Shown here: positions 1 through 42,207 of the stretch, one piece after another | Layout of the letters: each line of letters begins with the position of its first letter | Position numbering within the stretch: the first letter of the stretch is position 1 | Assembly: GCA_030682385.1 (NCBI GenBank) | Contig: JAUXOG010000041.1 | Coordinates: 1-42,207, forward strand | Reading direction: 5' to 3' | From: Bacteroidota bacterium | GTDB taxonomy: Bacteria; Bacteroidota; Ignavibacteria; UBA10030; BY39 | Length of the DNA stretch: 42,207 nucleotides | The notes under the pieces: model-generated | Told to the model about the DNA's origin: nothing | What the model saw: only the letters and a program-made list of their open reading frames with translations | Databases searched by the model: none | Made by a program: the position numbers and the translations under genes

Positions 1-675
1 ACAGCCGATGCCAAGAGCAAGACTTATGGTGATGCTGATCCAGTATTTACATATCAGATTACAAGCGGTTCACTTGCATTCAGTGATGATTTCTCAGGTT
101 CATTGACTCGTGATGCCGGTGAGAATGTTGGAGCTTATGTAATAACACAAGGAACGGTAGCACTGAACAGTAACTACACATTGACTTATGTCGGTGCAAG
201 TCTAACAATCGGCTTGCGTTCAATTACAATAACAGCCGATGCAAAGAGCAAGACTTATGGCGACGCCGATCCAGCATTAACATATCAGATTACAAGCGGT
301 TCACTTGCATTCAGTGATGCTTTCACAGGTTCACTGACTCGTGATGCCGGTGAGAATGTTGGTGATTATGCAATAATACAAGGAACGGTAGCACTGAACA
401 GTAACTACACATTGACTTATGTCGGTGCTAATCTAACAATCGGATTGCGTTCTATTACAATCACAGCCGATGCCAAGAGCAAGACTTATGGTGACGCTGA
501 TCCAGTATTTACATATCAGATTACAAGCGGTTCACTTGCATTCAGTGATGATTTCACAGGTGCATTGACTCGTGATGCCGGTGAGAATGTTGGAGCTTAT
601 GCAATAACACAAGGAACGGTTGCACTGAACAATAACTACACATTGACTTATGTCGGTGCTAATCTAACAATCGGA
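1..675 (+). repeat. Three 231-bp tandem MBG coding repeats
   Basis: Copies start at 1, 232 and 463 (each begins ACAGCCGATGC) with an exact 231-base period, that is 77 codons. They differ at only a few scattered bases, and several differences are shared between non-adjacent copies, as expected from recent duplication or gene conversion. More copies probably lie upstream of the window. Confidence 0.9.
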
Positions 676-2640
676 AAAGCCGATGCAACAATATCGATTT
701 CAAATCTTGGTCCTCACATTTATACAGGAAGTGAGATCAGTGCTGTGGTTACTGTTGATCCAAATGTAAACGGACTTGAAGTAACCGGCGGTACAGGAAC
801 GAATGTCGGTAACTATCCGGTATCGGCTCTTCTTGACAATCAGAACTACGTTGCGACAATTGTTGAAGGTACTTTAGTCATCGGTAAAGCCCCGACCACA
901 ACAACCGTTACAGTTGCTGGTGGAATATTCAATGGCAATCCGTATGCCGGAAGTGCAATAGTTACAGGCGCTGGTGGACTCAGTCAATCGCTGGATGTCA
1001 ACTATAATGGAACCGGCTCGACTTCGTATGGTCCAACAACCGATGCACCGGTCAATGTCGGCACGTATAGTGCCTCGGCTATCTATCCCGAGAATGATAA
1101 TTATCTTGGATCAAACGACAGCAAGCCATTTACAATTGGCAAGGCCTCAACCTCAATCTCAGTTGCACCTGATTCTGTTCAATATTCAGATCAAGTAACG
1201 TTAGTATCCACAATTGTTTCTCCAACCGCGCAGTCTGAATTGAATACTACTGGTGGAACTGTTGTTTTCAAAATTCAACTAAACAGTGGACCAATAATAA
1301 ATCTTGGTAGTTCCTCTGCAAGTTCTTCAGTTATCAGCGGTATCTTCACAATTACACAAGCTCCAGGTACTTACAAAGTAATCGCAGTATTTACACCTAA
1401 CTCGGCTAACCTCACCGGTTGTGAAAACTTAAATACTGGTCCACTTAAAGTTAAACAAGAGAACGCACTTGCCGAATACTCCGGCACAAGTTATTTTTCA
1501 ACATCTTCAGCTACATCAACTAAAGCAACTGTTACACTTTCTGTAACAGTCTTTGATGTAAACGATGATTTCCGCGGCGATATTCGTAATGCAAGAGTTA
1601 CTTTCCATCGTGGCTCCCCAACAACAGTCCCAGCATTGGGTTCTGCTAATGTTGGATTAGTGAATGAAAGTGACTTAACTGTAGGTACGGCAACAACAAC
1701 ATTTGACTACACATTAACTAACCTAGAACAATCATCTGGTGGTGTTTCATTTGATGTTTATGTTGTTGTGAACAATTTTTATACTGGAGTTTCTCAACCA
1801 GAGGTAATTACAATTTCAGTTCCCGGACAAGATAATGTTACAGGTGGTGGATATGTTGTTACCAATAATTCACAAGGAATATATCGTGGCAAAGTTGGTG
1901 CGAAAACTAATTTCGGCTTTACGATGAAATATAACAAGAGCGGAAAAAATATACAGGGACAAGCTAACATAATAGTTCGGGCTTATAACGACAGTCTCTA
2001 TCAGATTAAGAGCAACTCTGTTAATTCGATGGCTATTAATGGCAAACGTGCTAATTTTGAAACTAAAGCTAATATGAAAAATATTACCGACCCAAATCCA
2101 CTATATCTTTATTCGTTACCCGGTAATTTCATACTCACAATTGCAATGTTTGATTCCTCTGCACAAGGACAGAGTGATTCTGTGAGTATCACTTACCAAA
2201 ATGAAGCCGGTGGCCTGCTCTTCTCAAGCAACTGGAATGGAACCCGTTCAATACTGCAAGCGATGCGTAAACCGTTTGGTGGTGGTAATATTCGTGTTGC
2301 GACTTCGGTTTTAGCTAAAGATGGAAGTGAAGAGGCTATTCCAACTGTGTTTGCTTTGCAGCAAAATTATCCGAACCCGTTCAACCCATCAACTGAAATC
2401 AGGTTCGATCTACCAAAAGATAGTTATGTTCGCATCGCGGTTTATGATATTATCGGTCGCGAAGTAACAGTCTTGGTAAACGAGGAAATGTCTGCCGGTT
2501 ATCAATCGCTCGTATGGAACGCTATAAACCAATACGGCAACAAACTCGGAACAGGCGTTTACTTCTACAGAATCGTTGCAAAACCAATTGATGACGGCGA
2601 CGAATTCATTGCTCTTAAAAAGATGTTGTTAATCAAATAA
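1..2640 (+). CDS. Secreted MBG-repeat protein with T9SS sorting domain (5' truncated)
   Basis: The frame is open from base 1, so the true start lies outside the window; the first in-window ATG (103) is inside a repeat. The visible part begins with three nearly identical 77-residue MBG-type (YDG/MBG) modules containing SKTYGDADP and ENVGxYxIxQGTVALN. Two or three more divergent MBG/Ig-like modules follow (about bases 675-1450), then a beta-rich region. The C-terminus (about bases 2340-2640) is a classic T9SS type A sorting domain with NYPNPFNPSTEIRFDLP, YDIIGREV and GVYFYRI. The protein is probably exported across the outer membrane by T9SS and anchored or released as a long adhesin-like fibre; the ligand is unknown. 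A rho-independent terminator follows. Confidence 0.9.
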   Translation, partial: TADAKSKTYGDADPVFTYQITSGSLAFSDDFSGSLTRDAGENVGAYVITQGTVALNSNYTLTYVGASLTIGLRSITITADAKSKTYGDADPALTYQITSGSLAFSDAFTGSLTRDAGENVGDYAIIQGTVALNSNYTLTYVGANLTIGLRSITITADAKSKTYGDADPVFTYQITSGSLAFSDDFTGALTRDAGENVGAYAITQGTVALNNNYTLTYVGANLTIGKADATISISNLGPHIYTGSEISAVVTVDPNVNGLEVTGGTGTNVGNYPVSALLDNQNYVATIVEGTLVIGKAPTTTTVTVAGGIFNGNPYAGSAIVTGAGGLSQSLDVNYNGTGSTSYGPTTDAPVNVGTYSASAIYPENDNYLGSNDSKPFTIGKASTSISVAPDSVQYSDQVTLVSTIVSPTAQSELNTTGGTVVFKIQLNSGPIINLGSSSASSSVISGIFTITQAPGTYKVIAVFTPNSANLTGCENLNTGPLKVKQENALAEYSGTSYFSTSSATSTKATVTLSVTVFDVNDDFRGDIRNARVTFHRGSPTTVPALGSANVGLVNESDLTVGTATTTFDYTLTNLEQSSGGVSFDVYVVVNNFYTGVSQPEVITISVPGQDNVTGGGYVVTNNSQGIYRGKVGAKTNFGFTMKYNKSGKNIQGQANIIVRAYNDSLYQIKSNSVNSMAINGKRANFETKANMKNITDPNPLYLYSLPGNFILTIAMFDSSAQGQSDSVSITYQNEAGGLLFSSNWNGTRSILQAMRKPFGGGNIRVATSVLAKDGSEEAIPTVFALQQNYPNPFNPSTEIRFDLPKDSYVRIAVYDIIGREVTVLVNEEMSAGYQSLVWNAINQYGNKLGTGVYFYRIVAKPIDDGDEFIALKKMLLIK

Positions 2641-2677
2641 TTATTAATATTATTTTTTAACTTCCACAATCAACCAC

Positions 2678-2707
2678 AAGCCGGGGGCAAAAGCCCTCGG
2701 CTTTTTT
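2678..2707 (+). terminator. Rho-independent terminator of the MBG protein gene
   Basis: An 11-bp stem (AAGCCGGGGGC / GCCCTCGGCTT, one G-U pair) with an AAAA loop is followed by a T run. It lies about 40 bases after the stop at 2640. Confidence 0.85.
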
Positions 2708-2793
2708 ATTATAAATATTTGCTAATTAAATAGGCGTTTGTTATATTCAACAGAGTTTTTTCCGTTACTATTTTTTGAGCAAAAGGAGAATGA

Positions 2794-3492
2794 ATGGTAA
2801 ATTTAAACATACTAAGAATCCTACTCGTCGATGACGAAGAACCTTTAAGAAATATTCTACGAAAATATCTTGAATCGACCGACAAGTTTGAATGTACAGA
2901 ATGCGAATCGGGTGAAGATGCCGTTGGATTATTGAATCGACTTCAGTTCGATGTAATAATACTCGATTACAAAATGCAAGGCATTAGCGGTTTGAACGTG
3001 CTTCAAACGATGTGTGAACAAAAAAACGAAACGCCTGTCCTAATGCTAACCGCCGCCGGCTCAGAAAATATTGCAGTCGAAGCAATGAAATTAGGGGCAT
3101 ACGATTATATAAGAAAAGATCAACTCGACTTAGAACATTTGCCAATAATTTTGAATGGAATTCACGAGCGTTACTTATTCCGCAAAGAAAGAGAAAATAA
3201 CCGATTAGTGATTGAAAATTGGAACACCTTTATTGAAATTCTTAATACTTACAGGAATTCGTTATTGGCTTATGGACTGACTGCCAGTAACGCTCTAACT
3301 ATGTTGAAAACAGTAATCAAAGAGACAGAAAGTAATAACCCGCATTCCTTCAATTTGGGAGATATAAAACAGTTCGTTCAAATAATAGATTCGGCAACAA
3401 TTTCGATTTCGCAGACAGCCGAAGATTTATTAAAAAAATTTCCTGAAAACAAAAAATTCGAAATTAAAGAAAATGTCTCGGGCAAATTGTAA
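2794..3492 (+). CDS. Response regulator, receiver domain plus unclassified helical tail
   Basis: Residues 7-125 form a CheY-like receiver. The acidic pair D13/D14, the phospho-acceptor D58 (IILDYKM), T86 (LMLTAAG) and K108 are all present, so phosphorylation chemistry should be intact. The remaining roughly 105 residues are predicted mainly helical and match no DNA-binding, HD-GYP, GGDEF or kinase domain that I recognise; they could be a dimerisation or protein-interaction module. The start is well supported: AAGGAG lies 5 bases before ATG 2794. No histidine kinase is adjacent, so the partner is unknown. It is convergent with the nudix gene, with only 17 bases between the stops. Confidence 0.85.
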   Translation: MVNLNILRILLVDDEEPLRNILRKYLESTDKFECTECESGEDAVGLLNRLQFDVIILDYKMQGISGLNVLQTMCEQKNETPVLMLTAAGSENIAVEAMKLGAYDYIRKDQLDLEHLPIILNGIHERYLFRKERENNRLVIENWNTFIEILNTYRNSLLAYGLTASNALTMLKTVIKETESNNPHSFNLGDIKQFVQIIDSATISISQTAEDLLKKFPENKKFEIKENVSGKL

Positions 3493-3509
3493 GTTTCGTT
3501 ATTTTCCCA

Positions 3510-3965
3510 TCAGCAGGTTGTTAACCACTCATCATTCCCTGTAAGGAAATTATCAACGATTTTTAATGCCTCTCTTTGTCCATGCCAATTTAGTCGTTTC
3601 AAAGCCGTCTCATAATCGCACCATTCATAAGCCTGGTGTTCGGAAGAGAGTAAAGGGATTTTATCGTTTTCAACTTCTGCAAGAAACATTGGTGATAAAT
3701 TTACTACATCCCTGGTAAATACATAGAATGGATTTATAAATGGAATAACCCAAAAATTTTTGTGAGGAATGTTAATTTCCTCAATCATTTCGCGTTTTGC
3801 GGTAGTTATTGCAGTTTCCCCTTCTTCGATTGTCCCTGTTATAAATTGAAATATTCCGGGATAAATTTTTTCGGTATCCGACCTTTGAAGAATCAGATAT
3901 TCTGCCTTCCCTTTTTCAAATTTAAACACACATACTTCAACATATAACGAAGCTACTTTGGTCAT
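3510..3965 (-). CDS. NudB-like Nudix hydrolase
   Basis: A 151-residue Nudix hydrolase. The Nudix box runs from G44 to E63 (GTIEEGET...REMIEEIN), with Asn where the usual Gly follows EEx. The C-terminal part (SSEHQAYEWCDYETALKRL) resembles the dihydroneopterin triphosphate diphosphatase NudB, so a role in folate precursor or nucleotide hydrolysis is plausible but the substrate cannot be fixed from sequence. The ATG overlaps the stop of the upstream pseudouridine synthase as ATGA, so the two are probably translationally coupled as the last genes of a four-gene minus-strand operon. Confidence 0.85.
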   Translation of the reverse strand: MTKVASLYVEVCVFKFEKGKAEYLILQRSDTEKIYPGIFQFITGTIEEGETAITTAKREMIEEINIPHKNFWVIPFINPFYVFTRDVVNLSPMFLAEVENDKIPLLSSEHQAYEWCDYETALKRLNWHGQREALKIVDNFLTGNDEWLTTC

Positions 3966-4732
3966 TTTTGTTCCATTAATTTTTCAACTTCCGGCTTTGT
4001 AAGATGTCTGAAGCACCCTAATTCTAAATTTCCTAATAGTATCGGTCCGATTTGGATTCGTTTCAGTTCTATCACTTTATAAGTCAGAGATTCGAACATT
4101 CTTCTGACTTGTCGGTTTTTACCTTCAACTATAGTCAGCATAATTTCTGTTCTTGTCCCGTTTATTATGTTTACTTTTGCTGGGAGTGTTTTCAAATCTT
4201 CATCTATAAAAACACCACTTCTTAATTTTTCTAAAGCTAAACGGTCAACCGGTTTGTTAATTTTTGCTACGTACGTTTTATGAATCCTGCCTGCCCGCCA
4301 GCTCGCCCGATGGTCGAGCGGGTCAGGCGGGGATTTCGGGTTCGTAAGAACCTCCCCTAATTTATTATCATTTGTTAACAGTAGCAACCCGGTTGTATCC
4401 TTATCCAATCTTCCGACAGGAAAAACCCATTCCCGGACATTTTTCAGTAAATCGTAAATTGTTTTGCGATTTAATTCATCGGAACGGGTTGTTACATAAC
4501 CTTTCGGTTTATTCAAGATGAGATAGATGAATTTTTTCTTTTGTATCGCCTCTCCATCCAATTTAATTTTATCTTCACGTAGATCAACTCTGAACGAAGT
4601 ATTTTTTAATACTAATCCATTTACTGTTACACGTCCTGATAGAATCATCTCCTCAGCTTGCTTGCGCGATGCGACGCCTAACTTTGAAATTGCACGCGGA
4701 AGACTCACATTTCTTTCTCTACTCGATTGCAT
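3962..4732 (-). CDS. RsuA/RluB-family pseudouridine synthase
   Basis: The N-terminal S4 RNA-binding domain (about residues 8-60, LGVASRKQAEEMILSGRVTV) is followed by the RsuA/RluB catalytic domain. The catalytic aspartate lies in VGRLDKDTTGLLLLTND, and the conserved KNRQVRRMFE is near the end. Its target is probably a single uridine in rRNA (23S if truly RluB-like). An extra stretch of about 14 residues (PPDPLDHRASWRAG, bases 4289-4330) splits the usual LTNP...KTY connection; it is encoded by a GC-rich imperfect palindrome and looks like an in-frame repeat insertion. Twelve bases separate it from the upstream YqaA-like gene. Confidence 0.9.
   Translation of the reverse strand: MQSSRERNVSLPRAISKLGVASRKQAEEMILSGRVTVNGLVLKNTSFRVDLREDKIKLDGEAIQKKKFIYLILNKPKGYVTTRSDELNRKTIYDLLKNVREWVFPVGRLDKDTTGLLLLTNDNKLGEVLTNPKSPPDPLDHRASWRAGRIHKTYVAKINKPVDRLALEKLRSGVFIDEDLKTLPAKVNIINGTRTEIMLTIVEGKNRQVRRMFESLTYKVIELKRIQIGPILLGNLELGCFRHLTKPEVEKLMEQK
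4289..4330. repeat. GC-rich palindromic insertion inside the rluB-like gene
   Basis: About 42 bases, far more GC-rich than the surrounding gene, with facing CCCGCC / GGCGGG arms. They add about 14 residues in frame between two conserved segments of the pseudouridine synthase. The CCTGCCxGCCCG-type sequence recurs at 18381-18399 and 42046-42073. Confidence 0.65.
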
Positions 4733-4744
4733 TAGTGAAGTAAA

Positions 4745-5338
4745 TTAAATAAGCCATTTAATTGTAACAATTCCAAGTATGAAAAGAATAACAAATGCTA
4801 ATGATAATTTATCGAAATACTTATCAATAAAAATTTTTATTCGAGCGCCGAAGAAGAACAATAAACCGCCGACAAGGAAGAACCTTGAAGCACGGCCAAC
4901 AAGCGAACCGAGCGTCAGTGTGACTAAATCAATTGTTTGGTTAAAGCCCGCTGCAATAGTGAAAACTTTATACGGGATTGGTGTAAATCCGGCTATAAAA
5001 AGTGCTAAGAAGCCATGCTCGCGATAAGTTTGAAGAACGGAATCGAATTTATCAAACGCTCCATAAAAACTGAGTATCGGCTTGCCGATGACTTCAAAGA
5101 ATCCGTACCCGATGAGATAACCTAAATAGGCGCCTGTTACAGAACCTGCGGTGCAAATAAGTGCAAATTTAAATGCCTTACGCGGTGTGGCTACTGCTAA
5201 TGCAATTAACAGCACATCCGGAGGAATCGGAAAGAATGATGCCTCGATAAATGCAATCCAAAACAATGCGTGGAGTGCATAAGGTTTTGTGGCAAAGTGT
5301 TCAACCCACTCTTTGAGGTGGCGAAGCCAATTTATCAA
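4745..5338 (-). CDS. YqaA/DedA-like VTT-domain membrane protein
   Basis: A 197-residue polytopic inner-membrane protein of the VTT (DedA/SNARE-associated) superfamily, closest in shape to YqaA. Signature features are FIEASFFPIPPDVLLI near residue 33, GAYLGYLIGYGF in the next helix, GFTPIPYKVFTIAAGF around residues 115-130 and a terminal hydrophobic helix. Relatives have been linked to lipid scrambling or flipping and membrane homeostasis; nothing here narrows that down. It sits between the SDR gene (51 bases upstream) and the pseudouridine synthase (12 bases downstream) in the same orientation, so it is probably cotranscribed. Confidence 0.85.
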   Translation of the reverse strand: MINWLRHLKEWVEHFATKPYALHALFWIAFIEASFFPIPPDVLLIALAVATPRKAFKFALICTAGSVTGAYLGYLIGYGFFEVIGKPILSFYGAFDKFDSVLQTYREHGFLALFIAGFTPIPYKVFTIAAGFNQTIDLVTLTLGSLVGRASRFFLVGGLLFFFGARIKIFIDKYFDKLSLAFVILFILGIVTIKWLI

Positions 5339-5389
5339 TGCTCGTATCAGAAGAATTTTCCTTTCATATATTTTTGACCTGTTAATTTA

Positions 5390-6310
5390 CTAAATATTTT
5401 TGAGAAATACTTTTAGCCCATTTTCCAAATAGATTGGTTCAATATTCAACTCCTCAAAAAAATCTGTTCCGCCTCTGCAAATGTTTTCTTCAAGAAGCAT
5501 AGTAATTTGATCGTGTGTTACAGGAAACCATTCATATTTATCAAACAATTTTGCAAGTAACTTCATTTCCCAGACCGGAACGTGGAGTTTTATTTTTTTT
5601 CGATTTATTATTTTCAAAATTATATTTACTAATTGATTATATGTAAAAATTTCGTTACCGCACATGCAGTAGGTTTTACTGATTGTTTTTCCCATTTCCA
5701 AACTCTTCACAAAAGCATCAGCAACATTTTCAATCGAAATTGGTTGAAACCGATATTCGCCATTTCCTATAACCGGAACGAACAGCGGCATCTGGTTCAG
5801 TAAATCAATTATAACAGAAATAAAATTATTCCTGCCTTCGTTCTCATCACCAAAAATTACTGAAGGTCTGAAGATAGTCCAACTGAGTCCGCTCTGTTTC
5901 AAGTATTCTTCAGCATCATATTTTGTTCTAAGATATTTTGTTGAAGCATTTGGTTTCACACCGTTGGCACTCATTAATAAAAAACGCTTCACACCTTCCC
6001 GCTTTGAGGAATCAATCAAATTCTTTACACTATCAAAGTGAATTTGTTTAAATGTAATTCCTCGTTCGGGGAACTCGCGAATAAGTCCGGGCAGATAAAT
6101 TATTGCATCGCAACCGGAAAGCTGTCCCGCATAACTTTTGTGATTAGTTACATCACCTTTAACGATTTTTATTCCCGATTTAAAGTTATCCGGAATTTTG
6201 TTTGCAGAGTCATTACGAACTAAAACACTTACGTGATGTTTAGAATTAATGAGTGCCGACAAAATTTTATTTCCCACATAACCGGTGGCTCCTGTTAAAA
6301 ATACATTCAT
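5390..6310 (-). CDS. NDUFA9-like atypical short-chain dehydrogenase
   Basis: A 306-residue Rossmann protein with the N-terminal NAD(P) motif GATGYVG (residues 7-13), an SxxGxK-like active-site region (LLMSANGVKPNASTKYLRTK) and a WTIFRPSVIFGDE segment typical of the NDUFA9-like/NmrA-like extended SDR group. Bacterial members are often annotated as NAD-dependent epimerases or complex I NDUFA9-type proteins; catalytic activity is uncertain. The start is good: AAGGA lies a few bases before ATG 6310. It is the first gene of the minus-strand cluster running down to 3510 and is divergent from the secreted protein at 6442. Confidence 0.8.
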   Translation of the reverse strand: MNVFLTGATGYVGNKILSALINSKHHVSVLVRNDSANKIPDNFKSGIKIVKGDVTNHKSYAGQLSGCDAIIYLPGLIREFPERGITFKQIHFDSVKNLIDSSKREGVKRFLLMSANGVKPNASTKYLRTKYDAEEYLKQSGLSWTIFRPSVIFGDENEGRNNFISVIIDLLNQMPLFVPVIGNGEYRFQPISIENVADAFVKSLEMGKTISKTYCMCGNEIFTYNQLVNIILKIINRKKIKLHVPVWEMKLLAKLFDKYEWFPVTHDQITMLLEENICRGGTDFFEELNIEPIYLENGLKVFLKNI

Positions 6311-6441
6311 AAAATCCTTATAGCTTTCAGAAAATATAAGAAAAATTTAACTACAAACAGAGATAGTGGAATATTTGTTTTTATTCGATTTTTAACTACT
6401 TTATTAACAAAATTCGTAATGTATAATCGTAGTAACTGCTA

Positions 6442-8394
6442 ATGTCAAAATTTGTATTGAAATTCTTTTCGGTGTTTGTATTTACTGTCTCTGTATTTTC
6501 TCAAAATTTAGAAAATAGACAGGTTTCAGTATGTCCTAAATTCCTGAAGGAAATCCCAGAAGTTATAAATAAAGATATACCTGTAAGGGACTCAAAACAA
6601 ACATACTCTAATCAGACACAATACCAACCAAAAGGTATTGATACAAAAATTTATGGATATTGGGATTTGCAAAGCAACGGCGGGGCGATTAATTATATCG
6701 AGATGAATCCAAACGACCCTAACAACATTCATGTTGTATCAATGATATCGACTGATTCGAGTAGTGCCACTGCTATTTCAATGTCGCGGCGGATTGCCTA
6801 CAATTTCAGCTACGATGGCGGTCAGAGTTGGGGAACACCGCTAATTGTGCCAAACGTCCGCTCTGGTTATCCTTCGTTGATATTCGCATCTGATTCCGAA
6901 TTAAATTACTTCGCTGCAATTGCAAGCCACGGTTCACCCGGAACAGGTTTACCTCTGCAAAGTTCACTTTATATTGATAGCTATGAAGGGGAAAAAAACT
7001 TTTCTACTTACCTTCCTCCTCTTCATTTATTGAATAACGACGATGTGCTATGGCCCTCGATAGTTCAAACTTCAAACGGGAATATTATTTTAACGGGTTC
7101 TTTTCCGTCTTCAAGTTTGTTAAGTGGTTTATCCGTAATTAGTTTTACTCAGGATAGAACATGGAACAACTGGACGCGGCTCGAAACTTCATCGAAGCAC
7201 AGCGGCAGAGTTACATTAGCTGCGGGCGATGACGGAAGTGTTGCCGTAATCTGGCGGTCAAGTACTAATCCCGATTCGCTTCTCACTCGCCTGTCCACAG
7301 ATAACGGTGTTACGTGGGGAGATAAAATTGCAATCGATGCCGAAAACGGTTCGTCGGGTCCTTGCTGGACAGGATTCGATGCAATGTACAACGGAACAAC
7401 ATTGTATGTTGCATATACTCGAAGCAACTATTCAGGCAGTGACTACAAGTTAGCAAATCAAGTCCGACTTTGGAAATCGAGTACACAAACATCAACTGCA
7501 GTCATCGACAGTTTTGTGTTCCCAAGATTAATGAAAACTACAGGTGTTCAAAACGGACAAACCAACCATAACTTTGCGTTTAATTTTCCTTCAATCGGAA
7601 AAAATACTACCGGCAGTAGAATATACATTGCTGCTGATGCGTTTCTACAGGGAATCACTGATCCGGATGGCTTTAATTACAGCGATATAATTCTAACATA
7701 CAGCGATGATAACGGAACTAATTGGACTATCCCCAAAAATATTACTAACACAACTGATATAGATGAAAGATATGTTTCGCTTTCGACTGTCAATCCCTTT
7801 TTAAATACAGACGGTAACGATAGTAACTGGGTGTTTATGGTTTATCATGAAGACAGGATTCCCGGTGCTAACTATGCAACGTTGGCAACCGAAGCACGTC
7901 CGGTTTCAGGAACAAAGCTAAAATTTTTAAAACTGAATGTTGATTATAAACCGATTGAAACTCTTTCAATAAATATCTCTAACAAATGGAATATGATTTC
8001 AGTACCTGTTGATATTTCGACTGAAAAAAATGTTTTATTCCCCACCTCTGTAACGAATGCATTCATATATAATCCGGGCATCGGTTATTCTATAGAAAAT
8101 ATTTTGACGCCGGGAAAAGGTTACTGGTTAAAATTTGATAGAGACCAAACTGTTGTGTTTACAGCAAATCCAATGAACTCACTTATACACTCAGTTTCAC
8201 CTGGTTGGAATATGGTTGGTTCAATCACTAAACCAATACCGGTTAATAAGGTAGTTACAAATCCTGCTAATATTACTGCTTCGAAATATTATGGATATTC
8301 AAACGGTTATTTTGTTGCCGATACACTAAAACCCGGTATAGGATATTGGATAAAAGTGTATCAACATGGAACTATTAATTTGATTGCTGATTAA
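6442..8394 (+). CDS. Secreted BNR/Asp-box beta-propeller protein
   Basis: A 650-residue protein with a cleavable signal peptide (hydrophobic residues 5-20, then FSQ). At least three Asp-box (BNR) repeats are visible: SYDGGQSW, STDNGVTW and SDDNGTNW, so the central part is probably a six-bladed sialidase-like propeller. The full catalytic set of a sialidase was not identified, so carbohydrate binding or a structural role is equally possible. The last 130 residues contain two related modules built around NKWNMISVP / GWNMVGS and GKGYWLKF / GIGYWIKV, common at the C-termini of exported proteins in this group. No canonical T9SS NPFNP tail is present. The ribosome-binding site is weak. Confidence 0.8.
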   Translation: MSKFVLKFFSVFVFTVSVFSQNLENRQVSVCPKFLKEIPEVINKDIPVRDSKQTYSNQTQYQPKGIDTKIYGYWDLQSNGGAINYIEMNPNDPNNIHVVSMISTDSSSATAISMSRRIAYNFSYDGGQSWGTPLIVPNVRSGYPSLIFASDSELNYFAAIASHGSPGTGLPLQSSLYIDSYEGEKNFSTYLPPLHLLNNDDVLWPSIVQTSNGNIILTGSFPSSSLLSGLSVISFTQDRTWNNWTRLETSSKHSGRVTLAAGDDGSVAVIWRSSTNPDSLLTRLSTDNGVTWGDKIAIDAENGSSGPCWTGFDAMYNGTTLYVAYTRSNYSGSDYKLANQVRLWKSSTQTSTAVIDSFVFPRLMKTTGVQNGQTNHNFAFNFPSIGKNTTGSRIYIAADAFLQGITDPDGFNYSDIILTYSDDNGTNWTIPKNITNTTDIDERYVSLSTVNPFLNTDGNDSNWVFMVYHEDRIPGANYATLATEARPVSGTKLKFLKLNVDYKPIETLSINISNKWNMISVPVDISTEKNVLFPTSVTNAFIYNPGIGYSIENILTPGKGYWLKFDRDQTVVFTANPMNSLIHSVSPGWNMVGSITKPIPVNKVVTNPANITASKYYGYSNGYFVADTLKPGIGYWIKVYQHGTINLIAD

Positions 8395-8403
8395 ATATAA
8401 ATT

Positions 8404-9870
8404 TTATTCCTGCCGCATCATCTTCACTAATTTCCAGTATGGCGGTTCGTAACCGTTAATCTTTTTAAAATCAGTTGCGGCTTGTTCCAATTTTTCCTTT
8501 CTGGTTGAATGCATTTTTGAATACCATTCATTTCTCAATGCGGCGGTTGCGTTCATTCCTTCCGGAACGGGTCCAATCATCCCAAATAAATTTAGTATGT
8601 ACGAATAAATTTTTAATACTCTCGCAACGGGAAGCAGATACCAATCATACTCCAATTTCATTCCCCTTTCTGCATCTTCGAGCATAACTTCAGTAACAGC
8701 ATTATCGTAATGATCTTGACGGAGTGTTTCGAGGTCTCTCCATTCTGCCACAACGTTTAATTGTGGATCATACTCTAAGTCGGACGGTTCTTGTGTTTCA
8801 AAATAACGCACGCCGAAACAAGTTAACCAGTTTCTCAGCCCCGGAGAAGAAATATGGGACATTCCCATCCATAGCCGTACACTGAATTTGTTAAAAGCGA
8901 ATGAGACAACTTCCGAGCAAAACAATTTGGAAGAGTCGTTTGCATTCATTTCAAAGTCATAAGGAATATGCCGTGATGAGGCTGAATGAAGCATTGAGAG
9001 TGCAGCTTTGTGAGGAAGCATCGGGTCGTTAATCATTTGCTGCAGATCGGATTTTAAACGCAAAACCATAATACGAAGTTTAGTATCCTTCAAATAATCG
9101 TCAACACTTGAGGTCGTTATACCACGCTCAATATGCGACTCGATTATTTTAATAGCATTGGTAGAGGGATCGACATAAACGAGTGCAATATGCGAAAAAT
9201 TTCCGGCGAAGTCGTTGCCGCGGGCAATCAAAGCTGAAGTCGGCGCCCCGCCGCGCGACACAAGGATATCACCGCTGTGAATTTTTAAACCGAGTATTTC
9301 AGCGGAAGAAGTTATAGAAGGCTCATCAATACCGGGTATAAATGGGTCAATCGCGAAGCTATCGGGGGCTTGAAGTATTATTTCTTCAGTCGCCCATCGA
9401 GATCCGTACAATAAACGGTAGAGAGTATGTCTTGCATCGAATGAGTTCATATCCCAGTTTTCCGATTGACGTTTTACAACAGACCTTAATTTTGAAGCAA
9501 GCCGAATGTATTGCGATAACCAATCGGGACAAGCACCCACTATCGGTGCCAAGATAAAAATGGTGGTCTCAAGGTCTGAAAATACTTTTGCTACCGGCTG
9601 AAATGATTTCTTGCCGATGAGAGTAACCAAACTATCCGCACGCTTGAAAAGGCTATCTTTCACCGGTATGAGATTTTGACATCCAGCCGCTCGAGCTTCT
9701 AAATATTGAGCTTCCAACGAATCCCAGTAAGCGTCCTGATTCCATGTAAAAGGTTTTGCGATTATTTTAACGCCTGAAATAATTTCTGTTGTATTATCCG
9801 ACTCAGGTATTAAGAGAATCAGATAAAGGATAATCAGGATAAATCCAATAATGTATAATTTACGTTTCAT
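8404..9870 (-). CDS. YiiX-like permuted papain-fold cysteine hydrolase, membrane-anchored
   Basis: The ATG at 9870 (MKRKLYIIG) is preferred over the longer frame from 9915, because the latter would begin with TTG inside the end of hipT. The 488-residue product starts with one hydrophobic segment (residues 4-22), so it is anchored or exported. The core matches the YiiX/YebB (DUF830-like) permuted NlpC/P60 superfamily: GDILVSRGG, then FSHIALVYVD with His227, then LFCSEVVSFAF with Cys318. These enzymes cleave amide or ester bonds in peptidoglycan or lipids, with the substrate unknown here. It follows hipT by 34 bases on the same strand and may be read through from it. Its stop is 9 bases from the convergent propeller gene. 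Confidence 0.8.
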   Translation of the reverse strand: MKRKLYIIGFILIILYLILLIPESDNTTEIISGVKIIAKPFTWNQDAYWDSLEAQYLEARAAGCQNLIPVKDSLFKRADSLVTLIGKKSFQPVAKVFSDLETTIFILAPIVGACPDWLSQYIRLASKLRSVVKRQSENWDMNSFDARHTLYRLLYGSRWATEEIILQAPDSFAIDPFIPGIDEPSITSSAEILGLKIHSGDILVSRGGAPTSALIARGNDFAGNFSHIALVYVDPSTNAIKIIESHIERGITTSSVDDYLKDTKLRIMVLRLKSDLQQMINDPMLPHKAALSMLHSASSRHIPYDFEMNANDSSKLFCSEVVSFAFNKFSVRLWMGMSHISSPGLRNWLTCFGVRYFETQEPSDLEYDPQLNVVAEWRDLETLRQDHYDNAVTEVMLEDAERGMKLEYDWYLLPVARVLKIYSYILNLFGMIGPVPEGMNATAALRNEWYSKMHSTRKEKLEQAATDFKKINGYEPPYWKLVKMMRQE

Positions 9871-9904
9871 ATTTTTACTTAAGCTCTTTTCCCAACTCCC
9901 TTTA

Positions 9905-10834
9905 CTAAACCTCAAGCACTTTTTTGCGGCTCGAAAGTAGCTCGAAGTATTTTTCCTTCATCGAATCAGAAAGAAAGCTCTTTGCAATAGTATCTTCCCA
10001 CAAATTAAAAACTGAGGTTAACTTTGTAAGGACATCCTGGATAACTGGTTCCTTTAACTTGAGTCGTTCATTTCCGAAATATTCTATCAGCAATTTTCTG
10101 GTAAGATTCCGCTTTTTCCCTCCAAGTGGCAGAGCTATTTCTTCCGTTACATTACGGAGGATAATCGTTGTGTTCAGTAAATCGTATGCTGGTGAAAGTT
10201 CGATTTTCCTTTCCCTACCTATCAGGGAAAAGTTTTTCAGGTGCATGTCTTCATTGCCGACCAAGAAATTAAAAATAGTAAGACGAAATAGTTTCAGCTT
10301 TTCTACAAGCGGGAAGGTGCAAAATTTGTCAATGACCGAAACGACTTGTTCCATGCTGGAATCATACTTAGTATCACGCGTTTTGCCTGATAGCTGCGCA
10401 AAATCTTCAACTGAATGCTTCCCTTTCCGGGCAATACGATCGAATCGTTTGATGAAGTATGTTAATGATTTATCCTTTGAATTAACCAAACCGTGTATTG
10501 GTACCTCAATACCGAATGCGTCGGCAAGTTTCATCGTGAGGTCTTCGTTCTCCGGCACTTCAAAAAAATGGCTTTGCGGCTTAAGAATGTATGTACCCCC
10601 ATTATCCACAATCTCAAATTTTCCTTGTGAAATGTTTAGCACAGCGCTCAGCTTCGGTTGAACACCTTGAATGGACATCTTCGAAGCCCTGGCAACAGCC
10701 TCGTTTCTCTGTTCCTCGGCAGAATAGGGAATATCCTCAAGACTCTTTAACTGACGGGCTAACAGTTTCAATCCTTGAGAAGAATAATGAGCCCCAGGCT
10801 GAATTTCTTCGTATGTAATCGGACAGCGGCTCAC
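9905..10834 (-). CDS. hipT: HipT-like serine/threonine kinase toxin (HipA core domain)
   Basis: A 309-residue HipA-type kinase lacking the usual N-terminal subdomain, which is a separate gene just upstream: the HipBST arrangement. Visible motifs are the Gly-rich loop SIQGVQPKLS (S54), the ATP-binding lysine region YILKP (K85), IKRFD, the catalytic loop GNEDMHLKN (D196) and the metal-binding AYDLL (D218). All catalytic residues look intact. The start is GTG, overlapping the hipS stop as GTGA, with GAGGAA just upstream. E. coli HipT phosphorylates TrpS; the target here is not deducible. E. coli HipT has two serines in the loop (SIS), whereas this one has SIQ, leaving a single phosphorylatable serine. 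Confidence 0.88.
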   Translation of the reverse strand: MSRCPITYEEIQPGAHYSSQGLKLLARQLKSLEDIPYSAEEQRNEAVARASKMSIQGVQPKLSAVLNISQGKFEIVDNGGTYILKPQSHFFEVPENEDLTMKLADAFGIEVPIHGLVNSKDKSLTYFIKRFDRIARKGKHSVEDFAQLSGKTRDTKYDSSMEQVVSVIDKFCTFPLVEKLKLFRLTIFNFLVGNEDMHLKNFSLIGRERKIELSPAYDLLNTTIILRNVTEEIALPLGGKKRNLTRKLLIEYFGNERLKLKEPVIQDVLTKLTSVFNLWEDTIAKSFLSDSMKEKYFELLSSRKKVLEV

Positions 10835-11142
10835 AATATTTCCTCGACTGTAACAGCACCGACAAGGTCTTGCCCAACGGCGACCAATTGGCTGAAGAAA
10901 TCATTTTTGTCGATTTTTCTTTGACGCAGCAAACCAACTAACATTACACCTACGTTAAGAAGACCATCATAAAAAGGTGGGAAGCAATCGAAACGAATAT
11001 AACGATGTTCTATCGGCATGGTCAGCGAAACAGGTTCACCTTGGTAGGTGTCAAGATATCGAAATATGTATTCCGTTCCTCGCACCCTTTCCTCCAATAC
11101 GCCGGCTTCTATGCCCTTCACAAACACCTTAGCTCTTCTCAT
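10831..11142 (-). CDS. hipS: HipS-like small protein (free-standing HipA N-terminal subdomain)
   Basis: About 103 residues that match only the N-terminal subdomain of HipA (Couple_hipA-like): FPPFYDGLLNVGVML, LLRQRKIDKNDFFSQL and AVGQDLVGAVTVEE. In the E. coli HipBST system the equivalent HipS neutralises HipT. I place the start at ATG 11142 because GAGG precedes it at normal distance. A longer frame from ATG 11160 adds six residues but has no Shine-Dalgarno. It overlaps hipB by 14 bases and hipT by 4, so the three genes form one translationally coupled unit. Confidence 0.85.
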   Translation of the reverse strand: MRRAKVFVKGIEAGVLEERVRGTEYIFRYLDTYQGEPVSLTMPIEHRYIRFDCFPPFYDGLLNVGVMLVGLLRQRKIDKNDFFSQLVAVGQDLVGAVTVEEIL

Positions 11143-11374
11143 CAGATGCCTCGAGTTCATAGTCTTGCATGAGTGAACTGTCTAACTTGATTAGAATGTT
11201 AAGTGCGTATAAGATTTTTCTAATCGTATCGAACTGAATTGTTTCCTTCCCTTTCTCAATGTCGAACACTGCTGTCTTCCCTACACCTGCTAATTTTGCA
11301 AGCTCTCCTTGGTTCAGTCCAGCTTTTTTTCTGTGATACCTGATAATCTGTGCTATATTTTGGCTTTTATTCAT
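11129..11374 (-). CDS. hipB: HipB-like Xre-family antitoxin/repressor
   Basis: An 81-residue protein made almost entirely of an HTH_3/Xre fold: IIRYHRKKAGLNQGELAKLA, VGKTAVFDIEKGK and FDTIRKILYALNI (residues 10-62). The short acidic tail (YELEASDEK) is typical of HipB-type proteins. It is the first gene of the hipB-hipS-hipT operon and very probably represses it. Candidate inverted operator halves lie 12-56 bases upstream of its ATG. Confidence 0.87.
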   Translation of the reverse strand: MNKSQNIAQIIRYHRKKAGLNQGELAKLAGVGKTAVFDIEKGKETIQFDTIRKILYALNILIKLDSSLMQDYELEASDEKS

Positions 11375-11385
11375 AATTTTCCCGC

Positions 11386-11430
11386 TTAAACGGTATTCTT
11401 CATTTTATTTATCTTAAAATACTGTTTTAA
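11386..11430 (-). promoter_or_regulatory. Candidate HipB operator
   Basis: TTAAACGGTATT (11386-11397) faces AATACTGTTTTAA (11418-11430) as an imperfect inverted pair. The second half lies within its own small palindrome TTAAAA-N5-TTTTAA (11414-11430). Their place directly upstream of hipB suggests autoregulation; binding is inferred. Confidence 0.4.
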
Positions 11431-11508
11431 CAGGACAATGTCAAGAATATTATCGCTATAGCAGTAAATTAAAGTATAAACCCTGAGTGGAGCCGCTTTA
11501 ACCACGTT

Positions 11509-11653
11509 GTCGAAGGACGCCGTCCTGAGCGAGTCCGAGTAAAACAAGGACGAGTCGAAGAACGCTGTCCTGAGCGAGTCCGAGTAAAACGAGGACGAGT
11601 CGAAGGACGCTGTCCTGAGCGAGTCCGAGTAAAACGAGGACGAGTCGAAGGAT
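11509..11653. repeat. 45-bp tandem repeat (3.2 copies) built from a dispersed palindrome
   Basis: Copies start at 11509, 11554 and 11599 with a partial fourth at 11644. Each holds GTCGAAGGAC and GTCCTGAGCGAGTC, the two halves of a dispersed palindromic element, separated by an interposed CGAGTAAAACGAGGAC-type segment. Since 45 is divisible by three, several reading frames stay open through it, but none looks like a protein. It separates the hipBST unit from the restriction-modification genes. Confidence 0.85.
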
Positions 11654-11700
11654 AAGACTCCCAAACAAATTCTCCAACCCTTTTTCCGACTCCATTTCTC

Positions 11701-12414
11701 TCAATACTTCCAATCCACATGACTGACCGGCGTTCTACTTAATTCTTCTTTTAAAGATTTCCACTCTGGTACGAATTTATCCATATAAGCCTTGAATCGT
11801 TCGTTATGATGACGCTCTAACAAATGCACCATTTCATGAACAACAATATACTCTAAACAAATTGGTGTTTTTTTTGCCAATTCTAAATTTAGCCAAATAC
11901 GCTTTGCTCTATGATTACAAGTTCCCCATTTGGTTTTCATTCTTTTAATTCCAAACTCATTGACGGACACTTTCATAATATTTTCCCACTTTGATATAAG
12001 CATAGGTATCGACTCTTTTAACCTTTCACGATACCATTCATCCAAAATGGTTTTCCTCTGTAACCTTGATGAACTCGGTCGAACATATAACTCAATATGT
12101 TCATGTTTCAATACAACTTTGGGAACTGACCGAATTTCAATAACCTTTATAAGATATCTCCTGCCGTTATAAAAGTGACTTTCATTCGAGATATAGTCTC
12201 TCGGTGTTTCTCTTACCTGATTTTTAAATTTAATCTGATGTTTTTTAATCCAACCTAATTTAGAAATTGCAAATACTCTAATCGTATCCAAGCTCAACCG
12301 TGATGGCGCAGATATTCGAACACGTCCCGTAGGCGGGTGAACGCTCAGATGAATGTTTTTAATGTGTTTCTGAATTACCTCAACGGTAATATCGCCCAAT
12401 TTTAACTCGTGCAT
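11701..12414 (-). CDS. YgjP/SprT-like zinc metalloprotease of the type I RM operon
   Basis: A 237-residue YgjP-family (DUF45, M48-like) metallopeptidase. The zinc motif HEMVHLLERHHNERF lies near residue 190, preceded by the family signature KTKWGTCNHRAKRIWLNLEL. The start is ATG 12414, one base after the hsdR stop; a longer frame from TTG 12441 overlaps hsdR and is less likely. Members are repeatedly found as the last gene of type I restriction operons, but their role there is not established; proteolytic control of HsdR is one possibility. The downstream neighbour is the 45-bp repeat array. Confidence 0.85.
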   Translation of the reverse strand: MHELKLGDITVEVIQKHIKNIHLSVHPPTGRVRISAPSRLSLDTIRVFAISKLGWIKKHQIKFKNQVRETPRDYISNESHFYNGRRYLIKVIEIRSVPKVVLKHEHIELYVRPSSSRLQRKTILDEWYRERLKESIPMLISKWENIMKVSVNEFGIKRMKTKWGTCNHRAKRIWLNLELAKKTPICLEYIVVHEMVHLLERHHNERFKAYMDKFVPEWKSLKEELSRTPVSHVDWKY

Positions 12415-12415
12415 T

Positions 12416-15400
12416 TTAATATTCTTGCTGCTTCTTGACAATCGGGAAAATTCTTTCTACCTCATTAACATCCTGAAGTACTTTTAATAACGCCGCTTTT
12501 ATCTCGTTCTCTTTTTGAAGGTTTCCTCTGAAATCAGCTTTCCTGCTATAAATAACCGCTTCATGACAAGCAAGCGCCTTCTCCTGATTTTCTTGGAGGT
12601 TATTATATAAAACTCTTTGCGCTTGTGTTTTCAATTCGGCAGGAATGTTACTGCCTTTGCCTTCATTAACTTGCTTTGCCAACTCGGCAATTTTCTTTAA
12701 GTACTCCTGATAATTGACAGCTTTCGCTTTTCTCTCTTTGATAATTTCATCCAACAGTTTCGACATACGATCAAAGAATGCCGGGTCTATCAAATGTTCT
12801 TTTATGATTTTCTTCCGCACATTATTTTCAATAGTCTCAGCAACTGCTTCCTGATTGCTTTGAATTCCTTGAGGTAAGCTGTTGACAGCGTTGGCTATAC
12901 CGGAATTTACAATTATATCCAACAGCGTCATATCCCCGAACGGAGAAACAACTCTTGGGTCTTCAGCTTGAATATAGTTATCAATCAAGTGCCGCATATC
13001 GGCTTCATAAGTCTTCAGGTCAAGAGTTTCACCGCTTGCTTTACGGATTTCTTCTCGTAGGTTCAAATAAAAATCAATCTTGTTTTTGATGTCTTTGATT
13101 TCTTTATCGTTATAACCCGCCTGTGCTAATTCGGCGGAGATGTTTGCATAAGCGCGGATGAAAGCAACAGCCGATTTATATAATGCTGTCCGTCTTACTT
13201 CGGTTTCCTTCAAGGCATCCTGTTTTTCTGTATTACCGCAAAAGTATCTTAGATATGCCAATGTATCTTTATGCGGCGGAACAGGTTCACATAACAATGC
13301 AATAGCTTCAAGCGCTTCGTCTAATCGTTCTTGACCTTTCTTCAGCCGATTTTGCAGCATTATATCGCATTCTTCTTTTTTGAATGTGTCATAATCCAAC
13401 TCCGAAGTATATACAGATACAGCATCCTCAACTTTTTTAAATAAATCTTTGTAATCAACTATATATCCAAACTCTTTATCGTCTGTATCCAAGCGGTTCA
13501 CGCGGCAAATCGCCTGAAACAATCCATGGTCCTGCATATTCTTATCAATGTACAAGTATGTACAAGGTGGGGCATCAAATCCAACAAGAAGTTTATCCAC
13601 AACTATCAAAAGTTTCATGTTTGCTGGTTCGCCAATAAACTTTGCTTTTATCTTATCCTCGTATGTTTCAGATTTAGTTTTATTCGGGTGAGCAACAACA
13701 TCTTTTAAAAGATCTTCATAAATCCGATAGATATATTCTTTTTCAGTTTCAGTATTTTCTCCTGTATCTTCCAACACGATATCTTTATGTGAAGGGTTGT
13801 AAGATGTTACTACAGCACATTTCCCTTTCAATTCGGTTTGATTAAAAAATTCAAAATACCGGCAAGCATCGTATATTCTGGAAGCAATAAGGATAGCATT
13901 GCCCCCACCTGAACTCAATCTTGGCTTAACATTAAAATCTAATACGACATCATTTACTATTTTTTCCATCCTGCTTCGTGAACTCAGTACCGCCTGCATA
14001 GTTCCCCATCGCTTTTTCAGTTCCGACTTCTGAAAATCATTCAGCCCTTTAGTCTTTGCCTCAAACCATACATCAATTTTATCGGGAGACGATATTTTCT
14101 GATCGATATCTCTTGCTTCATATACTAAATCACGTATTACCTTATCTTCCACGCCTTCGTTGAATTTGTACGTATGTATATATTTGCCAAACACTTCTAA
14201 ACTTGTTTGTTTATCTTGTTTCAACAAAGGAGTTCCAGTAAACCCGATAAATACGGTATTAGGCAGCATGGCTTTCATTGTTTTATGTAGCTTACCGCTC
14301 TGTGTGCGATGGCATTCATCTACAAATACGAATAAATCTCCGACAGCTTTTGATGGACTGTTTTTCAGTTCTTCAATAAATTCATCAAAATTATCTACAT
14401 CTCTTTTTCCAAACTTATGTACGAGCGAACAGAGTAAGCGAGGTTTTGCTTGCCCCAACTGATTCATCAGGTCTCTACCGCTTCGTGTGCGATATATTTC
14501 TTCACCTGTTTCGGTAAAGACTCTTTCAATCTGCTTATCGAGTTCATCGCGATCTGTTATTATGGCGACTTTCGCATTCGGATTATTTTCCAATATCCAT
14601 TTTGCCAAAAGCACCATAACAATGCTTTTACCACTGCCTTGCGTATGCCAGATGATTCCGCCTTCACGTGTGCGGACATGTTCCTGTGCCGCTTTTACGC
14701 CGAAGTACTGGTGTGCTCGTGGAAGTTTTTTTATTCCGCCGTCGAACACTACAAAGTCATAGATAAGTTCAAGAAAACGCTTCTTGTTGCACAGCTTCTT
14801 TAAGTATTTATCTAACTGAAGTAAGCTATCGTCGTGTTTATCTTCTTTCCATTTCAAATAATACTTTTCCGGTGTACCGATTGTTCCGAAACGCAAACCC
14901 TCAGTATCGTTTCCGGCAAATATAAACTGAACTGTTGAGAAGAACGATTGTATAAATTCCCTTTGCTGGTTTACGATGCTCTGTCTTATTCCATCACCGA
15001 TAGAAACAGTGCTTCGTTTTAATTCTAAAACTGCAAGTGCAATTCCGTTTACGTACAAAACTATATCAGGACGTTTCTCTCTTTCACCCTGTATAGTTAC
15101 TTCCTCGGCGAAAGCAAAATCATTTGAATCAAACTCACTTGGATTCCAGTTGATGAGTTGTACTGTCTCAAAGTTCTCGCCTGCTTCAGCTTTTACTTTT
15201 ACACCATAACGTATAAGCTGAAAAACATTCTTATTGTTTGTGTACAAACTCTCGTTATAGTTGTTGGCAGTTGTACGCAGCTCGTGCAATGCTTTGTTTA
15301 TAAGCGTTTGACTGTATCCTTTTTTGAGAAGGTATTTTTTGAGTATATCTTCTTCAATGTTGCTGTTGCCGATGCGGTCTTCCCAATTGCCGAGATATTC

Positions 15401-15475
15401 GTATTTTAGTTGTTTGTCGAATAGTTTTACAATTCGGTTTTGGGTTAATCTTTCTATCTGTCCAACGTCTGCCAT
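12416..15475 (-). CDS. hsdR: Type I restriction enzyme, R subunit
   Basis: A 1019-residue HsdR, of normal length. The N-terminal nuclease domain carries a PD-(D/E)xK centre with D137 (RPDIVLY) and E151/K153 (VLELKR). The SF2 translocase motor follows: Walker A TQGSGKS (278-284), DECH (386-389), FTGTPLL and a late helicase motif QAICRVNRLD. The C-terminal helical part would dock to HsdM/HsdS. It translocates and cuts DNA bearing unmethylated recognition sites. The start ATG overlaps the fic stop as TAATG, so hsdR expression is coupled to fic rather than directly to hsdM/hsdS. Confidence 0.95.
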   Translation of the reverse strand: MADVGQIERLTQNRIVKLFDKQLKYEYLGNWEDRIGNSNIEEDILKKYLLKKGYSQTLINKALHELRTTANNYNESLYTNNKNVFQLIRYGVKVKAEAGENFETVQLINWNPSEFDSNDFAFAEEVTIQGEREKRPDIVLYVNGIALAVLELKRSTVSIGDGIRQSIVNQQREFIQSFFSTVQFIFAGNDTEGLRFGTIGTPEKYYLKWKEDKHDDSLLQLDKYLKKLCNKKRFLELIYDFVVFDGGIKKLPRAHQYFGVKAAQEHVRTREGGIIWHTQGSGKSIVMVLLAKWILENNPNAKVAIITDRDELDKQIERVFTETGEEIYRTRSGRDLMNQLGQAKPRLLCSLVHKFGKRDVDNFDEFIEELKNSPSKAVGDLFVFVDECHRTQSGKLHKTMKAMLPNTVFIGFTGTPLLKQDKQTSLEVFGKYIHTYKFNEGVEDKVIRDLVYEARDIDQKISSPDKIDVWFEAKTKGLNDFQKSELKKRWGTMQAVLSSRSRMEKIVNDVVLDFNVKPRLSSGGGNAILIASRIYDACRYFEFFNQTELKGKCAVVTSYNPSHKDIVLEDTGENTETEKEYIYRIYEDLLKDVVAHPNKTKSETYEDKIKAKFIGEPANMKLLIVVDKLLVGFDAPPCTYLYIDKNMQDHGLFQAICRVNRLDTDDKEFGYIVDYKDLFKKVEDAVSVYTSELDYDTFKKEECDIMLQNRLKKGQERLDEALEAIALLCEPVPPHKDTLAYLRYFCGNTEKQDALKETEVRRTALYKSAVAFIRAYANISAELAQAGYNDKEIKDIKNKIDFYLNLREEIRKASGETLDLKTYEADMRHLIDNYIQAEDPRVVSPFGDMTLLDIIVNSGIANAVNSLPQGIQSNQEAVAETIENNVRKKIIKEHLIDPAFFDRMSKLLDEIIKERKAKAVNYQEYLKKIAELAKQVNEGKGSNIPAELKTQAQRVLYNNLQENQEKALACHEAVIYSRKADFRGNLQKENEIKAALLKVLQDVNEVERIFPIVKKQQEY

Positions 15476-16614
15476 TATCTAAACAGGTTTATATATTTTT
15501 CAAATGAGAAAATCCGATTTCGTTTAAATCCGGTGGTTTCTTTAATAATTTCTAATCGTATAAAATCTTCAATCACTCGTAACGCTGTTGAGATGTTAAT
15601 ATTAAGAACTTTGGCAACATCCTGACTATCGGTGATCGGGTTGCTATAGAGATATTGCAAGAATGATTTTGCCTGCAATGTTTTTTTCCCTAAGCCCATA
15701 ATTTTCTGTTCACATTCCTGACGCAGTATAATTATAGAACGAAATGTTTGAATAGAATTATCGGCTGTTTGTCGTACACCTTCCATGAAAAATTTTATCC
15801 ATTGTGTAAGGTCGTTATGCGTTCTTACTCTTGTTAGATTATCGTAATAAAGTGATTTATATTTTTCAAAGTAATCCGATAAATACAATGTAGGTTTAAC
15901 CAACAAACCTTTACTCACCAGATACAAGGTAATTAACAGTCTGCCAATTCTGCCGTTACCATCTAAAAACGGGTGAATGGTTTCAAACTGATAATGTGCT
16001 ATGCCGATTTTAATTAAATGAGGCAATGGTGTTTGTTCGTTATGAAGAAAATTTTCTAAATCACCCATCAAATCCGGTACCTCGTCGTGATGCGGTGGTA
16101 TAAAAACAGCGTCGTTCAGTGAGCTTCCGCCAATCCAATTTTGGCTAGTACGAAATTCACCTGGCTGCTTGTGCTTACCTCTGACACCTTGCAGAAGTTC
16201 GGAATGAGCTTGGTTCAACAATCTGTTCGATAAAGGAATCTGGGTGAGTTGCTCAATAGCATTGTTCATTGCCCGAATGTAATTCTGAACTTCCTGCCAA
16301 TCGTCTTTATTCTCTGGAAGTATGTATTCTTGTTTTTGCAGGGCTTCTTCTATGTTTGTATGCGTTCCTTCAATACGACTGCTTTTGACACCTTCTTTTG
16401 CAACATGCATTTTAATGAAAAAATCCACATCGGGTATTAGTTGCGAGAAAGCATTCAGTTCGCCTAATTTTATATCGGCTTGGCTTAGCAGCATATTTAA
16501 TTCCGGATTGCTGATTTGCCAATTTATATTAATCGCATTGGGACTAAAACTTTTGTACTGATATTGGCTCTTATAGATGCCTGCTTTAAAATCTTTTATG
16601 TCCATAGTCGTCAT
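15475..16614 (-). CDS. Fic-domain protein with winged-helix tail
   Basis: I use ATG 16614 (379 residues); the frame extends to a TTG at 16629, and ATG 16605 is also possible. The active-site motif HPFLDGNGRIGR lies at residues 214-225, complete for AMP transfer. An inhibitory-helix motif of the S/T-xxx-E-G type, SSRIEG, lies at residues 78-83, so activity is probably autoinhibited (class II). The C-terminal 60 residues (TDSQDVAKVLNINISTALRV) resemble a winged helix, common in Fic proteins found in restriction loci and possibly a DNA-binding autoregulator. It sits between rhuM and hsdR, with two palindromes over its start region. Confidence 0.9.
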   Translation of the reverse strand: MTTMDIKDFKAGIYKSQYQYKSFSPNAININWQISNPELNMLLSQADIKLGELNAFSQLIPDVDFFIKMHVAKEGVKSSRIEGTHTNIEEALQKQEYILPENKDDWQEVQNYIRAMNNAIEQLTQIPLSNRLLNQAHSELLQGVRGKHKQPGEFRTSQNWIGGSSLNDAVFIPPHHDEVPDLMGDLENFLHNEQTPLPHLIKIGIAHYQFETIHPFLDGNGRIGRLLITLYLVSKGLLVKPTLYLSDYFEKYKSLYYDNLTRVRTHNDLTQWIKFFMEGVRQTADNSIQTFRSIIILRQECEQKIMGLGKKTLQAKSFLQYLYSNPITDSQDVAKVLNINISTALRVIEDFIRLEIIKETTGFKRNRIFSFEKYINLFR

Positions 16615-16624
16615 TTCGAGTTTC

Positions 16625-16690
16625 TGCAAATATAATTATTTGTATTTGCATTTACAACCTTTTCTGCAAGTATGTGAAATCGTATTTGCA
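16625..16690 (-). promoter_or_regulatory. Twin palindromic operator over the fic promoter
   Basis: Two copies of a 26-bp inverted repeat lie exactly 40 bases apart: TGCAAATA-N10-TATTTGCA (perfect arms, 16625-16650) and TGCAAGTA-N10-TATTTGCA (one mismatch, 16665-16690). On the minus strand a Bacteroidetes-type promoter can be read through them: TTG at 16657-16655, 20 bases, then TATATTTG at 16634-16627. The proximal palindrome covers this -7 element, the classic geometry for repression of fic-hsdR-ygjP. Who binds is unknown; the winged-helix tail of Fic is a candidate. Confidence 0.6.
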
Positions 16691-16845
16691 CTTTATGCTT
16701 AAATTCGCTGGATTTGAACATTAATAATATAGCGTTATCTTGAGTTGCTTGTTCAGTTTGTCCTATCTCGCGTAGAAAATTCAATCCAGCTTTATTCATT
16801 TCATACGCTAAGGCGCGTTGATAAATTTAGCCTGTGAAATATTCT

Positions 16846-17751
16846 TTAAGCCTGGTCCGGATATATCTTTTTCCATATGTAGTTTTTAAATATTTTTCTC
16901 GGTAGTTTTTCGATCCAGTTTTTCATGTGCATGGGTTTATGTTGTAGAGCTTGCAATTCGGCAAATTCCAGGTATTGATTTACGATACGGTTTAGCTGAT
17001 TTAATTCTTTTTCGTTTAGATAATTTTTTGCCACTAAAACATCCTGCATTTTTATTCCCTCACCCGGGTAGTTTGTTAAACCCATAAAAGGTTTTGAAGC
17101 ATCTGCCCTGAGCTTAATAAGTTCTGCTGCGGTATGGGCATGAATTGCCCAATGAAATTTATTTTGTACTGCTGCAAAAAACTGTTGTGTCAGATCGATG
17201 TTAGCAACATAGTCAATACTGGTTGCATAGATATCGCAAATCTTCCGATAAAATACTTTTCCGCTGCTTCGTATGTCGCGGATTCGTGTAAGAAGTTCGT
17301 CAAAATAATTATCGCGCGCCTGTTTCAAACGCTCGTCATCAAGCACGAAACCTTTGATGATATATTCCTTTAATCGCTGAGTTGCCCATTTACGAAAGTG
17401 TGTACCTATATGTGATTTCACCCTATAACCTACGGAAATGATCACATCTAAATCATAAAACTCTGTGTCGCGGTTAACTCTTCGTTTACCTTCTTGCTGA
17501 ACTGTTCGGAATTTCCGAACAGTTGCTTCAGCGTCTAATTCTCCCTCTTCATAAATTTTGGTAATGTGTTCACTGATTGTAGATTTTGCTTTCTGAAACA
17601 GCTCGCTGATTTGACTTAGCGAAAGCCATACAGTTTCGCCCTGCATATGTACATCTATTTTTGTGGTGCCTTGCGGTGACTGGTAGATTAGAATTTCGCC
17701 TTTGTTTTCCATTTTGCTTTCTTTTTTGTTAAGTGTTTCTTTATTCAGCAT
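16846..17751 (-). CDS. RhuM-family protein with altered C-terminus
   Basis: A 301-residue member of the virulence RhuM family. The N-terminal half has the typical IYQSPQGTTKIDVHMQGETV and WLSLSQISELFQKAKSTISEH helix-turn-helix-like region, then RKFRTVQQEGKRRVNRDTEF and YDLDVIISVGYRVKS, a Bro/KilA-like signature. The family usually continues past the HMKNWIEKL segment for some 35-50 residues. Here the sequence turns into KLPRKIFKNYIWKK and stops, so the C-terminus seems replaced or truncated. The start ATG 17751 overlaps the hsdS stop as TAATG; ATG 17712 (MENKGEIL) is an alternative. The function of RhuM is unclear, although it is frequently embedded in type I RM operons. Confidence 0.85.
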   Translation of the reverse strand: MLNKETLNKKESKMENKGEILIYQSPQGTTKIDVHMQGETVWLSLSQISELFQKAKSTISEHITKIYEEGELDAEATVRKFRTVQQEGKRRVNRDTEFYDLDVIISVGYRVKSHIGTHFRKWATQRLKEYIIKGFVLDDERLKQARDNYFDELLTRIRDIRSSGKVFYRKICDIYATSIDYVANIDLTQQFFAAVQNKFHWAIHAHTAAELIKLRADASKPFMGLTNYPGEGIKMQDVLVAKNYLNEKELNQLNRIVNQYLEFAELQALQHKPMHMKNWIEKLPRKIFKNYIWKKIYPDQA

Positions 17752-19121
17752 TATACCAACCTTATCTTGCCAGTTAACAAATTCTGCATCATGCCTTGCT
17801 TTATCATTTTGTATTTCTCTAATTTCTTTTCTAATGATTCTATTTCGGTATCCATATCAGAAAGGATTTTTGAAATGTTGGTTTGTATTTCTTTTTTAGG
17901 AAAAGGGATTTGTATTGACTCAATATCGCTTGGTTTTAAATTATTTATACTTGAACCTGACAGCAACATTTCTATATAAGAACGATAATTGTACGAAAGA
18001 AAATTATAGAAGATGAAATCCGAATCAGCATCTTTTGAATGTATTCTAAAGCATCCCATGAAAGCACCAAAAGTGTATTTGATAGAATCCAACTGTTTAA
18101 ACTTTGCAGCCTTTCCAACCAAAACCTTACTTCCATTGGCCATACAAATAAGAATATCATTTGCTTGCATCTGCTGAGTCGGTTTCACTCTTGCATTGTG
18201 AACATATTGAACATCTGTATAGATTATTTTACACTCCTGTATGTTATTTGCTCTAAATAGCCTATTGGTTTTGTCTGTATCAAACGGAAATAAATCCCTC
18301 TCGCCATTATAACTAACTCCTCGAATACATTCACCAATCTCCCCCAATTTCTTCACTTCCCATTTTTCTGAACTGTGACCCGCCTGCCTGTCGGGCAGGT
18401 TTTTTTGATTATTGGATTTCTCTGATTTTTTAGCATTATGTAAATCATGGTCATCAAGTGAATCCCAAAAATCCGGGTTCAGACATTTTTGCATAGCCCC
18501 TTGCTTTATGTTTTGCTTTTTGGCAATGAGTTTTTCTAATTGCGTAATGAGCCCTTCGGCTTCGCTCAGGGCAAGTGCGATGGCGGTTTGCTCGGCGCGC
18601 GTGGGGGGAAGAGGAATAAGAATTTTCTTTAGGTTGGTTTTTGATACACCATAAACCTTCAAACCAGTTGCCAAAGTATCCATTTGCTTTTTTACCAGCT
18701 CATTAGATTGGATATATCCCTTAAAGCCATTTGCAATGGTTTCATTTTTGTTCCTAAGTAAAAAGGTGTGCAGCCCTGAAATTGCTTTTCGGTTTTTTAA
18801 ATTTCTAACCTCAACGCTTTTACCAACACCTTCATAATCCTCAGAAGCGTCTACAACGATAACATCCCCATCCTTGATTAAGGGATAGTTTTTTTGAAGC
18901 TCTCTTCTAATGGTTGGCAAATTTATTTTATCTAAATCTATAAAATGCAAACACTTTGTATGAATGTCGCCATAATGAACATACCCTATCTCATCATTTT
19001 CTGTTAATTGAGCCCGCGAATAAGTTGCAGTCGTTAAGAAATCAAATGCTTCATCGTAGGAGATCAATAACCAATCATTGGGAATAACACCAACTTCAGT
19101 ATTTTTAAAATCTTTTAACAT
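17751..19121 (-). CDS. hsdS: Type I restriction-modification specificity subunit S
   Basis: A 456-residue HsdS with two target-recognition domains. TRD1 spans about 1-165 and is followed by the central helical spacer (PPTRAEQTAIALAL...IKQGAMQ, about 172-212). TRD2 spans about 255-400 and is followed by the distal spacer (SDMDTEIESLEKKLEKYK, IKQGMMQNLLTGKIRL). Together they should read a bipartite site that cannot be predicted here. The linker before TRD2 contains the palindrome-coded NLPDRQAG (residues about 240-247). The central spacer contains ALSEAEGL, whose DNA (18551-18572) matches another dispersed palindrome. Downstream coupling to rhuM is by TAATG. Confidence 0.93.
   Translation of the reverse strand: MLKDFKNTEVGVIPNDWLLISYDEAFDFLTTATYSRAQLTENDEIGYVHYGDIHTKCLHFIDLDKINLPTIRRELQKNYPLIKDGDVIVVDASEDYEGVGKSVEVRNLKNRKAISGLHTFLLRNKNETIANGFKGYIQSNELVKKQMDTLATGLKVYGVSKTNLKKILIPLPPTRAEQTAIALALSEAEGLITQLEKLIAKKQNIKQGAMQKCLNPDFWDSLDDHDLHNAKKSEKSNNQKNLPDRQAGHSSEKWEVKKLGEIGECIRGVSYNGERDLFPFDTDKTNRLFRANNIQECKIIYTDVQYVHNARVKPTQQMQANDILICMANGSKVLVGKAAKFKQLDSIKYTFGAFMGCFRIHSKDADSDFIFYNFLSYNYRSYIEMLLSGSSINNLKPSDIESIQIPFPKKEIQTNISKILSDMDTEIESLEKKLEKYKMIKQGMMQNLLTGKIRLV
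18381..18399. repeat. Dispersed palindrome inside hsdS (TRD linker)
   Basis: CCTGCC (18383-18388) faces GGCAGG (18394-18399), giving the CCTGCCCGACAGGCAGG family sequence. It is read in frame as LPDRQAG between the central spacer and TRD2, where length is probably tolerated. Confidence 0.65.
18551..18572. repeat. Dispersed palindrome sequence inside the hsdS central spacer
   Basis: GCCCTTCGGCTTCGCTCAGGGC has GCCCT/AGGGC ends and the CTTCG/GCTCAG core seen in other repeats of this window. It is read as ALSEAEGL, where HsdS proteins normally carry an ALSDxDxLI-like stretch of the same length, so substitution or chance resemblance is as likely as insertion. Confidence 0.45.
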
Positions 19122-19142
19122 TTGAGTTTCATTTGCTTTAAA

Positions 19143-19222
19143 TGGTGGTTTCGGCTCCGCTCAACCACCAGCGTGCTATAAATTGGTGCTTGATTTGTTG
19201 GGTGAGCGTAGTCGAACTCAAA
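19143..19222. repeat. Palindromic repeats between the GIY-YIG gene and hsdS
   Basis: TGGTGGTT (19143-19150) pairs with AACCACCA (19163-19170) around TCGGCTCCGCTC, forming a perfect 8-bp hairpin. A second dispersed motif, GGGTGAGCGTAGTCGAACTC, follows at about 19200-19219. These non-coding elements fill the gap between the two genes and may attenuate or stabilise the transcript. Confidence 0.6.
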
Positions 19223-19235
19223 TTCTAATGCACCA

Positions 19236-19550
19236 TTACTGTTTCTTGTAATTTTTATAATGTGTTTCATTGATACACTCTGCTGCTTTTTTCAATTCAT
19301 CTGTCATTCCACTCATCAAAGCTTCTTTTTTCTTTCGGCTCCAACCTTGTACTTGTTTCTCTCTATAAAATGCTTCATCAATTCTGGTAAATTCTTCATA
19401 ATACAACAACTTCACAGGCAAGTATTTTTTTGTATGATTTGCACCTTCACCTGCCTGATGTTGAGCCAATCTCAACTCCAAATTATTTGTGCTTCCGGTG
19501 TAGTAGCTACCATCGGCACATTCCAGTATGTACATATACCCACCTACCAT
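19236..19550 (-). CDS. Small GIY-YIG-fold protein (UvrC/YhbQ-type)
   Basis: A 104-residue single-domain GIY-YIG protein. The first motif is YMYILECADGSYYTGSTNN, the conserved arginine lies in LELRLAQHQAG, and YEEFTRIDEAFYREKQVQGW holds the acidic residue and the family tail. The fold cleaves DNA or RNA phosphodiesters in characterised relatives; small stand-alone members have no firmly established substrate. Its ATG overlaps the hsdM stop by 7 bases, so it is translated as part of the RM operon between hsdM and hsdS, an unusual position that often marks a mobile cargo gene. Confidence 0.85.
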   Translation of the reverse strand: MVGGYMYILECADGSYYTGSTNNLELRLAQHQAGEGANHTKKYLPVKLLYYEEFTRIDEAFYREKQVQGWSRKKKEALMSGMTDELKKAAECINETHYKNYKKQ

Positions 19551-22033
19551 TGAAAACCCATTTTTTTTAATTGATTTGAAACGGTTGCTTCCAGAGCCTC
19601 TACACCCGATTGGAGTTTTGGCAACGGTGTTTCATATCGTTCTGCCAATTCTTTTATGCGTTGTGTAAGTCGGTGGCTTATATTGTCCATTTCGGTGCGT
19701 ATGCCTTGCTCAATGTTGTGCATCCATTTATTTTCCACCACTATGGTTTTTATTTCTTCAATGCTCAACTTAGGATATTGAGCAATCACCTTCTTTTCCA
19801 AATCGGCTTTTGCTGTTTTTATTTTGGCTTGTGTTTCTGCTTCATCTTCCACCAGTTTTTTGTATTGCTGAAGCATATCGTATTCTTCAGCATTGTCGGA
19901 TTGAGACGCGATGTATCGCGTCTCAACAATAGCTTTCTGCAAATTACCTTTGCTTATCTTTCCTTTATCGTCTATGGCATTGGCAAGCAGTCCGTCCTCG
20001 CTTCCGTGTTCTTCGCGTAGTTCATCCATTTTGGCAATCAGCGTTTCGGCTTCTGCTTCCAAATCGTCAATTGCTTTTTGTTCTTTGGCAAAATATTCTT
20101 GTATGATTAAAGCCGGTGGTATCAGTCTGCCTTCCAACCCTTCAATACCCGGTACATATTTTACAATTTTTGCATTTTCGGAAGCTGAGCCTGTCGAAGC
20201 TTTGGTTTTCTTTTCTATCCGTTTTACTTCTTTGCCTGCCTTCCAGCCATCATCAGCAAGTTCGTACATATCATCCTGCATGGTTTCTGCCCAATAATCC
20301 ATCATGTGCTGATACATGGCGTATTTGTCGGTGAGTTGTTTGTTGTCGTAATGTTTCAGCAGGTTTTCAGAAATAATATGGATTTCCTTTTTCTGATGCA
20401 AGCCGGCGTTCAATGCTTTGGTGTAAGCGGTTGTTACGTTTTTCCATTTGTTAAATACTGCATCCATCTTTTTGCTGAAAGCGGAAAACTCAGGATGGTT
20501 GAAAATCTTGTTTTTTATTTCTTCGTTTGCAATGCACAAAGCAGAATAGTTTGCCCGTTTGCTTTGTTTGAACAAAGTGCTTTTTAAAGTCGGATAGACT
20601 TCCCAATAATTTTGCAGATCTTCAATATCACGGTTTGGAATATCGCCTAACAAATGCGCTTCAATGTCTTGCAAGTCTTCTGCTTCTTGACTGTCAATGT
20701 ATCGGGGAATGTTCAGGTTGTAATCGTTCTTGGGATCTGCAATCTCTGCGATGGGAATGATTCGTGAATACTTTGGTACTTCAATCTGGTTGTTAAACGT
20801 GTCCACTATTTTGTGTATGTCCTGCTCACGAAGTCGGTTCTTATTTCCGTCTTTGATGAACCCCTTGCTCGCATCAATCATAAAAATGCCCTTGCGACTT
20901 TCAGCATTTTCTTTATCAATTACAATTAAAGAAGCGGCGATACCCGTACCATAAAACAAGTTGGGCGGCAAACCAATAATACCTTTGATGTAACCCCTTT
21001 GGATAATATTTTTACGTATATCGGCTTCGGTATTGCCACGGAATAACACACCCAAAGGCATAACAACACAACCCTTGCCTTTGCTTTTTAACGACCTTAT
21101 GATGTGCAATAGAAAAGCATAATCACCGTTCTTCTGTGGCGGAATACCATAGTCTTGAAATCTTCTGTACGAGTCGTTAACGGCATCTACGCCGTTGCCC
21201 CACGACTTATAACTAAAGGGAGGATTTGCAACAACGTAATCAAATATTTTCAGTGACCCGTTGTTGTCTAAGAATAAAGGATTCGCGAGTGTGTTGCCCT
21301 GTTTAATGCTTAGCACATCGGATGCATGATTGTGCAGCACCATATTCATTCGTGCGAGAGCCGCAGTGGCGACATCATTTTCCTGTCCGAAGAGTGAAAT
21401 GTTTTTCTCCGCTTCATCGCCAACTTTTAATAACAAAGAACCCGAACCACATGTAGGATCGTACACCGTAGTGGCGGCGCTTGTGTTCTTACTGCTTATA
21501 CCGATTATTTTTGAAATCACACGACTTACTTCTGCCGGTGTATAAAACTGCCCTTTGCTTTTACCGCTTTCGGTCGCAAAGTGGCGCATCAAATACTCGT
21601 AAGCATCTCCAAGGATATCATCACCTTCAGCTTTGTTCTTACTGAAGTCGAGTTCCGGGTTTTCAAAAATGGCAATCAGGTTAGTTAGTTTCTGAACCAT
21701 ATCTTTGCCGCTGCCTAACTTATCGCTGTTGTTGAAGTCGGCTAAATCTATAGTTCCGGTAAGGTTGTTAGCTTCTGCAATTTTGCCGATGATTTTCTTA
21801 TTTATATCGTCGCCAATTGTCGGCTTACCTTTTAGCTGCACCATATCCTTAAAGCTTGCACCTTTAGGCACAGTAATAGGAGCGTAAGGCACGCCCGCAT
21901 ATTTATCGCTAATGTATTTGATGAATAACATTACAAGCACATAGTCCTTGTACTGGCTTGCATCCATCCCGCCGCGAAGTTCATCGCAACTTGCCCATAG
22001 TGAATTGTAAAGTTCGCTTTTTTTAACTGCCAT
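19544..22033 (-). CDS. hsdM: Type I restriction-modification N6-adenine methyltransferase subunit, long form
   Basis: The HsdM N-terminal domain (SLWASCDELRGGMDASQYKD) is followed by the N6-methylase core with the SAM-binding motif DPTCGSGSLLL (D192) and the catalytic NPPF (270-273), so methylation of adenine on both strands of the HsdS-defined site is expected. At 829 residues it is clearly longer than the classical 500-550. Everything after about residue 520 is a helical, charged extension with coiled-coil character and KNRLREQ/ELREEHGSEDG-type stretches. Two palindromic repeat sequences lie in this extension (19901-19926 and 20183-20205). Start ATG 22033 opens the RM operon. Confidence 0.93.
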   Translation of the reverse strand: MAVKKSELYNSLWASCDELRGGMDASQYKDYVLVMLFIKYISDKYAGVPYAPITVPKGASFKDMVQLKGKPTIGDDINKKIIGKIAEANNLTGTIDLADFNNSDKLGSGKDMVQKLTNLIAIFENPELDFSKNKAEGDDILGDAYEYLMRHFATESGKSKGQFYTPAEVSRVISKIIGISSKNTSAATTVYDPTCGSGSLLLKVGDEAEKNISLFGQENDVATAALARMNMVLHNHASDVLSIKQGNTLANPLFLDNNGSLKIFDYVVANPPFSYKSWGNGVDAVNDSYRRFQDYGIPPQKNGDYAFLLHIIRSLKSKGKGCVVMPLGVLFRGNTEADIRKNIIQRGYIKGIIGLPPNLFYGTGIAASLIVIDKENAESRKGIFMIDASKGFIKDGNKNRLREQDIHKIVDTFNNQIEVPKYSRIIPIAEIADPKNDYNLNIPRYIDSQEAEDLQDIEAHLLGDIPNRDIEDLQNYWEVYPTLKSTLFKQSKRANYSALCIANEEIKNKIFNHPEFSAFSKKMDAVFNKWKNVTTAYTKALNAGLHQKKEIHIISENLLKHYDNKQLTDKYAMYQHMMDYWAETMQDDMYELADDGWKAGKEVKRIEKKTKASTGSASENAKIVKYVPGIEGLEGRLIPPALIIQEYFAKEQKAIDDLEAEAETLIAKMDELREEHGSEDGLLANAIDDKGKISKGNLQKAIVETRYIASQSDNAEEYDMLQQYKKLVEDEAETQAKIKTAKADLEKKVIAQYPKLSIEEIKTIVVENKWMHNIEQGIRTEMDNISHRLTQRIKELAERYETPLPKLQSGVEALEATVSNQLKKMGFQW
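19901..19926. repeat. Perfect 26-bp palindrome inside hsdM
   Basis: TTGAGACGCGAT, two spacer bases GT, then ATCGCGTCTCAA: 12-bp perfect arms. It is read in frame as VETRYIASQ (about residues 702-710) in the C-terminal extension of HsdM. The GAGACGCGAT hairpin type is characteristic of dispersed repeats in this bacterial group. Confidence 0.75.
20183..20205. repeat. Dispersed repeat sequence inside hsdM
   Basis: Read on the minus strand it contains AGCTTCGACAGGCTCAGCTTC, with AGCTTC at one end and the CTTCGACAGGCTCAG core of a common dispersed repeat. It is translated as KASTGSASEN around residue 612, a low-complexity linker in the HsdM extension. Confidence 0.6.
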
Positions 22034-22068
22034 TTATTTTAAATCCGCTCTTGTACATTTGATGTTGG

Positions 22069-22098
22069 AAAATATAATAAAATTCTTGGGATTAGCAA
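22069..22098 (-). promoter_or_regulatory. Candidate promoter of the hsdM operon
   Basis: On the minus strand TTG (22098-22096) is followed after 19 bases by TATATTTT (22076-22069), one mismatch from the TAnnTTTG element of Bacteroidetes-type promoters. It lies 36 bases before the hsdM ATG. The remainder of the 260-base gap up to 22293 shows no gene. Confidence 0.4.
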
Positions 22099-22293
22099 AG
22101 AGGGAAGTAATCATCCGGTAATATAATCCCATCCTTATCAGATACAGCCCGTATTAAGGTAGTTGTCATGTGGGAAGCTATGATATAACGGGTGATAAAA
22201 AACCATCAACCGTTTCATACTGAGGGTTTACTTCTTTACTGCTCTTGGAGGAGTTGGGGTTGGTAAGTTTTGTGTTAATATAACATTTATCCA

Positions 22294-22719
22294 TCACGCA
22301 TTTTCACCAGCCTCGTTAAGATATCCTCTGCACTCAGCTGAACCACAGAGACAGACAATTAATTCACTATCTGCATCATAGTCATAATCAATCGTTAACT
22401 CTTCACCCTGTTGAATATCGCGTGCAGCATAAAATAAAATTTTGTTGCCGGCAACTTCATAATAACAACTAGGATCGCACGAATGGTTAAAATATTTTGT
22501 GTGATTTCCTTTGTTGTAACCATCAATAGCATTTTCATCATTCAGCCAAAAAGTATAAATTCCGGAACGATTCATATCTTCTTCTCTTCTCATAGCTTCT
22601 TCAGCAGAAATTAATTCTCCCTCGTATTCAGCAATAAGATGATCTTTGGAAATAAATTTGTTTGTAAAACAACCAAAACGGTTAATTGCAGATTCTTTAA
22701 TAAATAAATATTCGGACAT
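22294..22719 (-). CDS. SET-domain protein-lysine methyltransferase-like protein
   Basis: A 141-residue minimal SET protein. It begins with a typical IKESAINRFGCFTNKFISK (G-x-G-like start of SET-N). The SAM/knot elements follow: YFNHSCDPSC (NHSC motif), then GEELTIDYDYD with the catalytic tyrosine region, and a post-SET cysteine cluster CLCGSAECRG. All signature motifs are present, so lysine methylation of some protein is plausible; bacterial targets are mostly unknown. It lies 13 bases after pdxB on the same strand and is probably cotranscribed. Such stand-alone SET proteins occur in several bacterial phyla and may descend from ancient transfer from eukaryotes. Confidence 0.85.
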   Translation of the reverse strand: MSEYLFIKESAINRFGCFTNKFISKDHLIAEYEGELISAEEAMRREEDMNRSGIYTFWLNDENAIDGYNKGNHTKYFNHSCDPSCYYEVAGNKILFYAARDIQQGEELTIDYDYDADSELIVCLCGSAECRGYLNEAGENA

Positions 22720-22732
22720 TAAATAACTTTCA

Positions 22733-23893
22733 TTAATCCTTTTTTTCTTTTATACATTTAAATCCAAGTGCTGTAATAATTTCTTTGAGTGATTCGTGTT
22801 GAGTCGGGAGATGAACTGTAACGTTTGTAAACTCCCGCCTTGTTTGGTAATTTGTGCGAAGTTTTTTAAAATATTCCGCCCGATACATACCGGGTAGTGT
22901 GAGCATACCTGAAAGTTTTTCATCATCGTAAGCAATGTTGTAGCACTGGTTAACTATTCGGTGTAGAATTTCCTCTTTTTGTAGAATATCCTCAGGAACT
23001 TTAATGTCTGTAATATCTGGCATTCCCAATTCTGCTTTTGGGTCCCACGATGATTCAATTTGGAAATGATCACAAAATGCTTCACGAACCATACGGACGG
23101 CATTCGTTTTACCTTCAAGTGAATAACCAGCAATGTGCGGAGTTCCGATTGTTACAGCCGAAAGAAGTTCTGTATCAATCTTTGATTCGTTTTCCCACAC
23201 GTCGATAATTGTCGAAGCAATCCGCTTATCCCTAATAGCTTTCTTAAGTGAGGCTGTCTCTACTACTGCTCCACGCGATGTATTAATGAATATGGTTTCA
23301 CTTCTGATTCTCGAGATTCTCTTCTCATCAAAGAGATGATAGGTTGCATCTTCACCCAATTTAGTTAGTGGAACGTGCAGAGTAATTATATCTGCTGACA
23401 TCAATTCATCAAGCGGAACAAAAATCGAACTGCCTTCAATGCGAGCACGAGGTGGGTCGTTTTGAAGTACCGTCATTCCTAGGGCTTCAGCAACTTTTAC
23501 AACTTTACTTCCAACATTACCAACACCAACGACACCGATTGTCTTTCCTTTAAGTGAAAATCCTTTTGTTGAGGAGAGATGAAGAAGCGCAGCAACTATG
23601 TACTCCTTAACAGAGTTTGAGTTACATCCCGGCGCACTGGCGAACGCTATTCCTTTTGATATCAGGTAATCAAGATCAATATGGTCGGTGCCGATTGTGG
23701 CAGTACCTACAAATTTCACTCTCCTACTTTCGAGTAACGATTGATTGACTTTTGTCTCTGACCGGACGATCAGGACATCGGCATCATGTACAGCTTCGCT
23801 TGTAAACTCGCCGGTCTCAACCGCTATTACATCACCGAGTGAGCCAAATGCTTTTTCCACAAGTGGTATATTTTTATCGACAACAAACTTCAA
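22733..23893 (-). CDS. pdxB: Erythronate-4-phosphate dehydrogenase
   Basis: A 386-residue D-2-hydroxyacid dehydrogenase of the PdxB type: MKFVVDKNIPLVEKAFGSLG at the N-terminus, the NAD motif VVGVGNVGSK (G123-G128), catalytic Arg in FINTSRGAVV, catalytic His in IGTPHIAGYS, and a C-terminal PdxB dimerisation domain (about residues 290-385). It oxidises 4-phosphoerythronate in the DXP-dependent pyridoxal phosphate pathway. The start is TTG 23893, supported by the family N-terminus and by AAAGGAAG about 10 bases upstream; it directly follows the stop of a possible small ORF. Confidence 0.9.
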   Translation of the reverse strand: MKFVVDKNIPLVEKAFGSLGDVIAVETGEFTSEAVHDADVLIVRSETKVNQSLLESRRVKFVGTATIGTDHIDLDYLISKGIAFASAPGCNSNSVKEYIVAALLHLSSTKGFSLKGKTIGVVGVGNVGSKVVKVAEALGMTVLQNDPPRARIEGSSIFVPLDELMSADIITLHVPLTKLGEDATYHLFDEKRISRIRSETIFINTSRGAVVETASLKKAIRDKRIASTIIDVWENESKIDTELLSAVTIGTPHIAGYSLEGKTNAVRMVREAFCDHFQIESSWDPKAELGMPDITDIKVPEDILQKEEILHRIVNQCYNIAYDDEKLSGMLTLPGMYRAEYFKKLRTNYQTRREFTNVTVHLPTQHESLKEIITALGFKCIKEKKD

Positions 23894-24025
23894 TTACAAA
23901 AATCTTCCTTTGTACGCCCAAAGTCCAAGTGCAGGGTTTGAGATAAAGAAAATTTCTTCTCCATTAGGCATTATGTTTATTCCGTCTTTCAATTTTTTCC
24001 TTTGATGATGGAAAAATATCAGCAT
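23894..24025 (-). CDS. Possible 43-residue small protein upstream of pdxB
   Basis: ATG 24025 with AAAGGG 7 bases upstream opens a 43-codon frame whose TAA abuts the pdxB TTG start. The product has a basic N-terminus (HHQRKKLKDG) and ends SNPALGLWAYKGRFL. I recognise no family. The good ribosome-binding site and exact abutment favour a real small protein or translational leader; the alternative is that it is only untranslated leader of pdxB. Confidence 0.4.
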   Translation of the reverse strand: MLIFFHHQRKKLKDGINIMPNGEEIFFISNPALGLWAYKGRFL

Positions 24026-24176
24026 TCAGGCCCTTTATATTTGGGACCCATTTTCAAATACGATTGGAGCCACCTGAGTCGAGCAAAAGATAATTAAATA
24101 TTTATGGAGTGTTAATGCACACCATATCATTTTGAAATCAAAAAAGTGTCCATATTCGCATTTAGCTTTTCCCTTG

Positions 24177-24538
24177 TGGAGATGCGGGGAATCGAACCCC
24201 GGTCCGAAGAGAAGACCACCAAAACTTCTACATTCATAGTCTGATCGTTTTTAAATTTCAGCTGCACCGCACAGACCAAACACAGCGATAGCAGACTATC
24301 TCAGTTTGATTTAATCCTGAAATTCTGAGAATATTCCGGGACGATCTCGATTATTTTCGACACCCTATCGCAGTCCATCAAGCATAACTGCGTAGAATGG
24401 GTTACCTTTTTTTAATTAGGCAGCCAGTGCGTAATCGTAGTTAGCACTTAAGATTTTTCCGTTTTATTATCGTGCAACTCGGAAAGCACGGAATGCAGTT
24501 CTGACCATCCTCTTCCCCGTCGAATCCATGTCATCCCC
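24177..24538 (-). ncRNA. ssrA: Transfer-messenger RNA (tmRNA)
   Basis: The 5' end GGGGATGACATGGATTCGAC and 3' TTCGATTCCCCGCATCTCC-A form the tRNA-like acceptor (GGGGATG with CATCTCC, one G-U) and T arm. CCA is not encoded (ACAA follows). The tag frame lies at 24445-24416: codons for A-N-Y-D-Y-A-L-A-A followed by TAA. It rescues stalled ribosomes and marks peptides for proteolysis. Length is about 362 bases in one piece, not permuted. Confidence 0.95.
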
Positions 24539-24547
24539 TTAACACTT

Positions 24548-24578
24548 ACAATATATGTTAATGAACTCTGAATGTCAA
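24548..24578 (-). promoter_or_regulatory. Promoter of ssrA
   Basis: On the minus strand TTG (24578-24576, within TTTGACA) and TATATTGT (24555-24548) are separated by 20 bases, placing transcription start close to the mature 5' end at 24538. It overlaps the stop region of the LOG gene. Confidence 0.5.
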
Positions 24579-25423
24579 ATCTTTTTTAAGTATTTTTTTG
24601 TTAATGATTCCTTCAGGTATTCAAAAGTTTCTTCGGGTGTATTGCAAAATTTGAATAACTTCATATCATCGGCAGAAATAACTCCTAAGCGAATCAATTC
24701 GGGAAAATTAACTATCTTTTTCCAAAAATCCTCGCTGTATAAAACGACAGTCAAATCTTTCTGGATTTTACTGCTCTGTAGCAATGTTAAAACCTCAAAA
24801 AGCTCATCCATAGTTCCAAAACCACCCGGGAAAATAACCATCGCTTTTGCAAGATAAACAAACCAGAATTTTCGCATAAAAAAGTAATGAAACTCGAAAT
24901 TTAACTCTTCGCTGATATACGGGTTTGGAAATTGCTCGTGTGGTAAACTTATGTTTAATCCAATAGATTTACCTCCATTTATGATAGCCCCTTTGTTTGC
25001 TGCTTCCATAACACCGGGTCCACCGCCGGAGCATATCACAAATCTACGACCATGATCTAATGTGTTCGACCACTTTGTAAGCAGTTTTGCCAATTTAGTT
25101 GATTCTTCGTAATACTTAGACATTTCGAGTATAATTTTGGCATTTTCAAACTCTTTCAGAAGAGTAGCATTCTTATTTTTTTGTTTCGCTAATCTCCTTT
25201 TCAAATTCTCAAAATTTTGTTTTGCTACTTCTGGGGATTTAATTCTGGCAGACCCGAAAAATACGATAGTGTCTTTTATTTTTTCTTTAATGAACCGGGA
25301 ACGTGGTTCTGCAAATTCGGATAAAATTCTGATTTCTCTTCCGTAAGTTCCTTTCAAAAAATCTATGTTTTCGTATGCCTTTGGCATCCGTTGTAATTTT
25401 GGTAATATTATTTTCTTTTTCAT
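24575..25423 (-). CDS. LOG-family (TIGR00730-like) Rossmann protein
   Basis: A 282-residue protein with the two LOG signatures: CSGGGPGVMEAANKGA and PGGFGTMDELFEVLTLLQ. Characterised members hydrolyse nucleoside 5'-monophosphates to free base (cytokinin-activating type). Older annotation as lysine decarboxylase is not supported by these motifs. The protein has an N-terminal extension of about 90 residues before the fold, as in the longer bacterial subgroup. Its ATG overlaps the stop of the upstream SDR as ATGA. It shares its 3' end with the ssrA promoter. Confidence 0.87.
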   Translation of the reverse strand: MKKKIILPKLQRMPKAYENIDFLKGTYGREIRILSEFAEPRSRFIKEKIKDTIVFFGSARIKSPEVAKQNFENLKRRLAKQKNKNATLLKEFENAKIILEMSKYYEESTKLAKLLTKWSNTLDHGRRFVICSGGGPGVMEAANKGAIINGGKSIGLNISLPHEQFPNPYISEELNFEFHYFFMRKFWFVYLAKAMVIFPGGFGTMDELFEVLTLLQSSKIQKDLTVVLYSEDFWKKIVNFPELIRLGVISADDMKLFKFCNTPEETFEYLKESLTKKYLKKI

Positions 25424-26154
25424 ATTAATGAATTTCCACTGTCAATTGATATTATCTGACCTGTTATATGTTTATTTTTTGTTGCAAGGAAAACAACTAA
25501 GTCAGCTAATTCGCTTGCTTTAGTATATTCCTTTAAAAGTATTTTTTCATTTTTGTTTACTTTTTCATTTTCAAATTCAATCGTTCCGGGTGCAATTGCA
25601 TTCACCAAAATATAAGGAGCTAAAGATTTTGCTAAACATTTTGTAAGCATTATTAGTCCTGCCTTGGAAACTGAATAAGGCACGTAATTGGCGAATGGTT
25701 TTATCCCCCCTAATGAAGCTATGTTAATTATATTGCCCCCACCTTTTTTTAACATGTGCTTGGCTGCAATTTTACTGCAAAAGAAAGCTCCTTTTAAATT
25801 AGTATTCAACGACTTATCCCAAATTTCTTCAGTGGTTTCTTCCAAACCTGACTTAATAAAAACTGAAGCATTATTAACTAATAAATCGATACGCCCAAAT
25901 TTTTTCACCACTTGCTTCATCATAGCTTCTATTTGACTAACTTTTGAGATATCAGCTTTGACTAAGAGAACCGATTTATGAAATGATGTTTCAATCTCCG
26001 AAGCTAATTCCAGTGCTTCGGTTTTTGATGTATAATAATGGATGCAAATATTAAAGCCATTTTTTGCCAAACCTAAAGCAAACTCCCTACCTAAACGCAT
26101 TGCAGAACCTGTTATTAGAGCAACGGCGAAAGTGTTTTCTGTTCTTTTAGGCAT
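25420..26154 (-). CDS. Pteridine reductase/FolM-like short-chain dehydrogenase
   Basis: A 244-residue classical SDR. The cofactor motif is TGSAMRLG (residues 16-23) rather than TGxxxGIG; an arginine there is typical of NADPH-dependent pteridine reductases and FolM. NNAS, the catalytic serine in NIASLGG, and YSVSK (Tyr and Lys) are all present. Reduction of a dihydropterin is a reasonable guess, which would fit the NudB-like enzyme elsewhere in the window, but other carbonyl substrates cannot be excluded. It starts 35 bases after the tRNA-Lys gene and overlaps the LOG gene by 4 bases. Confidence 0.85.
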   Translation of the reverse strand: MPKRTENTFAVALITGSAMRLGREFALGLAKNGFNICIHYYTSKTEALELASEIETSFHKSVLLVKADISKVSQIEAMMKQVVKKFGRIDLLVNNASVFIKSGLEETTEEIWDKSLNTNLKGAFFCSKIAAKHMLKKGGGNIINIASLGGIKPFANYVPYSVSKAGLIMLTKCLAKSLAPYILVNAIAPGTIEFENEKVNKNEKILLKEYTKASELADLVVFLATKNKHITGQIISIDSGNSLI

Positions 26155-26188
26155 TTTGCTGGAAGCTTTTACAGAATCGAAATGGATG

Positions 26189-26261
<73 letters not shown>

Positions 26262-26285
26262 TTGCTGAAACAAATCGCTAAGAAA

Positions 26286-26618
26286 TTATTGCCCTCCGCC
26301 CGGCGGTGTGGTTTGTGTAGGCGGTGGTAATGGTGGAGGTATCGAACTTGTTCCTCTTTGAATCACACTCTCACTTTGAACTGCCCGACTTGGTAAGAAG
26401 AACATGTTGATTACCAAGCTTAAAACTATAAAAATAGTCGCTAATACTGCAGTAAACTTACTTAAAAAGTCGGCAGTACGGCGCACACCGAACATAGTAC
26501 CCATTTGAGCACCGCCAAAGGTGCCGGCTAATCCGCCCCCTTTGCTCGATTGCATCAGGACGGAAACTATAATTACGATAGCTAATATTATTTCAATTCC
26601 AATTAAAAACCAAAACAT
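26286..26618 (-). CDS. secG: Preprotein translocase subunit SecG
   Basis: 110 residues with two membrane helices (about 3-20 and 52-72) separated by the conserved cytoplasmic loop VLMQSSKGGGLAGTFGG, followed by a Pro-rich hydrophilic tail (PPPLPPPTQTTPPGGGQ) longer than in E. coli. It assists SecYEG-mediated export, the step that precedes T9SS for the large secreted proteins here. AAAGG precedes the ATG. It is 60 bases downstream of the C25 peptidase gene. Confidence 0.93.
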   Translation of the reverse strand: MFWFLIGIEIILAIVIIVSVLMQSSKGGGLAGTFGGAQMGTMFGVRRTADFLSKFTAVLATIFIVLSLVINMFFLPSRAVQSESVIQRGTSSIPPPLPPPTQTTPPGGGQ

Positions 26619-26678
26619 TTTTTATACCTTTTTAAATTTTTGCTGAAAAAGATAAGAAAATTTTGCCCAAATATCAAA

Positions 26679-29600
26679 TTATCTTAATTTTACTAATTTA
26701 TGAACCTGACTATTTACTTCGTTTTCAAATTTAGCTTTAATTTTATACAAATAAACACCGTTTGCTAACTCGTTACCATCGTTGTCACGCCCATCCCAAA
26801 CTATGCTGTTAAATCCAATACCTACGTTTGTGGCAGTTAGTTCTTTCAATTGTCTCCCCGCTACCGAATAAATCAAAACTGTAACTCTCTCAACCGCACT
26901 TTGTCCCGTTAATTCAAATGTAAATTGGGTGCCGGTAGGAAACGGATTCGGATAATTGAAGATATTTAAAATTTGAGAAATGTTCGAAACTTTAAAATCA
27001 AATGAAATTAATGTAGAATTGTTCCTCCCACTTATTATCAACTTATGATCGCCATCCACAAGAGTTGGTTTTAATTCGATATTCGTTGAGGTAGATGATT
27101 TTTGTGAATAGCTTTGAACATCGGTAAGTATATTTACACCATCTAAATAAATTGCTGTAAGATCAACCATCGGAAAATTATCCGGTAATGAAACTTGAAT
27201 CGTTGGCATCGCTGAAACATAATCACCATTCCGTATTTCTTTACCATCGAAAGTAACAGTTACATTTTCCAAAACCGATACACCTTGATCGATGAAGAAT
27301 GGGTAGGATAAAACATTATTTTCTAAAATTAATTCATTCAAATCCGGTTTCGGTTCGAGAGATGTAATAAGTGTTTGCTCGCCGGTAAATTGCGAGACAT
27401 CAAGAGATTTGCTAATCAATTTTGATTCGCCGGCAGGTATTGAATCTATCCATACATTATTCAATAAAGAATTTGGAGCTAATGAAAAAGAAACATTTAC
27501 GCTGTCAACTGTTTGATCGCTCAAATTGTGAACATTTACTTCAACATCGAAAGGTTGTGTTCTATCCACACGTCGAGGTGCATTAAACTCAGCAGGACTT
27601 GTAGCCAATTCAATTGGCGCTGTATAATTTACCTGCAAACTCTTGAGAGTCGGAGTGGCTTCGCCATCTGTATTCCGGAGTATGCTGACCAATTGTATTT
27701 TCGGATAGATAGAAGAATTTATATTTGATATGTCTGTTAATTTTTCGTTGCCTAAAAGAGTTCGCAAAGTATCTACGGTAAAATCTTTTTTAATACCGAC
27801 AAGTTTTAATTGAATATCGGTTTTAGCCGGTACGATGTTATTCCAAGAAAGTGTTTTCCACGATGTTACAGGACCGATGAAGGGCGAACTTATTTCGCCA
27901 ATCCCTGCACTGTAGTAACTTGGCATTTGATAATCAGAATCGGCAACCGCAGTTGGACTGTATGATTCGAGAGGCGGCATCATTGGAGTTGAAGAGCCTT
28001 TTCGACTAATTAACGCCCACGATTGCCCCGCAGTTACAGCCCTGATAAATTGAGCGCCCAAACTTTCAAATGTTTGATACAAGGTTTCTGTCATTCCACC
28101 TCTTCCATCCCTTACCACAGATATCACAATATAATATCCAACTGGTGCTGTCTGAATGAATCGTAACAAACTATCGGGTTGCCCGAGGGCTGATAGTGTA
28201 TATCCCTTTGCTTCAAATTGCCCGGTTAGCGGATCGATACGGGCAGCAAGATAGCTATTAGCTCCTGACCACCAATGTCCGAAAACCGTCGTGGTTCCAA
28301 TGCGGATGATACTGTAATAATCGGAATCAGGGAAAGCCCGATAACCTAACGAGCGCACATAAATTGGGAGACCGTTTGTCCGTTGCATCGTTACACCATC
28401 GTCGCTAACCGAAACTAACTTTTGTTGATTGAATGCAAATTGTTTAGGATGGGTTTGTTTCCATTTAACTATTGAAGAAGAATACGCAGTATCACTAACA
28501 TTCAGAGCAGAATTAGCCCAAGCGCCAAAGTGTTTCCCATTATAACTTCGTGCACGCCAAAAATAAATCTTCTCGTTTAAAAGTGGAGGCGTAACCCAGT
28601 TCGCAGACACTGCCCCCGGTTGAATTGGAGGCGAAGACACTTTTGCAGGACTGTCGAAAGTGTTCGTGGTATCAATTTCAAAATAAAAAGTATATGGTGA
28701 AGTTATATTGAAAGTATTTTTCGGAAATATAAGTGAATCAGATTTTTCAGTTGTGGATGTTCGTGATGAATCGAAGCTCATCGGTACTGAGACACTAAGA
28801 TTTTGTATCCCGCTGTTCACAACCGAGAACGTTAAAGGTTTGATTGGATAAATAACATTCCTGTTTATATAAATAGTAACCTGTGCTGAATTATTGCTCT
28901 CGTTCGATTCGGAAATTTGATTTAAAGGATCGATTTGAATTGTAACTGTATGGCTGCCAGCTTTTCCGCGTACATCCCACTCGATATTAATTGTGTCGGC
29001 ATAAGCAACAGGTTTCACTTTAAAAGGAGGAACAAGATCACTTTCGCCTTTGGTTTTACCCAACTCGTCGGTGTAATTATCTTTTATTGTTATTAAAATA
29101 CTGTCAACGGGCATCAAACCATAATTTTTAACAATTAATTTCAGATAAACAAAATTATCCGCTACAGGAGCCGAAGGTGAATAAAACACAGACTCAGTAT
29201 CGATTCCCAAATCGGGCTTTTGTGGCAGTGCAAACTTCGAATACGGATCGCCTATAAGAGGATAAAGATTAAATGTGTGAATGACGGTCGGCGAGCTAAT
29301 AGAATCATTGATCACCCAAAAATAAATACGGGAGATATGAGTGAGTTCTCCGAATGTTCGCACTGATTCTTTTGTTGCCGCATTTAAAAACTTTCTTGCA
29401 AGCCAATAGCCGGTATTTGCCGAACCGATATGCGAACTTGCCCAAGCTCCAATACCGCCACGATTATCTGCAAACAAAAAATCTTCCGATAAAACATTTG
29501 CAAAGTGTGTATAAAACGCTCCGATGTTACAGCTAACACTGCTGATGAATGGCAGTTTGCCGTTTGTATTTTGCAAATCGTTTGGATTGCCGATATCTAC

Positions 29601-32093
29601 ATTCCAGATTCTACCCCCCGAATGCCCGATGAAATTAACGAACGATAATCCCTCGTTCACTAAACCCTGCATATAATATTTATAATCACCATCAATAATA
29701 GCTGAAGAAGTTTTATAAACTTTATATGCAAGACCTCCTAATGGACTTGGAGTAATGCTCTCATTTATCAACATATCGGATAAAGCGTTGAACTGCCAGC
29801 GTTCGCTCGCAGTCGTTCCACCTGTAATGAATAACGCGCGCTTATTCCAAAAATCCATTGGCGGGTTATCATAATCAGTAATCTTTTGCACCACACGTGC
29901 CGCCTGTATTGGATTTTCAACAGGTATCCTCCCGATTATTATTGCGGGCAAGTATTTGTAAACAGTATTGAAACATACCAAAGCATTATCGCTCATTGGA
30001 ATACCATAACCGGGAACAAAATTCGTCTTCGTAGTTGTAGGAAATTTCTTTTTATAATCGATACAGGCATCCCCAAACATCGCAATGTAACTCGGCGACG
30101 GTGCAGTCCAGAAGTTGTAAGTATATTGAAAAAACTTTTTAATGCTTAAAGGATCGATATGACCGTAATTGAACTCATCGTAAATATCCTGAACATCTAC
30201 TACTGCCGTTCGCAAACCGAATGCACCTCTTGAATTTGCTAAAATTGTTGCGGAGTTTTTAAATAATGAATGAGTTACTACCAGATAATCAGCCCCATCG
30301 GGATTTGAGCGGAGATTTTTAAATGTGTGAGGAATAATCGAACTTGGCGTTAGTCGCTGATTTTTGGCAGTAACGATATACCGTTTAGAACTGAGCGACG
30401 AATCTAAAAAAGCCCAACCTTGTGCATCCTTAAATGTGTTCACAATTTTTCGGAAGCTCGTTAAATCGAATACATCAATGCTGTCGGAAGTAACTTTTGC
30501 GATTCTAAAAAGTGTAACCGCATCAGTTGGCTGGGCTGGTGCATTGAAGTCAAGATAATTGTTTTGCACCGATATCGGAGATCGATGAGTAACCTGAAAC
30601 CAGTCGATATAAAATTTTGATAATTTTATCATCGTTGAATTTATCTGTAAAGTATTTGTGCCTTTTTTAAGAAGTGTATCGATGAAACTTGTTGAAAATA
30701 TCAACTCTTGATTTTGAGTCCAAAGTACTTCACCTAATACCCTACCGTTCAGGGTTACTCTAACCTGATGCCTCGACCGATTAGTATCATCATAGGCAGT
30801 CATACCGTGAAATCGTGCTTTGAAATATGCAGAATCGAACCTGCCGGGATTTAATGTATCTATGTTAAAGGTTATCGACTTGGAAGCAGTACCGACGAAA
30901 TCTAACCAATACCAACCTTCACCTTTCACATTATCAATTGTTCTTATCTCATCATCGTTATAACCGTAGTAGTAATTTGAATCTCTTTCCAAATGTCGAA
31001 ATGCGGTGTACGAGTTTGCGGTATAGACAGGAGTACTTTGATCGGCAGCTTGGTTGATAAATCGTGTTGGTAACGGATCGTCCCAGGTTAACCAGTAGTA
31101 GCTGGTATCAGTGTAAGGGTCGAAGAAAGTTGAATCGCCGTACTTTCGTGTTCCGTAACAATCGATGTACCAATTTTGAACATCCGGGTTTTCGACATTC
31201 ACATCTATCGGGATTGATTTGCCTTGGTAGTACATCGCCAATGAATTGGCAGGAATCGTTTGCAAATTTATACCCGCATTCAAAAGATATGAATATGTTA
31301 ACCGGTACATCCCATCCTGAGCAATCAAAATTTTGTAATACTGGTTGTTAGTTTGCCACCAACTCAGATTAAGATTTGATTTTTCGAAGATCGCAGGTTT
31401 TTCCCTGAAGCGCCAGTTTCGTGCTTGATCATAATTTAGAATCAACGACTTGTAAACCGGCTCGAATTCTTTATCAGCGGCTGAAATTAATGTAACGTCG
31501 GTTTTCCTCAGTTCCTCGATAAAACTTATTTTCAATACGAGGTGGGTAAAATGCTTCAACGTTTTGGTTGAAGGTATGTATTGAAGCGGATGGAGATTAA
31601 TTTTTGCTACATTGAAATCCCGAAGACGAATAGATTGTTCGAGATTGAATATTTCTTTCGGATAGAAATTTGTTTCCCGCTCATAAAATTTTTGGTCGAT
31701 TTGATACGATAGAGATGCGTTACCATCTTCATCAAAAACATCCAACGGATAAGGTGCGATGTTCTGGTTTTGTAAAAGCAGGTATTTTGATTCGATTATT
31801 TCGACTTCTATTTTTGTATTCGGAGGAAGGGCGATTAATGTTCCTTCAACGGGAAGCGAAGGCTTCCCTGTTTCGTTGGTCAGTCCGCTTTTATCGCCAA
31901 TTGGGATGAAATAAGTTTCGCCTTCGATTTCAACAGGCTGCATTTTGTATTCTTGCGGGACGTATTGGAGGAGGAGTTCTTTAGCGTTTGAACTTACTAT
32001 TTTCAAAACTGCTGTATCTTCTGAAAGTGCAACGAATGGCATAAAAAACGTAAGTAACAAAAGAACTTTGAGATATTTATATGATCTTAACAT
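26679..32093 (-). CDS. C25 family (gingipain/PorU-like) cysteine peptidase with T9SS tail
   Basis: An 1804-residue exported protease. A signal peptide (hydrophobic residues 7-23, then ALSED) is followed by a long propeptide and beta-rich segment. The peptidase C25 domain has its catalytic His in FIGHSGGRIW (about residue 822) and Cys in SSVSCNIGAFY (about residue 853). CARDB-like Ig modules follow (ESNNSAQVTIY, ELILENNVLSYPF), and a T9SS type A sorting domain ends the protein (NYPNPFPTGTQFTFEL, GVYLYKIKAKF). The domain order is that of the T9SS sortase PorU and its relatives; whether it is the sortase itself or a secreted substrate protease is undecided. It lies 9 bases after the glycosyltransferase gene in the same operon. 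Confidence 0.9.
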   Translation of the reverse strand: MLRSYKYLKVLLLLTFFMPFVALSEDTAVLKIVSSNAKELLLQYVPQEYKMQPVEIEGETYFIPIGDKSGLTNETGKPSLPVEGTLIALPPNTKIEVEIIESKYLLLQNQNIAPYPLDVFDEDGNASLSYQIDQKFYERETNFYPKEIFNLEQSIRLRDFNVAKINLHPLQYIPSTKTLKHFTHLVLKISFIEELRKTDVTLISAADKEFEPVYKSLILNYDQARNWRFREKPAIFEKSNLNLSWWQTNNQYYKILIAQDGMYRLTYSYLLNAGINLQTIPANSLAMYYQGKSIPIDVNVENPDVQNWYIDCYGTRKYGDSTFFDPYTDTSYYWLTWDDPLPTRFINQAADQSTPVYTANSYTAFRHLERDSNYYYGYNDDEIRTIDNVKGEGWYWLDFVGTASKSITFNIDTLNPGRFDSAYFKARFHGMTAYDDTNRSRHQVRVTLNGRVLGEVLWTQNQELIFSTSFIDTLLKKGTNTLQINSTMIKLSKFYIDWFQVTHRSPISVQNNYLDFNAPAQPTDAVTLFRIAKVTSDSIDVFDLTSFRKIVNTFKDAQGWAFLDSSLSSKRYIVTAKNQRLTPSSIIPHTFKNLRSNPDGADYLVVTHSLFKNSATILANSRGAFGLRTAVVDVQDIYDEFNYGHIDPLSIKKFFQYTYNFWTAPSPSYIAMFGDACIDYKKKFPTTTKTNFVPGYGIPMSDNALVCFNTVYKYLPAIIIGRIPVENPIQAARVVQKITDYDNPPMDFWNKRALFITGGTTASERWQFNALSDMLINESITPSPLGGLAYKVYKTSSAIIDGDYKYYMQGLVNEGLSFVNFIGHSGGRIWNVDIGNPNDLQNTNGKLPFISSVSCNIGAFYTHFANVLSEDFLFADNRGGIGAWASSHIGSANTGYWLARKFLNAATKESVRTFGELTHISRIYFWVINDSISSPTVIHTFNLYPLIGDPYSKFALPQKPDLGIDTESVFYSPSAPVADNFVYLKLIVKNYGLMPVDSILITIKDNYTDELGKTKGESDLVPPFKVKPVAYADTINIEWDVRGKAGSHTVTIQIDPLNQISESNESNNSAQVTIYINRNVIYPIKPLTFSVVNSGIQNLSVSVPMSFDSSRTSTTEKSDSLIFPKNTFNITSPYTFYFEIDTTNTFDSPAKVSSPPIQPGAVSANWVTPPLLNEKIYFWRARSYNGKHFGAWANSALNVSDTAYSSSIVKWKQTHPKQFAFNQQKLVSVSDDGVTMQRTNGLPIYVRSLGYRAFPDSDYYSIIRIGTTTVFGHWWSGANSYLAARIDPLTGQFEAKGYTLSALGQPDSLLRFIQTAPVGYYIVISVVRDGRGGMTETLYQTFESLGAQFIRAVTAGQSWALISRKGSSTPMMPPLESYSPTAVADSDYQMPSYYSAGIGEISSPFIGPVTSWKTLSWNNIVPAKTDIQLKLVGIKKDFTVDTLRTLLGNEKLTDISNINSSIYPKIQLVSILRNTDGEATPTLKSLQVNYTAPIELATSPAEFNAPRRVDRTQPFDVEVNVHNLSDQTVDSVNVSFSLAPNSLLNNVWIDSIPAGESKLISKSLDVSQFTGEQTLITSLEPKPDLNELILENNVLSYPFFIDQGVSVLENVTVTFDGKEIRNGDYVSAMPTIQVSLPDNFPMVDLTAIYLDGVNILTDVQSYSQKSSTSTNIELKPTLVDGDHKLIISGRNNSTLISFDFKVSNISQILNIFNYPNPFPTGTQFTFELTGQSAVERVTVLIYSVAGRQLKELTATNVGIGFNSIVWDGRDNDGNELANGVYLYKIKAKFENEVNSQVHKLVKLR

Positions 32094-32102
32094 ATTATTT
32101 TA

Positions 32103-32840
32103 CTATTTCCGTTTGAAAAAAATATAATAAAGAAATTTCGGATTACCAATTATATAACGGATAAAAAGCCGTAATGGCTCCTGACTCAAACGGAACAACC
32201 ATTCGAAGCCGATATTCGACATCCACTGCGGACAAACTTTTTTTACTCCCGCTAAAATATCGATACAACTTCCTCCGTTAAAAATTGCATTAACCTGCAA
32301 AGAATTGAAATTCTCTTTTATCCAATTTTCTTGCAGCGGCATACCCATACCCACAAGCATTACATTTGGTTTTAACGAGTTGATGTAAGCAACCACATCG
32401 TCGGACGGCTTTCCTGTTTTTTCAAAATATCCATGATGGTAGCCAACGATTTTAACATCCGGATTTTTTTTGCGGATGTTACTCACCGCTTTTTGGATAA
32501 CACTTTCTGTAGCTCCGAGTAAAAATATTTTATAATCATTACGGGCACAATAATTCAATAACTCCCAAGCCCATCGTGTTAAATTTACCAGCGCCGGTAC
32601 AGGTTTGCGTAGTAGCCAGGCTCCGAGTCGAACTCCCTGCCCGTCGGCATACGAAATTTCAGAATTATTCAAATACTTTTTGAACCATTTTAATCTCTGT
32701 GCTAAATTAATAGCGTGAGCATTAATGTAAGATATACTCCCCTTCCTATTCTCTTCTATCAAATTTTTAATACGGTTTAAAATTGTTCCCCCATCTACTA
32801 CATCAACTTTTACACCCGCTAGATATATTTTTTCAGGCAT
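32103..32840 (-). CDS. WecG/TagA/CpsF-family glycosyltransferase (GT26)
   Basis: A 245-residue GT26 protein with the family blocks INAHAINLAQR, YADGQGVRLGAWLL, IFLLGATESV, VMLVGMGMPLQENWI, FNGGSCIDILAG and the C-terminal GFEWLFRLSQEPLRLFIRY. These enzymes transfer a UDP-activated N-acetylhexosamine(uronic) residue onto a polyprenyl-linked sugar at the cytoplasmic membrane, a step in surface polysaccharide synthesis. It overlaps the upstream GT9 gene by 8 bases, which supports a shared role in envelope glycan assembly. Confidence 0.9.
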   Translation of the reverse strand: MPEKIYLAGVKVDVVDGGTILNRIKNLIEENRKGSISYINAHAINLAQRLKWFKKYLNNSEISYADGQGVRLGAWLLRKPVPALVNLTRWAWELLNYCARNDYKIFLLGATESVIQKAVSNIRKKNPDVKIVGYHHGYFEKTGKPSDDVVAYINSLKPNVMLVGMGMPLQENWIKENFNSLQVNAIFNGGSCIDILAGVKKVCPQWMSNIGFEWLFRLSQEPLRLFIRYIIGNPKFLYYIFFKRK

Positions 32841-33972
32841 TAACTTCTTTCAGCTCTAACTTCGATTTGATTAGCTGGAGCGCTTTTTGCGTAACTTCTT
32901 CAACCCGTATTAAATCCATGCACGTATTCTCAGGACGGATGCAATTTATTTGTTCGCACGGACTGCACTCAACTTTTTCATAGAAATAAAAATTTTGCTT
33001 GCTTTGAGGTGCAGTCAATTCGGGTGGCGCCGGACCGAATAAGCCGATTGATTGAACACCCAATGCAGAAGCTAAATGCAGCGGACCAGAATCGTTGCCA
33101 ATAAATAGCAGCGCATTCGATAGATACTGCATTACGGTTTCTAACTTCGCTTCGAACACTGTCGTAATTTTCGCTTTATTTTTTATCTGCTTTTTCAGTT
33201 GTTCACCAATTAATTTTTCTTCTTCTGAACCTATTATTACAACTTGAACCTGTGTAACATCGATAATCCTGTTTATAAGATCAGCATAACTTTGCATTTT
33301 CCAGTTCCGATATTTCCACCCTGATAAAGGGTGTAATACAATATACGGTTCATTACTTAAAAACGGAAATATTTTTTTATCAGAAATATCTTGGAATTGC
33401 AAATCAATGCCTAATACAGCACAAATTTTGGTACCTCTTTCTTCGATATTTTCGTTTTTAAAGCTAATAGAAGAGAAGTCTGAAATTCCATAAGCTTCGA
33501 TTAGGTTATCTTCTAAAAATGGCGTATAAAGCGAATTTGCACGAAAAAAACCTACTTTATAAGGGGCTTTTAACCTTAATGTTAGGAATGCGTTCCTGAA
33601 GGATGGGCTCATCGAGCAGACCAAATCAAAGTGTTGATTTTGCAAACCTTCTTCTGCTGATCTTAATCCGTTTATCGTATCAGTTTTGCCGTTAGGTATT
33701 AATTTAATGTTCCCACCATTGAGCAAACCTGATGCGATGAAGAATGAAAATATCCCCGTATAATTTTTATCAACCGCTATCGAGAAATTGCAATCAGGAA
33801 AATTACACATCAGACATTTTAAAGCCGGGATCATTGCCACAACATCACCCATACGCGATAACTCAATGAGCAGGATATTTTTTATAGATGATTTTTCAAA
33901 TTTTGTTTTTTTATTAAACGCATTTTTGAAATTCAAATAGCGTAGCCAAATATTTCCGATGTTGCGTTTCAT
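32833..33972 (-). CDS. Glycosyltransferase family 9 (heptosyltransferase-like)
   Basis: 379 residues in the two-domain GT-B layout. ILLIELSRMGDVVAMIPALK at the N-terminus and GNDSGPLHLASALGVQSIGLFGP in the nucleotide-sugar site are hallmark heptosyltransferase sequences. The cysteine cluster CSPCEQINC and TCM near the C-terminus occur in many GT9 proteins. It probably adds heptose or a related sugar to the lipopolysaccharide core. It lies 24 bases downstream of the exported-protein gene and overlaps wecG. Confidence 0.9.
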   Translation of the reverse strand: MKRNIGNIWLRYLNFKNAFNKKTKFEKSSIKNILLIELSRMGDVVAMIPALKCLMCNFPDCNFSIAVDKNYTGIFSFFIASGLLNGGNIKLIPNGKTDTINGLRSAEEGLQNQHFDLVCSMSPSFRNAFLTLRLKAPYKVGFFRANSLYTPFLEDNLIEAYGISDFSSISFKNENIEERGTKICAVLGIDLQFQDISDKKIFPFLSNEPYIVLHPLSGWKYRNWKMQSYADLINRIIDVTQVQVVIIGSEEEKLIGEQLKKQIKNKAKITTVFEAKLETVMQYLSNALLFIGNDSGPLHLASALGVQSIGLFGPAPPELTAPQSKQNFYFYEKVECSPCEQINCIRPENTCMDLIRVEEVTQKALQLIKSKLELKEVNA

Positions 33973-33996
33973 TACTAATGAGGAGTATCGGAATTT

Positions 33997-34758
33997 TTAA
34001 AAAAGGAATGTTCCGAGAAACACTCCCCCATTTATCATCAAGCCGTTACCTTTTAATTTATCAGGTACACCAACCACGTCAAATTTTTCGTCAAGCTGCC
34101 AGCTCGGCGACGCCATACCAAGATAACTGACGCCCAAGCGAATGCCAAGCCAACGTAATATTGCATACTCAAAATTAACTGCCGGTTGGTAGATAAAAAA
34201 AGAACCTTTAAGTGTATAATAAAAATCACCGATGAAGGATGTACCGCTTGCAGCCCAACTATCTACGAGGGAATCCCACTTTTTGATTCCCCAAGTATCA
34301 CGCCGCATTTTAACATTCATCCCCCCCCAACCTACTATTCCACCGGCTACAATATCAAATCGTTCGGTAACAGGAAATACATAATCAATTGTTACACCTC
34401 CGAAATTAACTTTTGTTTCTAAATCGTACCGTGTATTTTGAATAACTAAACTGCTTGTTACTCCACCTCCGGCGCCCATACCACCAATGCGCAGGTTTTC
34501 TAAAAACATTATGTAACCGTAACCCTGACCGCCAGATAAAATCAAAGGTTTATCCTGAATTTTAGGAACATTAACACCGCTGAATGAACTGTTAATATCC
34601 GAAACCTTCCAGAATAAAACATGCGAAGTAAAACCGCCAGCTCCACCCATTCGCAGGTAAGTTTTTTTAGGAGGAGTGAGCACCTCACTTTCGTCGGGCT
34701 GGGCGCTCACACAATTCATTACAATAATGCTTAATAACAGGAGGAATATTTTTTTCAT
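33997..34758 (-). CDS. Exported glycine-rich protein of unknown function
   Basis: 253 residues with a clear signal peptide (MKKIFLLLLSIIVMNC, cleavage probably after SAQ). A cysteine precedes this, but Asn at its -1 position makes a lipobox unlikely. The mature part is rich in Gly and aromatic residues with alternating hydrophobic strands (MGGAGGGV-like, FDIVAGGIVGWGGMN, LGIRLGVSYLGMA), and it ends on a hydrophobic strand, GVFLGTFLF. An outer-membrane or periplasmic beta-barrel is plausible. It is 2 bases from the acyl-CoA synthetase stop, so cotranscribed. Confidence 0.65.
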   Translation of the reverse strand: MKKIFLLLLSIIVMNCVSAQPDESEVLTPPKKTYLRMGGAGGFTSHVLFWKVSDINSSFSGVNVPKIQDKPLILSGGQGYGYIMFLENLRIGGMGAGGGVTSSLVIQNTRYDLETKVNFGGVTIDYVFPVTERFDIVAGGIVGWGGMNVKMRRDTWGIKKWDSLVDSWAASGTSFIGDFYYTLKGSFFIYQPAVNFEYAILRWLGIRLGVSYLGMASPSWQLDEKFDVVGVPDKLKGNGLMINGGVFLGTFLF

Positions 34759-34760
34759 AT

Positions 34761-36053
34761 TTATTTTTCCATTTTATACATTTCTTCTATTAAGTTTTGA
34801 TATTTATCTTCAATAACGTTCCGGCGCATTTTTAAAGTAGGAGTCATTTCGCCCCCTTCTAACGATAATGGTTTGCTCAGTAATACAAACTTGCGGACAC
34901 GTTCATAATTTGATAAATCTTTTTGGAGTGTTGCGACCTCTTTATCGATTATCTCATAGATTTCTTCTTTCGAAACCAAATCTTCATCGTTGGTGTATGA
35001 AATTTTATTTCTGTCGGCATATTCCCGGACGGCATCGAAATCAGGAACAATTAAAGCCGATAAAAACATTCGACGGTCGCCAATGAGAACGAATTGATCG
35101 ATGTACTTACTTTGCAAGAACATTCCTTCGATTGGCTGAGGATAAATATTTTTACCACCTGAACTTACAAACATATGTTTTTTTCTGTCGGTAATCACAA
35201 GGAAACCATCCGCATCGAAGATCCCTATATCACCGGTATGCAGCCAACCTTCTTTATCTATAGCTTCCTCGGTTGCTTTTTTATTATTCCAATAACCGGT
35301 CATAATATTAGGCCCTCGGGCTAAAATTTCGCCATCGGAAGCAATTTTTACCTCGACTCCGGGAATTGGTTTACCGACAGAGCCAAATTTATAATCATCC
35401 AAACGGTTTGCCGAAATTACGGGCGACGATTCAGTTAAACCGTATCCTTCGATAATTTGTAAACCGACAGCTTCAAAAAATTCGCCGTACTCTCTTCCTA
35501 ATGCAGCGCCACCTGAAACAAAATATTTAATTCTACCACCTGTTGCAGTTTTTAGTTTATGAAACACTATTTTATCGGCAATCCTGTGTTGTAACGATAG
35601 GCTCACGGAAATCCGTCCTGATTTTTTTGCTTTCGCATAATCGCTACCTACTTTAATTGCCCAATTAAAAATTTTCCGCCGGGCGGCAGGAGCTGATTCA
35701 ACTTGATTTTTAATACGGTTATAAATTCGTTCAAACAAACGGGGAACAGAAGTCATTATTGTCGGGTGTACTTCTGCCAAATTATCCCGGACAGTTTCAA
35801 CGCTTTCGGCATAAGCAATAGTTGCACCGCACGACATAGCAGTGTAATAACCCGCCATCCGCTCGAATGAATGGCACAATGGTAAGAACGAGAGAAAAAC
35901 ATCCTGGTCGTCGATTGGCATAAAGGATGCCGAGGTAGTAATATTACTGACTAAATTAGAATGTGTCAGAATTACACCTTTGGGGTTTCCCGTAGTACCG
36001 GAAGTATAAATGATAGTTAACATATCGTTTGGCGAAACCTGCGTTTTGTTCTT
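34761..36053 (-). pseudogene. Long-chain acyl-CoA synthetase, C-terminal portion after in-frame stop
   Basis: The adenylate-forming domain continues in the same frame after the TAA at 36056-36054. It contains the P-loop YTSGTTGNPKG, GYGLTESSP, GWLHTGDIG, ITDRKKHMFVSSGGKN and the terminal lysine in EMTPTLKMRR, that is, nearly all catalytic motifs. The first ATG in this portion is at 36023, just before the P-loop, so a separately translated fragment would lack the N-terminal third. Joined, the two pieces make a normal acyl-CoA synthetase of about 605 residues. Loss of function, readthrough or a base-call error are the alternatives. It is followed at 2 bases by the exported-protein gene. Confidence 0.85.
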
Positions 36054-36578
36054 TTAAAAATAGTCAGGATTTTTTTTCAAAAACTGATTTCCTGATTCGC
36101 GAACAGCATTATAGCTCAATATTCGTTCATCAAACTCAACGTTCTTATCGGATAAAACTATAACTTTTTCAAGTGTTTTTACTTCGCTAAATATTTTTTT
36201 AACTTTGTTCAATTGAAACTGATTCGATACAATCGCAAAACGGATACTCGCATCGTTGAAAATATATTCGATTTGTTTGGCTGTAAGAGTCGGATATATC
36301 GGAACATCAACACCGCCTAAGGTATGTATCGCAATATCCGAAACTACCCATTCAGGTCGATTTTCAGATATTAAAGCTACCCGTTCTCCTTTTTTTACAC
36401 CCAAGTTCATCAGCCCGATAGCAAAATCGTGCGAGAGTTGCTTGAGTTCTGAGTATTTAATATCTACATATTTACCATCTACTTTGTGTTTTAGAATTGG
36501 TCGATCGCTTGATGAATATTTTTCAAAAATATTATCGAACATTTCTTTGATTGTTGTAAATTGCACTGAAAGTCCCAT
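36054..36578 (-). pseudogene. Long-chain acyl-CoA synthetase, N-terminal portion (ends at in-frame TAA)
   Basis: 174 residues starting at ATG 36578, homologous to the N-terminal substrate-binding part of AMP-binding enzymes (YSELKQLSHDFAIGLMNLGV, RVALISENRPEW, GGVDVPIYPTLTAKQIEYIF). It terminates at DYF-TAA, immediately followed in the same frame by KNKTQVSPND and the P-loop of the enzyme. A single change from a sense codon such as GAA would explain the stop. Intact, the enzyme would activate long-chain fatty acids to acyl-CoA. It is the first gene of the minus-strand cluster and divergent from nrdJ. Confidence 0.85.
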
Positions 36579-36768
36579 AAGAACACCTTTGAGTTTGATT
36601 TATGATATTTGATTTAATAGATAATAATTTATCGAGTGATAATTTCGTCTAAAAATAGCTTAAGTTATGATAAAAATCAAGCCTTACAAAAAATAACTCG
36701 GTAGATTACTTCCCTATCGGCTCGACAGGAAAATTTTTGAAAATATTTTTCAAAAATAATTTTTCTCC

Positions 36769-36799
36769 TTGCTTTATTGTGAGGAGTGCTTTATATTTG
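36769..36799 (+). promoter_or_regulatory. Promoter of the class II ribonucleotide reductase gene
   Basis: TTG (36769-36771), 20 bases, then TATATTTG (36792-36799), a full match to the Bacteroidetes-type TAnnTTTG element. Transcription would start near 36806, downstream of the GTG that opens the longest frame, which supports translation from ATG 36858. An imperfect AT-rich palindrome (36735-36755) just upstream could be an operator. Confidence 0.6.
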
Positions 36800-36857
36800 C
36801 ACACAGAAATTTTACCAATATTTTTTTTTCAACGCAATGAGTAAGGGGAAAAACTCA

Positions 36858-39587
36858 ATGACCAAAAAAGAGGCAAGTGTTCTTGCCCGCGACATAGATA
36901 ATTTACTCTTTTCTGAATTGGCAACTCCACTTCAAAAAAGAGGATTAAAGATACATAGATACCTTACAAAAAAAGAAACGCACCCATTCGATGAGATCGA
37001 GTGGGAACTTCGCACTGCAGCTATCACAAACGAAAAAGGCGAAGTGATATTCGAACAACAAAATGTAGAAGTGCCAAAAACGTGGTCGATGACTGCGACT
37101 AATGTTGTTGTATCAAAATATTTCAGCGGAAAAATTGGAACGCCCGAACGTGAACACAGCGCTAAACAACTCGTTGAGCGTGTTGCCAGAACTATCGCCG
37201 ATTGGGGTTTCCGTGATGGCTATTTTGATTCGGATATAGACGCTGAAAATTTTTACTCTGAACTCACCTACCTGTTAGTAAATCAACATTTAGCATTCAA
37301 CAGCCCTGTTTGGTTTAACTGCGGCATCGAGCCAAAACCACAGTGTTCGGCTTGTTTCATCAATTCTATTCGTGATACTATGGAATCGATACTCGATTTA
37401 GCCAAAACTGAGGGACTTTTATTCAAATGGGGATCAGGTACGGGAACAAATCTATCAATATTACGCTCATCCCGCGAACACCTTTCAGGTGGCGGAACTG
37501 CTTCGGGTCCTGTCTCCTTTATGAAAGGTTACGATGCTTTTGCGGGTGTAATAAAATCTGGTGGTAAAACCCGCCGCGCTGCAAAAATGGTTATACTGAA
37601 TATTGAGCACCCCGATATTCTTGATTTTATTCGTTGCAAATCATTTGAAGAAAAGAAAGCTTGGGCATTAATTGAATCGGGCTACGATGGTGGTTTCAAC
37701 ATTCCCGGCGGCGCTTATGATTCTGTAGCTTATCAAAACGCAAATCATTCTGTCCGGGTTACCGATGAGTTCATGACTGCTACCGTCAAAGGTGGTAAGT
37801 GGGTAACTAAATCTGTTATGGACAACATGCCTGTTGATACATACGAAGCAAAATCGTTGATGAAAGAGGTTGCCGAAGCAACATGGATATGCGGTGATCC
37901 CGGTTTACAATTTCATACAACAATAAATAAGTGGCACACTTGCCCAAACACTGCACCAATTAACGCATCGAATCCATGCAGCGAGTATATGTTTTTGGAT
38001 GATAGCGCCTGCAACCTCTCCTCATTAAACTTGATGAAATTCAGAACTGACGACGGTGAGTTCGACGTAAGAAAGTTCTGCCATGCGGTTAACATCGCAA
38101 TAATTGCTCAGGAAGTTATTGTCGGAAATTCAAGCTATCCTACAAAAGCAATCGAAAAGAATAGCCATGACTTCAGACCACTTGGTTTAGGTTATGCGAA
38201 CTTAGGCGCCTTGCTTATGGCTCGCGGACTTCCATACGATAGTGATGCCGGACGTGCTTATGCCGCCGCAATAACTGCCTTGATGACCGGGCAGGCATAC
38301 AAACAATCTGCAATTATTTCGAAAACCAAAGGTACGTTCGCAGGGTTTCCATTTAACCGCGAACCAATGCTGCGAGTGATCAAAATGCACGGTGTTGAAG
38401 CTGACCATATTTCTGACCGTTATGCACCGAGCGATCTGCTAACAGCCGCACGAAAAGTTTGGGACGATGCTTATGCAATCGGAAAAGAGCACGGATTCCG
38501 TAACTCACAAGTTACTGTCCTGGCTCCCACCGGAACAATCGGTTTTATGATGGACTGCGACACAACAGGAGTTGAACCTGATATAGCTTTAGTGAAATAT
38601 AAAAAATTAGTGGGTGGCGGGTTTATGAAAATTGTGAATAATACTGTCCCCGAAGCTCTCCTCAGATTAAATTACGATGAAGAACAAATCGAACACATAC
38701 TTGCATACATACAAAAAAACGACACCATCGAAGGTGCTCCACATTTTAACGAAGAGCACTTACCAATCTTCGATTGTGCATTTAAACCGGCGAAAGGCAA
38801 ACGATCTATTCAATACCTCGGACACATTCAGATGATGGCAGCCGTTCAACCGTTCATATCAGGTGCCATTTCAAAAACTGTGAATATGCCGAATGAAGTA
38901 ACTATTGATGATATCCAGAATGCTTATATCGAAGCGTGGCGATTAGGACTCAAATCAATCGCTGTTTACCGCGACGGGTCGAAACGGACTCAACCACTTA
39001 ACACCTCTGTGGATAGCGAGAATGTTAAAAAACAACAAGCATTCAGACGGCGTTTAGCCGATGAGCGGCAAGCTATCACGCACAAGTTTTCGATTGCCGG
39101 ACACGAAGGATACTTTACAGTTGGATTATATGAAGATGGGCAACCGGGCGAAATATTTATCACAATGTCGAAGGAAGGTTCAACGATATCCGGATTGATG
39201 GATGCTTTTGCCACCTCGATCTCGATGGCTTTGCAGTATGGTGTTCCTTTAAAAGTTTTGATTGATAAATTCAGTCACATGCGTTTCGAACCGAGCGGAT
39301 TTACAAACAATAGAGACATTCCGATGGCTAAATCTATTTTAGATTATATATTCCGCTGGTTGAGTAAAAAGTTTGTTCTGAATCCCGATATTTCAATCAC
39401 AATTTCACCTGAAGCCACATCGGAAATAGAATTCTCTATAGAAAGCCAAAAAACAGCAGCAAAAGAAGCCGAAGTGTACAAAGCACAATCGGACGCTCCT
39501 CCCTGTCACGAATGTGGCAGCTTAATGGTCAGAAGCGGTAGTTGTTATAAATGTATGAACTGCGGTGCCACATCAGGTTGCTCTTAA
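36858..39587 (+). CDS. nrdJ: Adenosylcobalamin-dependent (class II) ribonucleotide reductase
   Basis: I use ATG 36858 (909 residues), preceded by AAGGGG at 9 bases; the frame could be extended to GTG 36786, but that lies at or before the likely transcription start. Class II hallmarks: the NSPVWFNCGIE cysteine region, ACFINSIRDTMESIL, the active-site NPCSEYMFLDDSACNLSSLNL block, LAPTGTIGFMMDCDTTGVEPD and AYIEAWRLGLKSIAVYRDGSK. The C-terminal CHECG...CYKCMNCGATSGCS cysteine tail probably re-reduces the active site and binds zinc. It converts ribonucleotides to deoxyribonucleotides using vitamin B12, independent of oxygen. No cobalamin riboswitch was recognised in the short leader. Confidence 0.95.
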   Translation: MTKKEASVLARDIDNLLFSELATPLQKRGLKIHRYLTKKETHPFDEIEWELRTAAITNEKGEVIFEQQNVEVPKTWSMTATNVVVSKYFSGKIGTPEREHSAKQLVERVARTIADWGFRDGYFDSDIDAENFYSELTYLLVNQHLAFNSPVWFNCGIEPKPQCSACFINSIRDTMESILDLAKTEGLLFKWGSGTGTNLSILRSSREHLSGGGTASGPVSFMKGYDAFAGVIKSGGKTRRAAKMVILNIEHPDILDFIRCKSFEEKKAWALIESGYDGGFNIPGGAYDSVAYQNANHSVRVTDEFMTATVKGGKWVTKSVMDNMPVDTYEAKSLMKEVAEATWICGDPGLQFHTTINKWHTCPNTAPINASNPCSEYMFLDDSACNLSSLNLMKFRTDDGEFDVRKFCHAVNIAIIAQEVIVGNSSYPTKAIEKNSHDFRPLGLGYANLGALLMARGLPYDSDAGRAYAAAITALMTGQAYKQSAIISKTKGTFAGFPFNREPMLRVIKMHGVEADHISDRYAPSDLLTAARKVWDDAYAIGKEHGFRNSQVTVLAPTGTIGFMMDCDTTGVEPDIALVKYKKLVGGGFMKIVNNTVPEALLRLNYDEEQIEHILAYIQKNDTIEGAPHFNEEHLPIFDCAFKPAKGKRSIQYLGHIQMMAAVQPFISGAISKTVNMPNEVTIDDIQNAYIEAWRLGLKSIAVYRDGSKRTQPLNTSVDSENVKKQQAFRRRLADERQAITHKFSIAGHEGYFTVGLYEDGQPGEIFITMSKEGSTISGLMDAFATSISMALQYGVPLKVLIDKFSHMRFEPSGFTNNRDIPMAKSILDYIFRWLSKKFVLNPDISITISPEATSEIEFSIESQKTAAKEAEVYKAQSDAPPCHECGSLMVRSGSCYKCMNCGATSGCS

Positions 39588-39619
39588 TTCTACTCCACAA
39601 ATAAATCCAATTCTCTAAA

Positions 39620-40234
39620 GTGGTCGCTGAAAAGATTAAAACTCCTAATTTTTTAACGGTAATAGTCGGTATTTTGGCTATCATATCCGCCTCCGGATTT
39701 TCATATTTAATCCATCAATTTGCCCACATAGAAGCGGCTGAGTATTTTTGTAACAGCAATCTATCGCTGATGAAAGGTGTCCTAAATGTTCACAACGATT
39801 GTATCCTCGATCATAATTGTGTGATGTCGGTTTTGGCGGGACCTTTTTCTAATATATTTCTTACAATCATCTCCTTATGGATACTTACCAAATTTCCGTA
39901 TAATCATTTCATAACCTCATTAGCTTTAATTAATGCTTCGGCTCGTATCGGCGAGGGGTTCATATTACTTTTGCAGATGCTCTTGTTCCGTTATAATCCT
40001 ACAATCGTGAACGATGAACGATATGTATTGGGATTCATCAACTTTCCCGATATGTCAAGTGCATTAGTTATACTTTTCTTTTACATTTTATTTTTTGGAG
40101 TTATGATAATTATCGGAATTCGGACTTTTGCCTGGAAGGGCTGGTGGAAATGGGTATTCGTTTCGGCTGCAATTATTTTACAGATTCCTCTTAATGCACT
40201 CTTCCAAAAATATTTTTACCTGCTCTACGGTTAA
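39620..40234 (+). CDS. M50-like polytopic membrane protein with altered HExxH
   Basis: 204 residues, about five hydrophobic segments (12-34, 68-90, 94-118, 138-165, 172-200). The first helix ends with LIHQFAH (H32, Q33, H36), and a second conserved site-2-protease feature, VLAGPFSN (73-78 A-G-P-F-S-N), follows at the usual distance. The fold therefore looks like an M50 intramembrane metalloprotease, but the catalytic Glu is Gln and the later LDG motif is not evident, so it is probably inactive as a protease. The start is GTG 39620 without a clear ribosome-binding site. It follows nrdJ by 32 bases and may be cotranscribed. Confidence 0.6.
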   Translation: MVAEKIKTPNFLTVIVGILAIISASGFSYLIHQFAHIEAAEYFCNSNLSLMKGVLNVHNDCILDHNCVMSVLAGPFSNIFLTIISLWILTKFPYNHFITSLALINASARIGEGFILLLQMLLFRYNPTIVNDERYVLGFINFPDMSSALVILFFYILFFGVMIIIGIRTFAWKGWWKWVFVSAAIILQIPLNALFQKYFYLLYG

Positions 40235-40528
40235 TGAGGTAATCTGGTAAAGTCTTTCGGGCAAACTACCAACTGGTTTCCCCGCTTCGCATTTACCGAG
40301 ATTCACAACTTCACTCTCTTCAATTTTCCCTTCTAATTTCTGTCTATTTAGAATCGACATTTTTACATACGTGTTGGGTGTTCCATTATATTCGTGTGTA
40401 TTCGTGGAATTTGTGGATTATTTTTTTGCCACGAAATACACTAAATCCAATGTAGCAAAGGTGCAACATCTTTTACACTAAATTCGGGTGTCTTAACTAC
40501 GAAAACAGGAAGAACGGCTCGCCAACCA

Positions 40529-40553
40529 AAGCTTCAGCGTAGTATGGCGGAGA
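40529..40553. repeat. 25-base direct repeat, distal copy
   Basis: Identical to 40915-40939. It includes GCTTCAGCGTAGTATGGCGGAG, whose TGGCGGAGA end equals the 3' end of tRNA-Ser including CCA on the opposite strand. Confidence 0.75.
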
Positions 40554-40718
40554 GGGAGTCCACCTACGCTAAAGCTTCGGTGGACAGACGAACTTTTACT
40601 CCTTTTTGGTACTATCATCTTAAAGTAGAAAAGCGGAGAGGGAGTCCACCTACGTTAAAGCTTCGGTGGACAGACGAACTTTTACTCCTTTTTGGTACTA
40701 TCATCTTAAAGTAGAAAG
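40547..40718. repeat. Two tandem copies of an 86-bp repeat
   Basis: GCGGAGAGGGAGTCCACC starts at 40547 and 40633, and GCGGAGAGGGAG begins a third partial copy at 40719. The two full copies differ at only a few positions. Each contains a TCCACC...GGTGGA inverted repeat around TAAAGCTTCGG. Confidence 0.85.
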
Positions 40719-40930
40719 GCGGAGAGGGAGAGTCCGACTCCGCCTTACAGCTACGTCGGATAAAATTCTATCAATATATCAATCGCTTGTCCATCAAGGC
40801 TTTATAAAAAGGGATCTAAAACTTTGGAATAGAAATAAGCAAAATATTTTTCCTGTTTCAATTTCTTCTTTGCTTTTCATTTTAACAATCCTGTTTGATC
40901 TTGAATGCCATACGAAGCTTCAGCGTAGTA

Positions 40931-41020
40931 TGGCGGAGAAGGTGGGATTCGAACCCACGATACCCTTACGGGTACACCGGTTTTCGAGACCGGCTCTTTC
41001 AACCACTCAGACACCTCTCC
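40931..41020 (-). tRNA. tRNA-Ser(CGA) with encoded CCA
   Basis: 90 bases on the minus strand. The acceptor is GGAGAGG/CTTCTCC (one G-U), discriminator G, and CCA encoded at 40933-40931. The anticodon arm CCGGT-CTCGAAA-ACCGG has anticodon CGA. A long class II variable arm (TACCCGTAAGGGTA) and T arm GGGTTCGAATCCC are present. Confidence 0.95.
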
Positions 41021-41282
41021 TAAAGATATCAAATTAATTTGCGGGCTTAATTTAGAAAATTATTGGCTCATTTGCAAAATTTGTAGAATTTACATCCATA
41101 ATTGTACAAAACTGTAAAATTTGGCAGGTTTTACCTGAATTATGATTTTACGAAAATCCTTGTATCCTAATGCCTTATATGAAGTTAGCAAGATATATAA
41201 ATATTATCATCGGTTCTAAACCGTCTGGCATTACCATTGAAGAACTATCAATAAATAAAAACAAGTAGAAAAAATCACATAT

Positions 41283-41926
41283 ATGTTTCATCATACTGAA
41301 AAATTAGAAAATTATCAGCCACCCGCCTCGAATATTTTCCACCCACGGCTTGCTTGGATGTTGTATTATAAACAAGTGCAGAGTGTAGCTAAAGTGTGTG
41401 AAAAATTTTGCATCAGCAGGAAAACATTTTACAAGTGGTGGAACAGATATTACAAATCGGGTTATTCTCAAAACAGTTTAATAGACGAATCGCGAAAACC
41501 GCATACGTCGCCACTTGCCACACCGAAATATATTGTTAAAAAAATAATCGAAGCAAAACTGTTAACAGGATACGGACAGCGCCGGCTGCGAAACTATTTA
41601 ATCGAAAATCATAATATCAATTTATCTGAGCATACTATTTGGAAACTACTAAAACAGAATTTAGTGAATGCTGAATTATCTCTTGACAATACTCCGGATA
41701 TTCATCTAATCAAGCAGCCGGGAGAGATGAAGTGAATTTAGAGATATTCGATATCAAACCGTATCTAACAAGCTTACAGGGTGTTTTATACACTGCTATT
41801 GACAGTGTAACTCATCTAAAAATTTCAAAAATATACGAAGAACCATCTTCAATAAATACACACGACTTCCTTCAATTAATTATTGAAAAATTTCCGTTTA
41901 AAATAAAAATGCTGATTATTCACTGA
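41283..41926 (+). pseudogene. IS481-like transposase, frameshifted and truncated
   Basis: The first part (41283-41735) has the N-terminal helix-turn-helix of IS481/ISL3-like integrases (QSVAKVCEKFCISRKTFYKW) and a second HTH (GYGQRRLRNYLIENHNINLS). The catalytic-domain start (DIKPYLTSLQ...YTAIDSVTHLKISKIYEE) continues in another frame from 41732, joined only through an ATGA overlap. The DDE core stops at FPFKIKMLIIH, before the expected QTDNG motif, where a terminal-inverted-repeat element begins. The copy is therefore inactive. Confidence 0.75.
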
Positions 41927-42089
41927 AGTTACGCAGAACAGTCATTCTGAACGAAGTGAAGAATCTTAAACCTCAATTTTGAGCTGTTTTTAGATGTTTC
42001 TCCCGACTAGTCGGGATCAACATGACAAAAAGTCAATCCCGCCTGCCTCTCTAGTCTCAACATTGCGGGCAGGTCTGCGTAACTTCAGT
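41922..42089. mobile_element. MITE-like element with 16-bp terminal inverted repeats
   Basis: ACTGAAGTTACGCAGA (41922-41937) is perfectly inverted as TCTGCGTAACTTCAGT (42074-42089), bounding 168 bases without a coding gene. The interior is a patchwork of dispersed motifs: GTCATTCTGAACGAAGTGAAG, the palindrome CCCGACTAGTCGGG and CCCGCCTGCC...GCGGGCAGG. It begins exactly where the transposase frame breaks off. An obvious target-site duplication was not found. Confidence 0.7.
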
Positions 42090-42207
42090 AACTTATCAAG
42101 AACAACAAATTTCTGAAATCTCTTTCGTCGATGAAATCTTTCAGACTGATGCAGAATATTCGTTGTCCCAATTAGATAAACTCTACATCAAATATCTGAA
42201 CGAATAT
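42090..42207 (+). other. Open frame running off the window edge, unrecognised
   Basis: One plus-strand frame is open from the end of the inverted-repeat element to the window edge (40 codons, containing FVDEIFQTDAEYSLSQLDKL). It has no visible start and does not clearly continue the interrupted transposase. It may be the remainder of that gene or a different gene. Confidence 0.25.

Follow-up and report, generated by a model that had tools for sequence, protein, structure and literature searches.

The window, that is, the whole stretch of 42,207 nucleotides analysed here, carries two adjacent palindromes in the promoter region of a fic gene that is followed by hsdR and ygjP, and it is probable that the Fic protein itself binds this pair as its own operator, with two dimers lying side by side and repressing fic-hsdR-ygjP. 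This prediction, made from sequence, draws on the sites themselves, their rarity in the genome, the 40-41 bp layout, the copies placed after fic and ahead of hsdR, the covariation of half-site letters with the Fic recognition helix, and the predicted winged helix-turn-helix (wHTH) fold. From these features we infer Fic binding, repression rather than activation, cooperativity, and what would release Fic. The features considered here are:

11701-12441, minus strand: ygjP-like (SprT-type) metallopeptidase gene, third gene of the unit, overlapping hsdR
12416-15475, minus strand: hsdR, second gene of the unit, overlapping the fic stop codon
15475-16605, minus strand: fic, class II Fic AMP-transferase (Fic_N, Fic and C-terminal winged HTH; from Pfam, PADLOC and structure), first gene behind the predicted operator
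15478-15690, minus strand: codons of the C-terminal wHTH of Fic, residues 308-378, from the predicted structure (AlphaFold)
15556-15594, minus strand: codons of the Fic recognition helix, residues 340-352, in which S341 and R345 track the letters of the predicted operator
16625-16650, no strand: proximal palindrome (predicted operator copy 2), TGCAAATA-N10-TATTTGCA, overlapping the fic -7 box
16627-16634, minus strand: TATATTTG, candidate Bacteroidota-type -7 promoter box within the proximal palindrome, from sequence
16655-16657, minus strand: TTG, a tentative -33 element 20 bp upstream of the -7 box, from sequence
16665-16690, no strand: distal palindrome (predicted operator copy 1), TGCAAGTA-N10-TATTTGCA
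16846-17751, minus strand: rhuM, last gene of the upstream hsdM-(GIY-YIG)-hsdS-rhuM group

The palindrome pair and the fic promoter

A preliminary description placed two palindromes just upstream of fic, 40 bp apart; both are found there, at 16625-16650 and 16665-16690, and the 40 bp is correct whether counted start-to-start or centre-to-centre, leaving 14 bp between the two. Each palindrome is 26 bp long, with 8-bp arms and a 10-bp spacer. The proximal one (TGCAAATA-taattatttg-TATTTGCA) is perfect, with arms pairing at 8/8 positions; the distal one (TGCAAGTA-tgtgaaatcg-TATTTGCA) pairs at 7/8, with one mismatched pair, and so is not the exact TGCAAATA palindrome that both had been taken to be. 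Six matches with up to three mismatches occur in the window, compared with 0.72 +/- 0.74 in shuffled sequence (none of 100 shuffles reaches six). In a pattern search of the 3.38-Mb genome, the two palindromes at the fic promoter are the sole matches with at most one mismatch, which rules out a general host box; at this threshold hsdM, hipB and the rest of the window and genome have no extra copy, and none lies elsewhere in the hsdM-(GIY-YIG)-hsdS-rhuM group.

TAnnTTTG is the consensus of the Bacteroidota-type -7 promoter box. Read on the fic strand (minus), the order is TTG (16657-16655), 20 bp, TATATTTG (16634-16627), 21 bp, and the ATG at 16605. The proximal palindrome had been described as covering a TTG-N20-box promoter; this applies to the box, which lies inside the palindrome, while the TTG falls just outside it. 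A TTG at this distance from the -7 box is present in just two of 17 TG-type arrays. In 11 of the 17, the window included, the half-site nearest the promoter also reads as a -7 box of the form TAnnTTTG. From its sequence, fic most likely starts at ATG 16605 (MDIKDFKAG, where homologues begin) or at ATG 16614; TTG 16629, the start given in the list of open reading frames, is unlikely, as it falls inside the palindrome. Residues of Fic are numbered here from a codon 1 at 16611, and 2 is subtracted from each number if the start is ATG 16605.

The upstream hsdM, GIY-YIG open reading frame, hsdS and rhuM run in the same direction as fic, with a gap of about 240 bp between rhuM and fic. Of the earlier proposal that fic-hsdR-ygjP is induced apart from hsdM-hsdS, the separate unit is supported by its overlapping genes and the gap of about 240 bp after rhuM.

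Other features of the neighbourhood may be recorded here. RhuM (16846-17751, minus strand) matches many PADLOC candidate-defence (PDC-S05) models. At 9905-11374 (minus strand) a hipB-like HTH gene, a separate open reading frame for the HipA N-terminal part (Couple_hipA) and one for the HipA C-terminal part lie in a row, a three-gene layout that resembles HipBST more than the two-gene HipBA. The interval between hipB and ygjP (11386-11720, minus strand) contains in-frame tandem repeats open in several frames, which read SFDSSSFYSDSLRTA in one frame and RPRFTRTRSGQRPST in another.

The 40-bp layout beside other fic genes

The sample of fic homologues comprises 80 loci found in one genome scan plus 30 taken from whole genomes, at 50-74% identity; the records are named Bacteroidota, Ignavibacteria, Gammaproteobacteria, Spirochaetes, Elusimicrobia, Armatimonadetes and others, and many are metagenome bins, for which taxon names can be wrong. 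Arrays were scored as two palindromes with four mutually similar half-sites, a gap of 4-16 and a lag of 28-52, against dinucleotide shuffles. Every shuffle is beaten by 59 of 106 fic upstream regions, 57 of them at a lag of 40-42 (40 in 42 loci, 41 in 14 and 42 in one). A z of at least 4 at lag 40-42 is reached in 51 of the 106 regions; in control windows from the same loci it is reached at any lag in 11 of 634, two of these at lag 40-42. With the gap fixed at 10 and a score of at least 40, there are 26 arrays at lag 40, four at lag 41, one at all other tested lags together and none in shuffles. The four half-sites are about equally conserved (7.3 and 7.2 of 8 for the inner, 7.0 and 6.9 for the outer), and the binding units may be spaced by the 18 bp between half-sites within a palindrome or by the 22 bp between palindromes. 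The median distance from the end of the proximal palindrome to the start codon is 21 nt.

One of these loci, L002 (74% identity, from a close relative, and likewise in the order hsdS-fic-hsdR), bears a strong array (z 9.2); its gene between fic and hsdR (L002:2770-3552) encodes HATPase_c_4 and Fic-like_C domains and is possibly an extra regulator. Four further Fics (L132, L135, L137 and L150) have the same lag, and the layout is also found in cultured Sediminibacterium salmoneum, Pedobacter glucosidilyticus, Runella zeae and Flavobacterium amniphilum. A third palindrome, one lag further upstream, is seen in L010, L094, L107 and L112, and L087 has several upstream palindromes together with a downstream pair that shares their half-site. 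About one quarter of loci have no array within 200 nt on either side of fic, several of them with visible partial arrays, and among more distant Fics (<45% identity) arrays are less frequent. No array accompanies the second Fic of the genome itself (G000:C45, L082). For the more distant plasmid Fics of Synechocystis pSYSX, Picosynechococcus pAQ6, Thermus pVV8, Rhodoferax, Phyllobacterium and Eubacterium eligens no significant 40-bp pair is found, and some of them have palindromes at other lags. The Synechocystis gene (L153, pSYSX 87276-98328) is part of a type I restriction-modification (RM) locus, flanked by hsdS and a HigBA-like pair, with a SprT-type metalloprotease after hsdR that echoes hsdR-ygjP of the window.

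The search for the palindrome upstream of fic in relatives, which had been suggested as a check, returns the paired layout at 40-41 bp, with letters that vary by locus. These comparisons support the paired palindromes as a conserved candidate operator layout with a fixed lag of 40-41 bp that would fit two adjacent dimers. The spacing had been read as close to four helical turns and a sign of cooperative dimers; the fixed lag fits adjacent dimers. As 40 bp corresponds to 3.8 turns at 10.5 bp per turn, the protein and not exact helical phase probably dictates the register.

In 18 loci a pair with the same lag lies after fic, and in two loci there are pairs on both sides; loci with a post-fic array otherwise lack an upstream array, often with fic fused into an operon, and the regions upstream of the operon head contain no extra copies in the stretches examined. 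The gene after the post-fic array is hsdR in L034, L050, L061, L070 and L093, a DNA-methylase gene in L044, and an unrelated, non-RM gene in L043, L055 and L064. Where the array is upstream, fic is followed by hsdR as the RM gene in three cases (the window, L002 and L111), which brings to eight the type I loci with an array ahead of hsdR, and by hsdM in L029, L041, L057, L089, L092 and L094 (L029 and L089 being near-identical copies). By similarity search, an RM gene is detected in just eight of 36 upstream-array loci with long flanks; other neighbours are cysS, rsmB/F, tex, acetyl-CoA synthetase and transporter genes. Since no RM neighbour is detected for the majority of fic genes with an array, the predicted operator appears to belong to fic, and the link to restriction to be one use of it. 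The idea that the array lets methylation precede restriction is not supported as a general rule, with arrays ahead of hsdR in eight loci and of fic-hsdM in six; at the window locus, a delay of restriction until methylation is complete is possible.

In eight loci (L034, L035, L040, L043, L050, L055, L061 and L064) the post-fic array overlaps the final codons of fic, extending from about 25 nt ahead of the stop to 40 nt past it. In several post-fic arrays a TTAACTAA-type half-site contains the fic stop codon (TTAGTTAA), such that coding and predicted operator sequence are shared.

Fic as the predicted binder of its own promoter

The fic product (about 376 amino acids) has Fic_N and Fic domains (Pfam). 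The motif HPFx(D/E)GNGRxxR is present as HPFLDGNGRIGR at residues 213-224, nearly all of which are invariant among 45 homologues, and the N-terminal inhibitory motif (S/T)xxxE(G/N) as S77-S-R-I-E81-G82, in which S77, E81 and G82 are invariant in the same set. The predicted structure (AlphaFold, pLDDT 88) ends in a wHTH, confident at residues 308-378, with helices at 308-323, 329-336 and 340-352 and wing strands at 357-360 and 366-369; over its full length, to residue 378, the model matches SoFic (3EQX, 3ZCN) and Mycobacterium marinum Fic (7CB8) with Z of 36-37. By its Fic motif, inhibitory motif and predicted C-terminal winged HTH, the protein is a class II (SoFic-like) Fic. It falls in the SoFic defence family of PADLOC by model match (E 1.1e-119, residues 16-377), for which an anti-phage role is putative; its score against the NCBIfam SoFic equivalog NF046030 is 163.7 bits, below the curated cut-off of 550.

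Half-sites agree within a locus and vary between loci; the types include TGCAAATA, TGCAATTA, TGAAAATA, TTTAATTA, TTTAACTA, CTTGACTA, CTTAAATA, AGTAAAATA, TTGACATA and CTCCATTA. Particular recognition helices go with particular letters: STAxRLI with TGC, R without ST with TGA, LPTANSLI with TTTAATTA, KP/KQ-TAN with ACTA, SAYKL with CTTAAATA, PKAAN with GTAAAATA, and NTAS with GACATA. Over 46 non-redundant loci, the Mantel correlation of half-site distance is 0.47 with the helix and 0.31 with the catalytic domain; in partial tests it is 0.40 for the helix given the catalytic domain (0/5000 permutations) and 0.16 for the catalytic domain given the helix. The link also persists among pairs less than 60% identical in the catalytic domain (0/3000 permutations). 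Arg345 is the best single residue of Fic for the link, and Ser341 the third. Half-sites start with TG (G at position 2) in 20 of 22 loci with R345 versus one of 15 without it, an association that is slightly understated because two loci were misread in automatic extraction: by eye, the proximal palindrome is TGACGATA..TATTCGCA in L033 and TGAAAATA..TATTTGCA in L059. There are individual switches as well: L077 combines R with TG inside a clade lacking both, and L107 combines KPS with TTTAACTA inside the AYK/CTTAAATA clade. Descent nevertheless accounts for part of the covariation. Many residues outside the helix also score high in plain per-residue mutual information, which, owing to shared descent, is not specific to the helix; a tree of the catalytic domain yields only three well-supported independent helix/half-site pairs, too few for a sign test.

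RhuM, HsdS and a HipB-like HTH protein are encoded near the array, and one of these, HsdM or a host factor could in principle be its ligand, with Fic simply one of the regulated genes. This is quite improbable, given that arrays also accompany fic genes around which no RM, RhuM or Hip gene is detected within the stretch, and that the half-site letters track the recognition helix of Fic even when the catalytic domain is allowed for; a global host factor is further opposed by the lack of additional copies in the genome. Among the binders first put forward (Fic, RhuM and HsdS), Fic is favoured on the same grounds. Hairpins in RNA or DNA (a terminator of the rhuM group, an attenuator) or chance duplicates of a promoter box would also produce palindromes, and in one pattern scan the distal copy is terminator-like on the plus strand. 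That strand has no gene at the distal copy, the conserved property is the equality of four half-sites and the 40-bp lag rather than stem pairing alone, and the layout persists in many phyla whose half-site letters resemble no -7 box, all of which makes such an origin exceedingly improbable; an intrinsic terminator or hairpin was rejected on these grounds.

If Fic binds, it might yet act as an activator or local organiser of DNA. The post-fic arrays of L043, L055 and L064, which have no RM gene behind them, indicate a role beyond the blocking of a nearby restriction promoter, and the AMPylation activity of CbFic2 is reported to be stimulated by DNA binding (PMC10628234). We consider this unlikely: at the window locus the -7 box lies inside the proximal palindrome, as TAnnTTTG does in the 11 TG-type arrays mentioned above, and the one precedent, CccR, is a repressor (PMC9755527).

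Autorepression by Fic is predicted because the proximal half-site doubles as the TAnnTTTG -7 box, such that polymerase would be excluded, and because CccR provides a precedent. In the proposed mechanism, each palindrome would be occupied by one Fic dimer, with one C-terminal winged helix per half-site, and the two dimers would lie next to each other in the constant 40-bp register; that the lag is single and narrow implies that these neighbours are in contact. With the -7 box inside the proximal palindrome, bound Fic would block RNA polymerase and hold fic-hsdR-ygjP low until Fic is titrated, degraded or changed in state, so that fic, hsdR and ygjP of the window would be under Fic control apart from hsdM-hsdS-rhuM. 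A broader scheme is offered as speculation that may well prove wrong: DNA-bound Fic would form a 40-bp lattice whose specificity is set by a few helix residues (e.g., S341 and R345) and has been refashioned repeatedly in different phyla, giving a toxic AMP-transferase control of RM loci, with occupancy coupled to AMPylation state and infection or loss of the locus freeing both Fic and the restriction gene.

Relation to known systems

DNA binding by winged-helix Fic proteins is barely explored, and one autorepressor, CccR, is known. Autorepression by a Fic-HTH protein (CccR) and a DNA-responsive Fic (CbFic2, PMC10628234) are already known; what is new is the 40-bp lattice, how widely it occurs and the tie between half-sites and helix. 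The open-access literature searched contains no report of tandem Fic operators or of Fic as a controller of RM systems, and no account of the spread of the 40-bp layout, of its post-fic position before hsdR or of the relation between helix and letters. For dozens of Fics this predicts an operator, its geometry (a pair of palindromes at 40-41 bp) and which half-site letter goes with which helix residue, and an anti-phage AMP-transferase and a restriction endonuclease may share a single switch.

CccR of Yersinia pseudotuberculosis is a Fic-HTH autorepressor that binds an inverted repeat near the -35/-10 region of its own promoter, and its dimer is required for DNA binding (PMC9755527); the comparison made here rests on this published description. 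Like the window Fic, CccR is a Fic AMP-transferase with an N-terminal inhibitory motif and a C-terminal HTH. The window also has an inverted-repeat candidate operator in the promoter of the fic gene, to which binding is putative. The operator of CccR is one inverted repeat with 10-bp arms and a 26-bp spacer, whereas that of the window would consist of two 26-bp palindromes with 8-bp arms, 10-bp spacers and a 40-bp lag. Unlike CccR, which is an injected effector, the window Fic adjoins restriction genes, and no secretion context is seen.

For SoFic (SO_4266), PMC10628234 gives DNA binding as not demonstrated as of 2023. SoFic (PDB 3EQX/3ZCN) has the same full-length fold as the window Fic (Z 36); the two share 26% identity, and the window protein scores far below the NCBIfam equivalog cut-off (164 versus 550 bits).

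The C proteins of RM systems are small Xre-type HTH proteins that bind tandem operators at the promoter of their own gene and the restriction gene. They may be regarded as work-alikes of the window Fic, which is predicted to be an RM-locus protein acting on tandem operators. The window Fic is not of the C type: it is a large AMP-transferase of about 376 amino acids with Fic_N, Fic and wHTH parts, and its array is kept where no RM gene is detected.
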